Part shown: in pieces, positions 1 through 64,000 of the stretch
Position numbering within the stretch: position 1 is the stretch's first letter
How the letters are laid out: each line of letters starts with the position of its first letter
NCBI GenBank assembly: GCA_947589415.1
Contig: CANQBP010000009.1
Span: forward strand, 1 to 64,000
Direction: 5' to 3'
From: an uncultured Clostridia bacterium
GTDB lineage: Bacteria; Bacillota; Clostridia; Oscillospirales; Acutalibacteraceae
DNA length: 64,000 nt
Translations under genes and position numbers: made by a program
Notes under the pieces: generated by a model
What the model was told of the DNA's origin: nothing
The model's input: only the letters and a program-made list of their open reading frames with translations
Databases searched by the model: none

Positions 1-71
1 ATACCGATAGACGGTCGCTCCCAAATATGCACGATTTTAAGAAATAACCGCTTTACTGGGGAGTTGGGCGG

Positions 72-155
72 TTATTTTCTTTTGTGGCTGTTTTGAAATA
101 TTATGACAATGTTACAAACAACAATTGCTAAAGTTAAAAACTCCATCCAAGTCAT
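72..155 (-). CDS. Small hydrophobic peptide, candidate type I toxin (27 aa: MTWMEFLTLAIVVCNIVIIFQNSHKRK)
   Basis: ATG at 155 on minus strand, SD GGGAGGTGG upstream, one hydrophobic segment with a basic C-terminus; paralogous peptide at 544-627. Confidence 0.7.
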   Translation of the reverse strand: MTWMEFLTLAIVVCNIVIIFQNSHKRK

Positions 156-223
156 TAAAACCACCTCCCGTTTCCGGGAGCAAGATTGACCGCCTACCGT
201 ATATGGTACACTCTGTAACACAA

Positions 224-252
224 ATTATATCAGATATTTTCTTTTTCGTCAA
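224..252 (-). promoter_or_regulatory. Sigma-A-like promoter for copy A toxin
   Basis: Minus strand TTGACG - 17 nt - TATAAT. Confidence 0.7.
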
Positions 253-430
253 TATTCGCAATACGCTCGAATTTTGCTTGATGGCGGGTTTTGGACTACA
301 TTAAAAATACGTATATCTTTCGATATACAGCTGTCCGAACTGCCGTTATCCCTTTGCAAGTCTTGCTTTTCAGGCATATGTTACTATTCTTATTTCACCT
401 CCCATATTGTCAAAAATCAATTTGCACCTC

Positions 431-459
431 TTGACATATTTTTCGTAGAATTGTATAAT
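431..459 (+). promoter_or_regulatory. Sigma-A-like promoter for copy B antisense RNA
   Basis: TTGACA (431-436) - 17 nt - TATAAT (454-459). Confidence 0.75.
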
Positions 460-465
460 ATAAAT

Positions 466-555
466 ACAGAGCATACCGATAGACGGTCGCTCCCAAATAT
501 GCACGATTTTAAGAAATAACCGCTTTACTGGGGAGTTGGGCGGTTATTTCTTTGT
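466..555 (+). ncRNA. Candidate antitoxin antisense RNA, convergent with copy B toxin mRNA
   Basis: Consensus promoter 431-459, hairpin AAATAACCGC...GCGGTTATTT (514-549) acting as terminator and overlapping the toxin 3' end; no plausible ORF. Confidence 0.6.
514..549. terminator. Bidirectional terminator shared by toxin mRNA and antisense RNA
   Basis: Perfect 10-bp stem AAATAACCGC/GCGGTTATTT with T-rich flanks on both sides; the toxin stop codon lies in the stem. Confidence 0.7.
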
Positions 556-627
556 GTAGATGTTATTTACTAATGTAATAACATTGCAAATGGCAATGAC
601 TAAAGTTAAAAACTCCGTCCATGACAT
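544..627 (-). CDS. Small hydrophobic peptide, candidate type I toxin (27 aa: MSWTEFLTLVIAICNVITLVNNIYTKK)
   Basis: Paralog of 72-155 with conserved SD and start context. Confidence 0.7.
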   Translation of the reverse strand: MSWTEFLTLVIAICNVITLVNNIYTKK

Positions 628-636
628 AAGCACCAC

Positions 637-652
637 CTCCCGTTTCCGGGAG
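637..652 (-). promoter_or_regulatory. SD-sequestering hairpin in toxin 5' UTR
   Basis: CTCCCG-GAAA-CGGGAG on minus strand overlaps SD GGGAGGTGG; identical at 165-180 in copy A. Confidence 0.65.
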
Positions 653-695
653 CAAGATTGACCGCCTACCGTATATGGTACACTCTGTAACACAA

Positions 696-724
696 ATTAT
701 ATCAAACATTTTCTTTTTCGTCAA
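696..724 (-). promoter_or_regulatory. Sigma-A-like promoter for copy B toxin
   Basis: Minus strand TTGACG - 17 nt - TATAAT. Confidence 0.7.
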
Positions 725-758
725 TATTCGCAATAGGCTTAAAATCCGATTCCGGGAC

Positions 759-1110
759 TTAAAGTCCCACAAAAAAACAGCTCCAAAAGTCGTTTGTGCT
801 TTTGAGCTGTTTTTGCTGTTTTACTGCTTCTATAAGGATCTTGTCATAGATTTCACACATAGTAATACCTCCCTTAGATTTTTCAATCAACGAGTTATAG
901 TCATCTCTAAATCGATCAACACCCGAAAAAACACTAATCATATCAATAACCACTTCGGGATATTCTAAAATTCGGTCACTCGGACGATAGTCGATTCCGT
1001 TGTTCAATGCACTAAAAAACTCGGCAATTACCTTGAAATCGGATTTAAATAAATCTGCTTTTTTGACATATCCTTTGAAACAATCCGAACGATTGTAGTT
1101 TTACAGACTC
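759..1110 (-). pseudogene. C-terminal remnant of a PD-(D/E)XK / Rpn-family transposase-like nuclease
   Basis: Minus strand reads ...FKGYVKKADLFKSDFKVIAEFFSALNNGIDYRPSDRILEYPEVVIDMISVFSGVDRFRDDYNSLIEKSKGGITMCEIYDKILIEAVKQQ; no N-terminal domain, and the ORF runs into a terminator hairpin at 772-814. Confidence 0.6.
772..814. terminator. Intrinsic terminator hairpin
   Basis: aaaaaacagctccaaaag...cttttgagctgttttt. Confidence 0.7.
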
Positions 1111-1213
1111 GATACTGTTGTCACGATATTACAGCGATACATAACAATGCGGATATTATAAAACATTTTTATAAATTTATTTGTAACAATTCCGATTTAC
1201 GTGTATCATATTT

Positions 1214-1717
1214 ATGGTGGGGGGTGATAAAGTGCTTTTTGAAAAACTTTATGAAGATAATTACAAAATAGTGTATGGATATTTATTCTCACTTTCAAAA
1301 AATGAAACTATAACAGAAGACCTCACTTCTCAAACCTTTTTGAAAGCATTTTCAAAGATATCAGAGTTTAAAGGTGAGAGTAAAATCTCTACTTGGTTGT
1401 GTCAAATCGCCAAAAATGAGTATTTACAATATCTTCGCAGACAAAAAACAGAGCCAATAGATGAATATACTGATATTCTTTTAACTGATCAAATTGAAGA
1501 TATTGTACAGGATAAATCAATATCAATTGTTATACATAAAATCTTGCACGATCTGGAAGAACCTTACAAAGAAGTATTTATCCTGAAAGTATTTGCAGAG
1601 TTGAGTTATAAAGATATTGCCTGCATTCTCGATAAAACGGAAACGTGGGCAAGAGTGACCTATTACCGTGCAAGAATTAAAATTATAGAAAGATTAGGTG
1701 GTAAAAATGAAAAATGA
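1214..1717 (+). CDS. ECF-type RNA polymerase sigma factor
   Basis: Sigma-70 region 2-like (LYEDNYKIVYGYLFSLSKNE..TEDLTSQTFLKAF) and region 4-like (EPYKEVFILKVFAELSYKDIACILDKT) sequences. Confidence 0.9.
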   Translation: MVGGDKVLFEKLYEDNYKIVYGYLFSLSKNETITEDLTSQTFLKAFSKISEFKGESKISTWLCQIAKNEYLQYLRRQKTEPIDEYTDILLTDQIEDIVQDKSISIVIHKILHDLEEPYKEVFILKVFAELSYKDIACILDKTETWARVTYYRARIKIIERLGGKNEK

Positions 1718-2354
1718 TTGCAGTATAGTTAAAGACCTTATCCCCCTGTATGCCGAGTCGCTTTTAAGTTCGGAAACAGAAGAGTTTATTTGTGAACATT
1801 GCCAAAGCTGCGAAAAATGCAAAAATCTTTTAGACTCCATTGTCAATTCCCATGATAGCAATGAAACAACTGATTATAAAAAGGAGAAAATATGGAATGA
1901 AATAGCAATTAAAGAAAGGAAAAAGAGAAGAATAAGGTATATTTTGCTGTCATTTGCAGCTATGGTACTCATTACGGCGTCGGTTTTTAACTACTCGTTT
2001 ATGATAAAGGGAAATACATGGTTTGCTAAATATGACTGTACATATACTGAACAAACCACAAAGCAGAGTAATTTTAGCGAGAAAGATATCCGTTCAGCCG
2101 CCGAGGAAGTTAAAAGATATTTTCAAAACAATTTTGGAGGATGCGTATTGCTCAGCCTTACATATGATGAGAAAAGTACACTAAACAAGGACTGGCACGA
2201 GGAATATCCCGAAGCAATCATATTTAAAAGTGATTACTATATGCTCAAAGAACCTGTTGCAGGAGATCCAAATCGTGATAGACACAACTGGGAATGGATA
2301 GTTATAAAAGATAATAACAATCAGTGGAAAGTTGTCGGCTCCGGTTACTGTTAA
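1707..2354 (+). CDS. Anti-sigma factor-like membrane protein with zinc-finger N-terminus
   Basis: N-terminal CxxCxxCxxC-type motif (EFICEHCQSCEKCKNLL), TM segment, overlaps the sigma gene. Confidence 0.75.
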   Translation: MKNDCSIVKDLIPLYAESLLSSETEEFICEHCQSCEKCKNLLDSIVNSHDSNETTDYKKEKIWNEIAIKERKKRRIRYILLSFAAMVLITASVFNYSFMIKGNTWFAKYDCTYTEQTTKQSNFSEKDIRSAAEEVKRYFQNNFGGCVLLSLTYDEKSTLNKDWHEEYPEAIIFKSDYYMLKEPVAGDPNRDRHNWEWIVIKDNNNQWKVVGSGYC

Positions 2355-2521
2355 TTTTAGGATATTACATATTATAAACGAGTAAGCCGCACAATCACAA
2401 ATTCTAAATAAACGGGTTTACGGGCAGCTTGTAAATGTGACAAGCCGAAATTCCTCTTGAGATATATTTAAGTGAAACCATTTTGCGAATACACACTAAC
2501 TCATAAACATCTTATTTTTCA

Positions 2522-3241
2522 CTAAATAGGAATATTAACATAAAATTCTTTCATATCATCAAGTCGCAGGCAGCCCAAATTTCCACTATCGAAAACGCAG
2601 CCGCAATCTATATTTATATGATTATTTTTCATATAAATATATCCCGGATTCGGATTACCCTTTATAGCCAACGTCGGGGTATGTCCCGCAACAACAAACT
2701 TATCGTCATAATACGGAATTTCGTAATTCGGTCTTTCCCATAGAAGCTCATCGATCTCATAATCACTTAACTCTTTATCCGGCGAAAAATTTCGGAGTCC
2801 TCCATGAACAAGGATAAACGTTTTCCCGCCTACTGAAATTTCATCGTACACATCTAAGTTCAATATAAAATCCAATATTTTTCTCCTTGTCACCCTATCT
2901 TCTTTTAAAAATTCATAAATGGTAGTTTCCGCCCCGTTAGATACCCAGCAAAGAAAATCTTCTATAAAGCTGTCGTCTGCGGATTTAAGATCCTCCGGAT
3001 CATTCATGTCGCATAAAAATTCAAGTAATTTTATAGCCATAAGCTCATGATTACCGACAAGCATTTTAATATTATGGTCGTCAGCCATAATATCAAGCAG
3101 AGTTTTTATAGGGTGCGGTCCTCGGTCTAAAATATCACCTAAAATATACAAAGTATCTTCATAAGAAAAACTGATTTTTTTCAACATTTCTTTATATGCA
3201 GCATAATGACCGTGTATATCGGACATTAAATATGTAGACAA
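2522..3241 (-). CDS. Metallophosphoesterase (PPP-type serine/threonine phosphatase family)
   Basis: MSDIHGHY...LGDILDRGP...GNHE...HGG motifs. Confidence 0.9.
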   Translation of the reverse strand: MSTYLMSDIHGHYAAYKEMLKKISFSYEDTLYILGDILDRGPHPIKTLLDIMADDHNIKMLVGNHELMAIKLLEFLCDMNDPEDLKSADDSFIEDFLCWVSNGAETTIYEFLKEDRVTRRKILDFILNLDVYDEISVGGKTFILVHGGLRNFSPDKELSDYEIDELLWERPNYEIPYYDDKFVVAGHTPTLAIKGNPNPGYIYMKNNHINIDCGCVFDSGNLGCLRLDDMKEFYVNIPI

Positions 3242-3272
3242 CTCTATCTCCCCTTTCTCCTTATCACATTAC

Positions 3273-4547
3273 TCAAAAATTTTCAATTCCCTGCGCCCTT
3301 GCTTCTTTAATACGATATTCGTCCATAAGCTCTATACATTTTGAAACACTTATTTCCTTTTTAAACAGCTTATTAAGAGATGAGCAAACCTCTTCCGCAC
3401 TGTAACCCACAACTCTTGTAGCCGCTGTCGACACACGTTCATACTCTGCCAGAGACATACTCGCCTCAGTTACCATATGCGATTGTATGTTCGTTGTCTG
3501 ACCCTTAAAGCAGCTTACAGTCGAAATTCCGTCAAATGCGGCATTGTAATTGTCACTTGAGGCACAAAATTCAAGAAATTCCAATGCTTCCTGTTTTTTG
3601 TCGCTGTTCTTATTTACCATCATCATATTAAGATTACCGCCTTCATAAGTACCGTTTTCTGCGGTATTCATAAAAACAGGCATCAACGCAAAGTCATCTA
3701 CGGAATACTTACCGTCCTTTTGCAAGTCCGTGTAAAACCATGTATCCCATATAAATATCATAGCTGCCTCGCCGGACGACATTACCGTGCTGATATCTTC
3801 CATACCTGTTTCAAGATATTTGTTTCCGAACCAGCCCTTATCGGCAGCGTCGGCTATCCACCGCACCATATCATTCACCTGCGGGATATCCGCATATTTT
3901 ATTTCGTTACGGTTGATTTTCTCAAGTATGGACGGGTCATCTGCAAATACGGGATCAAGACCGAATTGCACCATCCATGAACAACCGTCGGCAGGCCAGC
4001 ATATCGGTGTGTACCCGATACTTTTCAGTGCATCGCATAATACGTCAAACTCGGCCTGATTTGTTGCAGGCTTGAGTCCGAGTTCACTAAAGATTTTCTT
4101 GTTGTAGTAACACCCCGACACGGAGCTTTCCCAATACGGCAAGCCTAAAAGATTACCGTCCGAATCCGTGCAATAGGCTTTCGCACTGTCGGTCAGGTCA
4201 TCTACCCATTTCTCATCATTCAGGTAACAGAAATTATCCTCTGTGTCAAAACGGTTCAGATCCGCATTATTAAAATGCATAAATATGTCCGGTATATTTC
4301 CCTCGGAAAATCTTCTTTCGGCTTCGACCTCATATTCCGAATCCTCAATGGAAATTATATTGATATTTTTTCCCGCAGTTTTTTTGTAACGCTCAAAAAT
4401 TTCGGTCATATAGCTTTTAGCAAGATCACTTTTCTTTCCCATGATCGTGAGCGAATTTTCGTCATACTCATCGTCCTCTCCCACGCCGCAGGCTGAAAAC
4501 GAAAAAACAACGGCAAATACAATAAACAAGGATAATAATTTTTTCAT
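3273..4547 (-). CDS. Extracellular solute-binding lipoprotein (carbohydrate-type SBP)
   Basis: Lipobox FSFSACG; SBP family 1-like sequence. Confidence 0.85.
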   Translation of the reverse strand: MKKLLSLFIVFAVVFSFSACGVGEDDEYDENSLTIMGKKSDLAKSYMTEIFERYKKTAGKNINIISIEDSEYEVEAERRFSEGNIPDIFMHFNNADLNRFDTEDNFCYLNDEKWVDDLTDSAKAYCTDSDGNLLGLPYWESSVSGCYYNKKIFSELGLKPATNQAEFDVLCDALKSIGYTPICWPADGCSWMVQFGLDPVFADDPSILEKINRNEIKYADIPQVNDMVRWIADAADKGWFGNKYLETGMEDISTVMSSGEAAMIFIWDTWFYTDLQKDGKYSVDDFALMPVFMNTAENGTYEGGNLNMMMVNKNSDKKQEALEFLEFCASSDNYNAAFDGISTVSCFKGQTTNIQSHMVTEASMSLAEYERVSTAATRVVGYSAEEVCSSLNKLFKKEISVSKCIELMDEYRIKEARAQGIENF

Positions 4548-4556
4548 AAAAATATG

Positions 4557-7511
4557 TCACTTCTCCTTCTCACCCAAGAGCTTTCCTACAAGCTCCTTCA
4601 CGGCTGTCATATCAATCGGCTTACCGAGATGTGCATTCATTCCGGACTCAAGGGCATCACGTACATCTTCATCGAATGTATTTGCGGTCATTGCCGCAAT
4701 AGGTATTGTTTTAGCCTCCGGGTGTTCACTTGCCCTGATTTTTCTTGTTGCATCATATCCGTTCATCACCGGCATCTGAACGTCCATAAATATCATATCA
4801 TAATGACCCGGTTCTGACCTCAAAAACATATCGACCGCTTCCTGACCGTTTACAGCCAATTCGGAGCTTGCTCCCTCAATTTTCAGCATTTCGGAAAGAA
4901 TTTCCGAATTTATCTCGTTGTCCTCAACAATGAGGAACAGCCTGCCCTTCATCACGTCTTTTACATTATCCGCAGAATTATCTTCCTTTTCGCCGACCGT
5001 ATTATTTGCCGAGGCATCATAGAATAGCGGTTTTATTGTATGTCGGAACGATGATACGAAAAACGGCTTTGCCATAAATGCATCAATACCCGCCTGACGT
5101 GCGCAGTCCTCTATCTCCGTCCAGTCATTGGAGGTGAGTACCAATATAGGTACTTTAGAACTAACCTTTTGACGAATCATTTTTGCCGTTTCGACACCGT
5201 CCGTTCCGGGCATTTTCAAATCAAGCAGAATTACATCAAAATCCTTTCCGTTCTCATGTGCGGCAACGGTTTTTTCTACCGCTTCCGCACCGTTCAGAGC
5301 CATATCCACATCAACGCCAAAATCACTCATAAGCTCACGTATATTAAGGCATACCTGCTCCTCGTCATCTGCAACAAGCATTCGTGAAATATTATTTTCC
5401 AGCCATGAATCTGACTCATCGTTTTCGGGACATACAAAAGTAAGCTCTACCGTAAACGTACTTCCCTTTCCGGGCTCACTTTCGACTTCTATAATACCGC
5501 CCATAAGGTCAACAAGATTTTTGGTTATAGCCATACCGAGTCCCGTTCCCTGTATCTTATTGGTAACGGAGCTTACCTCACGGCTGAACGGTGCAAAAAT
5601 ATGCTCCTTAAATTCGTCGCTTATTCCTATTCCGTTATCTTTAACGACAAATTTAAGTTTAACATACTGGTTTGACGAGGGGGTCACGGTACTTACATCA
5701 AACGAGATATTTCCGCCGTTCGGAGTGTATTTGACCGCATTGGACAGAAGATTGATAAGTATTTGATTTAACCTCAGCTTATCCCCCGTTATTTGTTCGG
5801 GCGGAGAGCCGACTACGTGCATTCTGAATTCCTGATGTTTCGCTTTCACCTGCGGCAGGAGTATTATATTAAGCTCCTCAAGCAGTTCGGGCAGACTGAA
5901 AGTATCAATATTCAGCGACGTCTTTCCGCTTTCAATCTTATTCATATCGAGGATATCGTTTATAAGGCTCAGCAAATAGTGACTCGAAGCCGTAATTTTA
6001 CGTGTATATTCACGAACCTTATCCGCCTTATCGGCATCTTTTTCGAGCAGAACAGAAAAACCTACTATTGCATTCATAGGTGTTCGTATATCGTGGGACA
6101 TATTCGACAGGAAATTACTTTTTGCCTCGTTTGCGCTCCTTGCCGCCGTCAATGCATCTTCGAGCTGTTTATTCATTTGCTTGTCAAGTGTTCTGTCCGA
6201 AAGGACTATTATGTACTTTTCGATGTTCTGTATGCTCATGTGATATACGGTCATTCTGTACCAACGGCGTTCACCCGTGTTCTGGTGCATATATTCACAT
6301 TCCCAACACTTATTTCCGTTCAGCGGTATCTCATCAAGCTCCTCTTTCGGAATTACAACATCAAAATTAACGGCACATTTTTCCATTACTCTTATATTTT
6401 TTCTTGCTTCCTTTGCGGGAATACCGATAAGCCTTTCAATATTCGGACTTATATAATCGACACTAACCGTTTTATGGTCAAGCATAATAAAAATATCGTC
6501 TACGCTGTTTGACAGTACATCGAACATAAGCTCTCTGTATTGCAGTTCCATTTTATTTTTACGTGACTGCTTATAGCTGCGTATTACAACAACGGTTATT
6601 GCCGCTGCACTCAAAAGCAGAAATATTGCAACAAGTACGCCCGTGGTAGTGTGTTGTACACTAATAAGCCCCGCACTTATTGCACTCTGCGGAACAGCAC
6701 TCAACATCATATATCCCTGATACCCCACGGGAAGGTAAAGAATACAGTAATCAACATCTCCGATATAACATTGTAAAAGCCCCGATTTCCCGTTATCCCA
6801 ATCTTTCCTTATCTGTTCAAATTCGTCATCACTTATATCAGATGCCGCCTTGAGATATGTAAGGTAATTATCAAACACATTTCCCCCTTTTTGAGTTGAC
6901 AGCAGCACCTTTCCGTCATTATGAATGACAAAGCACATAGCCTCTCCCGAAAATGCACTTACTTTCAATGATTTTACCATATCCTCATTTGTATAACTCA
7001 CGCCTATCGCATCATAGCCGAAGTCCTTATATTTACCATGTTCCACGGGTACGGCAAATACTGTAACATCTTTGCCGTCCGACATACTTGCCCCTGCCAT
7101 TACAGGGCCTTCTCCTGCAGAAAGACAGTCCCACACCTCACTCAAATCGGTGTTGTTTTTTTCGCCCTCTATTGTCATACACTCTTTATCGGACGACAAA
7201 AAATAAAAATCCGAAAAACCCCAATATTTTTTCTCCTCTTTTATTAAATCCGAAATTTCGCCGTCACTTGTATCCTTATGCTCCGTCACAACTATATATC
7301 TGCCCCAACCGTCGATCAATCCCCAGTTTCTCTCAACAAACGCACCAAACGATCTGTTTACTTGTGCGTATATTTCTCTAAGGTGTCCCGTGCTGTCATC
7401 ATATATTTTGCTTGAAATAAAATTAAAATAGAACATTCCTATTACTATCGCAGCAATGCATATAATACACGCCGACAATGCAATCAATATTCTTCCGATC
7501 AATTTTTTCAT
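4557..7511 (-). CDS. Hybrid sensor histidine kinase (extracytoplasmic sensor, PAS, HisKA, HATPase, two REC domains)
   Basis: FLSNMSHDIRTPMNAI H-box, N/G boxes, VILLDLKMPGTDG and IFMDVQMPVMNG receiver motifs. Confidence 0.95.
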   Translation of the reverse strand: MKKLIGRILIALSACIICIAAIVIGMFYFNFISSKIYDDSTGHLREIYAQVNRSFGAFVERNWGLIDGWGRYIVVTEHKDTSDGEISDLIKEEKKYWGFSDFYFLSSDKECMTIEGEKNNTDLSEVWDCLSAGEGPVMAGASMSDGKDVTVFAVPVEHGKYKDFGYDAIGVSYTNEDMVKSLKVSAFSGEAMCFVIHNDGKVLLSTQKGGNVFDNYLTYLKAASDISDDEFEQIRKDWDNGKSGLLQCYIGDVDYCILYLPVGYQGYMMLSAVPQSAISAGLISVQHTTTGVLVAIFLLLSAAAITVVVIRSYKQSRKNKMELQYRELMFDVLSNSVDDIFIMLDHKTVSVDYISPNIERLIGIPAKEARKNIRVMEKCAVNFDVVIPKEELDEIPLNGNKCWECEYMHQNTGERRWYRMTVYHMSIQNIEKYIIVLSDRTLDKQMNKQLEDALTAARSANEAKSNFLSNMSHDIRTPMNAIVGFSVLLEKDADKADKVREYTRKITASSHYLLSLINDILDMNKIESGKTSLNIDTFSLPELLEELNIILLPQVKAKHQEFRMHVVGSPPEQITGDKLRLNQILINLLSNAVKYTPNGGNISFDVSTVTPSSNQYVKLKFVVKDNGIGISDEFKEHIFAPFSREVSSVTNKIQGTGLGMAITKNLVDLMGGIIEVESEPGKGSTFTVELTFVCPENDESDSWLENNISRMLVADDEEQVCLNIRELMSDFGVDVDMALNGAEAVEKTVAAHENGKDFDVILLDLKMPGTDGVETAKMIRQKVSSKVPILVLTSNDWTEIEDCARQAGIDAFMAKPFFVSSFRHTIKPLFYDASANNTVGEKEDNSADNVKDVMKGRLFLIVEDNEINSEILSEMLKIEGASSELAVNGQEAVDMFLRSEPGHYDMIFMDVQMPVMNGYDATRKIRASEHPEAKTIPIAAMTANTFDEDVRDALESGMNAHLGKPIDMTAVKELVGKLLGEKEK

Positions 7512-7696
7512 GATACGTCCGTTCCCCTCGACATCACAAAATTTATTCGACACAAAAAACAATTTTACATTTTAATGTTATCATATTCCATTCAAAAAGT
7601 CAATGAAAAACATCATTAAATCACACAAAAATCACCTTTAAAAAAACAGATGAAATTTTTCCTTTTCAATTGCTTTATTTAATTTCTTATAACAAA

Positions 7697-7743
7697 TAAA
7701 AAAGCTCCGACAAGTTATAAAAAACTTAATCGTAGCTTTTTTA
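7697..7743. terminator. Intrinsic terminator
   Basis: aaaaaagctccgacaagtt...aacttaatcgtagctttttt stem. Confidence 0.6.
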
Positions 7744-7746
7744 TCA

Positions 7747-8265
7747 TTATACCTTTTCGGGTTCAGGATAATCCGTGCCAAAGGTTTCCACGGTTACACT
7801 TTCCATAACCTGCGGTGATATCGGCTTGTCCGCATATCCTGTCTGAACGGCTGCAATTTTATTCACAATATCCATTCCCTCAGTAACCTTGCCGAACGCT
7901 GCATACTCTCCGTCAAGATGCGGAGCAGCCCTATGCATGATAAAGAACTGCGAACCCGCAGAGTCCGGCACCATCGTTCTTGCCATTGAAAGCACTCCCT
8001 CCGTGTGCTTGAGATTATTCTCAAAACCGTTAGAGGAAAATTCACCCCTGATATGATATCCGGGTCCCCCGGTTCCCGTTCCTTCGGGACAACCGCCCTG
8101 CAGCATGAAACCGTATATAACCCTGTGGAACGTAAGTCCGTTGTAAAAGCCTTTTTTGATGAGGCTTATAAAATTATTTACTGTGTTCGGGGCAATTTCG
8201 GGATAAAGCTCCGCCTTTATGATATCCCCGTTTCTCATTTTGATTGTTACAATAGGATTAGACAT
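7747..8265 (-). CDS. Peptidyl-prolyl cis-trans isomerase, cyclophilin type
   Basis: FHRVIYGFMLQGGCPEGTGTGGPGY...GSQFFIMHRAAPHLDGEYAAFGKV. Confidence 0.97.
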   Translation of the reverse strand: MSNPIVTIKMRNGDIIKAELYPEIAPNTVNNFISLIKKGFYNGLTFHRVIYGFMLQGGCPEGTGTGGPGYHIRGEFSSNGFENNLKHTEGVLSMARTMVPDSAGSQFFIMHRAAPHLDGEYAAFGKVTEGMDIVNKIAAVQTGYADKPISPQVMESVTVETFGTDYPEPEKV

Positions 8266-8504
8266 AAATATTTTCCTTTCTTATCTGAACATTTTGATAT
8301 TTCGCCATACCGATTATATAATACACTATAATCCCGAAATAATCAAGCTATTTCCGAAAAACAATACAAAGTCTTATACGGGCAGCATTATCTTTTTGTC
8401 AAAAGCGACATTATATATTTTTTTCATATTACTGTCTGTCATTTTGCTTGAAAAAAACTTATTTTTGTCTTATAATAATTGTGTCAGATAAAAGGAGAAT
8501 AACA

Positions 8505-9821
8505 ATGAAATTATTTTTAACAATATTGATATGCAGACTCCTGCACTTTATCGGGAAAATGATCGGAAAGGGCAGCAGCCTTCCCGGTAAAATCGCACTC
8601 AGACTCTGTCCCGATATTCTTGATAGGGTCAAACTTCCCGAATATATAATTGCCGTTACGGGCAGCAACGGAAAAACTTCAACGGTTGAAATGATCGCAC
8701 ACATTCTTACGGAAAACGGTAAATCAATAGCATGGAACAAGGAAGGCTCAAATCAGATCGAGGGAGTCACCACACTGGTGCTTGCCAATTCTACCCTGAC
8801 CGGCAAGGTAAAATGTGATATACTTTTGATTGAAAGCGACGAAAGATTTGCACGTTATACATTTAAACACATTACGCCGACCCATTATGTTATAACCAAT
8901 CTCTACCGTGACCAACTTACCAGAAACGGTCACCCCGAATGGGTAGCCGATGCGATAAAGGAAAGCATAAAGGATAATACGGAGCTCATACTTAATGCAG
9001 ATGATCCTCTTGTTTCGCTTTTCGGCGAAGGAAAAAACAAAGTGATATGGTTCGGTGCTGACGAGCTTGACACGGACACAACAGAATGTACGGGAAAATA
9101 TGACGACGGTGCATACTGCCCGAAGTGTAAAAAATTTATGAGATACAGCAGCAGGCATTATGCGGATATAGGTCACTTCAAATGTACAACCTGCGGTTAT
9201 GAACGACATAACACCGATTATACTGTGAACTCTGTGGATCTCGAAAACGGAACGGCCGTTATAAACGGAAAATACAATATTTCACTCGCACTTAAATCAC
9301 TGTACAATATATACAATATACTTGCAGCCTTTACCGTTGCATCTGTTGTCGGAATTGATGAAGAAAAAATTGCCGAAAATTTAAGCGATTATGTTATGAA
9401 AAACGGCAGGGTCGTAAATTTCACTATCGGAAACCGAAAAGGTACTCTCCTTACATCTAAACATGAAAACAGCATATCCTACGACCAGTCCGTAAGGCTT
9501 GCCGTGTCCGACAAGGGCGGGTGCGATGTGGTATTCATTGTCGATGCCGTGAGCAGAAAATATTTTACAAGCGATGTTTCATGGCTTTGGGATATTAACT
9601 TTGATATGCTTAAATGTGAAAATGTACACAATATTATTCTTTCGGGCAAATATTGCAACGACCTTGCGGTACGCTTCAGCTATACCGATATACCCGAAAG
9701 CAGAATAAAAATATACGAAGATGTCAAAAAGGCATATGATTTTCTTAACTGCGACAGAAAAGAGCATATCTATGTAATAACCTGTTTTTCTGACAAAAAT
9801 AAATTTTTGAATTTACTGTAA
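8505..9821 (+). CDS. murT: Lipid II isoglutaminyl synthase subunit MurT
   Basis: Mur ligase ATP-binding GSNGKTST motif, Cys4 ribbon (CPKCKK..CTTCGY), adjacent GatD-like gene; ATG preceded by AAAGGAG. Confidence 0.9.
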   Translation: MKLFLTILICRLLHFIGKMIGKGSSLPGKIALRLCPDILDRVKLPEYIIAVTGSNGKTSTVEMIAHILTENGKSIAWNKEGSNQIEGVTTLVLANSTLTGKVKCDILLIESDERFARYTFKHITPTHYVITNLYRDQLTRNGHPEWVADAIKESIKDNTELILNADDPLVSLFGEGKNKVIWFGADELDTDTTECTGKYDDGAYCPKCKKFMRYSSRHYADIGHFKCTTCGYERHNTDYTVNSVDLENGTAVINGKYNISLALKSLYNIYNILAAFTVASVVGIDEEKIAENLSDYVMKNGRVVNFTIGNRKGTLLTSKHENSISYDQSVRLAVSDKGGCDVVFIVDAVSRKYFTSDVSWLWDINFDMLKCENVHNIILSGKYCNDLAVRFSYTDIPESRIKIYEDVKKAYDFLNCDRKEHIYVITCFSDKNKFLNLL

Positions 9822-9833
9822 CGGAGGAAAAAT

Positions 9834-10553
9834 ATGAGGCTGCTCCATTTGTATTACGATATAATGAATTTGTACGGCGAATATGCAAATATATCCGCTA
9901 TGGAACGAATACTTACCCAAAGCTGTACGGAATTTCAGACCGACAGGCTTTCAATCGGTGATAATGCCGAACTGTCCGAATATGATTTTGTTTATATAGG
10001 TTCGGGAACAGAAAAAAATCAAAAAGTCGTTCTTGACGATTTCGGCAAATATAAAACTGCTCTAAAATCCTATGTTGACAGAGGCGGGGTTATCCTTATG
10101 ACGGGCAATTCCTTTGAGATACTCGGAAATAAAATAACCGATGCAAACGGTAAAGAATTTTCGGGAACGGGATTTGCCGATTTTACCGTTAAGGAACAAA
10201 ATAAAACAAGGCTGACGTCCGACGCAATATTTAAAGCTGATTTTTCTGATAAGGAGCTTGTCGGATTTGTAAATAAGTGCAGTGAAATATACGGTATCTC
10301 CACTCCCCTGTTTGATGTATTGATGGGAATTGGCAACAATAACGACGAAAAAAAAGAGGGTATCAGAGTTAATAATCTGTTCGGCACACACCTTACCGGC
10401 CCTATACTTATAAAAAATCCCTATTTCCTCGAATACATCGCAAAACTCGTCGTGGGCGGCAAAACCGAAATCAATACCAAATATCTCGGCTTTGAAAAAT
10501 CGGGTTATGAGGTAACGCTGAATGAATTAAACAAACGAAAAGCATCTTCATAA
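9834..10553 (+). CDS. gatD: GatD-like type 1 glutamine amidotransferase, partner of MurT
   Basis: LHLYYDIMNLYGEYANI N-terminus and GTHLTGPILIKNP motif; expected nucleophile Cys appears absent (MTGNSFEILG). Confidence 0.85.
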   Translation: MRLLHLYYDIMNLYGEYANISAMERILTQSCTEFQTDRLSIGDNAELSEYDFVYIGSGTEKNQKVVLDDFGKYKTALKSYVDRGGVILMTGNSFEILGNKITDANGKEFSGTGFADFTVKEQNKTRLTSDAIFKADFSDKELVGFVNKCSEIYGISTPLFDVLMGIGNNNDEKKEGIRVNNLFGTHLTGPILIKNPYFLEYIAKLVVGGKTEINTKYLGFEKSGYEVTLNELNKRKASS

Positions 10554-10560
10554 AATTAAA

Positions 10561-10599
10561 ATTAAGGCAGGCGGCCGTTTATGTACCGCTTGCCTTAAT
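10561..10599. terminator. Bidirectional terminator between gatD and ldh
   Basis: attaaggcaggcgg/ccgcttgccttaat stem with T tracts. Confidence 0.75.
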
Positions 10600-10600
10600 T

Positions 10601-11551
10601 TTACCCGAAAAACCGACTTATCCCTTCCTTTAGCACATCTGCCGATTTGTGCAGCATTTCCTCTTCGTCCCTGTCAAGACTTATCGGAACTTCTGCTTCT
10701 ATACCGTCCTTACCTACTATTGCCGGCATACTTAAAGATATATCCTTTATGCCATAACTTCCGTGATGCATAAAAGAAACGGGAAAAATTGATTTTTCAT
10801 CACGCATTATTGCCTCACATATCCTTTTTACCGACATCGCAATTCCGTAATATGTGGCTTTCTTTTTTTCAATAATTTCATATGCACTATTTTTTACGTC
10901 CTCTGCTATTTGCCGCATTTCCTCCTCAAAGTGAGTATGACCCCGCATTTCGCAAAAATTATATATCGGTATCCCGGATACATTTGCGCTGCTCCATGCG
11001 GCAATTTCACTATCACCGTGTTCCCCTATTATAAATGCGTGAACGCTTCGGCTGTCAACGTTTAAATGCTCTCCTATAAGGTATTTAAGCCTTGCACTAT
11101 CTAATACCGTACCGGAACCGAATACCCTATTTTCGGGATAACCGCTGAGTTTTGCAGCAGTATATGTCAAAATATCCACGGGATTTGCAACAACAAGAAG
11201 TATTGCCGAGCTGTTCCTTTTACTTATTTCCGGAATTATCTTCCTGAATATATTTATATTTTTTTCGGCAAGATCCAGCCTTGTTTCTCCGGGCTTCTGC
11301 CCTGCACCTGCCGAAATTATTATTATTGATGCATCTGTAATATCATCATAATCTCCCGCATATATCTGCATCGGCTTTGCAAACGGTAATCCGTGGCTTA
11401 TATCAAGTGCTTCCCCCTCCGCCTTATCTCTGTCCGAGTCTATAAGAACCATTTCCGAGAAAAGTCCGCTTTGCATTATGGCAAACGCAGACGCAGACCC
11501 CACAAAACCGCAGCCTATTATCGCTGTTTTCCTGCTGTTAAGTTCACTCAT
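10601..11551 (-). CDS. ldh: L-lactate dehydrogenase
   Basis: GCGFVGSA, DIxHG, VVANPVDILTY, GEHGDSE motifs. Confidence 0.92.
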   Translation of the reverse strand: MSELNSRKTAIIGCGFVGSASAFAIMQSGLFSEMVLIDSDRDKAEGEALDISHGLPFAKPMQIYAGDYDDITDASIIIISAGAGQKPGETRLDLAEKNINIFRKIIPEISKRNSSAILLVVANPVDILTYTAAKLSGYPENRVFGSGTVLDSARLKYLIGEHLNVDSRSVHAFIIGEHGDSEIAAWSSANVSGIPIYNFCEMRGHTHFEEEMRQIAEDVKNSAYEIIEKKKATYYGIAMSVKRICEAIMRDEKSIFPVSFMHHGSYGIKDISLSMPAIVGKDGIEAEVPISLDRDEEEMLHKSADVLKEGISRFFG

Positions 11552-11631
11552 AAAAAATCCCTCCGAGATTACTATTGACAACCTCGGAGGAATTTAAACC
11601 AATCAAATTTTCAATGCTTTATGTTTCTGTA

Positions 11632-12120
11632 TCAATTCGCATAGTTGAGATCCGCAAACGTATCTGCTCCGTTAGGTTTAAGCGGGGTCAAACCGCTTTT
11701 GGGAGGATCACCCAACACGGATATATTTCCGTTGGCATCGTACCCGAATTCATCAAGCCTGCTAAGTAAATCACTCAATCCGCCGTATTCCAATGCCCCT
11801 GCAACAGTACATCTTCTTGCGCATCCCATTTTTGTGCTTGTCGGCGCAACCTTATTTGGTATCAGATCACCCGATTGAGCAGCTGTAAAATTATCTCTAT
11901 TGATTTCTCCGCTTTTTACACCCGTATAATACATTTTACAAGCCTGATCCATCGATGCCGCCTCAGTTTCAAGAGCCGCAGACGATGCAGACTGTATTAT
12001 TGAAATAACGGCGGGAATAGCTATCGCAGCAAGAACCGCCAGAATTGCTACAACAACAACAAGCTCGATCAATGTAAAGCCTTTTCTGCTGCCGACCCGA
12101 ATACATCTTTTCCCTGACAT
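11632..12120 (-). CDS. Type IV pilin / prepilin-type N-terminal methylation protein (pilin 1)
   Basis: RKGFTLIELVVVVAILAVLAAIAIPAV. Confidence 0.92.
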   Translation of the reverse strand: MSGKRCIRVGSRKGFTLIELVVVVAILAVLAAIAIPAVISIIQSASSAALETEAASMDQACKMYYTGVKSGEINRDNFTAAQSGDLIPNKVAPTSTKMGCARRCTVAGALEYGGLSDLLSRLDEFGYDANGNISVLGDPPKSGLTPLKPNGADTFADLNYAN

Positions 12121-12377
12121 ACCATTCTCCCCCCTCTTTTCCTTAACATTCATTCATATATAGGATATATTATAAATATATACTATGTCAATATACTTAA
12201 AAGAATTAAAAAATTTCTTATTTTAGAAATTTAACTCACTTTTTTATATATAATATACAATACTATCATTTACGGTTGGTTTCTATTACTGACATACACT
12301 CCCCTATGCCCAAAAATAGTTATAATTTCTAAATCTCTTTTGCCTTCACATTGTCCCGATAACGTTAGAAAAAATAA

Positions 12378-12406
12378 TTGACATTAAACATAGATAAATA
12401 TATAAT
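12378..12406 (+). promoter_or_regulatory. Consensus promoter of rpn copy 1
   Basis: TTGACA - 17 nt - TATAAT; repeated at 13655-13683. Confidence 0.8.
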
Positions 12407-12431
12407 ATAATTAAGAAAGAAGGTGTTTCCG

Positions 12432-13430
12432 ATGCCTGAAACGGAATTAACGGACAGCAGAACAACAAAACACAAAACCAAAGATAGTGTGTTCTCACGT
12501 CTTTTCACTGACCCTAAAAATATCCTGCAACTGTACAAGGATCTCCACCCCGAAGATACCTCAACAACAGTAGATGATATCCAACCGGAAACTTTGGAAA
12601 CGGTGCTTGTCAACGATATATATAACGATTTAGGATTTATAGTGAAAGACAATGAAAACCCCAAGTATATTCTTTTAATTGAGGCACAAAGTATATGGAC
12701 TGAAAACATAACACTTCGTATGCTTTTCTACGTAACCGAAACATATCGGCGTTTTTTGAAAGCCTCAAAGCAGAGCGAACATATATCAAGAAAGGTATAT
12801 CTTCCGAAACCGGAATTTTATGTTGTCTATACGGGTAACAGAGTTATGCCGGAAGAAGTTTCTCTAAATAAGACCTACTTTGACGGAACAGCACCGCTTG
12901 ACATAAAAGTTAAAGTGCTTACCGCTCCCGGAACTAATACGATTTACGGTCAGTATATAGCTTTCAGCAAGATATATGATCAGCAGAGAAAAATTTACAG
13001 CAACACATTGGACTGCATAAAAGAAACAATTGGAATTTGTCTTGAAAAAGGCTTCCTTTCGGATTTTCTCAATGCACACAAACAGGAGGTAGTTACCATG
13101 TTATCCGAATTATTTGATGAAAAAGCTCTCCGTGAGCAGTACGATATTGCTTTAATGACAGAAAGTGAAGCAAGGGGTCGAGCCATCGGTGAAGCGGCAG
13201 GCGAAGCAAGGGGTCGAGCTATCGGTGAAGCGGCAGGCGAAGCAAGGGGTCGAGCTATTGGTGAAGCGGCAGGCGAAGCAAGAGGCAAGGCGAAAGGTGA
13301 GGAGAACGGATTTCTGAAAGCACTTACAGGTCTTGTAAAGAAAGGGATACTCACGGTTTCGCAGGCGGCGGAGGAAGCGAATTTAAGTATTGCGGAGTTT
13401 GAAACAAAAACCGGGATAAAAGCGACATAA
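12432..13430 (+). CDS. Rpn-family PD-(D/E)XK nuclease / transposase-like protein, copy 1
   Basis: KDSVFSRLFTDPKNILQLYKDLHPED...NDLGFIV...YILLIEAQSIWTENITLRMLFYVTETY; C-terminal EARGRAIGEAAG repeats. Confidence 0.85.
   Translation: MPETELTDSRTTKHKTKDSVFSRLFTDPKNILQLYKDLHPEDTSTTVDDIQPETLETVLVNDIYNDLGFIVKDNENPKYILLIEAQSIWTENITLRMLFYVTETYRRFLKASKQSEHISRKVYLPKPEFYVVYTGNRVMPEEVSLNKTYFDGTAPLDIKVKVLTAPGTNTIYGQYIAFSKIYDQQRKIYSNTLDCIKETIGICLEKGFLSDFLNAHKQEVVTMLSELFDEKALREQYDIALMTESEARGRAIGEAAGEARGRAIGEAAGEARGRAIGEAAGEARGKAKGEENGFLKALTGLVKKGILTVSQAAEEANLSIAEFETKTGIKAT
13098..13430 (+). CDS. Predicted intragenic C-terminal product of rpn copy 1 (110 aa, in frame)
   Basis: AGGAGGT at 13084-13090, 7-nt spacer, ATG 13098, in frame with full-length ORF. 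Confidence 0.5.
   Translation: MLSELFDEKALREQYDIALMTESEARGRAIGEAAGEARGRAIGEAAGEARGRAIGEAAGEARGKAKGEENGFLKALTGLVKKGILTVSQAAEEANLSIAEFETKTGIKAT
13167..13298 (+). repeat. Intragenic repeat, 3 x 36 bp (EARGRAIGEAAG) plus one degenerate unit
   Basis: gaagcaaggggtcgagcyatyggtgaagcggcaggc repeated three times. Confidence 0.95.
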
Positions 13431-13454
13431 TAGTAGTAACGTATAATTTATTTT

Positions 13455-13491
13455 CAGCCTCGACACTTTAAGGGATTTAGTGTCGGGGCTG
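13455..13491 (+). terminator. Terminator of rpn copy 1
   Basis: cagcctcgacact...agtgtcggggctg stem followed by ttt. Confidence 0.75.
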
Positions 13492-13509
13492 TTTGGCAGG
13501 ATTATTTAC

Positions 13510-13565
13510 TTGGGGTGTGCTTTCTTTCTGATTTTCCCAATGCGCATAAACCGGAGGTAGTTAGT
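13510..13565 (+). pseudogene. Decayed fragment of a third rpn copy between the two intact copies
   Basis: gctttctttctgattttcccaatgcgcataaaccggaggtagttagt resembles gcttcctttcggattttctcaatgcacacaaacaggaggtagttacc at 13051-13097. Confidence 0.65.
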
Positions 13566-13708
13566 CTGACATACACTCCCCTATGCCGAAAAATAGTTAT
13601 AATTTATAAATCCCTGTTGCCTTCACATTGTCCCGATAACGTTAGAAAAAATAATTGACATTATACATAGATAAATATATAATATAATTAAGAAAGAAGG
13701 TGTTTCCG

Positions 13709-14659
13709 ATGCCTGAAACGGAATTAACGGACAGCAGAACAACAAAACACAAAACCAAAGATAGTGTGTTCTCACGTCTTTTCACTGACCCTAAAAATAT
13801 CCTGCAACTGTACAAGGATCTCCACCCCGAAGATACCTCAACAACAGTAGATGATATCCAACCGGAAACTTTGGAAACGGTGCTTGTCAACGATATATAT
13901 AACGATTTAGGATTTATAGTGAAAGACAATGAAAACCCCAAGTATATTCTTTTAATTGAGGCACAAAGTATATGGACTGAAAACATAACACTTCGTATGC
14001 TTTTCTACGTAACCGAAACATATCGGCGTTTTTTGAAAGCCTCAAAGCAGAGCGAACATATATCAAGAAAGGTATATCTTCCGAAACCGGAATTTTATGT
14101 TGTCTATACGGGTAACAGAGTTATGCCGGAAGAAGTTTCTCTAAATAAGACCTACTTTGACGGAACAGCACCGCTTGACATAAAAGTTAAAGTGCTTACC
14201 GCTCCCGGAACTAATACGATTTACGGTCAGTATATAGCTTTCAGCAAGATATATGATCAGCAGAGAAAAATTTACAGCAACACATTGGACTGCATAAAAG
14301 AAACAATTGGAATTTGTCTTGAAAAAGGCTTCCTTTCGGATTTTCTCAATGCACACAAACAGGAGGTAGTTACCATGTTATCCGAATTATTTGATGAAAA
14401 AGCTCTCCGTGAACAATACGATATTGCCCTAATTGCAGAAAGCGAAGCAAGGGGCGAGGCAAGAGGCGAAGCAAGAGGCGAAGCAAGGGGGCGAGCTATC
14501 GGTGAAGCGGCAGGCAAAGCTAAAGGTGAGGAGAACGGATTTCTGAAAGCACTTACAGGGCTTGTAAAGAAAGGGATACTCACGGTTTCGCAGGCGGCGG
14601 AGGAAGCGAATTTAAGTATTGCGGAGTTTGAAACAAAAACCGGGATAAAAGCGACATAA
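13709..14659 (+). CDS. Rpn-family PD-(D/E)XK nuclease / transposase-like protein, copy 2
   Basis: Protein identical to copy 1 except around the C-terminal repeat (IAESEARGEARGEARGEARGRAIGEAAGKAKGEENG). Confidence 0.85.
   Translation: MPETELTDSRTTKHKTKDSVFSRLFTDPKNILQLYKDLHPEDTSTTVDDIQPETLETVLVNDIYNDLGFIVKDNENPKYILLIEAQSIWTENITLRMLFYVTETYRRFLKASKQSEHISRKVYLPKPEFYVVYTGNRVMPEEVSLNKTYFDGTAPLDIKVKVLTAPGTNTIYGQYIAFSKIYDQQRKIYSNTLDCIKETIGICLEKGFLSDFLNAHKQEVVTMLSELFDEKALREQYDIALIAESEARGEARGEARGEARGRAIGEAAGKAKGEENGFLKALTGLVKKGILTVSQAAEEANLSIAEFETKTGIKAT
14375..14659 (+). CDS. Predicted intragenic C-terminal product of rpn copy 2 (94 aa, in frame)
   Basis: AGGAGGT at 14361-14367, 7-nt spacer, ATG 14375. 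Confidence 0.5.
   Translation: MLSELFDEKALREQYDIALIAESEARGEARGEARGEARGRAIGEAAGKAKGEENGFLKALTGLVKKGILTVSQAAEEANLSIAEFETKTGIKAT
14444..14515 (+). repeat. Intragenic repeat, 3 x 12 bp (EARG) plus one 36-bp unit
   Basis: gaagcaaggggc gaggcaagaggc gaagcaagaggc then gaagcaagggggcgagctatcggtgaagcggcaggc. Confidence 0.95.
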
Positions 14660-14682
14660 TAGTAGTAACGTATAATTATTTT

Positions 14683-14719
14683 CAGCCCCGACACTTTAAG
14701 GAATTTAGTGTCGGGGCTG
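14683..14719 (+). terminator. Terminator of rpn copy 2
   Basis: cagccccgacact...agtgtcggggctg stem. Confidence 0.75.
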
Positions 14720-14784
14720 TTATAATACAAAATCGTGTACAACACACGCGGTGTGGTGGTATATGTGGATATTGCGTATATGCA

Positions 14785-14813
14785 AAAAGGTTCGGAACAA
14801 GTCCGAACCTTTT
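14785..14813 (-). terminator. Terminator downstream of pilin 2
   Basis: aaaaggttcgga..tccgaaccttt stem. Confidence 0.7.
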
Positions 14814-14866
14814 ACGAAAGCTATTTGATTTTACTTTCTGCTGCGCATTACAGAGCCGTCAACTTA

Positions 14867-15403
14867 TTAGTTGTAAAGACCTGCTGTACCACCTACGTTA
14901 CCGAGTGTTGTTGTACCTGCGAGCTGAGCGCTCTCACCAGAGTGAGGATCAGTACCGGTGCCGTCCCAATAATAAATAGTACCCATTGTAAGGTTACCTG
15001 ATGAACTTTTAGCAACTGTAATATAATGGAAGTCAGTGTAGTCAAGGTTTGTACCGTTATACTTCTGAACATCATCAACTTTTACAGCGTTAGCAGCCGT
15101 CTGCTTAGCTGTATTTGAAGCACCCTTAGCTGCTGCAAAACCCACCGGAGTATTATCAGCGTTTTTACTCTCCGTGTTGTTGATAGAACCGGACTTAACA
15201 CCTGCATATACGTTCTTGCAAGCACTGTTGAGTGTTGAAGCATCGGAGTCACCTGCCGAGCTTGAAGCGCTCTGGATAATGTTTACAACTGCCGGAATTG
15301 CGATAGCTGCGAGAATTGCAAGGATTGCAATAACAACTACGAGTTCAACGAGTGTGAAGCCTTTTTTGCTCTGTTTAGCGAGCAGTTTCTGTTGGAGTGT
15401 CAT
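14867..15403 (-). CDS. Type IV pilin / prepilin-type N-terminal methylation protein (pilin 2)
   Basis: KKGFTLVELVVVIAILAILAAIAIPAVVNIIQSASS, paralogous to pilin 1. Confidence 0.95.
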   Translation of the reverse strand: MTLQQKLLAKQSKKGFTLVELVVVIAILAILAAIAIPAVVNIIQSASSSAGDSDASTLNSACKNVYAGVKSGSINNTESKNADNTPVGFAAAKGASNTAKQTAANAVKVDDVQKYNGTNLDYTDFHYITVAKSSSGNLTMGTIYYWDGTGTDPHSGESAQLAGTTTLGNVGGTAGLYN

Positions 15404-15737
15404 GATAGATTACCTCTTTCTTAATAAAAATTTTTTTTACTCGAACTCTGCACCTTGAAGGGGTAGGTGCTTTGTTCTTTGTTGAATATATATTAACTCT
15501 TTATGAACAAAATGTCAATAGTTTTTTTACAAAAAAATATATTTTTTCTGTAAAAAGAAAACGTAATTTTTTATGCAAATTGACGGGATTATTCAAAAAC
15601 TGCCGTTATTATTAACGGTTTTATTTATATTCAACCGTTTTTTTCGGATATTTCGTGTATTATTGCCTATTTTCGTAAAAAATCAATTATGAACAACTTT
15701 TGAACGACTTCATAATTTATTAAAATTTATCCCGCAA

Positions 15738-15777
15738 AAAAAGATGTCCGCCTCATTTGAGAAGCAGACATCTTTTT
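15738..15777. terminator. Terminator downstream of topA
   Basis: aaaaagatgtccg...cagacatcttttt stem. Confidence 0.75.
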
Positions 15778-15845
15778 GTGCCATATTTTTTTAATCATCA
15801 AAGGTGTTTCGGATACAACCGTGCCGATCGGCTTTTGTATTTGAC

Positions 15846-17948
15846 TTATTCCCCATTATCTTCGCTTTCGCTGACTTCCTTTTCGTATCCGCAGCCCTCC
15901 GTATTACAAAACAGTTTAGGTTTTTTGCCATTTTTCTTAAACAGCACTCCGCCGCATTGGGGGCATTTTTCTGTCGTAGGTTCATACCATGATACAAAAT
16001 CGCAATTCGGGTAGTTGGAACAGCCGAAAAATACCCTGCCTTTTTTTGTATTCTTAGTTATGACATCACCCCCGCATTTGGGACACGGAACGCCTATTTT
16101 ATTAACTATCTTGACCACGGTCTTACAATCCGGATATCCGGAGCAGGCTATAAATTTTCCGTATCTTCCGTATTTTACAACCATAGGCTTACCGCAGTTT
16201 TCGCATATCAGGTCGGTTTTATCCTCCTCAAGCTCAATTTTAACGCCCTTCATATCGTTCTTTGCCGCCTTGAGGGTTTTATCGAAATCCCCGTAGAAAT
16301 CCGTAAGAAGCTGTACCCATTCATATTTTCCCTCTTCGACCGTATCAAGGTTCTGTTCCATCTGTGCGGTAAATTTAACGTTGGCTATTTTAGGGAAACG
16401 CTCCTCCATAAGTTTTGTAGACACCTCCCCCAACTCGGTCGGGATAAGGGTCTTTCTTTCTCTTTTAACATATCCTCTTGTTGTAATAGTACTTATAGTA
16501 GCGGCATAAGTTGACGGTCTGCCTATTCCGTATTCCTCAAGTGCCTTTATAAGTCCCGCCTCGGTATATCTTGCAGGCGGCTGCGTAAAATGCTGATTAG
16601 GTATCATCTCTTTAGTTTTGAGGAGCATACCGTTTTCAAGCGGCGGAAGTTCCGATTCCTTTTCGTCATTTTCACCGTCGCCCCCCTCAACATAAAGCAC
16701 CGTATATCCGTCAAAATCCACAACATATCCCGAAGCCTTGAAGATATAGCCTTTAACCGCTATATCAGCTTGTGTTGTTTTTTGGATACACTCTGCCATT
16801 TGACAGGCAATAAACCTCTCCCATATCAGTTTATACAGCTTATACTGGTCTGTTGTGAGGTTATTTTTAACCTTTGACGGCTCAAGATCTATCATTGTAG
16901 GACGTATAGCCTCGTGTCCGTCTTGTGCATTAGAACGGGATTTAAAGTGCCTTCTCTCCTTTGGGAGATATTTTTCTCCCCATTTATTTTTAATAAACAC
17001 CTCGGCGGCATCGAGAGCGTCCTCCGAAAGTCTTAGGGAGTCTGTTCTCATATATGTTATAAGTCCGACTGCTCCCATTCCGTCTATATCGACACCCTCA
17101 TAAAGCTCCTGTGCGACTTTCATAGTCCTCTTAGACTGAAATCCCAACTTTCTTGAGGCCTCCTGCTGGAGTGTAGACGTAATAAACGGCGGCACGGGTT
17201 TCTTTCTTCTCGTTCCGTGTTTTACCTTTTCCACGATAGCCTGTTCTCCCTCGATGTCCGAAAGGATTTCATTTGCCTGCTGTTCGTTTTCTATTTTTAT
17301 TTTTCCGTTTCTGTCGCCGTAGAATGATGCGTTAAATACCTTTCTGCTTCCCTTTGGTATAAATTTCGCATCAATTGTCCAATATTCTTCAGGCTTGAAA
17401 GCACGTATTTTCCTTTCCCTGTCAACTATTATCTTAACGGCGACAGTCTGCACTCTTCCCGCCGAAAGACCTTTCCGTATTTTTTGTGACACGAACGGAC
17501 TCAACTTATAGCCGACAAGTCTGTCCAATATTCTTCTTGCCTGCTGCGCATTAACAAGATCTATATCAATCTTTCTCGGTGCGCTCATTCCCGTACTGAC
17601 TCCTGTCTTGGTTATCTCGTTAAACGTAACCCTGTTTTTATCTTCAAGATCAAGACCGAGAAGATATGCAAGGTGCCAAGATATTGCCTCTCCCTCACGG
17701 TCGGGGTCGGTCGCAAGATAAACATACTCGCTCTTTTTGGCAAGTTTTATAAGATCCTCCGCAAGTTTTTCCTTGCTTTTTATAATCTCGTACTTTGGCT
17801 GAAATTTCTTCTTAATATCCACGCTCAGCCTGTTCGGGTTAAGATCCCTTATATGTCCCATAGAAGCAACAACCTCATATCCGGAACCGAGATATTTTTT
17901 TATTGTTTTTGCTTTTGCGGGAGACTCCACAATAACAAGTTTTGACAT
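15846..17948 (-). CDS. topA: DNA topoisomerase I
   Basis: MSKLVIVESPAKAKTIKKYLG start, TYMRTDS active site, C-terminal Cys4 zinc ribbons. Confidence 0.98.
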   Translation of the reverse strand: MSKLVIVESPAKAKTIKKYLGSGYEVVASMGHIRDLNPNRLSVDIKKKFQPKYEIIKSKEKLAEDLIKLAKKSEYVYLATDPDREGEAISWHLAYLLGLDLEDKNRVTFNEITKTGVSTGMSAPRKIDIDLVNAQQARRILDRLVGYKLSPFVSQKIRKGLSAGRVQTVAVKIIVDRERKIRAFKPEEYWTIDAKFIPKGSRKVFNASFYGDRNGKIKIENEQQANEILSDIEGEQAIVEKVKHGTRRKKPVPPFITSTLQQEASRKLGFQSKRTMKVAQELYEGVDIDGMGAVGLITYMRTDSLRLSEDALDAAEVFIKNKWGEKYLPKERRHFKSRSNAQDGHEAIRPTMIDLEPSKVKNNLTTDQYKLYKLIWERFIACQMAECIQKTTQADIAVKGYIFKASGYVVDFDGYTVLYVEGGDGENDEKESELPPLENGMLLKTKEMIPNQHFTQPPARYTEAGLIKALEEYGIGRPSTYAATISTITTRGYVKRERKTLIPTELGEVSTKLMEERFPKIANVKFTAQMEQNLDTVEEGKYEWVQLLTDFYGDFDKTLKAAKNDMKGVKIELEEDKTDLICENCGKPMVVKYGRYGKFIACSGYPDCKTVVKIVNKIGVPCPKCGGDVITKNTKKGRVFFGCSNYPNCDFVSWYEPTTEKCPQCGGVLFKKNGKKPKLFCNTEGCGYEKEVSESEDNGE

Positions 17949-17963
17949 TATATTTCCTCCGAA

Positions 17964-19907
17964 TTATTGATTTTTTATATATCTGCCGCCCGGCAGTTTA
18001 GTCACCAGTCCGTAAACCTGAAGCTCGGCGAGTGCCGAAAGCGCATCACCAATATCAAGACCCGTTTCGGTCTTTATATCGTTTACATGAACAGGTGTAT
18101 CTGAAATTGTATAATACACCGTAGAAGCGTTTTCTGTCAACTCCCCCGATAAAATTTTATTATTTTTTTCTTCATTTTTGCCGATTTTGCTCTCTTTTAC
18201 GTTATCGTCAGATGTTTTTTTATCCGACTTTTCCATACTGTCGGATTTTTTCGTATTTACCGTTTTCTTGTCATACTTCCTTTTTACACGACTTTTTTTA
18301 GGATTTTCGGAGCTGTTTTCCGATTTGTCCGAATTTTCCGTTTTTTCGGATTCGTTCCTTTGCGCATTTTTCATTTTATTTATTGACTCAATAATATACG
18401 GGCGCATTTTTTCGTCGGCTTTCTCCAATTCATTCATTGCAAAATCAAGACCCATATTTTCCAAAGCCTTTTGTGCCACTCTTCTGCCGACCTCAACGTC
18501 CAGTCCCACATCGAGATTATACTTTAATATTATTCTTCTTATTTCATACGCTCTTTTTTCATAATCGCTTGTCATAAAACCGCCGATTTTAAAAGCGGGA
18601 CTTGACGGCGGTTCGGGTTCTCCCGCAATTTCACGTTCAAACATTTCATTCATATATCGTATGTCATTTTCTCTTTCCTCGTCCGTATATTCTGCGGTTG
18701 AGCCGTTCGGAACATACGCCTCGGAAATTTCCCCGTCACCTTCATTCATACCGTTCAACGGAAATTCTTGTGCATCGTTTATTTTACCGTCATCGGTATC
18801 AGGCATAGAGTCCGAAATTTTCATCTGTTCAGAGTCCGAAACAATGCTGCAAATTTCTCTTTTGCATAAATCCGTCATCATCTGATACCCCGCGGGGGCT
18901 TTTATTTTACGACCGCTGTCTGTTCTGATTAAAGCCTGCTCCGCCTTAATTGCCATAGTACGCATAAAATCTCCGTCCGTAGGGGGGTTTGGATCTCCAC
19001 GATCAATTCTGCCCTTACATTTTTCGTACCAGTCCAATATATCACTATACACCAATGCGGCGGAAAAACCGTTTCCTATAAGATAATTCACACCTGTACC
19101 GTTCAAATTGGCGGCATCTGCCGGCACGGCAAAGACCTTTCGTTTTTGTTCTATGGCATATTTAACCGTAATCAACGCACCGCTTCCGAGTCCTGCCCTG
19201 ACAACGAGCGTACAATCAGACATACCGGAAATTATTCGGTCACGCATCGGGAACGTATATCTCGTGGCAGGATATCCCGGCGGATATTCGGAAACTATTG
19301 CCCCGCTTTTCGGAATTTGTGAACGTATAAAGTCGGACGAGCTTCCGCTAAGCCTGTCAATTCCGCAGCCTATCACACATACGGTCTTACCGCCCGCATC
19401 AACACTTCCTTTGTGGGAATAAATATCAACTCCGTATGCCCCCCCGCTGACTATGACGGCATTATTTTTTGAAAGGTCATACGAAAAATTATACGAAAGT
19501 GACATTCCCGTTTCTCCCGCATTTCTCGTACCCACCATTCCCACATGAAGCTCATTCTCCGACGGCAGCTCACCCAGAACATACAGTACCACGGGCGGTG
19601 ACGGAGTTTCCGCAAGACGTTTCGGATAACCCGCACTTTTATACGGTATTATTTTATACCCTGACCTTTCGCATAAATAAACCGTTTTTTCGGAATACTC
19701 CAGTCTTTTGTCACACAACTTCAATATTTCGTTTTTAGAAAATATTCCCGCCGTTCGGTAAGCGTTTTCATCTGAATTATAAATATTTTCCGCACTTTTA
19801 AATGTTTCAATAATAGTTTTCAGTCTTTTATTATCAACACCAAGGCAGCACTGAAGCCAAATCCAGTATTTTAAATCATTATACGTAAAAACACATCTCC
19901 CCTGCAT
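17964..19907 (-). CDS. dprA: DNA processing protein DprA, with large insertion
   Basis: VGTRNAGETG, VSGGAYGVDIYSHKG, SEYPPG, MRDRIISGMSD motifs; C-terminal winged-helix-like segment. Confidence 0.9.
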   Translation of the reverse strand: MQGRCVFTYNDLKYWIWLQCCLGVDNKRLKTIIETFKSAENIYNSDENAYRTAGIFSKNEILKLCDKRLEYSEKTVYLCERSGYKIIPYKSAGYPKRLAETPSPPVVLYVLGELPSENELHVGMVGTRNAGETGMSLSYNFSYDLSKNNAVIVSGGAYGVDIYSHKGSVDAGGKTVCVIGCGIDRLSGSSSDFIRSQIPKSGAIVSEYPPGYPATRYTFPMRDRIISGMSDCTLVVRAGLGSGALITVKYAIEQKRKVFAVPADAANLNGTGVNYLIGNGFSAALVYSDILDWYEKCKGRIDRGDPNPPTDGDFMRTMAIKAEQALIRTDSGRKIKAPAGYQMMTDLCKREICSIVSDSEQMKISDSMPDTDDGKINDAQEFPLNGMNEGDGEISEAYVPNGSTAEYTDEERENDIRYMNEMFEREIAGEPEPPSSPAFKIGGFMTSDYEKRAYEIRRIILKYNLDVGLDVEVGRRVAQKALENMGLDFAMNELEKADEKMRPYIIESINKMKNAQRNESEKTENSDKSENSSENPKKSRVKRKYDKKTVNTKKSDSMEKSDKKTSDDNVKESKIGKNEEKNNKILSGELTENASTVYYTISDTPVHVNDIKTETGLDIGDALSALAELQVYGLVTKLPGGRYIKNQ

Positions 19908-19935
19908 TTTTTATAAAACCCAAATTTTTATATCC

Positions 19936-20712
19936 TCACAAGCTGAATTTATACAGCAGTATTGCCGCCGCAGCAGCAGCATTCAGCGATTCCGCCCTGC
20001 CCCTCATTTCTATTCTTACCCGCTTCATGCATAATCTTACGGTTTCCTCTTTCAACCCGCTGCCCTCGTTTCCGATAAGCATTATACCGCCCCGTGAAAA
20101 ATCCGTATCCTCTATATTTTCGGCATCGTGCGGTGTAGAGGCATATGTCGGTATTCCGATTTTCCCCGAATATGCCACAAACTCCGACATATCCTCCACT
20201 ATCATAAACGGAATACGGAAAACTGCCCCCATGCTCCCCCTGACTACTTTAGGCGAATACACATCGCAGCACCCGACCGACATTATCACTCCGTCACTTC
20301 CCAATGCTTCCGCTGTTCTCAATATTGTACCGAGATTTGACGGGTCTTGAATATTTTCAAGTCCGAGGTATCTTTTTCCGCTTTCTATTTCTGTTATATA
20401 TGTATCAAGTTTGTTCCCGATTATGCACATAAATCCCTGTGGTGTGCCTGTATCGGAAATTTTTTTGAATATATCCCCGCTTACGCAGATACATTTATCC
20501 GCTGCCGACATTATACAGCCAAAATCCTCTTTATTTTTTTCGGCTGCCTCTTCGGTATAAAGAAAATATACGATGTGCGCTCCGGACCTTAATGCATCTC
20601 TGCAAAGACGTACACCCTCCGCAGCAAAAAGTCCTCTCTGTCTGCGTTCCTTTGCACTTGACATCAATTTCTTTATTTCCTTTATAAGCTCGTTATTTTT
20701 TCCGCTTATCAT
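19936..20712 (-). CDS. TrmH/SpoU-family RNA 2'-O-methyltransferase
   Basis: LENIQDPSNLGTILRTAEALG...IGNEGSGL...SLNAAAAAAILLY. Confidence 0.92.
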   Translation of the reverse strand: MISGKNNELIKEIKKLMSSAKERRQRGLFAAEGVRLCRDALRSGAHIVYFLYTEEAAEKNKEDFGCIMSAADKCICVSGDIFKKISDTGTPQGFMCIIGNKLDTYITEIESGKRYLGLENIQDPSNLGTILRTAEALGSDGVIMSVGCCDVYSPKVVRGSMGAVFRIPFMIVEDMSEFVAYSGKIGIPTYASTPHDAENIEDTDFSRGGIMLIGNEGSGLKEETVRLCMKRVRIEMRGRAESLNAAAAAAILLYKFSL

Positions 20713-20727
20713 AATATCCTCCGTCAT

Positions 20728-21237
20728 TTACCCGTATAACAGCGTTTCTGCCCTGTCTTTTATACACAAAGCGGTTTCGGAAATACTTTTCCCGCCCGCA
20801 TCTATTATTATATCCGCATATTTTTCATAAAGCGGTACTCTTTCCTTATATAACTGCTCAAGTGTCTGCCCTTTTTTCATTGATACCCCTCTTTCGGTCA
20901 GATTACCCAACCGATTTTTCACTTCCTCATACGGCAGTCTTATATAAACTATCACACCCGTTTTTTTAAAATGCTCCATAGCATTTTTTCCGTAAACAAC
21001 ACTTCCGCCCGTTGCTATTACCGTACTTTCGACATTTATGCCGCTGTTTATTCTGTCCTCAATCTCATTAAAGCCCTCTGTTCCCTCCTGCTCTATTATC
21101 TCACACAAGAGTCTGCCGTCTGTTTCCTGTATAACCAGATCACTGTCTGTAAAACGATAGCCCATAGTCTTTGCCAGCACCACACCGACCGTACTTTTTC
21201 CGCACCCCGGCATACCTATAAGAATTATATTTTTCAC
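20728..21237 (-). CDS. aroK: Shikimate kinase
   Basis: GMPGCGKSTVG P-loop, DSDLVIQE, ATGGSVV motifs. Confidence 0.92.
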   Translation of the reverse strand: MKNIILIGMPGCGKSTVGVVLAKTMGYRFTDSDLVIQETDGRLLCEIIEQEGTEGFNEIEDRINSGINVESTVIATGGSVVYGKNAMEHFKKTGVIVYIRLPYEEVKNRLGNLTERGVSMKKGQTLEQLYKERVPLYEKYADIIIDAGGKSISETALCIKDRAETLLYG

Positions 21238-21473
21238 CCTTTACTCAATCCTTTCACCTTTCACGAATACATAAAGATATCATACCATATTATGCCGACA
21301 AAATCAAATATGATTAGTGAAATAAATATCATTATAAAAATGACGGACACCGCTGCGGCCGTATCCGTCACATATATCAATATATACCCGTCCGATATAT
21401 TGCCTAACCGTGCAGGCTATAATCTGCTGCAGAAATTTTCTGCGCCGTTTCAAACTCTGCATTTCACCCGCAG

Positions 21474-22442
21474 CTATCTGTGGCCGCCCGCACCGCCATG
21501 ACTGCCGCCTGAACCGCCTGACGAACCTCCTCCTCCGCCGCCTCGGTGTGATGACTCTATTTTCTGCCTTGTAACATTCGTAGACAGCAAAATATCCTTT
21601 ACATCTTTATAATTAACACGATTTGTCGAAGTATATGCCGATGCCCGCTGTTCCTCACGGTATTTGTACTTCTTACGCACCATACCCCCTATCAGAACCG
21701 CTATAATAACGGCAGGAATTATAGATGCCGCCAAAAAAAGTACTAAATACCTGTACGGTCTTATCGAGGACTCAATTATTTTCCCGAAAAATACATAACG
21801 ATACTTATTTATTTCTTCATTGTAATAACACGAATTATGATCCGGCCCGTCATCTTTTTCTTCTTCAATATCCCTCAAAAATACCGATACCGCACGTAAT
21901 ATCTGATTAGGATATACTGCATCGCCGCTTTTCGGGAGGTATTCGTCAATATCATCAATCATATCCTGTGCTTCGGAATTTTTTATATAGAGCTTTGCAT
22001 CGTGAAATAAGTCTATATAGTCATAGCTGACGGAATCACCCTCAAAATCAAGATAAAGAAAAATCGAGTTTACATCTCCGCCGCTGCCAAAAATGTACTC
22101 CGAACATTCTTCCGCAAACTTTTCTGTTGTATTGTCACTTCTATGAACACCGCCTATATATACGGCTACATTCATATTTATCCTACCCGCTGTTTGCAGG
22201 ATATCGTCAAATAAACCTCTGCACGACTCCGCAGATAAAATTCCCGCCTCATCTTTTAAATATGCATTTTCCGAACGCAGGCTGTCGTCAGTATCGGCAT
22301 TTTGATAAGGTAATGACAAATCGGAAACGGAGGAATAATTTTTCCCGCCGCTTTCCGAGAGGGTTGATGCAGCGGAAACAGGCATCAGGCAACATATTAA
22401 AGCTGCCGAAAAAATCAGGAGTGAAGTAATTACCCTTTTCAT
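21474..22442 (-). CDS. TPM-domain-like membrane protein with Gly/Ser/His-rich C-terminus
   Basis: Signal peptide, YLKDEAGILS TPM-like start, TM segment, C-terminal SSHRGGGGGGSSGGSGGSHGGAGGHR. Confidence 0.7.
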   Translation of the reverse strand: MKRVITSLLIFSAALICCLMPVSAASTLSESGGKNYSSVSDLSLPYQNADTDDSLRSENAYLKDEAGILSAESCRGLFDDILQTAGRINMNVAVYIGGVHRSDNTTEKFAEECSEYIFGSGGDVNSIFLYLDFEGDSVSYDYIDLFHDAKLYIKNSEAQDMIDDIDEYLPKSGDAVYPNQILRAVSVFLRDIEEEKDDGPDHNSCYYNEEINKYRYVFFGKIIESSIRPYRYLVLFLAASIIPAVIIAVLIGGMVRKKYKYREEQRASAYTSTNRVNYKDVKDILLSTNVTRQKIESSHRGGGGGGSSGGSGGSHGGAGGHR

Positions 22443-23521
22443 ATATTGATCCCCCCGAAAAAATAACCTAAAATCATGATTGCAAGGAAAACAAGAAGTC
22501 CTATGAGTATCTGATGCCGAAGCAGTTTTTTACCGTCAACGGGAAGTTCTCCGGAAATTTTTCCTGTTTGTCCGTTTATGGCATATTCATGTATCTCGCC
22601 TTTGTAATTATACGACATGAACCATACCGGGAGAAGCATATAACTCCAACGTATTCTCATGACCTTGTTAGAGAAATTTTTATTGTACATATTGGAATAC
22701 GAACAGGAGGACTCAACCGCCTGACTGTTGTTTATAAACATTCTTTCACATATTCTCGGATACATTTCTTCCTTTGTCACATCATATCTGTCCGCAAAAA
22801 ATCCGCTGAGGTAGGACATATCAAAATCCCTCAGCTTTGTATAATCATAAGGCTCTATCGCCTCCATAACGGAATCTTCTATTTTTCTTGACCCGTCGGC
22901 AGGTACACCGTTATACTCTATGTTCACATCTCTCACAATGGAATACCGTTTTGTTTCGGTATATACATATCCGCCCGACGACCATGTACGTATCTCATTT
23001 GCCGACGCCGTCATTCGTGTGTTGGTCATGGCGTCTGCTACCCAAAACGGTACGTATAATCCCGTCATTTTTTCTATCTGTTGTTCCGAAACAAAATCTT
23101 TCGGAAGATATCTCTTGCCTTTCGTCCATTCCCTAAAATATTCTACCGCCTTATCTCTGCCGAAAGCAAAAGGCAGAACCTTTGACGGTCTGTCCTTTCC
23201 GTCAACTCTTCCCTTGAGTATAACAGGATTATGACAATAAAAGCAGAATGCCGCCGCCGTATTCAAATCTGCAATTATCTGCGCCCCGCAGCTCGGACAC
23301 TCATATAAACTTGTATTTTCGGAAAACTCCCTCTCCTGCTCCGTCGGGCCTTCTTCATGACTATCTTCGGTATCCGTATTTTCGTTCATTTTTTTAAATA
23401 ATTCCTTGACCCTGTCCTCCGTGAAACTCCCATTACAAAACTCGCAGACAAATTTCTGCTCATCAGGATTAAATTTTAAATCTGCCCCACAATTCGGGCA
23501 AGTATATGTTTTTGCCTCCAA
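22439..23521 (-). CDS. Zinc-ribbon membrane protein of unknown function
   Basis: CPNCGADLKFNPDEQKFVCEFC and CPSCGAQI...CFYC ribbons; C-terminal TM. Confidence 0.7.
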   Translation of the reverse strand: MEAKTYTCPNCGADLKFNPDEQKFVCEFCNGSFTEDRVKELFKKMNENTDTEDSHEEGPTEQEREFSENTSLYECPSCGAQIIADLNTAAAFCFYCHNPVILKGRVDGKDRPSKVLPFAFGRDKAVEYFREWTKGKRYLPKDFVSEQQIEKMTGLYVPFWVADAMTNTRMTASANEIRTWSSGGYVYTETKRYSIVRDVNIEYNGVPADGSRKIEDSVMEAIEPYDYTKLRDFDMSYLSGFFADRYDVTKEEMYPRICERMFINNSQAVESSCSYSNMYNKNFSNKVMRIRWSYMLLPVWFMSYNYKGEIHEYAINGQTGKISGELPVDGKKLLRHQILIGLLVFLAIMILGYFFGGINI

Positions 23522-23697
23522 TTTTTACACTCCCTTTCATGCAACTAAATTATACAAAGATATGTGTTTTTTGTCAACTGCATTATTATGCTGTCAAATA
23601 CGACAGGGTACACACTCTCACATTTATAAATGTATTTCATATTATGTTATAAACAGATGATTTAACTGTTGTAAATAATTCATTTCGGAGGAAGCAT

Positions 23698-24555
23698 ATG
23701 CTTGATATAAATAGCTTTGGTATAGTCGGAGGTGACAAACGCCAGCTCTTTTGCGCACGCTCCATGTCGGACGACGGATATAGGGTATTTCTCACAGGAT
23801 TTGATAAATGTACGGATATGCTCGGTATGAAAAACAGCGATATTTCAACAGTGATGAGCAATTCCGATGCATTCATACTCCCGCTTCCCGTTTCAAAGGA
23901 CGGAAAAACCGTCTTTTCACCGTTTTCCGATTCTCCTGTTAAAATAGGTGATCTGGTAAGAATTATCGGAAATGAAAAGCCTGTATTCTGCGGGATAAAC
24001 GGTGCTGCGGACAATGAAATTATTTCCGGACTCAATGTTTGCAGATACAGCAGCCGTGAGGAATTTTCGGTTGCCAATGCACTGCCGACAGCCGAAGGAG
24101 CTTTGGAAATAGCCATGAGGGAATATGAGGGGACGGTAAGTTCTTCCGAATGTTTGGTCATAGGATACGGAAAAATAGGAAGGGTACTTTCACTTATGCT
24201 CAGGGGTATAGGGGCGAGGGTCACGGTCGCTGCACGAAAGCTCAGGGACAGGGAGTTTATAAAAGCGCTGGGAATGATACCGTCATCTGTTGACAGCATT
24301 AAAGGTAAATTTGATTTGATATTCAATACTGTTCCGGCGGAGGTGCTTGATTCCCATACACTTGCAAAAATTGCGTCTAATGCTATTGTGATAGACCTTG
24401 CATCACTTCCGGGCGGAGTTGACGATGAAGCTGCCGAAAGAATGTCAATAAAGGTGATACACGCATTGTCACTTCCCGGAAAGGCAGCCCCCAAGACAGC
24501 AGGAATCATCATAAAAAATGCAGTTTATAACATAATCAGGGAGGAAGAATTATGA
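23698..24555 (+). CDS. dpaA: Dipicolinate synthase subunit A
   Basis: FGIVGGDKRQLFCARSM N-terminus, VIGYGKIGRVL Rossmann motif, paired with dpaB. Confidence 0.93.
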   Translation: MLDINSFGIVGGDKRQLFCARSMSDDGYRVFLTGFDKCTDMLGMKNSDISTVMSNSDAFILPLPVSKDGKTVFSPFSDSPVKIGDLVRIIGNEKPVFCGINGAADNEIISGLNVCRYSSREEFSVANALPTAEGALEIAMREYEGTVSSSECLVIGYGKIGRVLSLMLRGIGARVTVAARKLRDREFIKALGMIPSSVDSIKGKFDLIFNTVPAEVLDSHTLAKIASNAIVIDLASLPGGVDDEAAERMSIKVIHALSLPGKAAPKTAGIIIKNAVYNIIREEEL

Positions 24556-25124
24556 ACGGCATAACAGTTGGGTTTGCAATGTGCGGATCCTTCTGCACAA
24601 TTTCTAAGGCTATAAAAGAGATGAAGCGGCTTGTCGGTCTGGGATACGAGATTTTGCCGATAATGTCGGAAAACACCTACACCAAAAATACGAGATTCGG
24701 AAAAGCAGCGGATATAATCGGAGAAGTTGAGGAAATATGCGGAAAAAGCGTAATCCATACCATTGAAGATGCCGAGCCGATAGGCCCTAAGGGAATGACC
24801 GATATAATGCTGGTTGCTCCCTGCACGGGTAATACTGCGGCAAAGCTGGCAAATTCCGTGACGGATACGCCCGTGACAATGGCGGTCAAATCCCATTTGC
24901 GCCAATCGAAACCTGTTCTTCTTGCGATAGCAACCAATGATGCTCTCGGATCGTCGGCGCAAAATATAGGAAAACTGATGAATACACGTTATATGTATTT
25001 TGTTCCTTTCTCACAAGACGACCCGATAAAAAAACCCAATTCTCTTGTTTCACACTTTGAACTTATTCCGTCGGCACTTGAGCTTGCCGTTAGCGGTAAA
25101 CAGATACAGCCGATACTGGCATAA
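24552..25124 (+). CDS. dpaB: Dipicolinate synthase subunit B (flavoprotein)
   Basis: GFAMCGSFCTISKAI...APCTGNTAAKLANSVTDTPVTMAVKSHLR. Confidence 0.95.
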   Translation: MNGITVGFAMCGSFCTISKAIKEMKRLVGLGYEILPIMSENTYTKNTRFGKAADIIGEVEEICGKSVIHTIEDAEPIGPKGMTDIMLVAPCTGNTAAKLANSVTDTPVTMAVKSHLRQSKPVLLAIATNDALGSSAQNIGKLMNTRYMYFVPFSQDDPIKKPNSLVSHFELIPSALELAVSGKQIQPILA

Positions 25125-25175
25125 CAAATGCGGATTTTACGGTAAACTTTTGCCGCCTAAACGTAAAATAACAAC

Positions 25176-25205
25176 TAAGGGACGCCCGTTACAGAGCGTC
25201 CCTTA
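25176..25205. terminator. Bidirectional terminator
   Basis: taagggacgc/gcgtccctta stem. Confidence 0.7.
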
Positions 25206-25237
25206 AATCTCTTTTTAACATATTTTCTGCCGCAAGA

Positions 25238-27286
25238 TTACTCAACCTGATATACCTTGCCGTTTTCTGCAGCAAGACCGTCACTCTTCGGATACTTATT
25301 ACCGCCGTCATCGTCATTAAATATCAATCTGGCATCTTGGATAGTACCCGACTTGATAGTATAGCTGTATGTTCCGTCAGAATTTTTCGTCATGACCTCA
25401 CCCGGCCAATCGGCGATCTTGTCACTTCCGCCTTCCTGATATACATACAAATAAATGTTATCAGACCAATCATCAGGCTTTTTAAAAGTGACAACAATGT
25501 CCGTACCTTCTACCGAGTAAGATGAACCTTCCGTAACCTTGAGTCCTTCTTTCTGTTTTCCGGGGTACTGATTATCTCCGTCATTAAAAATAATCAAAGC
25601 ATCTTTAATATCCTTTGGTACATCATAGGAATATGAACCGCTGCCGTCATTATTCATCTCTACCCCCGGCCATTTTGCATTTTCATCTCCGGAACTGTTA
25701 TAAACATACGCATACACCTTATCTCCCCAGCTGTCAGGTTTCTTAAACGACACACCGGAGCTTGTCTTGGTTTCGGAGCCTGATGCCGAAACGCTGCTTC
25801 CCGAAGAAGATCCCTGCGCTTGTTGTTCGCCGCCGTTACCGCTCATAACAAGCACAACTATTACCACTATTGCTATAATAAGCACGGCAACCACCACTAT
25901 ACCGGCAACAGGCATCTTTTTATTTGCTGTCGTCTGCTGAAGTTGTATGGACGGATTGTTGTTGAGCGGCCCATTCATAGGAATGTCAACATCTACCGGA
26001 GGTCTGCTGTTTTGCTCAAAGTTTTTCTTAAAATTCTCTATGAAATCATCTCCGTCCTCCGGTTGTTCTGTTTTGGGAGATGTTGTCCATTTATTATTCT
26101 CAAATTGATTTGATGTTCCGACAGAATTTGCAGACCATTGACCTGCATTATTTGAATCGACCCTCTGCTGTACGGGTTGTGCAGGAGTAGCCGCTGCTTC
26201 CGTTGACCATTGTCTTTTCGGTTTTGACTCGGTCGGCTGTACGGGTTGTGCAGGAGTAGCCGCTGCTTCCGTTGACCATTGTCTTTTCGGTTTCGACTCG
26301 GTCGGCTGTACGGGTTGTGCGGGAGTCGGTGCTGTTTCCGTTGACCATTGTCTTTTCGGCTTGGACTCGGTCGGCTGTACGGGTTGTGCAGGAGTAGGCG
26401 CTGTTTCCGTTGACCATTGTCTTTTCGGTTTCGACTCGGTCGGCTGTACGGGTTGTGCGGGAGTAGGCGCTGCTTCCGTTGACCATTGTCTTTTCGGTTT
26501 TGACTCGGTCGGCTGTACGGGTTGTGCGGGAGTCGGCGCTGCTTCCGTTGACCTCTGCCTTTGCGGACGTTCAACCGATACCCTGTCAGCCGTCTGAACC
26601 TTCTCCACATTTATCTTTACACCCGAATGACTTGTTTCAGCCTTAGAAATATCCGAACTTTTCATATCGGGAAGTCTGCCCTCAACCTTTTCCTGTTCAA
26701 TAGGAGTGAGCTTGACTGCGGGAGTCTTACGAATTTGCTCAATTGTTATTTCTCTTTCCGGCTGCATAGGAGGTAGTGTACTCGTCAGCTCCTCGGATTT
26801 TATCGGAGTCAGCTCTACTGCCGGCGTATTTGCAATTTTAGACAAAGGAACAGGTCTTTCTATCTCTATCGGCGGCAAAGTTCTTCCGCCGCTCTCCGAC
26901 TGAATTTCGGGAAGTTCGTCCGTATTCCCGCCAAACGATTGCTGTTCATTCTTAACAGCCTGCGGTACATTTTCTGTCCTTGCAGGAGGTTCGGCAGCCG
27001 CCTTTTTTAAAGAGGGGGCAGTCTGCTGTATCGGGGCGGACTGCTGCACCGGAGCATTTTGCTGCGCCGGAGTTGTCTGTTGTATTTGTGCGGGTCTTTC
27101 CTGTACATCGGCAACAGCCGCTTTATCAGCGGTATCTTCTGCCGATGCGGTTTCGTTCTCCAGCCTTTCCGCTTCCATTTCCTCCGCACTCTTATTTTCC
27201 TTGACATTAAATCCGCAGAAAGGACAATTCTCACCGTTATTAACTATTCTGCTGCCGCATCCGGGACAATTTATAAATAATGCCAT
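25238..27286 (-). CDS. Membrane protein with N-terminal zinc ribbon, repetitive Pro-rich linker and two C-terminal CBM26-like starch-binding modules
   Basis: MALFINCPGCGSRIVNNGENCPFCGF; TM MPVAGIVVVAVLIIAIVVIVVLV; two repeats of KKPDxWxDxxYxYVY...WPG..M..DGSYSY...DALIIFNDG. Confidence 0.8.
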   Translation of the reverse strand: MALFINCPGCGSRIVNNGENCPFCGFNVKENKSAEEMEAERLENETASAEDTADKAAVADVQERPAQIQQTTPAQQNAPVQQSAPIQQTAPSLKKAAAEPPARTENVPQAVKNEQQSFGGNTDELPEIQSESGGRTLPPIEIERPVPLSKIANTPAVELTPIKSEELTSTLPPMQPEREITIEQIRKTPAVKLTPIEQEKVEGRLPDMKSSDISKAETSHSGVKINVEKVQTADRVSVERPQRQRSTEAAPTPAQPVQPTESKPKRQWSTEAAPTPAQPVQPTESKPKRQWSTETAPTPAQPVQPTESKPKRQWSTETAPTPAQPVQPTESKPKRQWSTEAAATPAQPVQPTESKPKRQWSTEAAATPAQPVQQRVDSNNAGQWSANSVGTSNQFENNKWTTSPKTEQPEDGDDFIENFKKNFEQNSRPPVDVDIPMNGPLNNNPSIQLQQTTANKKMPVAGIVVVAVLIIAIVVIVVLVMSGNGGEQQAQGSSSGSSVSASGSETKTSSGVSFKKPDSWGDKVYAYVYNSSGDENAKWPGVEMNNDGSGSYSYDVPKDIKDALIIFNDGDNQYPGKQKEGLKVTEGSSYSVEGTDIVVTFKKPDDWSDNIYLYVYQEGGSDKIADWPGEVMTKNSDGTYSYTIKSGTIQDARLIFNDDDGGNKYPKSDGLAAENGKVYQVE
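26165..26551 (-). repeat. 69-bp VNTR, about 5.6 units (STEAAPTPAQPVQPTESKPKRQW)
   Basis: gctgtacgggttgtgcaggagtagccgctgcttccgttgaccattgtcttttcggttttgactcggtcg repeated with few substitutions. Confidence 0.97.
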
Positions 27287-27412
27287 ACCTATCTCCCCTA
27301 AGTCAATTTTATATAATCGCACACTTGCGCAATCTCTTATCCATATAACCAATTATACAATATTTTTATCAAACAGTCAATATTTTTGAAAAAAACAGCA
27401 ATACTGTAATAT

Positions 27413-28681
27413 TTAATCCGCATTCGCTTTCGCTATTTCGTCTATCTGATCTCTTATTCGGAGAAATGCGTCAGTAACTACCGGATCAAACTTCTTTCCT
27501 CTCTGCTCTTTTATATTTTCAAACACGACCGATGTCGGCAAAGCCGCCTTATAGCTGCGCTTCGCAACAAGCGCATCAAAATAATCGGCTATCGTCATGA
27601 TTCTTGCACATAGAGGTATTTCATCTCCCGAAATACCATACGGATAACCTGAACCGTCCCAACATTCATGATGATAAAGCGCAACGGATTTTGCAACTTT
27701 AAGAAATTCCTCGTCCTCAATATCAGACATTGCCTCCTCTATAATAGCTTTTCCGTTGACCGTGTGCTGCTTTATCTTATCAAATTCCGACTGCGTGAGC
27801 CTGCCCGATTTTGTAAGTATGGAATCGGGAATTGTTATCTTTCCGATATCATGGAGAGGCGCAGACATCATAACATCATGCATATATCTTTCGTCAAGTA
27901 TATCTCTGTAATTGCCGTTGCGTTTCAGCTCTTTAACAAGTGCCTCAACATATTCGCTTGTACGTTTAACGTGTTTACCGGTACTGCCGTCCCTTGCTTC
28001 TATTATATTCGCAAAGCTGATTATTATTTGATTTTGCATTTCGTATATTGTATTGGTTTTCTCGTTTACGCTCGTATCAAGTTCACTTCTTTTTTCATCA
28101 AGGGAATGAACCACACGTCCTGTAAATATATGCGTTACAGTGAAACTTATAATACAATTTATCACAAGCAGTACTATTGATACATCTTCGGGAAGTTCAT
28201 AATACGCTTCCGTGTCATTAAAAGAGATTATCAGGTATATAAATGTAACAGAGGCAATCAAAATTATAATTCCCCTCAAGTACCGGTATATCTTCCCCTT
28301 CATTCGTATAAATACGGTTATAAACATAAGCGGTATAAGCAGATACTGAAATCCGGGAGCAAGACCGAACATTTTTACCGTGCAAATCTGATGCATAAAA
28401 AGCTCTACCCCGGCAAGAAGCACACACGGAAACCATGACCCCTTAAACCGCTTGAGTATTATGACAAAAGCAGTATAAAGCAGGACACAAACAAGATCCA
28501 ACACGATCATCATAGGTATATTCAAATATGAGAAAATCACCATGTAAGCACTATGAAGAACAAGGCAGGCAAGAAAGAAAATGTTGAGCGGAGCGCTGAA
28601 ATATGCAAAATCCGCATAATCCTTGTCATCATTATAAACAGGCGCACCGGTAAAAAAATCAATTACTTTATTGCGGGACAT
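27413..28681 (-). CDS. HD-GYP-type phosphohydrolase with N-terminal membrane domain
   Basis: HDIGKITIPDSIL, HHECWDGSGYPYGISGDEIPLCARIMTIADYFDAL. Confidence 0.92.
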   Translation of the reverse strand: MSRNKVIDFFTGAPVYNDDKDYADFAYFSAPLNIFFLACLVLHSAYMVIFSYLNIPMMIVLDLVCVLLYTAFVIILKRFKGSWFPCVLLAGVELFMHQICTVKMFGLAPGFQYLLIPLMFITVFIRMKGKIYRYLRGIIILIASVTFIYLIISFNDTEAYYELPEDVSIVLLVINCIISFTVTHIFTGRVVHSLDEKRSELDTSVNEKTNTIYEMQNQIIISFANIIEARDGSTGKHVKRTSEYVEALVKELKRNGNYRDILDERYMHDVMMSAPLHDIGKITIPDSILTKSGRLTQSEFDKIKQHTVNGKAIIEEAMSDIEDEEFLKVAKSVALYHHECWDGSGYPYGISGDEIPLCARIMTIADYFDALVAKRSYKAALPTSVVFENIKEQRGKKFDPVVTDAFLRIRDQIDEIAKANAD

Positions 28682-28832
28682 ATTAACCACCTCAAACAAA
28701 CCTTGATGATCCGGACTTATTTTTCCTGTCAGAAACAAAAGTCGGGAAATTTATTAAATTATACTATATTTTACAACATAATTCAATAGTATTTATATAA
28801 TTTTGCAGAACAATTTCGGAGGGTGACATATT

Positions 28833-29693
28833 TTGTTTGCAATAATAAACAAAAAAACGATATTGACCTTATGTATCGGGATATTTATATCCGCAATATG
28901 CGCATCAATGGCATTTTACGCAGTTCCGGCAAATACAAATGTTTCCGGGTTGAAACTGCCGATAATAATGTATCACGGTTTGTGCGAAAGCGAAAGCAGA
29001 CAGAACGAATATATGATAGAGCCGGATTATTTTGAACAGGATCTCAAATTTCTTTCCGAAAACGGATATAATACAATATTTCTGTCAGAGCTTGTAAGCC
29101 ATTACAAAAACGGCACTCCTCTGCCGGAAAATCCCGTCATAATCACGTTCGACGACGGTTATCTTAACAATTATACCTATGCATACCCGCTTTTAAAAAA
29201 ATACAATGCCAAAGCGGTTATATCCCCCATAGGTCTGTCTGCCGATGATGCCGAAAATGAAGAATACCGAAGTCCGCTGTGGTCACAATGCACATGGGAA
29301 CAGCTTAAAGAAATGCATGACAGCGGTCTGGTCGAAATACAGAACCATACTTACAATCTCCACAAACTCAGCGGAGGTGCAAGAGGTGCCGCCGCCAAAA
29401 ACGGAGAGGATTATGAAGAATATAAAAAAAGACTCACCAACGATCTTATCGAGGAAAATAACAGAATTAAAGAGAAGATAGGAACGAAACCATGTGCATT
29501 CGTTTATCCTTTCGGCGCAAAAAGTAAGGATACCGAAAAAATAGTGAGGTCACTCGGATTCGAGGCTATACTCGATTGTGAAAACAAAATGAATTATATA
29601 TCGGGAAATGCGGATCTCTTTGCGCTTCACCGATTTTTGCGTCCGAATAATGTCAGTGCGGAAGAATTTTTCGGGGAAATAATGAATAAATAA
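28833..29693 (+). CDS. Polysaccharide deacetylase family protein (TTG start)
   Basis: LPIIMYHGL, ITFDDGYLNNY, IQNHTYNLH motifs; SD CGGAGGG. Confidence 0.9.
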   Translation: MFAIINKKTILTLCIGIFISAICASMAFYAVPANTNVSGLKLPIIMYHGLCESESRQNEYMIEPDYFEQDLKFLSENGYNTIFLSELVSHYKNGTPLPENPVIITFDDGYLNNYTYAYPLLKKYNAKAVISPIGLSADDAENEEYRSPLWSQCTWEQLKEMHDSGLVEIQNHTYNLHKLSGGARGAAAKNGEDYEEYKKRLTNDLIEENNRIKEKIGTKPCAFVYPFGAKSKDTEKIVRSLGFEAILDCENKMNYISGNADLFALHRFLRPNNVSAEEFFGEIMNK

Positions 29694-29745
29694 ACCATGC
29701 GAAATCATAACTATTACAATAAAAATATTATGGAGGAAAGTAACC

Positions 29746-30486
29746 ATGCCTATAATTTATTTGAGTCCGTCAACGCAGGAATACAATCCCTATGTGGACG
29801 GAGGAAACGAAGAATACTATATGAACCTTATTGCTGATGCGATGCAGCCTTACCTTGAGGCTTCAGGCATAGAATATGTCCGCAATGATCCGAGCAAGAC
29901 GGTAAACAACTCGATTTCCCAATCAAATGCCGGAATATATAATTTTCATCTTGCCATTCATTCAAATGCCTCACCTGCCTCAAGTGCGGGAAGAAATCAG
30001 GGGACTCAAATATACTACTACCCTAATTCGGCACAAAGCAGACGTGCCGCAGATATTTTCGAGGAGAATTTTAAGAAAATCTACCCCCAACCCTCCCTTG
30101 TCAAAACCGTACCCACAACAAGTCTTGGGGAGGTCGCAAGAACTACCGCACCCGCAATCCTTATAGAAGTCGCTTACCACGATAATCGTGACGATGCCCG
30201 TTGGATACGGGAAAATATCGGGGAAATCGCCGAAAACCTTGCACAATCTACCGCCGAATTTCTCGGTGTACCGTTCCGAACACCGTCCGGCGTGAGAACC
30301 GGTACGGTGACAACTCAAAATACCTCACTTAATTTAAGAAGTGAACCGTCGCAAAATTCCGAAGTGCTTGCATCTGTTCCTAAAGGCACAAGGCTGACGA
30401 TAGTCGGCTCGGACGGTGACTGGTATCTTACACGTTTCAACGGAATACAAGGATATGTTTCATCAAAATACGTTACGCTTGACTAA
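29746..30486 (+). CDS. N-acetylmuramoyl-L-alanine amidase with SH3b domain
   Basis: FHLAIHSNAS, ILIEVAYHDN amidase_3-like motifs; C-terminal LNLRSEPSQNSEVLASVPKGTRLTI SH3b. Confidence 0.92.
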   Translation: MPIIYLSPSTQEYNPYVDGGNEEYYMNLIADAMQPYLEASGIEYVRNDPSKTVNNSISQSNAGIYNFHLAIHSNASPASSAGRNQGTQIYYYPNSAQSRRAADIFEENFKKIYPQPSLVKTVPTTSLGEVARTTAPAILIEVAYHDNRDDARWIRENIGEIAENLAQSTAEFLGVPFRTPSGVRTGTVTTQNTSLNLRSEPSQNSEVLASVPKGTRLTIVGSDGDWYLTRFNGIQGYVSSKYVTLD

Positions 30487-30503
30487 AAATATAAAAAAAA
30501 CTC

Positions 30504-30532
30504 TTTACAATGGAAAAATAATATGATATATT
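30504..30532 (+). promoter_or_regulatory. Promoter of PerR-like gene
   Basis: TTTACA - 17 nt - TATATT. Confidence 0.65.
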
Positions 30533-30538
30533 ATAAAT

Positions 30539-30559
30539 AATCAGTAATAATTACTGATT
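30539..30559. promoter_or_regulatory. Perfect inverted repeat, candidate Fur/PerR-family operator
   Basis: AATCAGTAAT-A-ATTACTGATT at the predicted transcription start of the regulator gene. Confidence 0.6.
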
Positions 30560-30593
30560 TATCCCATGTTATATTACTTGTGAGGTGGCGGAT

Positions 30594-30989
30594 ATGCTGC
30601 AAAAAAGAAATTTCAGCGCAAAAAGAGAAGCGATATATAATGCTATCTCTCTTACGAAAGTCCACCCCTCGGTCGAATGGATATATCATAAGCTAAAGCC
30701 GGAAATTCCTGATTTAAGCCTCGGTACAGTTTACAGAAATCTTAATGTGCTAAGGGAAATGGGTCTTGTAAAATCCGTAGGCGTGGTGGACGGTCAAGAA
30801 CGTTTTGATGCAGATATGTCGCAGCACTCACACTTTATATGTACAAAGTGTTTTTGTGTGATCGATGTGCGGCTCGGAAATGATTTCTTCAGCGACAGCA
30901 TTTATGATTGCATTTCAGATGAGTGCGGCGTATATATACAGTATCATAATCTGACTTTTTACGGTGTATGCGGTTCATGTCCTAAATAG
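30594..30989 (+). CDS. perR: Fur-family (PerR-like) transcriptional regulator
   Basis: PSVEWIYHKLK...LSLGTVYRNLNVLREMGLV, HSHFICTKC, CGSC. Confidence 0.88.
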   Translation: MLQKRNFSAKREAIYNAISLTKVHPSVEWIYHKLKPEIPDLSLGTVYRNLNVLREMGLVKSVGVVDGQERFDADMSQHSHFICTKCFCVIDVRLGNDFFSDSIYDCISDECGVYIQYHNLTFYGVCGSCPK

Positions 30990-31058
30990 CACGGAGATTT
31001 GTCGGTATGTCCGTTCGTGGGAAATATAATAAATCTAAAAAAATCGGAGGAAACAGAA

Positions 31059-31604
31059 ATGAAAAAATTTGTATGTCAGGTTTGCGGTTATGTTTATGAG
31101 GGAGATGCTGCTCCCGAACAGTGCCCCGTCTGTAAGGCACCAAAGGAGAAATTCAAGGAGATGTCCTCTGACACTTCCTTTGCAACCGTTCACGAGCTTG
31201 GCTCGGCAAAGGGCGTAGATCCCGAAATATACAAGGAACTCGTTGCAAACTTTAACGGTGAATGCAGTGAAGTAGGTATGTATCTTGCTATGGCAAGACA
31301 GGCAGACAGAGAAGGATATCCCGAAATTTCAGCCGCATTTACAAAGTATGCATTTGAGGAAGCTGAACACGCTGCTAAATTTGCCGAACTTCTCGGTGAG
31401 GTACTTACTGACAGCACAAAGAAAAATCTCCAGATGAGAGTTGATGCCGAAACAGGTGCTTGTGCAGGCAAATTCGAGCTTGCAAAGAAGGCAAAGGCTC
31501 AAAATCTTGACGCTATTCACGATACCGTACATGAAATGGCAAAAGACGAAGCACGTCACGGAGCAGGATTTGCAGGTCTTTTAAAGAGATATTTCGGTGA
31601 ATAA
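31059..31604 (+). CDS. Reverse rubrerythrin (N-terminal rubredoxin, C-terminal diiron domain)
   Basis: [32 protein letters not shown] then [17 protein letters not shown]...[13 protein letters not shown]. Confidence 0.93.
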
Positions 31605-31714
31605 TTTTTTGTCCGTAATAAGTATGAGCAGGCTTGCCGCAGGAGATTTGTTTCGTCTGTCGGACTGCGGGAACGCTTAGGCTCGGTACTCTAAAAAAAT
31701 AACGACTTTGACTG

Positions 31715-31747
31715 CCCGACCGTCGGTTAAATTTTCCGTCGGTCGGG
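31715..31747 (+). terminator. Terminator-like hairpin
   Basis: cccgaccgtcgg...ccgtcggtcggg. Confidence 0.65.
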
Positions 31748-31837
31748 TATAATTATTATTTTGTGCTTGATTTATTGGTCAGTTTGTTGTAAAATAATTA
31801 TTATCTTAAATAATTTTTGTTTATATGGGGTGAAATT

Positions 31838-32473
31838 ATGACTAAAGAATTTAAAATCAGAACCAAAAATAAAGATGTTTTTCTGCGTGTTAAAAAGGGA
31901 CATTTTGCGACCATGCACAGTCATACAAACTATTTTATAGATGTTACGACACAGAAAATGCGTCTTTCCGAGGCGAAAGCCGTTGCAAACGAACTTGTCA
32001 GCGAGTACCGAACAAATACCATAGTCGATACCATTCTATGTATAGACGGTATGGAGGTTATCGGGACTTGTATTGCGGACGAACTTACAAGCGACCATTA
32101 TATGAACATGAATGCACATCAAACAATTTATGTTGTATCTCCCGAATATATTCAGGGCGGACAAATGATATTCCGTGACAATCTCGTTCCGATGCTTGCG
32201 GGAAAGAATGTACTTATTCTTGCCGCTTCCGTAACAACGGGTAAAAGTGCGCTTGCCGCTATTGATGCAGTTAATTATTACGGCGGCAGGATTGCGGGCG
32301 TAGCAGCCATTTTCGCCACGGTTGAGGAATGTGACGGTCATCCTGTCAATTCTGTTTTTGACCCGAACGATCTCGGAGATTACCAAAGCTATAAACCGCA
32401 CCGCTGTCCTTTCTGCGAACAGGGCGAAAAGCTCGATGCACTTGTAAACAGCTTCGGATATTCTGCATTATAA
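31838..32473 (+). CDS. Phosphoribosyltransferase (orotate phosphoribosyltransferase-like)
   Basis: VDTILCIDGMEVIGTCIADEL and LAASVTTGKSALAAIDAVNYYGG PRTase-like motifs. Confidence 0.75.
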   Translation: MTKEFKIRTKNKDVFLRVKKGHFATMHSHTNYFIDVTTQKMRLSEAKAVANELVSEYRTNTIVDTILCIDGMEVIGTCIADELTSDHYMNMNAHQTIYVVSPEYIQGGQMIFRDNLVPMLAGKNVLILAASVTTGKSALAAIDAVNYYGGRIAGVAAIFATVEECDGHPVNSVFDPNDLGDYQSYKPHRCPFCEQGEKLDALVNSFGYSAL

Positions 32474-32561
32474 GACCGTCATAAATCATATAGACACGTA
32501 CGTTTTTTAATTAACGTACATTATACGGTGCATTCGATACGTTTATCGGAGGAACGGTACA

Positions 32562-33470
32562 ATGAAAAAAATTCTTGTTACAGGCGGTACAATTTTCGTA
32601 AGCAGATATCTTGCCGAATATTATACCAACGGCGGAAACGAAGTATATACCTTAAACAGGGCTACACGTCCGCAGCCACATGGTGTCAGGCTTATAAAGG
32701 GTGATAAAGCAAGGCTGTGTCCGGAGCTGAAAAAAATCAGCTTTGATTTGGTTCTCGCTGTAAATATTTATACGGGAAATGAAATGCTCAATCTTCTCAA
32801 CAGTCTTGGTGATGTCAAAGATTTTGTTTTCATAAGTTCAAGTGCTGTATATCCGGAAACAAACCCTCTCCCCTTTTGTGTAAATCAACCGACAGGCAAA
32901 AACTCAATATGGGGTAATTACGGCACAAATAAGATTTCTGCCGAAAACATACTGCTTAGGGAAAAGACAAATGCCTACATTATCAGGCCACCGTATTTTT
33001 ACGGGAAATTTCAAAATCTTTATCGTGAAGGATTTGTGTTCGATTGTGCCTTGAAAAATATGCCATTTTATATACCAAAGGACGGAAAAATGTCACTTCA
33101 ATTTTATAATGTCTATGATCTTTGCAGATTTATAGATAACTTACTCATCAAAAAGCCTGAAACACATATTTTTAATGTGGGAAATAAGGATATAATTGAT
33201 ATAAATAAATTTGTCGAATTATGCTATGACATAGCGGGTAAGAAATTGAATAAAATATTTGTTGATTCCTCGCATAATCAACGCAGCTATTTTCCGTTTT
33301 ATGATTATTCATATTATCTTGACGTTACAGAGCAATATAATATTATCCCCGATACCGTTCCTATTTATGACGGACTGAAAGAGGATTTTGAATATTACAT
33401 TGAACATCAGAATGAAATCATGAAAAAATCATCATACTTTGAATATATTGCCAATGTCCTGCAAAAATAA
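32562..33470 (+). CDS. NAD-dependent epimerase/dehydratase family protein
   Basis: KILVTGGTIFVSRYLAEYY, YGTNKISAEN, IIRPPYFYG. Confidence 0.85.
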   Translation: MKKILVTGGTIFVSRYLAEYYTNGGNEVYTLNRATRPQPHGVRLIKGDKARLCPELKKISFDLVLAVNIYTGNEMLNLLNSLGDVKDFVFISSSAVYPETNPLPFCVNQPTGKNSIWGNYGTNKISAENILLREKTNAYIIRPPYFYGKFQNLYREGFVFDCALKNMPFYIPKDGKMSLQFYNVYDLCRFIDNLLIKKPETHIFNVGNKDIIDINKFVELCYDIAGKKLNKIFVDSSHNQRSYFPFYDYSYYLDVTEQYNIIPDTVPIYDGLKEDFEYYIEHQNEIMKKSSYFEYIANVLQK

Positions 33471-33479
33471 AAAACAAAA

Positions 33480-33511
33480 CCCAACCTATCAATACACATT
33501 GACAGGTTGGG
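33480..33511. terminator. Terminator between convergent genes
   Basis: cccaacctatc...gacaggttggg. Confidence 0.7.
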
Positions 33512-33521
33512 CATTTTTTAT

Positions 33522-34787
33522 CTATTCTTTCATATCATCATCGTTTTCCTCATCTTCTTCATCGTCCTTATCTATCCAACGTGAAACAAGGAAATACAAG
33601 ATACCGACCACTACCACAACAATTGCCGATATAACAATAACTATAATAATTCTCTTTTGTTTTCCGTCCGTTTCATCAGAAACGCTGTCGGTCACTTCGC
33701 TGTCCGTATTTTGACTGTACTGCGAACTGATTTCATTATCTGAAGAATCTGTCCTATCCCCGCTTACAGTACCGTTCGGACTTGAAACACCGTTTTGCCG
33801 ACTGCCTTCTGAGTCGCTCATATCATTTGATGTCCCGTCGGAATTTTGTCCGCCGCCTTGTGAACCTTCCACTTCGGAGTTAGTACTCTCGGATACCGAA
33901 CCTCCTGCCGATGATGTACCTGTACCATGATTACTGCTGTCGCCGTTTTGACCGTTACCGCCGCCATTACTCTCGGTCTTACTGTTGTCGGGATTAGCGT
34001 TACTATTTGTGCCGCTTGACTGATTTCCTCCGCCGCCGCTTACCTCTCGGTTACTGCTTTCCCCACTCCCGTTTCCGCCGGAGCTTTGTGGACTGCTCGA
34101 ACCGTTATTGTTGCCGTTGTTACCGCCGCTGGTGTTATTGCCGCCGCTACCGTTGTTACCGCTGCCACCGTTGTTTCCGGTGCCGTCGTCATCACCGATG
34201 CTATTGTCATTACCGTTACTGCTGTTTTGCTCCGTCGGTCTATTCTGCGGCTCACGTGATGAGTTGCCCGAAGCTGACGACTCCTCCTCACTGTATTCGG
34301 AGAAAATATTCCTTGAGTTTATACTGTACTTTAAGTCAGCGGTCGTATTATCCGAAATCAGCTTTGAATCTTCTCCGAAAAGCTGAAATTCCTTTGCAAA
34401 AACATCATCAGAGGAAAGTCTGTCCGACTTTAGCTTAAAACTTATCTCCGCAAGCTCGGTATTACCCTTGACAACTCCGTCGGAATTATAGAAATTTATC
34501 TTTATAGTCCCGTTATTTTCGGAATCTATATTTACAACCTTAGCTTTTGACGAACCCTTATGTACGGAAACAAATTTCAGCACTCCCGTATCATAACCTA
34601 TTGATATAGAGCCGGAAGACGCTTTACCGGGAGTGAAAGAAACGACTGCGGTCACGTTTCTGTCCGTATCAATTATTTCGTTAATGCCGAATGTCGGCAT
34701 TTCTTCAGCGGAAACTAACAAACTCCCGCAAAAAGATATAACAAACAGCATGACCAAAAATATGTATATACCTTTTCTTTGCTTCAA
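33522..34787 (-). CDS. Secreted membrane-anchored protein with N-terminal cohesin-like domain and long Ser/Gly/Asn linker
   Basis: Signal peptide; VTAVVSFTPGKASSGSISIGYDTGVLKFVSVHKGS...ELAEISFKLKSD cohesin-type pattern; C-terminal TM RIIIVIVISAIVVVVVGILYFLV. Confidence 0.7.
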   Translation of the reverse strand: MKQRKGIYIFLVMLFVISFCGSLLVSAEEMPTFGINEIIDTDRNVTAVVSFTPGKASSGSISIGYDTGVLKFVSVHKGSSKAKVVNIDSENNGTIKINFYNSDGVVKGNTELAEISFKLKSDRLSSDDVFAKEFQLFGEDSKLISDNTTADLKYSINSRNIFSEYSEEESSASGNSSREPQNRPTEQNSSNGNDNSIGDDDGTGNNGGSGNNGSGGNNTSGGNNGNNNGSSSPQSSGGNGSGESSNREVSGGGGNQSSGTNSNANPDNSKTESNGGGNGQNGDSSNHGTGTSSAGGSVSESTNSEVEGSQGGGQNSDGTSNDMSDSEGSRQNGVSSPNGTVSGDRTDSSDNEISSQYSQNTDSEVTDSVSDETDGKQKRIIIVIVISAIVVVVVGILYFLVSRWIDKDDEEDEENDDDMKE

Positions 34788-34929
34788 AACCGAGACCCCC
34801 CGAATACATTAAAAGCGGGCGAAAAACAAACGCCCGCCCGAACGGATACTTATGTCAGACACCGATACAATTATAAATAATTTTTATATGATTGTCAAGA
34901 AATCCGCATAATTTACAAAAAATACATAA

Positions 34930-35391
34930 TTATTTCGCATATTTGAGCTTATCGGGAGTCCAGTCATGTATAATCTCCAAAAATTCGGCTGATGTTCTTT
35001 TAGCCGCTTCGAGATCATGATCCATGCAGTTGCCGCACTCTATGCGTGTACTTCCGGGTATCGTACCCTCAAATTCAGAAATATACGAAAATGAGGATTT
35101 TATAAGCTCTATAACTTCCGTTTCACTAATGCTGTCACGCACAAGCAGATAAAAACCCGTTTGGCAACCCATCGGGCCGACATATAAAACCCTGTCGGAA
35201 TATTTGCTGTTACGAACATACGTTGCAAAGATATGTTCGATAGTATGCATTTCCCCTGTTGACATATAGTCGCCGCCATTAGGCTTTTTAAGGCGAATAT
35301 CGTATGTAACCGCATCTCCGTCTATGCGTGACGTATAAATTCCTCTTTCAAGTAAATCGTGGTTTACCTCAAAACTTGCAATTCTTTCCAT
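34930..35391 (-). CDS. luxS: S-ribosylhomocysteine lyase
   Basis: TGEMHTIEHIFATYVRN, GPMGCQTGFYLLV, ECGNCMDHDL. Confidence 0.97.
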   Translation of the reverse strand: MERIASFEVNHDLLERGIYTSRIDGDAVTYDIRLKKPNGGDYMSTGEMHTIEHIFATYVRNSKYSDRVLYVGPMGCQTGFYLLVRDSISETEVIELIKSSFSYISEFEGTIPGSTRIECGNCMDHDLEAAKRTSAEFLEIIHDWTPDKLKYAK

Positions 35392-35469
35392 TTCAGTCAC
35401 TCCGCTCTTTACAAAAATAAAACGGCAACAAGCCAAAGACCAGCCTTAGCTTATTGCCGTTTAAATTAA

Positions 35470-35539
35470 GGCGACACCCGGATTTGAACCGGGGATCAGA
35501 GTTTTGCAGACTCGTGCCTTACCACTTGGCTATGTCGCC
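35470..35539 (-). tRNA. tRNA-Cys (GCA)
   Basis: Cloverleaf with anticodon loop CTGCAAA. Confidence 0.93.
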
Positions 35540-35608
35540 GGACAAACTCAAAACTCAATACAACATGAGTTCTGACGAACCGCATCTCAATGCACCGAAA
35601 AAAACAAA

Positions 35609-35680
35609 GCGGATGACGGGGCTCGAACCCGCTACCTCAACCTTGGCAAGGTTGCGCTCTACCAGATGAGCTACATCCGC
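35609..35680 (-). tRNA. tRNA-Gly (GCC)
   Basis: GCGGATGTAGCTCATCTGGTAGAGC...TTGCCAA...GGTTCGAGCCC. Confidence 0.95.
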
Positions 35681-35684
35681 ATTA

Positions 35685-35758
<74 letters not shown>

Positions 35759-35764
35759 TTTTAC

Positions 35765-35837
35765 GATCCGGAACGGGATCGAACCGTCGACCTCTAGCGT
35801 GACAGGCTAGCGTTCTAACCAGCTGAACTACCGGACC
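35765..35837 (-). tRNA. tRNA-Asp (GTC)
   Basis: GCCTGTCACGC anticodon arm. Confidence 0.95.
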
Positions 35838-35844
35838 ATAATGG

Positions 35845-35918
35845 TGGGAACAATAGGGCTCGAACCTATGACCCTCTGCTTGTAAGGCAGATGCTCTCCC
35901 AGCTGAGCTATGCTCCCA
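35845..35918 (-). tRNA. tRNA-Val (TAC)
   Basis: TGCCTTACAAGCA anticodon arm. Confidence 0.95.
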
Positions 35919-36174
35919 TGACGACCTCAAGATTACCTTTAAGGAATTATCTATCAGCGACTTTATTATAATACAACATTTAAGCATGAATGTCAAGGGT
36001 TTTTTAAAATTTTTTTTTATTTTTTCATGTATTACATTATATTCGTATAAAGATATTTTGATAACTGTTTGTACAAAAATAATTTTGCGGCTATTTTGCG
36101 GCTGCTATATTGTATTATTGACAAAAAAACATCTTCATGTTATATTAGATTATATTTTTTCGGGGGGTTTTTAC

Positions 36175-36483
36175 ATGAAAGTTGCTTTTACGTATGACAA
36201 GTCGGACGGCAGTATCCGACAACAATTTGACGGTGTGAGGCATTTTAAAATTTATGAACTTGAGAACGGTGAAATAGTTTATTCCGAAATTATTGCCGTT
36301 CCCGACGGTGAGGTCGATACGATTATTTCATTGTTATGTATGTTCGAGGTTGATGCGGTCATAAGCGGTATTATCGAAGGCAATACAAAAAAGCTGCTTG
36401 ACGACGAGGGTATATTCGTTTATGAGGGACATTCGGGCAGTTGCGAAAACGCAATAAATCTTCTTATCGGCGGAAAACTCTGA
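36175..36483 (+). CDS. NifX/NifB-type dinitrogenase iron-molybdenum cofactor biosynthesis-like protein
   Basis: MKVAFTYDKSDGSIRQQFDGVRHFKIYELENGEIV...VDAVISGIIEGNTKKLLDDEGIFVYEG. Confidence 0.75.
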   Translation: MKVAFTYDKSDGSIRQQFDGVRHFKIYELENGEIVYSEIIAVPDGEVDTIISLLCMFEVDAVISGIIEGNTKKLLDDEGIFVYEGHSGSCENAINLLIGGKL

Positions 36484-36493
36484 TACATTAAAA

Positions 36494-36525
36494 ATATCCC
36501 GACAGCGCAGAAACTGTCGGGATAT
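36494..36525. terminator. Terminator hairpin
   Basis: atatcccgacag...ctgtcgggatat. Confidence 0.7.
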
Positions 36526-36541
36526 ATTTTTTGCTGAAAAA

Positions 36542-39500
36542 TCAGCTGTTTGAATATACAACTTCCGGTTTAAACCTATCACCTGATGTACCGGCTAAGC
36601 CGCCGTCGTTGTCATAGCGGTTTTTAATTGTAACATACTCCATACTTTCCCAGTACTCCTCGTCAAACAGATCTGCAATATATCCTGTCTGACCTGCCGG
36701 TCGGGTAATTTCGTATGCACCCTCACGGATCGTAAACTGATGCAAGTCACCGTATGAGTCATAGTACTCAATATTCATATCCGTTTGGAATATGACGTCC
36801 ATCTTGTCATCATCGTCATACGTACCGATTTGGAAGTGCTTGCCGTAGTTACTTGTACCTACGAGCTTGCCGGACAACGCAAATGTAAGCTCATCGGCAT
36901 TGAATGTTACATTGTTATATACATTCAAATTAGTGTTGCCCTCCCAGCGGAAATACATCTTACCCGTTGTCATATACTTCATAAGTCTGTTTTCGGCAAA
37001 TGCACCGTCATTAACCGTGAGATTTACGGTCTTATTCGTTGCGTGAGCACCTGCCGTTATCGTCAGATCACTTCCGCTCTTAGTTACCCAGCCGCTGAGT
37101 GCGGTTGCATCAACTATATCACTCGGATCTCCGTCAAGCGGAGCAACATATTCACCGTAATTGATGGGATCTTCAAAGAAGTTCTTTGCTACCGTGCTGT
37201 ACAAATTCAGTCGCGGCTTCCAATTGCTTCCGCCCGTATCGGTATATATAAACGGGCCTACCTGACCGCTGTTAATTTCAGCTTGGGTATTTATGAAATT
37301 CTCATCAAACGTGTACGCACCGGCTTTTATCTTGTAGCTGTTACTCGGATCATAAGTGTTTACAGTCACATCATACTTGAAATATAGTGTTATCGGCTTA
37401 TATTTAAGTCCTTTAGCCTCTGCTTCGGTGTTTGCAACGGGTATTGCTGAACTTACCGATGCACGAACTGCCGCCATATCGAACAAATAAGCATCTGATG
37501 CAGAAGTCTGCTGCAGCACTGATGCAGAAATCTGACGATAATCCGTTGCAGTATTCTGTACCCAATATGATGTATCCGGCGTGGTCGCTCCGTCACCGGG
37601 CTGATGCACAAATACCCATGCGCCGTCAAGAAGATCTATTTTATCCTTCAAAGCACATTCCTTAGTCGTACCGTCGGGATATCTTATAACAAACTGAAGA
37701 TCGTACAGATAATTTTCACCGGCTGCGGGCTGAACGAAGATTATCGGACAGCCTTCGGTATTCTTATACTCCACGGTAGACTCACGTGTCATACCGCTTT
37801 CGTCGAGCTTGTATCTAAGGGCAAATTCAGCGCCGCGGGTTGCTGCTTTCTTCGTATCGAAGAATATAATCGGTATTCTGTCGTCTGTTGAAATGGTGAT
37901 GTTATCAACGGCAGAATTAAGTTTATCGGTTTGTCTGACTATATCATTTACCGTTGTCGTATCACTTTCATAGAGATTTTCTGCTTGAAGCAGTAATCTT
38001 TCAATTTCGGCAACAGCGGTGCTGTCAAAGATATCCGGTTGACCGTTACGGAGATATTCGGGATAGTTATGTCCGGGAACATAAGCTCTTGCGTTACTCA
38101 TAGCCACATAGAGATCCGAATATGCCGAAACCCACCTGTTGACATCATTGATATTTGCACTATATCCGTTACTGTTTATAACACCGTCCGTGAAATACGG
38201 GTCAATCAAATTCTTTTTGATTGCACCTGCATACTTGTAGGAACCTCTTCCTCCGTTACCGCCGAGGTTCTTAGGATTACCCTTTGCATCATACTGAATA
38301 GCAAGCACCTTGCCGTAGTAGAGCGAATGTGCCCCGTACAACGCTCTCTCAAGTGCAACCTTTGGCGGAACATAGTTATCCCAACCGCCTGCTCCCGAAT
38401 TCATATTGGTATCGAAGAGTATGAGGTCGTCGCCTTGGAGTGATGTTCTGTACACTTTCATTGTTCCGTCATCAAAGTACGCCGAGAATGTAATGAATGG
38501 TGTTTGTGCAGGTATCGTTGCACAAAGATACGTTGTAGTTTCCGTGTCATCGGTCATAAGATACTGTCCGCCTGCTCCTACACCGTTTGCCTGTATGGAA
38601 ACCGACTGCAAATTCGGAAGTTTTTTGAAGTATATGGTCTGATTGTCTTCAACCTGTACCGTTTCGGGATCTATGGTACAGAGCGACATATTTGTAAACA
38701 CACTGTTTCTCACGGTAATGTCCTTCATAACAAGCCATACATTTCCGTAAACGTCCTGAATTTGCTGTGTAAAGGTCGAATCCGTAGCATAACCGTCATC
38801 ATACCAATTTTTACCCGGTGTTACAGATGATCTTCTCAGACCCTGAATTTGGAATGAATATTCATCGGACTGATCAACAGGTATCTTACGTTCGTACCAG
38901 TCAAATATCAACGTCATTGTCGTATCACCGACACGTCCCATTGATTCACGGTTGCCGCCTGAACCGCCGAACAGATTAGTTCCCAGTACCCATGCACCGT
39001 TTTCGGATTTGAATGCACTATCGGGAAGCAACTCACGATTACCGTTAAGATAGAAACATCCGTATGAAGAATTGTATGACATATTTGTCAGCTTGATTTT
39101 TGATCCGCCAACATAAGGCATTCTCAAATCCGTTACCATAGTACCTCTGTCAATTGCGGGAACCATCGTTGTGTAAGACGGTGCAACATCACTACGTTTT
39201 GCTCTATAATGGTAGGCATAAGCTCCACCAACACTTGTACCATAACTATAGTTAGTTACTTTTCCCGGCGCATAGGGCCAAATGCTCACTCTGTGACCTG
39301 CTCTGTCAGGACATTTATTACCTGTGCTTGCATGGTAATCATAAATATAAACTCCTCCAACAACCTCTGCACCACCCATTACAGTAGTTACCGTAGAACT
39401 GCTACGGTAATCTGTATAACCGTTTCTGCTGAGAACTTCATCATCTATTAAGGTAAACAAACAGCAGCCACCGGTTTGGTTTTCATTACCATAATTGCAC

Positions 39501-42500
39501 TCAAACGGTCTGCAGAATGAATCATGAACCAGGGGAGCACTCGCACGATTGCTTAAGCAAGACTTATCCCAGTTTGTAGGATACGAACACGGATGAGTAT
39601 CTTCAAAGCACTGGGTGTCCGCCATATCGAGATAAATCTGTCCGCCGTCATTTTGTCCGTCGTTTGCTTGTCCTGCCGGTGTACCTCCGACCTTTTCGGC
39701 TCCGGCGTTCTTAGTAATGATACAACCGTAAGCTGTCGCACTTACAACTACGTAATAACAATCGTCTGACTCATCAACACGAATTGCCTGTGTTCCGGGC
39801 CATGCTCCGTTGAGGGATCGGTCATACCTGTCCCAAACATAAACCCACGGCTGCGCTCCATTAAGTGTTCTGTCGGCATCGATCCAAATTACCGTTTTAC
39901 CGAGGTTAATTCTTGGAATACCTCCAAGACCGTCCTGGTTAAAATAGTCAAATGTTACAGTCTTAGTAGTAAATCCGTTTGCCGCAGTTACCACCGGCAC
40001 CGGTGCAGATACCGCTGCGGGTGCTGTAAGAAGCTCACTTGCAAAAGTTGATGATACAACACCGCTAAGCTCTCCTACGCTGTTAAATGAAACATTACTT
40101 CCGGTTGAAACGTTGGTCGAATATTTCGGATAAATATTCTTTGCGGATATAAGCTCTGATGAAACATTCTTAAATGTATATGCGGAATATGCAGCCGATA
40201 TTTGATTGTCAGACACATAAGTAACGTTCAATTCGCCTGCTCTCGGCACATTCATAGATGATGTCACAATTTCCTGCTCTCCGTCATCGCCGTACCTTCT
40301 GTAAACGCTGAAGGCGAACTCGCCGCTGTACTGTGCGGTGTACACATACTGCATACCGTCAAAATAAGCCTCTACCGGTTCGGAATTACCTATCTTTATA
40401 CCTACAAATGTCGTATCATCACCGCTTATTGTGGTACTGTTATAGGGAATATTTATCTTAACGGTAGGTCTGTCGGTTTTGTTTGTCTCATCGGGTTTTA
40501 ATACATACTGACCTATCTGTGAGGCAAAGGAATTTGTGTAGAGATATTCGCTGTCATCAATAGAATAATACCTTACCTGAACATTCTGTCCTGCCTCATA
40601 AACATATCTTGCAACATTGTACGGACCTTCTTTGATTGTGTTGTAATCAGTCTTTTCTCCGTCAGCTCCCGTTACTTCCACAACCGCATTCTCTGCTCCG
40701 GATATATAAAGCTCGGAGAGTTTTGCCCTCTTCATCTCAAGTATATCCTTCTCCGCATTTCCTTGGCTTGTAACAACAAGTCCTGCTAAATCAAATACAA
40801 TGTTACCGTCCTGCATCTCACTTACGGGAACATTTTGTTCGGTAGTAAATACTACTGTCTTAGTTCCTATAATTTGATGTTTTCCGGTCGACGGGTCAAT
40901 TTCGCCGAGTTCATTCTGAACCGTCGTAAGCACAAATCTTGCGCTGTTAAAACTATCATAATCCACATCTGTGTACGAAAGTCCCTGTGCAACTATTTTG
41001 TTGAAGGAACTGCCTACATTGTAGTTTCCGACAACTGTGTCGTCCTTATACAGCTGCATGGTAAGTCCGGTAACCTCATAGGGAGTTTCGGCAGTTTTTT
41101 CGGCACCGTTTATGCTGCCCTCATGATATGTCCGCAGAACCGTTCCTACTGCAAGACCCTCAACCCATATCCTTACCTTATTCTCTGAAAGGAGCTTGTC
41201 TGTTGCTGTCGAATCGCCGTTAGTTGTTCCGCTGCCCGGCTTGTACACATAAAACTCGTCATATGCTTTCTTGAGTTTATCATATACTGCATCAACTTTT
41301 TCCTGTGTTGCACTTATGTCCGTGATCATAGAATTTGCTTCATTAACTGCATCTTGAAGATTTTTATAGGTTTCATCCGTGCAGTCAACCTTCAAATCGA
41401 TCATCGGCTGTGCCAAAGCTACCAAATCCACTAACGGTCTTGTATCAACATTAACGTCCGGATTAGCAAGAACATCTTCTATTGCCTTATTCAGATCTTC
41501 CGCCGCCTTGTCGATATCCGACTGTGTCGGGCCTAAATTATCCGCATTTTCAGCCACTGTCAAAGCTGCTGCAAGTGCATCTCTGTATTCTCTCTTATAT
41601 CTATCATTGTTCAAATACGGCTGTGCTTTCTTAATTGCATCATCAAGTACACTCTTATCGAGCTTGGAAGAAACTACACTTGTATATTCCGCTTTCAGCT
41701 TGTCAATAAGTTCGATAACTTCCGAAGAATTATAAACCTTGCCGCTTGGGGAATTAAGTATTTCTCCACTATCAATCAAAGCCTTTGCGTTTACATATTC
41801 GCCCATTTCAAAGAGGGCAAACTGTACAACATCATACACAACCTTGTTGTGCTGCTCTGTTATAATGCTTGTACATTCATTAACGAGCTTTTCATACTCA
41901 CTATAAAGTTCGTTGCTGACTACCTTTGTTCTGAGTGCCTTTACAGCATCATCAATTTCCTGTACCTTTTTCTCATATACGTCATCTCCGTGAACTACCG
42001 TATCATTCAGCAAATCAACTGCCTCATTAAGAACATTCTGAAGTGCATCATAGCTTGCATCTTCATAGTCATCACGAAGATATGACGAACGTGCCTCGTT
42101 TACCTTTTCGGTAAGAATTCTTTTGGCTGTCGTTGATACGCCGCTGCTCTCATAATCCAAATAGGGAGCAACTGCCGAACCTATCATACTTGATTTTACA
42201 CGGACTGTCGTGTATGCCTTATAGTCAAGACCTATCAGGTCACACGCCTTTCTCTCCGTAAGTCGGCAGGCAATCGAATTGGGTCTTGCCGGGTCTACAA
42301 CGACAAATGCTTCATTTTCCGTATTAGGTGTAACCGACACGGTTTCGGTTACGGGATTTCCGGATTTATCATAGTAGGTTAATACCATATCGAAGTTCTT
42401 GGCACATTCGATATTTGCTACCCACCAACCGCAGCCTTCGTAAAGCATCTTCTGCTTTCCTGCATCATCAATTCCGTAGAAGTAATCTAGGCTGCCGTTA

Positions 42501-43957
42501 CCTCTTCCGGCAGAACCGGCTTTTATGGTGCTGACAAAGTCAAGCTGCCAGATACTTTCGAGCGTACTGTTGCTGAACATATCTTCATCAACGTTGCCGT
42601 TATTAAATCTTCTAATATTGGTGTCACGCTGTGTAGTATCGAATATAGAAACACCGTTTACGGTTATACTGTTTATAACCGGTGCTTTTGTAGGCGCATT
42701 GTTTGCCTCATCGGGATCATCGGGATCTCCCAAGCCTTTTACCTTGAAATGTACCGTTGTCTTTTTATTTTTTACATAGACCAACATTCTGTCGTCAAGT
42801 GTTTCAAGACCGTTCCATGCATAGCCGTCCTTATAAAGAAGACCGGGCTGTAAAAACTCAAAATAAATGTTCTTGTCATCACTAAAAAGATACCAAAGGT
42901 GGAACATTTCACTTGTCTGGGTTTCCGGACGCCACTCGCCGTTTCTTCCGTTAAGTACCTGACCTTTCTTTGTAATGATCAAGTTGAAATAATTAACGTT
43001 ATCGCTGTCATAATAGTATGTGGCATTATACCAACCCCCGCTGCCGCTTGAAGCAAAAGATGTTGCAGGACCGTTTCGGGGATCGTCAGGATTACTCTCG
43101 ATTACGTTCCAAGGCTCCGGAGAAAATACGTGCGGATTGTTAGGATCGCTGTTATCATGGTTCTCCGTAAAAGCATCGTAAATCGTTTTGGAAGATTTGA
43201 CTATATTTCCCGAACTATCCAGAGTGTAATAAGTATACGGACCTAATACATTTCGTGAGCTGTTATAGAGGTTATTGTTATTTTTATAATAAGTTTCCAA
43301 TCCGTAACAGTTGTCGGTAAGACTGTACAACCCCGTCACATCTTTATATGTCCACAAATAATAGAAAGGCGTCCAGTTCTCTCCGGGATACTGTTTTACG
43401 TGCATATTGATGGCATCCTGCTGCGGATAGTTCAGTACGTCCGTTGTCATATCAACATCCGTCAAGGTCATCCTGCTCTTACTTGTTTTTTTGTTAAGAG
43501 TGTAGGTGCCTGCAATACTCACCGACTTTGATTTCTTTCCAAAAGCATCCGTCGACCTGGAATATGCAACCAGCTTGAGAAGTGAATCTCCTGTCGTAGA
43601 CGGAATATAATTTGCCTGAACATACGTCGTATAGTCCTGAGCATCAGCTTCGGTCGCCACGAAATCTGCGCCGCCTTCGACTGTACCTCCGTCCTTGTCA
43701 AGCATGACCATGTACTCATCACTCACCGTGGTGATGTCCGGTACACTATCGGTATTGCAGTAGTATGTATACGCATACTCAAGCGCACTTCTTGCATTCA
43801 AATACGCCTGACGGCTGTTCACGGTACTACTCGTATTGGTAATACTCGTAAGAGCAATTCCGATGAGTGACACGGAAAGGATAATAAGTACACAAGTCAC
43901 AGCCATTGCCACAGGCAACGTTATACCCTGCTTGCTTTTGAGCTTCTTTGATAACAT
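36542..43957 (-). CDS. Giant (2471 aa) surface protein with pseudopilin-like N-terminus, FIVAR-like helical region and carbohydrate-binding-like segment
   Basis: Single uninterrupted ORF; N-terminus MLSKKLKSKQGITLPVAMAVTCVLIILSVSLIGIALTSITNTSSTVNSRQAYLNARSALEYAYTYY; region 41240-42110 FIVAR-like; region 39575-39905 CBM26-like (WVYVWDRYDRSLNGAWPG). Confidence 0.85.
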   Translation of the reverse strand: MLSKKLKSKQGITLPVAMAVTCVLIILSVSLIGIALTSITNTSSTVNSRQAYLNARSALEYAYTYYCNTDSVPDITTVSDEYMVMLDKDGGTVEGGADFVATEADAQDYTTYVQANYIPSTTGDSLLKLVAYSRSTDAFGKKSKSVSIAGTYTLNKKTSKSRMTLTDVDMTTDVLNYPQQDAINMHVKQYPGENWTPFYYLWTYKDVTGLYSLTDNCYGLETYYKNNNNLYNSSRNVLGPYTYYTLDSSGNIVKSSKTIYDAFTENHDNSDPNNPHVFSPEPWNVIESNPDDPRNGPATSFASSGSGGWYNATYYYDSDNVNYFNLIITKKGQVLNGRNGEWRPETQTSEMFHLWYLFSDDKNIYFEFLQPGLLYKDGYAWNGLETLDDRMLVYVKNKKTTVHFKVKGLGDPDDPDEANNAPTKAPVINSITVNGVSIFDTTQRDTNIRRFNNGNVDEDMFSNSTLESIWQLDFVSTIKAGSAGRGNGSLDYFYGIDDAGKQKMLYEGCGWWVANIECAKNFDMVLTYYDKSGNPVTETVSVTPNTENEAFVVVDPARPNSIACRLTERKACDLIGLDYKAYTTVRVKSSMIGSAVAPYLDYESSGVSTTAKRILTEKVNEARSSYLRDDYEDASYDALQNVLNEAVDLLNDTVVHGDDVYEKKVQEIDDAVKALRTKVVSNELYSEYEKLVNECTSIITEQHNKVVYDVVQFALFEMGEYVNAKALIDSGEILNSPSGKVYNSSEVIELIDKLKAEYTSVVSSKLDKSVLDDAIKKAQPYLNNDRYKREYRDALAAALTVAENADNLGPTQSDIDKAAEDLNKAIEDVLANPDVNVDTRPLVDLVALAQPMIDLKVDCTDETYKNLQDAVNEANSMITDISATQEKVDAVYDKLKKAYDEFYVYKPGSGTTNGDSTATDKLLSENKVRIWVEGLAVGTVLRTYHEGSINGAEKTAETPYEVTGLTMQLYKDDTVVGNYNVGSSFNKIVAQGLSYTDVDYDSFNSARFVLTTVQNELGEIDPSTGKHQIIGTKTVVFTTEQNVPVSEMQDGNIVFDLAGLVVTSQGNAEKDILEMKRAKLSELYISGAENAVVEVTGADGEKTDYNTIKEGPYNVARYVYEAGQNVQVRYYSIDDSEYLYTNSFASQIGQYVLKPDETNKTDRPTVKINIPYNSTTISGDDTTFVGIKIGNSEPVEAYFDGMQYVYTAQYSGEFAFSVYRRYGDDGEQEIVTSSMNVPRAGELNVTYVSDNQISAAYSAYTFKNVSSELISAKNIYPKYSTNVSTGSNVSFNSVGELSGVVSSTFASELLTAPAAVSAPVPVVTAANGFTTKTVTFDYFNQDGLGGIPRINLGKTVIWIDADRTLNGAQPWVYVWDRYDRSLNGAWPGTQAIRVDESDDCYYVVVSATAYGCIITKNAGAEKVGGTPAGQANDGQNDGGQIYLDMADTQCFEDTHPCSYPTNWDKSCLSNRASAPLVHDSFCRPFECNYGNENQTGGCCLFTLIDDEVLSRNGYTDYRSSSTVTTVMGGAEVVGGVYIYDYHASTGNKCPDRAGHRVSIWPYAPGKVTNYSYGTSVGGAYAYHYRAKRSDVAPSYTTMVPAIDRGTMVTDLRMPYVGGSKIKLTNMSYNSSYGCFYLNGNRELLPDSAFKSENGAWVLGTNLFGGSGGNRESMGRVGDTTMTLIFDWYERKIPVDQSDEYSFQIQGLRRSSVTPGKNWYDDGYATDSTFTQQIQDVYGNVWLVMKDITVRNSVFTNMSLCTIDPETVQVEDNQTIYFKKLPNLQSVSIQANGVGAGGQYLMTDDTETTTYLCATIPAQTPFITFSAYFDDGTMKVYRTSLQGDDLILFDTNMNSGAGGWDNYVPPKVALERALYGAHSLYYGKVLAIQYDAKGNPKNLGGNGGRGSYKYAGAIKKNLIDPYFTDGVINSNGYSANINDVNRWVSAYSDLYVAMSNARAYVPGHNYPEYLRNGQPDIFDSTAVAEIERLLLQAENLYESDTTTVNDIVRQTDKLNSAVDNITISTDDRIPIIFFDTKKAATRGAEFALRYKLDESGMTRESTVEYKNTEGCPIIFVQPAAGENYLYDLQFVIRYPDGTTKECALKDKIDLLDGAWVFVHQPGDGATTPDTSYWVQNTATDYRQISASVLQQTSASDAYLFDMAAVRASVSSAIPVANTEAEAKGLKYKPITLYFKYDVTVNTYDPSNSYKIKAGAYTFDENFINTQAEINSGQVGPFIYTDTGGSNWKPRLNLYSTVAKNFFEDPINYGEYVAPLDGDPSDIVDATALSGWVTKSGSDLTITAGAHATNKTVNLTVNDGAFAENRLMKYMTTGKMYFRWEGNTNLNVYNNVTFNADELTFALSGKLVGTSNYGKHFQIGTYDDDDKMDVIFQTDMNIEYYDSYGDLHQFTIREGAYEITRPAGQTGYIADLFDEEYWESMEYVTIKNRYDNDGGLAGTSGDRFKPEVVYSNS

Positions 43958-44605
43958 AGCAGCTACTTCCTTTCCTCAAATATTCTTGGTTTTGCAGCGT
44001 ATCCGAAAATTTCCCGACACAAATAAACGGACACACAAATCTACTATTTAGTTTCATTATATTACTAACCGTTGCCATTATCAAGAACATTTTAAATTTT
44101 TGTAAAATATATCAAATATTAGCTTTCGCATTTATGCAAAACAACTAACGGTTATTGCGGAAAATATAAAATTATTACTCATATAATCATCAAAGCCTTT
44201 CTCCTCTGCGGATTTTCCCGATTTTGACTTTCCCTACATTATATATAGATAAATTTAAAATTATTACTTGTAACGCAACCCGATTTCGGATATTCTCATT
44301 CGGAATTTTAAGTTTAATTATATCACCTGTTGTAACATTCGTATATGTAAAGCATTTATCTTTATATCTGTATTGTATTATTATTTGCCCCAAAAATAAT
44401 ATAATAATGCTTTGGTTATTGATTATATGAGGTTATTTTCAAGAAAATTATTTAATAACCCGTAAACAGTCTGTTTGTGATACGAGATATACAGCCATTT
44501 TTTACTGTTAAGCTGCCGCATTTACAGTATATTATTATTCTATAATATAATTATACCTATATTTTGTGTTCACCTGCATACATTTAATTTTCTAAAAAAC
44601 AAAAA

Positions 44606-44640
44606 TGCTGTATCATACCGTTAAAAAACATGATACAGCA
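44606..44640 (-). terminator. Terminator of metY
   Basis: tgctgtatcat...atgatacagca stem. Confidence 0.75.
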
Positions 44641-44655
44641 CCTTTTTTCTATATT

Positions 44656-45933
44656 TTATACATTTTCCAATGCTTGTGCAAGATCTGCAATAAGATCGTC
44701 GGCATCTTCAAGACCTACGGAAAGCCTAATCAGATCGGGTGATACTCCGGCAGCCTCAAGCTCGGCATCATTCATCTGTCTGTGTGTAGCGGACGCAGGA
44801 TGAAGAACGCACGTTTTTGCGTCGGCAACATGGGTTGCAATAGAAGCGAGTTTAAGTCCTGCCATAAATTTTTCGGCAGCCGCCCTGCCTCCGGATACCC
44901 CGAACGATACTACTCCGCAAGCTCCTTTAGGAAGATACTTCTTTGCAAGCTCATAATACTTATCTCCCTCAAGTCCCGCATATCTTATCCACGACACCTT
45001 CGGGTGATTTTTGAGATACTCTGCGATCTTCTTAGCATTCTCACAATGACGCTCCATGCGCAGCGGAAGTGTTTCTATTCCGAGTCCGAGCAAAAATGAA
45101 TTCATCGGTGCAGGTGTAGAACCGAAATCCCTCATAAGCTGCGCAACTGCCTTTGTAATATAAGCACCGCCCTGACCGAAACGCTTTGTATATGTAATGC
45201 CGTGATAACTGTCATCGGGCGTTGTAAGTCCGGGATATTTATCGGCATATTTATCCCAGTCAAATTTACCCGAATCAACAATAGCACCGCCGACCGCAGC
45301 AGCGTGTCCGTCGAGGTATTTCGTTGTCGAATGTGTCACAATATCTGCTCCCCATTCAAACGGTCTGCACCCCCAGGGCGTAGCGAATGTATTGTCAACA
45401 ATAAGCGGAACGCCGTGTGAATGTGCAGCCTTTGCGAATTTTTCGATATCAAGCACGGCAAGGGCAGGGTTAGCTATGGTTTCTCCGAAAACTGCCTTTG
45501 TATTCGGTCTAAAAGCGGCATTAAGCTCATCTTCGGTACAATCCGGGTCGATAAACGTAAATTCAATGCCCATTCTCTTCATTGTAACGGCAAACAGGTT
45601 ATATGTACCCCCGTATATTGTTGAGGACGAAACAATATGATCCCCTGCGGAAGCGATATTGAATATTGAGAAAAATGATGCAGCCTGACCCGATGAAAGC
45701 AGCATAGCCGCCGTGCCTCCCTCAAGTTTACATATACGTGCGGCAACCATATCATTTGTCGGATTTTGCAGTCTTGTATAGAAGTATCCTTCTGCCTCAA
45801 GATCGAACAGCTTTCCCATATCCTCACTTGTTTCATAGCGGAATGTAGTAGACTGAATTATCGGTATATTCCTCGGTTCACCGTTTTCGGGGCGGTATCC
45901 CCCATGCAGACAATCAGTATTGAACATTTCCAA
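44656..45933 (-). CDS. metY: O-acetylhomoserine sulfhydrylase (PLP-dependent)
   Basis: TDCLHGGY, TRLQNPT, SSGQAA, VDNTFATPWGCRPFEWGADIVTHSTTKYLDGH. Confidence 0.95.
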   Translation of the reverse strand: MEMFNTDCLHGGYRPENGEPRNIPIIQSTTFRYETSEDMGKLFDLEAEGYFYTRLQNPTNDMVAARICKLEGGTAAMLLSSGQAASFFSIFNIASAGDHIVSSSTIYGGTYNLFAVTMKRMGIEFTFIDPDCTEDELNAAFRPNTKAVFGETIANPALAVLDIEKFAKAAHSHGVPLIVDNTFATPWGCRPFEWGADIVTHSTTKYLDGHAAAVGGAIVDSGKFDWDKYADKYPGLTTPDDSYHGITYTKRFGQGGAYITKAVAQLMRDFGSTPAPMNSFLLGLGIETLPLRMERHCENAKKIAEYLKNHPKVSWIRYAGLEGDKYYELAKKYLPKGACGVVSFGVSGGRAAAEKFMAGLKLASIATHVADAKTCVLHPASATHRQMNDAELEAAGVSPDLIRLSVGLEDADDLIADLAQALENV

Positions 45934-46060
45934 GCTCCTTTCAAAATTTACAATTTTTACATTTACAATTCTACATTATGAATATTATATTGTCAAGGTT
46001 AAGTTTACAACATTTTGACTAATAAAGGAAACCCGACCCCAAAAACGAATAAAAAATCAA

Positions 46061-46101
46061 AATCCCCGAATTACGTTTTAAAAAACGACAATTCGGGGAT
46101 C
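46061..46101. terminator. Terminator hairpin downstream of tRNA-Ser
   Basis: aatccccgaatt...aattcggggatc. Confidence 0.65.
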
Positions 46102-46151
46102 TTTAAAGGAGATATAAAAATGTGCGCTCAACAGTGGCATTGAGCACTAAG

Positions 46152-46237
46152 CGGAGACGGTGGGATTCGAACCCACGAGCCCTTGCGGACTACCTGATTT
46201 CGAGTCAGGCCCGTTATGACCACTTCGATACGTCTCC
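46152..46237 (-). tRNA. tRNA-Ser (CGA)
   Basis: Long variable arm; CTGACTCGAAATCAG anticodon arm. Confidence 0.95.
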
Positions 46238-46482
46238 GAATAGAAGATCACCGCCTTTGGAACGGCAACAATAATATTTTATATTTTTTTTTAACAATTG
46301 TCAAGACAATAACGAAAATTTATTAAACAAATTTATAAAACACCGGCATTTCGATAAAATTGTACAAAAAGTTGCTAAATTTCGATTGAAAAATATGAAT
46401 ATCAGTGTTAGAATAGAGTATATGTCAGGGCGCACGTATGCCCGTATTTACGCATAGTAAAAAATATAACGAGGTGATGACA

Positions 46483-48009
46483 ATGATAGTTGTAGAAAGC
46501 GGAGAAATGCAGAATATTGAAAGAGCTTATGTACGAAACGGACTCCCGCTTGCCTCCTTAATGGAACAGGCAGGTGCTGCCGTTGCGGAGCTTGCAACAA
46601 AAATCATAATACAAAATAAACTCAAGAAAGTAACCGTTTTGTGCGGAAAGGGTAATAACGGCGGCGACGGGTTTGTTGCGGCAAGATTTATGTCACTTAT
46701 GAGTGATGTAACGGTCATAGTAGCAAACGAATATCCGTCAACGGATTTAGGTAAGCTGAATTTTCAAATAATTCCCGATAAAGTTAATGTAATAGCATAT
46801 GCCGAAAAGCCGGACGAATGTCTAAACGCTGTAAACGATGCGGATATACTTGTAGATGCAATATACGGAATATCATTCAGAGACATACCCGACCCGATGA
46901 GTGCAGAATTGATACGTGCCTGCAACAAAAACGATAAGGCCGTTAAAATTGCCGTTGATACTCCGAGCGGAATCGTATGCAATACCGGAGAAATTCCCGA
47001 TGAATGTTTCCATGCGGACTATACGGTATCGTTTACAGCACTGAAGCCCCTCCACGTTCTTTATCCGTCAACAGATTACTGCGGTAAGGTTTCGGTTGCT
47101 AAAATAGGTATTCCCCAACCGCTTGTCGACACCTGTACTTACGTTATGAAAACAACAGATGAGTTTGTCGAAAGCCACCCTCTCAAGGAAAAGAAAAAAT
47201 CCGCCCATAAAGGAACAAACGGTACACTCCTTTCGGTCTGCGGCAGCTTAGGAATGTCCGGGGCGGTTGTACTTTCCGGAACGGCTGCTCTGCGCTGCGG
47301 TGTCGGTATTCTTAAATCGGCAGTACCCGAAAGTATCTACCCCATTGTTGCGTCGAAACTTACCGAGGCTGTATTTATCCCGCTTGAACAAACCGAAAAC
47401 GGACTTATAAGCATTAACTCCTTCGATAAACTGCAATATGAGATACTCGGAAAAACCAGTGCCGTACTTATAGGCTGCGGACTTGGAACGGGAAATGATA
47501 TGGCCGAGCTTGTTTCGGCAATGCTAAGCACCTCGACCAAACCCGTTGTGCTTGATGCAGACGGGATAAAGGCAATTTCAATAAATAAGGATATATTAAG
47601 AATGACCGGCGCTCCCGTCATAATTACACCGCACCCCGGTGAAATGGCTGAATTGACCGGTACAGATGTTGCGGATATACAAAAGAACAGATACAACATA
47701 GCAAGAGATTTCGCCTGCGAATACGGAGTTACCGTTATACTTAAAGGAGCAAACACTCTAATAGCTTTTCCCGACGGTAACGTTTATGTCAATCTTACGG
47801 GCAACAACGGTATGGCAAAGGGCGGAAGCGGTGATATTTTGGCAGGCATGGTTGCCTCTTTCCTTGCACAAGGCGCAGGCTTTGACGAAGCGGCTATATA
47901 CGGTGTTTATTACCACGGACTTCTCGGAGATAAGTGTACCGAAAAATATTCGCCCCGCACAATGCTTCCGAGCGATATGCTTGACGAAATGAAATATGTA
48001 ATAAAATAA
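46483..48009 (+). CDS. nnr: Bifunctional NAD(P)H-hydrate epimerase / ADP-dependent dehydratase
   Basis: CGKGNNGGDGFVAARF epimerase; VITPHPGEMAEL, NGMAKGGSGDILAGM dehydratase. Confidence 0.95.
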   Translation: MIVVESGEMQNIERAYVRNGLPLASLMEQAGAAVAELATKIIIQNKLKKVTVLCGKGNNGGDGFVAARFMSLMSDVTVIVANEYPSTDLGKLNFQIIPDKVNVIAYAEKPDECLNAVNDADILVDAIYGISFRDIPDPMSAELIRACNKNDKAVKIAVDTPSGIVCNTGEIPDECFHADYTVSFTALKPLHVLYPSTDYCGKVSVAKIGIPQPLVDTCTYVMKTTDEFVESHPLKEKKKSAHKGTNGTLLSVCGSLGMSGAVVLSGTAALRCGVGILKSAVPESIYPIVASKLTEAVFIPLEQTENGLISINSFDKLQYEILGKTSAVLIGCGLGTGNDMAELVSAMLSTSTKPVVLDADGIKAISINKDILRMTGAPVIITPHPGEMAELTGTDVADIQKNRYNIARDFACEYGVTVILKGANTLIAFPDGNVYVNLTGNNGMAKGGSGDILAGMVASFLAQGAGFDEAAIYGVYYHGLLGDKCTEKYSPRTMLPSDMLDEMKYVIK

Positions 48010-48207
48010 CAAAAAGACACGTCACTAATACCGTTACGGTAAGATACTGTCTGCGTTTTCCACGGTCTGCGGCTTGGGAAACGCAGATTTTATTATTTCA
48101 TGCCGCATTTCCTTTGTTGTCATAAATTCATGCTCCCACGAATATTATAATAACGGCAAATAAAAAGGCGGCGCAGCAGCCGTACTGTTTGAAAGGCGGT
48201 CAGGGGC

Positions 48208-48678
48208 TTGAAAAAAACGGTTTCATTATTATTCGCTGTCATGCTTATGATTTCGGCAGGTGCCTGCTCAAAAGCAGATAACACGCCAATGTTGAACCTT
48301 GACACTAAAAGCAACTGCACGATCAATTATTCCGGGAACGATTATAACTGCACATTAAACTTTTTGGGCGACGGCATTGAGTCTGTTACGCTTAATTCTC
48401 CCGAAACCCTGTCGGGTATGTGTTTCCGTTGTTCAAACGGCAAATATACCGTTTCCCTCGGTTCACTTATATGCCGAAGCGACACACTCCTTATTCCCGA
48501 CAATTCGTTTCCCGCTGCCGTTTCACTCATCATGGAGGAACTCAGAGAAAACAGAGAAAATATTAAGTTATCCGAGGACGGAAACGGCTATTCATATTCA
48601 TCATCATCAAAAATACCTTATACACTCAAAACGGACAAAAAGGGCACAATAACAAAAATCATGCTCGGCAGCAAATAA
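48208..48678 (+). CDS. Small lipoprotein of unknown function (TTG start)
   Basis: Lipobox MISAGACS. Confidence 0.65.
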   Translation: MKKTVSLLFAVMLMISAGACSKADNTPMLNLDTKSNCTINYSGNDYNCTLNFLGDGIESVTLNSPETLSGMCFRCSNGKYTVSLGSLICRSDTLLIPDNSFPAAVSLIMEELRENRENIKLSEDGNGYSYSSSSKIPYTLKTDKKGTITKIMLGSK

Positions 48679-48680
48679 GG

Positions 48681-48721
48681 CAAACGGTCTGTCGCACCTC
48701 TAAGGTGCAGCAGACCGTTTG
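48681..48721. terminator. Bidirectional terminator
   Basis: caaacggtctg...cagaccgtttg. Confidence 0.75.
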
Positions 48722-48758
48722 TCATAATTTCGGTATAATTCTTGTTGTGTGCGAGTTG

Positions 48759-48983
48759 TTACTCACCGTATGCCGTTCTATCCTTACCGACGGACGTTTC
48801 ATCACGAAACAAGAGAGAAATACACCAAATTGCCGCAAGAGCCACAAGGGTATAAATAATTCTGCTTATAATACCGGTCTGTCCGCCGCATATCCATGCA
48901 ACCAAATCAAACTGGAATATACCGACTGCACCCCAGTTAAGTCCGCCTATGATAAGCAGTATCAAAGAAATTTTATCAAGCAT
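48759..48983 (-). CDS. DUF378-like small membrane protein
   Basis: ILLIIGGLNWGAVGIFQFDLV...IIYTLVALAAIWCI. Confidence 0.85.
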   Translation of the reverse strand: MLDKISLILLIIGGLNWGAVGIFQFDLVAWICGGQTGIISRIIYTLVALAAIWCISLLFRDETSVGKDRTAYGE

Positions 48984-49259
48984 ATAAAAATACCTCCAAA
49001 ATAATTCTGTCCCTTATAGCATTGTCATATTTTTTAATTTTATTCATTAAAAAGAAATTTTATAATACCCGATAATTTTTTTAAAAAAACAAACCGACCG
49101 TATATCTGTCAATCCTTTTTCCCGACCGACGTCAGCAAAAAATTTATGTTTTGCAATAAAACCTGACAGGTACGGCGGAAATTTTTACCTGCCGCAGTAA
49201 ATCACGTCCGAAAAAACAATTACGGGACAAGGATAACCTCGTCCCGCACAAAAAATCAA

Positions 49260-49332
49260 TGACCCATCGGGGATTCGAACCCCGGACACCTTGATTAAAA
49301 GTCAAGTGCTCTGCCAACTGAGCTAATGAGTC
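49260..49332 (-). tRNA. tRNA-Lys (TTT)
   Basis: TTGACTTTTAATCAA anticodon arm. Confidence 0.95.
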
Positions 49333-49383
49333 ATATATATTTACCCGCACAAAAAACTCCGTGCAGAATAAAAAGCAACAAAC

Positions 49384-49454
49384 TGGGGTGGCTGGAATCG
49401 AACCAGCGATGACGGAGTCAAAGTCCGTTGCCTTAACCATTGGGCGACACCCCA
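49384..49454 (-). tRNA. tRNA-Gln (TTG)
   Basis: CGGACTTTGACTCCG anticodon arm. Confidence 0.95.
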
Positions 49455-49511
49455 TTGAATTACCGCAAAAAAAAGCAGCCAAATCAAGTGCTGACTTGCA
49501 GATAAAAGATG

Positions 49512-49587
49512 GGGTGGGTAATCGGATTCGAACCGACGATCTCCAGTGCCACAAACTGGCGCTTTAACCGGCTAAGCTATACCCACC
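49512..49587 (-). tRNA. tRNA-His (GTG)
   Basis: CCAGTTTGTGGCACTGG anticodon arm. Confidence 0.95.
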
Positions 49588-49594
49588 ATAGCAC

Positions 49595-49668
49595 CGCGCT
49601 GAAAGGGATTCGAACCCCTGACCTACTGCTTAGAAGGCAGTTGCTCTATCCGGCTGAGCTATCAGCGC
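49595..49668 (-). tRNA. tRNA-Arg (TCT)
   Basis: CTGCCTTCTAAGCAG anticodon arm. Confidence 0.95.
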
Positions 49669-49676
49669 ATATGTGG

Positions 49677-49747
49677 AGCGGGTGATGGGAATCGAACCCA
49701 CGCAACCAGCTTGGAAGGCTAGTGTTCTACCATTGAACTACACCCGC
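49677..49747 (-). tRNA. tRNA-Gly (TCC)
   Basis: CTAGCCTTCCAAGCTGG anticodon arm. Confidence 0.95.
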
Positions 49748-50051
49748 GTCTTAGCGACGATAATTATATTACCACATCATTTTAAAAATGTCAATACTTT
49801 CTCTATAATTTTTTTAAATAAATAAAAAAATGTATATTTTATCCAAAAAAATATTGTATAATTATAAAAACAGCAGCAATATATACATACGACAATGCAT
49901 TATCTATCGAAAGTAATGAAAAAAAATATTCCGAAAAATTCAAAATATTAAAAGGCGTCATGCCGCCGCAGATGTTTATGTACCACAAAACGGCACGGCG
50001 CCTTATGAATGTAACTGCCGAACAGACCGCAAATTACAGAATAAAAACAAA

Positions 50052-50357
50052 TCAAAGGTACACGGCACAATGCTTCATGGCAGCTATCCCCTTTCGTATA
50101 TGCTTATAGACGGTCGCCGGTTTTATATTAAGTTCATTCGCTATGTCCGATGCTTTCATACCCTTATAGAATTTCATATTGATACATTCACGCTGTCTGT
50201 CCGTCAGCTCATTCTCTATGGCGAGTTTCAGCAAACGCTTCATTCTGTCACGCTGTTTATCGTTCACTCCGTCCTCTCGGCTGTTTAGGAAAGCAAAAAG
50301 CGACATCTCTTTTTCTTCATTCTCGCCAATATACCTTATTACTGTTTTCATCAACAT
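50052..50357 (-). CDS. Small sigma-70 region 4-like HTH protein
   Basis: ELTDRQRECINMKFYKGMKASDIANELNIKPATVYKHIRKGIAAM. Confidence 0.75.
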   Translation of the reverse strand: MLMKTVIRYIGENEEKEMSLFAFLNSREDGVNDKQRDRMKRLLKLAIENELTDRQRECINMKFYKGMKASDIANELNIKPATVYKHIRKGIAAMKHCAVYL

Positions 50358-50554
50358 TCCCCCTTTCTGCTTGCAAGGAGTTTAGCCGTATCCATACAAT
50401 CGTAATACATACCTGTCATAATATTTATCCTGTCATTAAGTTCCGCAAGTTTGTCGGGTGATACGGTTTTCAGCTCATTTTTAAGCAGGGAAATCCTCTC
50501 CCTAAGATTTTCTGCACTTTTAAAATATTCGTCCGCCCATTCCTTATATGTCAT
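50351..50554 (-). CDS. Small helical protein of unknown function, translationally coupled to the HTH gene
   Basis: MTYKEWADEYFKSAENLRERISLLKNELKTVSPDKLAELNDRINIMTGMYYDCMDTAKLL; overlaps the downstream gene; RBS present. Confidence 0.65.
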   Translation of the reverse strand: MTYKEWADEYFKSAENLRERISLLKNELKTVSPDKLAELNDRINIMTGMYYDCMDTAKLLASRKGEC

Positions 50555-50841
50555 ATTAGCTCCTTTCAACACGATACGTGTAGTAAAACATTTTTTAAAA
50601 GAGATATCCGAAATGCACATTTTTGTAAATATGTGTATTTCAAATTCTCTTTATAACTAATTATAACGCATTTCCGATAAAAATCAATATATTTTTTTAA
50701 TTTTTTCTCTATTGTCGCATAAAACGTATATTAGGGGATATAAATAAAAATAACACTTGAAATACACGTATCGTGGTGTTATAATATTAGAAACACAATT
50801 CAGCCGCAGCCGTACACGGCGGCAGGTATCTGGGGGACAAT

Positions 50842-51237
50842 ATGAAAAACAGCGTCGGAAACATGATCAGACAGCTTAGAAAAAATGCGGATTGGACACA
50901 AGCCGACCTTGCGGAAAAGCTGGGGATATCGGCGTCCGCCGTAGGAATGTATGAGCAGGGCAGAAGGCAGCCCGACAGCGGCATGATACTGAAAATATGT
51001 ACTGTTTTCGGAATATCCGCCGACTATCTCTTAGGCAAGAATACAGTCGGGCAAAAGCGTGACGAGGTATGTGAGCTTTCAGATGTATTTGACGAATTTA
51101 CACAAGTGCTTACGTCACAACAGGGTCTGATGTTCGACGGTGTACTGCTTAACGAAGAGGACAAGAAAAAAATCGTTGATGCAATAAAAGCAGTTGCGGC
51201 ACTCGCCAAACAGCAGAGAAAAAAATCATTCGGATAA
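50842..51237 (+). CDS. XRE-family HTH repressor
   Basis: MIRQLRKNADWTQADLAEKLGISASAVGMYEQGRRQPDSGMILKICTVFGISADYLLG. Confidence 0.93.
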   Translation: MKNSVGNMIRQLRKNADWTQADLAEKLGISASAVGMYEQGRRQPDSGMILKICTVFGISADYLLGKNTVGQKRDEVCELSDVFDEFTQVLTSQQGLMFDGVLLNEEDKKKIVDAIKAVAALAKQQRKKSFG

Positions 51238-51249
51238 ACGGAGATTTGT

Positions 51250-51687
51250 ATGAACAAAATAGAGCATAATGTCAGACAGCTTATAAACAGATACAAAAGT
51301 GCGGATCCGTTTTTCATATGTGAAAAAATGGAAATACTCATAGTGGATAAGGATCTGCCTTCAAGCATAAACGGATTTACGGTAACGATTGATAAGCTGC
51401 CGTTTATAGTACTTAATACATCGCTCGACTATTATAACCGCAGGTTTACGGCGGCGCATGAGCTGGGACATATAATACTTCACGGCACGACAAACACGAT
51501 TAAGCTGAGCATAAACACGAGCTTTTGTGTTTCAAAATTTGAAAAAGAGGCGGACAGTTTTGCCGCCCGTCTTTTGCTTGCGCTGGAGCTTGACGAAACC
51601 GAGGGAATGGAGAGCATTACATCAGATGATATTTCAAAACTGACACATATACCGAAGTCCGTGATTGAAGACGCTTTTTTCGGGTAA
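51250..51687 (+). CDS. ImmA/IrrE-family metallopeptidase
   Basis: FTAAHELGHIILHG zinc-protease motif, directly downstream of the XRE gene. Confidence 0.92.
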   Translation: MNKIEHNVRQLINRYKSADPFFICEKMEILIVDKDLPSSINGFTVTIDKLPFIVLNTSLDYYNRRFTAAHELGHIILHGTTNTIKLSINTSFCVSKFEKEADSFAARLLLALELDETEGMESITSDDISKLTHIPKSVIEDAFFG

Positions 51688-51722
51688 ACTAAATACATAA
51701 GCAATTCTTTGGGGGGTTCAGC

Positions 51723-52199
51723 ATGAAATTTTTTATAAAACGTGGTGCAGAGTGCTTTGACGGTTTCACCATATACAATTACAATGCCGAGCCTTTATAT
51801 ATAGCAAGGGCAGAAGCCAACCCTTCAATGAAAATTACCATGACCGACAGTTCGGACAAGACGGTTTCCACGATCAAACTGAATAATTTTATGTTTAATT
51901 ACTTTACCATAAGATGTTCAAAACGTTTTTACGCCCTTGTCCCGTGCTTTGACAAAAGATTTTCGTTTGCCATATACGGAAGTACGTTTCGTTTTATCGG
52001 TAATCTTGCCGACGGCAGGTTTTCAATGCTCAATTCAAACGGTGAGGTTATAATGACACAAAAAAAATGTTGGACACAGCACGGAGAGGGCTATGAGGTC
52101 AATATCAAAGAAGGTCAATACCATATTTTTATGCTGTCCGTTGCGCTCTGCGCCGATATGTATATCTCTTTGACAGAAAGTCACCCGATACCCACTTAA
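51723..52199 (+). CDS. Hypothetical protein (beta-rich, possibly LURP-one/tubby-like)
   Basis: ORF with RBS (GGGGGGTTCAGC) downstream of ImmA; fold call is a guess. Confidence 0.55.
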   Translation: MKFFIKRGAECFDGFTIYNYNAEPLYIARAEANPSMKITMTDSSDKTVSTIKLNNFMFNYFTIRCSKRFYALVPCFDKRFSFAIYGSTFRFIGNLADGRFSMLNSNGEVIMTQKKCWTQHGEGYEVNIKEGQYHIFMLSVALCADMYISLTESHPIPT

Positions 52200-52270
52200 T
52201 TTAAACAGTAAAAAAACGGCACACGGTTTCTCTTACGGAATACCGCTGCGCCGTTTTCTTTTTTTATATA

Positions 52271-53575
52271 TCAATAATCATACCGTGACGTGATACCAAA
52301 ATACTCCTCAAGTGTCAGACCGCTGTTATAAAGCTCCTCGGCAAGTTCTCTGCCCACATACCGTATATGCCACGGTTCATAAGCATACCCCGTTATTTCC
52401 TCCTTACCTCTCGGATATCTTATTATAAAGCCGTACCGCCAACAATTTTCATCAAGCCATTGTGCTTCGGGCGTATCTTCAAAGCTGAATGACGTACTGT
52501 TTATATCCATTGAAAGTCCCGTCTGATGTTCCGAATGACCCGGACGGGCGGAAACTCTGTCAGCCTGCGATATTCCCCTTTCCGAGCAAAAGTAATTGTA
52601 CGTGCTGTATTGTGTCCAATAGCTTCTGAAACCGGAAACGATATACAGATAAATTCCGTCTGCCGATGCCTGATCCGCCATTTCCGTAAACGCTCCGAGG
52701 GCATCTTCATCAAGACCCGAACCGTAATATTCCGGTACGGAATAGGTCTTGTTTACTATCAGAGTACCGTCAATGTATGTTACCCCGTCAATTACTTCAA
52801 CCTGCTTTGTCGATACGGTTTCAATATCACCCCAAAGCGAATATATTTTTTCTGTTCCGTTCTCATCATACACATAGTTTCTTATTCTAACATAATATGT
52901 GCTGTTCCACGGAAGCTTCGTTTTTGTATAAGAGGTGTTATCCCCTCCCTCAATGACAAGTGTTTCCTGTTCGGTCATGTCGCTGTTCGGGCTAATCTCT
53001 ATTTCATACCCGTCAACATTTTCCGATGCTGTCCAATTCAATTCAAAATCAGACACTCTTGTATTAACCGAAGAAAACGACACCCTCTGCGGAATAACGT
53101 TATAGGATTTCTCTATACTTCCCTCATATTTATCGGTCATAGTGACCGTAAAATAATATTTACCCGCTCCCCTGTCGGTTTTGCCGTCAAATTCTATTTC
53201 ATAATCCGTTCCGCACTTTAAAGCAGTCCCGCCATGCATTACTTTTATCGAAGGCTCTGTAAATTCACCGCTATATTCAACATCATCAACAATAATGCTG
53301 CACTCCGATATATTGATTTTTTCTTCGGTCTTATCCGACTGCTCCTCTTCACGGCTGATATCGTGGGAATTTTCCGACGGTTTTTTCAACGGTTTTTCCA
53401 ATAACTCCCCCGATGATTTTTCCGTACCTATGCCGGCATTGCCGTACGTTTTATCGGGTACATACGAACTGATAATATGTGCATCAGCCTTTGAACCCGA
53501 ATTGACATAATACGAAAGTCCTGCGGCGACCGAACCGGCTATAACAACAGCAATAAGACAAAACTTCCGTTTCAT
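52271..53575 (-). CDS. D-alanyl-D-alanine carboxypeptidase (VanY/LdcB type) with Fn3-like domain
   Basis: SGFRSYWTQYSTY, RPGHSEHQTGLSMDI, YEPWHIRYVG. Confidence 0.93.
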   Translation of the reverse strand: MKRKFCLIAVVIAGSVAAGLSYYVNSGSKADAHIISSYVPDKTYGNAGIGTEKSSGELLEKPLKKPSENSHDISREEEQSDKTEEKINISECSIIVDDVEYSGEFTEPSIKVMHGGTALKCGTDYEIEFDGKTDRGAGKYYFTVTMTDKYEGSIEKSYNVIPQRVSFSSVNTRVSDFELNWTASENVDGYEIEISPNSDMTEQETLVIEGGDNTSYTKTKLPWNSTYYVRIRNYVYDENGTEKIYSLWGDIETVSTKQVEVIDGVTYIDGTLIVNKTYSVPEYYGSGLDEDALGAFTEMADQASADGIYLYIVSGFRSYWTQYSTYNYFCSERGISQADRVSARPGHSEHQTGLSMDINSTSFSFEDTPEAQWLDENCWRYGFIIRYPRGKEEITGYAYEPWHIRYVGRELAEELYNSGLTLEEYFGITSRYDY

Positions 53576-54048
53576 TTACAACCACCACTCAAATCGCATA
53601 TTTCTAATGATATTTTATTATATTCAACAATAAAAATCAATAATTCTGCAGAATATTACTTATTTTTCCGCTGTCATTACCCTGCCTGCCGCACCTTTCC
53701 GACATAAACGGCAGAAATTTGCCGTATTTTATACGCCCTCCTGCCATACCTCGGACTTTTACCGCACCAACAACCCCAAGTGCGTACATAAATATATACA
53801 GCTTTCTGCCCGTCAAAAGCACAGGAAAACGATAAAAAAATCAAAGCGGCAATCTTTTCGGCGGAAAATTTTATAATTATTCTAAGCGTTTTTCTCCTGT
53901 TGATATTATGGGATATTATAAGAGTCCTAATCGCAGCACGTTTCCGATTTTTTCTCATGCAGTATTACGAATATGAAGATGACGGTATATTACAGAAATA
54001 ACCGACCGCAGCAAGACAAATTCACTTGACACGGTCGGTATTTTTTTA

Positions 54049-55500
54049 TTATTTATTTTTGTTTACCCAGTTATGCGGGTTAAGTGCAAGCAAAAACGGG
54101 AATATCTCAAGTCTGCCCAAAATCATGGAAAGTGCAAGCACGACCGTTGAAAAATCGGAATATCCCGAATAATTTCCGGACGGCCCGACAGCTCCGAGTC
54201 CGGGACCTACATTATTAACACAAGAAACGGCTGCCGTGAGATTTGTTTCCAATCCGAACGGGTCAAAGGATATCAGCAAAAATACAGCCAATATTAGCGC
54301 AATATATACAAAGAAATATATATTCACCCTTCGTATAGTACCGTTATCCACGGCCTTTCCGTCTATCTTTACCGATGTTACCGACCGCGGGTGAAGCTGC
54401 TGCTTGATATCGTTCCACGCAGACTTGAAAAGAATTATAATTCTTGATATTTTCAGTCCGCCCGCAGTAGATCCCGCACAACCTCCGAGGAACATCAGCA
54501 AAAACAGAATTGACCTTGAAAGCGACGGCCAAAGATTGAAGTCCGCTGTCGAATAACCTGTTGTGGACATGATAGACGTGACTTGGAAAAAGGAATTTCT
54601 TACCGAATCCCCCACATTACCGTATATTGAGAAGATATCCACAGATATCACAACTGTCGAAACAGCAATTATTCCGAAAAACACCCACAATTCAAGATTT
54701 TTCAGAACTGCTCCGAATTTTTTCAGAAGCAGCAGATAATACAAATTGAAATTTATTCCGAAAATAACCATAAATACGGCGATCACCCATTGTAAATACG
54801 GGCTGTATGCACCGATTGAAGTTGATTTTATTCCGTATCCTCCCGTACCTGCCGTACCCAAAGCATGAACGATACTGTCAAAAAGCGGCATACCTCCGGC
54901 GAGAAGGAATATTATCTCAACGATAGTCAGCGCAAAATAAATAACATACAATATTTTTGCCGTATCCTTTATTTTCGGAACCAGCTTTCCAACGACAGGA
55001 CCTGCCATTTCCGCACGCATTATATGAATAGAACGTCCCGAATCCGTCGGTATTATCGCCATAACAAGGACAAGTATGCCCATTCCGCCTATCCAATGCG
55101 TAAAGCTCCTCCAAAAGAGCATACTTTTGCTCATAGCCTCAACATTTTCAAGTATTGATGCACCCGTAGTTGTAAAGCCGCTTGCCGTTTCAAAAAATGC
55201 ATCGGCAAAATTCGGTATTTCACCGCTGAAGAAAAACGGCAGCGCACCTATCAACGACAAAAGCAACCATGCAAGGCTTACGATAGTAAAGCCTTCCTTT
55301 GCAAACATGACCTTATCCTTTGCTTTGAATACAAATATCAGCAGAACACCCAAAAAACCGGAAACAGCCGCCGATAACGCAAATGAGCAGGTACAGAAAA
55401 ACTCCTTGTAACACAAAGACACTAACAGCGGAAGCAGTATAAGTACCGCCTCCAAACACATAATTTGTCCCACCCTGTATAAAACCATGCGCCGATTCAT
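54049..55500 (-). CDS. trkH: Potassium uptake protein TrkH
   Basis: ETASGFTTTGASIL, GTAGTGGYG, GGCAGSTAGGLK filter/helix motifs. Confidence 0.95.
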   Translation of the reverse strand: MNRRMVLYRVGQIMCLEAVLILLPLLVSLCYKEFFCTCSFALSAAVSGFLGVLLIFVFKAKDKVMFAKEGFTIVSLAWLLLSLIGALPFFFSGEIPNFADAFFETASGFTTTGASILENVEAMSKSMLFWRSFTHWIGGMGILVLVMAIIPTDSGRSIHIMRAEMAGPVVGKLVPKIKDTAKILYVIYFALTIVEIIFLLAGGMPLFDSIVHALGTAGTGGYGIKSTSIGAYSPYLQWVIAVFMVIFGINFNLYYLLLLKKFGAVLKNLELWVFFGIIAVSTVVISVDIFSIYGNVGDSVRNSFFQVTSIMSTTGYSTADFNLWPSLSRSILFLLMFLGGCAGSTAGGLKISRIIILFKSAWNDIKQQLHPRSVTSVKIDGKAVDNGTIRRVNIYFFVYIALILAVFLLISFDPFGLETNLTAAVSCVNNVGPGLGAVGPSGNYSGYSDFSTVVLALSMILGRLEIFPFLLALNPHNWVNKNK

Positions 55501-55517
55501 TTTCTATTCTCCTAACT

Positions 55518-56879
55518 TCACTGTAAAATATCCGATAAATCATTAAGTCTGCTTCCCGCCGCAACTACTATGACCCTGTCCTTAGCCTCGATCTTGTCAA
55601 ATCCTGACGGGATTATAGCCTTACGTCCCCTTATTATTCCGCCTATAATTATATTTTTTCTGATATGCAGATCCTTTATCGGAACATCTATTCCCCTAAA
55701 ATCATCGCTTACCTTAAATTCAAGTACTTCCGCCTTGTCGTCCATTACCTTATACAATGCTTCAACATTACTGCCCTTAGAATTTTCAAGCGCTCTTGCA
55801 TATCTTACCACAACATCGGCGGCAATTTTCCTCGGAGAAATTATGCAGTCCAGCCCCAGCTTTTCCGCCATTCCTATAAGCTCACGGCGGTTTATCTTTG
55901 CAACAACCTTAGGCACTTTGCTTACCGAGGCAAATATTGATATCAGTATATTCTCCTCGTCCATTCCCGTGAGTGAAACAAATGCATCTGTGGTCGAAAG
56001 TCCCTCTTCCAAAAGGAGTTCCTGCTGCGCCCCGTCGCCGTTTATAACAACCGTTTTGGCTGCCACGGTTTTTGAAAGTGCATTTGCTTTTTCGTCGTCC
56101 TTTTCAATCAGCTTGACGCTGCTGCCGGCATACGAAAGCATATGCGAAAGATAATAGGCTATTCGGCTTCCGCCGAGCAGCATAACACTTTTTGCCTGCT
56201 TTGTTTCTACTCCGAGTGAACGCATAAGTTTCTGCATTTCAGCAAGCGAAGCCGTAAGACCTATTTTATCCCCGCTTTGCAATACAAAATTACCGTCGGG
56301 AATATACACGTTTTCTCCCCTTTGTACAAGACACACAAGAAAATTCTGGTTAAATTTTTTTCTGATATCCATTAAGCGTGAATTTATCATCGGTGAACCG
56401 TCACGCAGTATTATTTCCACTATCTCAAAATTACGCTGCGAAAACGTTTCTATCTTTACCGCATACGGCAAACGAAGTATATTGAATATTTCCTCGGCGG
56501 CAAGATGCTCCGGATTTATCGACATTGACAAATCGAGCTGCTGACGAAGAAATCCGATATTATTCATTTTATACTCGGGTTTCCTTATTCTTGCTATCGT
56601 ATGCTGCGAGCCCATTTTTTTTGCGATAAAACAGCAAAGCATATTCAGCTCGTCAAGCGTTGTAACGGCAAGCAGCAGGTCTGTATTTTCTACGCCCGCA
56701 TCTGCAAGGGTATCACAATCCGTTCCGCTTCCGCATACCCCCATTATGTCATATATGTTTGTAAGATTATCAATGACCTTGGGATCGGTATCCACGGCAA
56801 CAACATTATGTCCCTCATCAACAAGACTTGCTATTATGGTAGTACCGATCTTCCCGCAGCCCACAACAATTACTTTCAT
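55518..56879 (-). CDS. trkA: Trk system potassium transporter regulatory protein TrkA
   Basis: MKVIVVGCGKIGTTI, duplicated RCK_N/RCK_C architecture. Confidence 0.95.
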   Translation of the reverse strand: MKVIVVGCGKIGTTIIASLVDEGHNVVAVDTDPKVIDNLTNIYDIMGVCGSGTDCDTLADAGVENTDLLLAVTTLDELNMLCCFIAKKMGSQHTIARIRKPEYKMNNIGFLRQQLDLSMSINPEHLAAEEIFNILRLPYAVKIETFSQRNFEIVEIILRDGSPMINSRLMDIRKKFNQNFLVCLVQRGENVYIPDGNFVLQSGDKIGLTASLAEMQKLMRSLGVETKQAKSVMLLGGSRIAYYLSHMLSYAGSSVKLIEKDDEKANALSKTVAAKTVVINGDGAQQELLLEEGLSTTDAFVSLTGMDEENILISIFASVSKVPKVVAKINRRELIGMAEKLGLDCIISPRKIAADVVVRYARALENSKGSNVEALYKVMDDKAEVLEFKVSDDFRGIDVPIKDLHIRKNIIIGGIIRGRKAIIPSGFDKIEAKDRVIVVAAGSRLNDLSDILQ

Positions 56880-57065
56880 ATTACAGCCTCCGTGATGATC
56901 ACTTGAATAATTTTTATAAAAAATAATGCCATACATATAATATACCAAAATTACCCGAAGTTCAACAAAAAAAAATATTTATGATGACTTATTACTAAAA
57001 ATTGTGTATAATAATATATAATTTGTCCTTTTAATATATTTTTGACACAAAAACGGAGGTAAAAT

Positions 57066-58340
57066 ATGGAAGATAATAAAAATAAAATCTCTCCCGATAT
57101 GGATCCCGATAAATTTTATCCGGAGAACGAACCCGATATCCCGACACACGAAAGATTAAGACGGCGTATATTTAAAATGGTATCCGTTGGTGTTGTGGAC
57201 GATATTATAAATCAATTATACGATATAATCAGTATTTCCGCACTTGTTTTGAATATTCTCGCAGCAATACTGAACACATTCGATACCGTAAGCTCTCGGT
57301 ACGGCTGTATCCTAAGCGGAGTCGAGTCCGGTACTGTCGCATTTTTTGCGGTCGATTATGTATTAAGACTTTATACGGCTAACTGTCTTTATCCCAACGA
57401 TAACGAAATACGCTCAATCTTAAAATATATTTTCTCGTTTTCCGGGATCGTAGATCTTTTTTCTTTTCTTCCGTACTATCTTCCGACATTTTTCCCGGCA
57501 GGTGCAGCGGTATTCAGAATGTTCAGGGCGGCAAGAATATTAAGACTGTTCCGCATAAATGCATATTATGATTCACTAAACGTAATAGCCGAGGTACTGT
57601 TGAGAAAAAAACAGCAGCTAATGTCATCGGTATTCATTATTCTTGTGCTAATGCTCGGTGCAAGTCTTTGTATGTACAGTATAGAAAATCCCGCACAACC
57701 GGAAGTATTCTCCAATGCTTTTTCGGGAATATGGTGGGCTGCGTCAACTCTCCTTACTGTCGGATACGGCGACATATACCCCATAACTGCTCTCGGAAAG
57801 GCTTTAGGGATATGCATAACCTTTCTCGGTGTCGGTATGGTGGCAATACCGACAGGTATCATTTCGGCAGGTTTTGTCGAGCAATATTCAAGATTTCAGA
57901 GTATCGACAGCGGTGAAGAGGAGGATATCCGTTTCATAAAGATACAGATCGATAAAAACGACAGTTGGGCGGGAAAGAGTATAGCCGACATCGGACTGCC
58001 GAAGGGTATAATAATTGCAGTAATTCAAAGAGGAAATGAAACCATAACTCCGAGGGGGAACATAAAACTGCGTGCGGGTGATAAAATCGTACTCGGAGCG
58101 GAATCCTTTAAGGGAGATAAACCGATATACTTAAAAGAGGTCACAATGGGCAGAAATCATATTTGGAACGGACAGAAGCTCAGAGATCTCGATATTTCCC
58201 GTCAAACCGTAATAATTATGATAAAACGGCAGGGAAAGTCAATTGTTCCGAACGGAGATACGGTACTTCTTGAGGGTGATACAGTAATACTGTATTCCAA
58301 CAAGCACATTAGTGACAACCGTTCCGAAAATACGGTTTAA
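57066..58340 (+). CDS. Voltage-gated-type potassium channel with C-terminal RCK_C domains
   Basis: ARILRLFRINAYY S4-like helix, TLLTVGYGDIYP selectivity filter. Confidence 0.92.
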   Translation: MEDNKNKISPDMDPDKFYPENEPDIPTHERLRRRIFKMVSVGVVDDIINQLYDIISISALVLNILAAILNTFDTVSSRYGCILSGVESGTVAFFAVDYVLRLYTANCLYPNDNEIRSILKYIFSFSGIVDLFSFLPYYLPTFFPAGAAVFRMFRAARILRLFRINAYYDSLNVIAEVLLRKKQQLMSSVFIILVLMLGASLCMYSIENPAQPEVFSNAFSGIWWAASTLLTVGYGDIYPITALGKALGICITFLGVGMVAIPTGIISAGFVEQYSRFQSIDSGEEEDIRFIKIQIDKNDSWAGKSIADIGLPKGIIIAVIQRGNETITPRGNIKLRAGDKIVLGAESFKGDKPIYLKEVTMGRNHIWNGQKLRDLDISRQTVIIMIKRQGKSIVPNGDTVLLEGDTVILYSNKHISDNRSENTV

Positions 58341-58344
58341 CACA

Positions 58345-58397
58345 ATAATAAATGGCTGCGGGTCTGCATTAACGGCAGATCCGCAGCCATTTATTAT
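58345..58397. terminator. Bidirectional terminator between K+ channel and pyk
   Basis: ataataaatggctgcggg...ccgcagccatttattat. Confidence 0.8.
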
Positions 58398-58415
58398 GAT
58401 TTTCGTTACGGTTTA

Positions 58416-60188
58416 TTACTTCTGGACGGATATCGGCGGCATTTCGGTCGTGGCAGTCGTAACGACACTCTTACCGGAGAACATATTGACATTAGCTCCC
58501 GTTTTCAATAGAAGTGTTGCATTTTTTGCACCTACTATAACAGGCTTGTTAAGTGCAAGACCTACAATTGCGGCATGGCTTTCTGTTCCGTCAACCTCCG
58601 TGATTATTCCCGCACATTTTTTCATTACGGGCAAAAGACTGTTATTTGTTTCCTTAATAACGAGTATTTCACCCTCCTTGCAGTTAAGCAAAGCCTCCTC
58701 ATCGCTCCTGCATACAACAAGGTGGCCGTGTGCCGACAGGTCATTTACAATAGCTCCGCCGCTGCAAAGGATATTTCCGACAAGATGAACTTTCATAAGA
58801 TTTGTTGTACCCGATACACCGAGAGGCACGCCCGCTGTCAATACTACAAGATCCCCGTTTTTGAGGAGTCCCTTTTGTTGTGCGACATCAATAACATGGT
58901 CGATAAGCTCGTCCGTATTATGCTTTTCCTCGATCATTATCGGGTGTACACCCCATGACATATTTGTCTGACGCCATACCTTTTCGCTCGGCGTTCCGCT
59001 GATTATCGGACATTCCGGTCGGTATTTGGAAAGCATACGTGATGTACTTCCGCTTTTTGATACCGTAATTATAGCCGCCGCACCGAGGTCATGTGCCGTT
59101 GTGCAGGTAGCATGGGAAATAGCCGAGGTAACATCGGGTCTTTCATGTATATCGAGTTTATTAAATCGGTCTATATAATTGATATTGTTTTCGGTTGTTT
59201 CGGCAATTTTAGCCATTGTTTTTACAGCCTCGATCGGATATGCTCCCGCAGCCGTTTCCCCCGAAAGCATTATCCCGCTTGTTCCGTCATAGATAGCATT
59301 TGCAACATCGGTTGTTTCCGCACGGGTCGGACGGGGATTTTTAATCATGGAATCAAGCATTTGAGTTGCCGTTATTACGGGCTTATCGGAATTTCTTGTT
59401 TTGCGTATAAGCATTTTCTGAATAACGGGGATTTCTGCGATAGGTATTTCCACGCCGAGATCTCCTCTTGCTACCATTATGCCGTCGGAAACACGTACTA
59501 TATCATCTATATTGTTTACTCCGTCCTTATTTTCTATTTTTGCTATTATTCTTATATCGTGTCCGCCGCCGATTTCAAGTTCGGCGCGCATCTCGTTTAT
59601 GTCCTCGGCGCAGCGTGTAAAAGATGCGGCGACAAAGTCAACGTCCTGTTCGATTCCGAATTTCAGATCCTGTCTGTCCTTATCGCTTAAAAAGGGCAGC
59701 GACAGAGTTATATCCGGTACATTTATACCTTTATGCGAGGAAATAGGGCCGCCGTTAAGCACCTCACATATTATATCGGTATCCGTTTTACTTTTTACTT
59801 CCATTTCGATAAGTCCGTCATCAACAAGTATTTTTGTCCCTATATCCACATCTCCCGGAAGTCCCGCAAATGTTATTGAACAATGCTTATTATCTCCGTC
59901 GCAGGGAAGTGTCGTAAGCGTGTAGCTCTGTCCCGTTTCAAGTGTTACCTTTTCGGGAAAGTTTCCCGTACGTATTTCCGGGCCTTTGGTATCGAGAAGT
60001 ATAGCTATCGGCATTTCAAGTTCTGCACGAAGTTTTTTTATTTTCTCTATTTTAGCCTTATGCTCCTCATAAGTTCCGTGTGACATATTTATTCTTGCCA
60101 CGTCCATTCCTCCGAGTATAAGACTTCTAAGAACATCCTCGTCCTCGGTTGACGGGCCGAGTGTACATATAATTTTAGTTTTCCTCAT
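58416..60188 (-). CDS. pyk: Pyruvate kinase with C-terminal PEP-utilising-type domain
   Basis: MRKTKIICTLGPST, MVARGDLGVEIP, C-terminal TEVDGTESHAAIVGLALNKPVIVG. Confidence 0.97.
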   Translation of the reverse strand: MRKTKIICTLGPSTEDEDVLRSLILGGMDVARINMSHGTYEEHKAKIEKIKKLRAELEMPIAILLDTKGPEIRTGNFPEKVTLETGQSYTLTTLPCDGDNKHCSITFAGLPGDVDIGTKILVDDGLIEMEVKSKTDTDIICEVLNGGPISSHKGINVPDITLSLPFLSDKDRQDLKFGIEQDVDFVAASFTRCAEDINEMRAELEIGGGHDIRIIAKIENKDGVNNIDDIVRVSDGIMVARGDLGVEIPIAEIPVIQKMLIRKTRNSDKPVITATQMLDSMIKNPRPTRAETTDVANAIYDGTSGIMLSGETAAGAYPIEAVKTMAKIAETTENNINYIDRFNKLDIHERPDVTSAISHATCTTAHDLGAAAIITVSKSGSTSRMLSKYRPECPIISGTPSEKVWRQTNMSWGVHPIMIEEKHNTDELIDHVIDVAQQKGLLKNGDLVVLTAGVPLGVSGTTNLMKVHLVGNILCSGGAIVNDLSAHGHLVVCRSDEEALLNCKEGEILVIKETNNSLLPVMKKCAGIITEVDGTESHAAIVGLALNKPVIVGAKNATLLLKTGANVNMFSGKSVVTTATTEMPPISVQK

Positions 60189-60551
60189 AATATCTCTCCG
60201 TTCGCAGTTATTATTACATATTTATAATACACCATATTCGGAAAATTTACAAGAAAAAAATCTTTTGTAATATTTATCAAAATATATTAACAAATATGAA
60301 AACTTTCATCAAAATGCTTGCATTATTTGGTAAAAAATATTATAATTGTTATAACGAATCGGGTGGATATGTTATATCAGTGATGCACATTTTAATTATT
60401 TTTTTAGGGGGGATTTTAAAATTTAATATTAACTCATCCTGTTTCAAATAAATATAAATTATATGCCGAATCATAGTATCATTTAATGTATCTGTAAATT
60501 CTTACGATGTCCGACTACTACACAATAAAAATCAGTTAAGAGGTGTTACAT

Positions 60552-61415
60552 ATGAAAATCAAAATACTCATAGTTACAATTGCAATGTTTTCCCTGCTTT
60601 CCGCCGCAGTCCTTGCAGGCTGCGGTAACACGAAAAACAATTACAGCAGTAAATCCGTTGCCGAAAGTGTGCAGTCGTCCGTTTCGGAAAGCAATAACGG
60701 GCAATCCGAAACAGAAAGTACCGAAAACTCCCCCGCAGACGAAAATAATTCGAGTCCCGAACAAGAAGAATCCGAAGATAACGACAGCTTTCCGAGTATC
60801 AGTATAGTAACCGAATCAGACATCGAAGAGCAATCATGGTTTGAACATACACCTTCAGAAGATGTTGTTAAAAATCTGAAATTTATCAACAAAAAAAGAG
60901 GCTCCGGCGGTGATTACGTTTTGTCTTTAAATGAGGCAAACGGTAAAGCATACTGCGTATGCAGAGATAAAAATGTAACCCAAGAACAATACGACAACAT
61001 CATACTCTACATGGATGAGGCAGGGCTCAACAATGAACTGATTTCCGAAAGAAAAATGGCCGAACTTATAGGTGAAGACTATAAAGGGGAGCGATTGACA
61101 GTTGAATTAGTTAAGAGAATAGTTCATGATGTACGTGCCAAAGCAAAAGAGGAAAATTTAGATTTCGCGGATGAATGTAGAGCATTAAGAAGAACAATAC
61201 GAAATTATATGGAGCCTGATTATATTACCACTTATGATGGTACTGCTGATTACTTTTACTATACCGATGACTCCAAAAATAAAGTAATTGAAGTATCCGG
61301 CGGATATATATATTATTATGAATACGATAATGACGGCAACAAAACACTAATCGAGAATCTCCACACAATATCCGACGACGACAGAACAAGTGAACTTACA
61401 GATGACGAATCGTAG
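60552..61415 (+). CDS. Lipoprotein of unknown function
   Basis: Lipobox VLAGCGN, Ser/Glu-rich linker. Confidence 0.7.
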   Translation: MKIKILIVTIAMFSLLSAAVLAGCGNTKNNYSSKSVAESVQSSVSESNNGQSETESTENSPADENNSSPEQEESEDNDSFPSISIVTESDIEEQSWFEHTPSEDVVKNLKFINKKRGSGGDYVLSLNEANGKAYCVCRDKNVTQEQYDNIILYMDEAGLNNELISERKMAELIGEDYKGERLTVELVKRIVHDVRAKAKEENLDFADECRALRRTIRNYMEPDYITTYDGTADYFYYTDDSKNKVIEVSGGYIYYYEYDNDGNKTLIENLHTISDDDRTSELTDDES

Positions 61416-61443
61416 AAGAATATCTCAATTAGGTTAAACCAAA

Positions 61444-61466
61444 GGCGGGCAGAAAATCTGCCCGCC
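61444..61466. terminator. Bidirectional terminator
   Basis: ggcgggcaga...tctgcccgcc. Confidence 0.7.
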
Positions 61467-61543
61467 ACATTTATTGATAGGGTTGAAAAGTATGAAGATA
61501 GGAAAACACCTGCTGACGGTAAGCATACTTACCATGATTTGCA

Positions 61544-63811
61544 CTATTCCTTATATTTCTCTCCCTCTCTGCCGAAAACCTCCTTGTATTTCTCCGCAAG
61601 TTCGGGACGGGTTTTTTCAAGCCTTTTTATATACTCGGCACGATGTTCAAGCAATATATTATATGCCTCCGGATCGGATTTTTTCAAAGCCTCTGCGTGT
61701 TCCGTACGCCTTTGCTTTAGTCTTTCAAATATCTTCGGATCCATTGAAAGCATACGCATCTCGATCTCCTCACGGCGTTTTTCAAGCAGTCTTTCAAACA
61801 TCGTTTCCTTTTCGGGATCATTTTTCAAAAGCGTAAATATACGCATCTCGATTCTGTCAATAAGCTCATCTTCATCAAAATAGTTAATTCTTCCCCACGG
61901 TGTATGTTTTTCAGCCGCTACAAGTCCGGACTCGCTTATATCCTTGTCGAGAAGTTCATCTATCATCTCGTCTGTCATTTTATCAATATATACCGTACTG
62001 TCCTCTCCGAAAACCCACTCAAGTTCCGCCTGAATACCCTTGGCGGCTCTGCTTATGTGACCCGGACGCTGCACTACGGTATTTTGTTTCATAGATTTAC
62101 CTATGCTTTGTGTCAAATTATATTTCCTGCCCTGCTCGGCTTTATTATCCGTATCAAGTTCATACGGATATTCCAAACCCGCATCTCTCAACGCAAGTGC
62201 CGTGGTCATTCGTACCGCCCCGCTTTTTAGCAGCTTTTCGGCTCCGTATTTTCTCAGCATATCATTTACTTCGCCTACGTGTTCGGTTATATACAGCTTA
62301 ATGCCACGCTTTTTGTAGTCGTCATACATAAGGACAAGCCTGTCCGCCGCCGTAATGTCAATATTTCCGACTGCACCCGCATTTACTATTATGTACTTCG
62401 TTTCGGGTGTAACCGCATTTTCTATGTCATTCTGGAAAGTATCAATGTTTGCAAAAAACAAATTACCCCCGAACCTGTATATAACAGTGTTTTTTATTGT
62501 CTTTGCCTCACTGTTCCTTGCTAAGCTGTAAAAACCGTCCTTTCCCTTTATAACGCCGAGAAATGCCCTCGGAGGTGTTACCGCACGTATAACAACGGCA
62601 ACAAAGGAAAGTACAACACCTATCATGACTCCCGCAACCGTTCCGAAAAACAGAACAGACAAAAATGCCCCCATGAATATATAAAACTCATTCCTGCTTG
62701 TTTTCCAAAGCCTTTTCGCCTCATGAAATTCACACGCATTCATTAGTGCTGATACAACTATTGCAGTAAGCACAGGAACAGGAAGACATTCTATTATCGG
62801 GGTTGCAAAATACAGTACCCCAAGCATTGCAAATGCCGCAGATACCGAAAGCCATTGTGATTTTGCCCCGAACTGGCGAACAATTCCTGTCCTCGAAACA
62901 CTTCCGTTGACAGGACAGCAGCCGGTGAGGGCAGATGAGAAATTCGCCGCCGAATATGCAAGTATCTCACGGTTGTTATCTAATTTATACCCGTCTTTGA
63001 GTGCATTTCCCCTTGATGCAAGCAGTGACTCTGCAAGAATAACAACGGCAATCGAAAGCGAATTGAAAAGATATTCGCTTATGCTTCCCTTAATTTTATC
63101 GGGACGGAGTATAAATCCCCCCGCAAAGCCGCTGTCGACATGAGGTAAAAGCCTCACACCCATACTGTCGATATGGAAAAACAGAGTCATCAATGCGCCC
63201 ATAAGCATAACTATGACCGAAACGGGTACTTTAGGCATAAATTTCTTTCCAAGCATAATAAGTACTATTGCGGATATACCGAGAATAAACGATACCGGCT
63301 CAAAATCACCGCACTGTTCAATGATATGCTTAATCAGTTCGGGGGCTTCGCCCGTTCCTGCCGAACCGCCGAACAGTTTCGGTATCTGCATGAGAATTAT
63401 AGTACAGCATATACCGGAAACAAAACCGCCCATAACAGGGGAGCTTATGTATTGTACTATGCGCCCCGCCTTAAAAATGAAAAAAATGAGTAACCATAAT
63501 GAAACCAAAAACGTTATGACGGGAACGGAATTAACGGCTTCCGTCGATTCGGCAGATATACCCATAGTCGCAATAGCACCGCCGACAAGTGCGGCAGGTG
63601 CGGCGTCCACGCCAAAGACAAAATCCTTTGACGATGTAAGCAGACCAAAGAGAAATATAGGTATTACAGAGCCGTAAAGTCCGTACTGCATGGGCAGACC
63701 CGAAATTTGTGCATATCCCATTGATATCGGTATAGACACAAGGGCAATTATTATCCCGCCGAGAATATCCCTTATTAACTGTTTAGGCTTAACAGCAAAT
63801 TTTTCTTTCAT
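61544..63811 (-). CDS. SulP-family anion permease with STAS domain and long charged C-terminal extension
   Basis: GLYGSVIPIFLFGLL, CCPVNGSVSRTGI, STAS-like YIIVNAGAVGNIDITAADRLV; about 180-aa charged extension. Confidence 0.9.
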   Translation of the reverse strand: MKEKFAVKPKQLIRDILGGIIIALVSIPISMGYAQISGLPMQYGLYGSVIPIFLFGLLTSSKDFVFGVDAAPAALVGGAIATMGISAESTEAVNSVPVITFLVSLWLLIFFIFKAGRIVQYISSPVMGGFVSGICCTIILMQIPKLFGGSAGTGEAPELIKHIIEQCGDFEPVSFILGISAIVLIMLGKKFMPKVPVSVIVMLMGALMTLFFHIDSMGVRLLPHVDSGFAGGFILRPDKIKGSISEYLFNSLSIAVVILAESLLASRGNALKDGYKLDNNREILAYSAANFSSALTGCCPVNGSVSRTGIVRQFGAKSQWLSVSAAFAMLGVLYFATPIIECLPVPVLTAIVVSALMNACEFHEAKRLWKTSRNEFYIFMGAFLSVLFFGTVAGVMIGVVLSFVAVVIRAVTPPRAFLGVIKGKDGFYSLARNSEAKTIKNTVIYRFGGNLFFANIDTFQNDIENAVTPETKYIIVNAGAVGNIDITAADRLVLMYDDYKKRGIKLYITEHVGEVNDMLRKYGAEKLLKSGAVRMTTALALRDAGLEYPYELDTDNKAEQGRKYNLTQSIGKSMKQNTVVQRPGHISRAAKGIQAELEWVFGEDSTVYIDKMTDEMIDELLDKDISESGLVAAEKHTPWGRINYFDEDELIDRIEMRIFTLLKNDPEKETMFERLLEKRREEIEMRMLSMDPKIFERLKQRRTEHAEALKKSDPEAYNILLEHRAEYIKRLEKTRPELAEKYKEVFGREGEKYKE

Positions 63812-63812
63812 A

Positions 63813-64000
63813 TTACCCCTCTTTTCGGGCGATATCTATTAACTCTCTTACTCTTTCTATATTATCCGAAAGATAAAGGTAGCCGATAAGTGTTTCAAGG
63901 GCTGTTGCCATATGATAATCCGCCACGCTTGCATTTTTTGGCACATGACCCGTATGTGCATTTCTTCCCCTTCTCATGATATCCGCTTCCCTTTCCGTCA
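63813..64000 (-). CDS. mrnC: Mini-ribonuclease III (partial; N-terminal part lies beyond the window)
   Basis: Minus strand ...LTEREADIMRRGRNAHTGHVPKNASVADYHMATALETLIGYLYLSDNIERVRELIDIARKEG*. Confidence 0.85.
   Translation of the reverse strand, partial: TEREADIMRRGRNAHTGHVPKNASVADYHMATALETLIGYLYLSDNIERVRELIDIARKEG

Follow-up and report, generated by a model that had tools for sequence, protein, structure and literature searches.

The window, i.e. the whole 64-kb stretch of DNA from a Clostridia bacterium analysed here, contains two tandem genes for a putative nuclease of the Rpn kind, and each of them carries a Shine-Dalgarno (SD) sequence and an ATG inside its own reading frame. The question raised by this locus is whether the internal site is a genuine translation start, giving a long nuclease and, nested within it, a short C-terminal protein that opposes it. 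In E. coli, such short proteins (RpnS) arise from internal starts in all five rpn genes (Zhong et al. 2023; PMC10327210). An RpnS was also made in E. coli from a C. difficile rpn gene and was lost when the ribosome-binding site and the internal start were mutated. Cognate RpnS inhibits the long form, RpnL, and the addition of one four-residue repeat to one of the partners abolishes inhibition. Separate rpnS genes and tandem rpn arrays have been described, and one plasmid-borne system protects against phage (PMC10327210).

Organization of the tandem rpn locus

All parts of the locus are encoded on the plus strand, and each rpn copy has its own perfect promoter and its own hairpin. Copy 1 (12432..13430) encodes a full-length protein (RpnL) of 332 amino acid residues, consisting of a predicted PD-(D/E)XK nuclease domain and a C-terminal domain, here called S. 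Its promoter (12378..12406) matches TTGACA-N17-TATAAT in 12 of 12 bases, and a terminator-like hairpin with an 11-pair stem and a 13-nt loop follows at 13456..13490. Copy 2 (13709..14659, 316 aa) has a perfect promoter of the same form at 13655..13683, and the hairpin recurs after it, as read from the sequence, at 14684..14718. Between the two copies lies the diverged remnant of a third (13519..13563), which covers the surroundings of its internal SD with 84% identity over 45 nt and has no ATG after it.

The nuclease parts of the two copies (12432-13097 and 13709-14374) show no difference in 666 bases, whereas outside of them five differences were found in 143 bases upstream and seven in the first 69 bases of S. 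The repeat block of copy 1 (13167..13300), located within helix 1 of S, comprises eleven four-residue units (EARG/RAIG/EAAG and others) and that of copy 2 seven, four such units apart; the last 135 bases hold one difference. Such a pattern would result from gene conversion of the nuclease part, or else from a duplication of recent date in which the S region changes rapidly.

Two minus-strand genes (11632-12153 and 14867-15403) flank the rpn pair, and their translations resemble paralogous type IV pilins. Judged by translation, the immediate neighbours are pilin-like genes, topA, dprA and housekeeping genes, surroundings that do not form a defence island, and the rpn locus was unmatched by the PADLOC defence models. 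Elsewhere in the window, a 69-bp tandem repeat occurs at 26167-26553 in 5.6 copies with 94% matches.

Affiliation of the nuclease and the S domain

The nuclease domain matched PF04754 (Transposase_31, YhgA-like) weakly, with 26.2 bits against a cut-off of 21, and remained below the cut-off for PF12784 (PDDEXK_2; 22.6 bits, cut-off 27.4) and TIGR01784 (19.2 bits, cut-off 52.1). Within the predicted active-site stretch, D66-LGF ... E84-A-Q86 (12627..12689), the residues D66, E84 and Q86 do not vary among 29 homologues, and the motif E-x-Q-S is common to E. coli RpnA. The order of strands and helices in the predicted fold fits the PD-(D/E)XK superfamily; a fold search of solved structures (PDB) gave no significant match. 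From its sequence, the window nuclease is probably a divergent Rpn/YhgA-like protein.

The structure model of S, calculated for copy 2, consists of a long helix (residues 8-65) that holds the repeats, followed by helices at 71-77 and 82-89. With a profile of the S domains, E. coli RpnA-S reached 26.5 bits. Solved structures, searched by sequence and by fold, returned only weak helical, HTH-like or unrelated matches, and because the structure searches failed to recover the known structure of RpnA-S, the link to this protein rests on the profile match. At the matching place, E. coli rpnA carries AAGGAG-N6-ATG, encoded by K240-E241 and M244, whose mutation by Zhong et al. eliminated RpnA-S (PMC10327210). 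The profile comparison makes the short form a homologue of this E. coli protein, whose antitoxin function has been demonstrated.

The predicted internal start site in the window

The original prediction described the sequence AGGAGGT at 13084..13090, a 7-nt spacer and an in-frame ATG at 13098, from which a product of 110 aa (13098..13430) would be translated, and a recurrence of this site in copy 2 with the SD at 14361..14367, the ATG at 14375 and a product of 94 aa (14375..14659) with seven four-residue units. Coordinates, frame, spacing and lengths were all reproduced from the sequence. In pairing with the anti-SD, the internal site is indeed the stronger one, with a predicted duplex of -11.6 kcal/mol compared with -6.0 kcal/mol for the site of the full-length start.

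The motif count alone proves nothing, because it lies within chance for a 64-kb window: AGGAGG-N4-10-ATG was seen twice, shuffled sequences gave an expectation of 1.9, and both occurrences represent one duplicated site. Nor do the two copies constitute independent evidence, because their nuclease parts are identical base for base. A scan for an internal promoter of S, of the type reported in E. coli, gave only sites with 9 of the 12 bases matching; in all, 13 promoter-like sites were detected, compared with 8.3 ± 3.2 in shuffles.

Selection on the internal site across homologues

Homologues were gathered within the family, order and class to which the window belongs and in a species-level genome collection. 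In total, 139 distinct proteins were aligned, and those spanning the site fell into 71 clusters at 85% nucleotide identity. Reshuffling of synonymous codons gene by gene gave a median p of 0.11 for SD strength; p did not exceed 0.05 in 13 of the 68 genes, and the effect was significant only in aggregate. Codon-level contrasts were preferred over this approach because the peptide itself permits an SD.

The glutamate codon that bears the SD (E219) is GAG in 67 of the 69 homologue clusters (97%). The share of GAG elsewhere in the same nuclease domains is 42%, and at E217, two residues earlier, it is 11%. P-values on such counts would overstate independence because the sequences are related; the column at E217 serves as a control for kinship, having the same tree and the opposite codon bias. 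The codon preceding the SD glutamate ends in G in 60 of 70 cases (25 expected). Glu-Val is spelled GGAGGT at the site in 55 of 65 cases. In neighbouring genes this spelling accounts for 21 of 186 such pairs, and glutamate before valine is encoded by GAG at 43%. Among representatives with less than 55% nucleotide identity (n = 17), all 16 with a glutamate use GAG. An ATG is kept in 69 of the 71 clusters, at codon 223 in 33 and at codon 224 in 36, its position shifting by one codon between subfamilies, and is absent in two. Of 68 genes, 58 have an internal site that outscores whichever site is strongest around the full-length start. This conservation at synonymous positions, unlike the motif count, constitutes strong sequence evidence that the internal site is real. 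Judged by these codon patterns, selection acts on the nucleotides of the internal start across Clostridia.

Free-standing S genes in relatives

Of the 125 long genes with enough downstream sequence, 18, in 9 of the 71 clusters, have the C-terminal part encoded once more in a gene of its own downstream. At locus L009, a member of the window's subfamily, and in a Monoglobus-labelled group, the homology of the free S to its parent begins at the SD itself; at L066, L067 and L139 it begins tens of bases before the SD. Upstream of the shared stretch (L009, L066, L067 and L139) the sequences are unrelated. At L149 and L104 the free S shares a longer stretch with its parent, and at L035, L104 and L017 the SD looks decayed. 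Several lineages thus possess S as a translation unit of its own, copied from a point at the internal ribosome-binding site or close to it.

The genome from which the window derives contains further cases. On contig C27, an S copy beginning at its parent's internal ATG lies downstream of a different Rpn type (L008). GGAGG-N8-ATG occupies the internal site in the long genes of both L008 and L007, and this second Rpn type is accompanied by at least one extra gene for the C-terminal domain, with differing repeat numbers (L008, 1459-1824 and 1842-2087; L007, 1814-2187). In a closer paralogue at the start of C27 (L004, 1-382), a frameshift interrupts the long frame immediately ahead of the SD, and the S frame is open with a good SD; this frame split may be an assembly fault, as it lies at the contig edge. 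The window itself holds no intact free-standing S, only the 45-nt remnant around an SD.

The 12 free S copies with intact tails never equal the adjacent long gene in length. The gap amounts to multiples of four in the repeat block, between 4 and 20 residues, a mismatch in repeat number that is suggestive only, because most of these copies come from one genus. In the array G758, the repeat block of the free S equals that of the first long gene of the array and not that of its neighbour; mixed arrays of long and free S genes also occur at L034, L030, L050, L138, L156 and other loci. Based on the mismatches and on array G758, free RpnS genes might represent stored immunities against other Rpn toxins, i.e. 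array siblings or toxins incoming on mobile DNA, rather than antidotes to their neighbours. The window copies could then be one enzyme with two keys, the nuclease part held identical by gene conversion as the repeat key diverges. We regard this extension as speculative and rather unlikely. A plasmid search yielded no relatives, and a search of phage records three distant partial matches.

Proposed function and alternative explanations

The best explanation of the locus, to which we assign a probability of about 0.88, is a nuclease toxin with an intragenic antitoxin, each rpn copy giving rise to two proteins from one gene. RpnL (332 or 316 aa) would be a PD-(D/E)XK nuclease with toxic activity as long as it is unbound. 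Ribosomes loading at the internal AGGAGGT would produce RpnS (110 or 94 aa), composed of the C-terminal repeat helix and a small helical tail, and pairing of RpnS with the same helix of RpnL would keep the nuclease off. The stronger internal site would favour an excess of antidote, and the number of four-residue repeats would decide which long and short forms fit each other. If repeat number sets this fit, the two copies (eleven versus seven units) should form two separate toxin-antidote pairs; following the published repeat rule (PMC10327210), the short form of copy 1 should not neutralise the long form of copy 2, nor the short form of copy 2 the long form of copy 1. By analogy with E. coli, we infer that the short product is made in this organism and neutralises the long one. 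Inhibition, matching of repeat lengths and a possible role in phage defence are extrapolated from Zhong et al. (2023). The nested-antitoxin nuclease that was originally predicted gains support from the likeness to Rpn proteins, the selection on the internal start, the free S copies and the homology to RpnA-S.

Three other explanations were weighed. The SD-like sequence could be a by-product of the need to encode a conserved peptide, (K/Q)-E-V-V-x-M, with no start at this position. In its favour are the good conservation of this peptide and a motif count that chance alone could give in the window. Against it, the synonymous bias is strong and confined to this site, with GAG at 97% as opposed to 42% elsewhere, 11% two codons earlier and 43% for glutamate before valine in neighbouring genes. 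The codon contrasts, the GGAGGT counts and the low-identity representatives largely refute this explanation, and with free-standing copies that start at the site we consider it very improbable. The same low standing is given to a ribosome pause, selected at the domain boundary as an aid to folding of the nuclease and not as a start. The site does lie between the nuclease and the C-terminal domain, and pausing would likewise select synonymous bases. A pause needs no start codon, however, and an ATG at a workable distance is present in 69 of 71 clusters; moreover, S occurs as a separate gene with the same site, and RpnS has been observed in E. coli and from the C. difficile gene (PMC10327210).

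The remaining alternative accepts the short form as a product and concerns its role, namely that of an accessory subunit of the active nuclease rather than an antitoxin. Other intragenic products are complementary subunits, e.g. Cas11d for Cas10d (PMC10327210), and the 12 intact free S copies never match the repeat number of the adjacent gene. Yet in E. coli, RpnA-S, RpnB-S and the other short forms that were assayed act as inhibitors of their long forms (PMC10327210), and the S domain encoded here is by profile a homolog of RpnA-S. An accessory subunit appears improbable, if slightly less so than a coding by-product or a pause, and an antitoxin remains the preferred role.

Comparison with known Rpn systems

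The premise of the original prediction, that short C-terminal proteins of E. coli Rpn nucleases antagonise the full-length enzyme, agrees with Zhong et al. (2023; PMC10327210). No later experimental study of Rpn short forms turned up in the literature collection searched. The notion of a Clostridia version is not new, since RpnS from a C. difficile gene had already been expressed in 2023 (PMC10327210). This gene, likewise from Gram-positive Clostridia and compared here by description, gives its short form through a ribosome-binding site and an internal start.

With the E. coli RpnL/RpnS systems (rpnA-E and rpnP2) the window genes share the PD-(D/E)XK domain, an internal SD and ATG located where the C-terminal domain begins, and variable four-residue repeats within helix 1 of the short form, whose predicted helices resemble those published for RpnA-S. 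Downstream rpnS genes at some copies and tandem rpn arrays are features common to E. coli and the Rpn family studied here. The window genes differ from those of E. coli in a nuclease domain of very divergent sequence and in forming two tandem copies with identical nuclease parts, and their repeats (7-11 units) start about 23 residues after the internal methionine, compared with 8-20 in Zhong et al. (PMC10327210). E. coli rpnE with its downstream rpnE-S (ypaA) provides the parallel for a free antitoxin-domain gene beside a full-length gene, as seen at L009, L008 and other loci; in contrast, the window holds only the 45-nt remnant.

The locus fits the published RpnL/RpnS kind in every respect testable from sequence and is assigned to it rather than to a new kind. 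The gene-within-gene arrangement, described for E. coli and one C. difficile gene, would thereby extend to a divergent branch of Clostridia, with a quantitative test of selection on the internal start over many species. Identical nuclease parts with different repeat counts provide a natural experiment on repeat number and toxin-antidote specificity.
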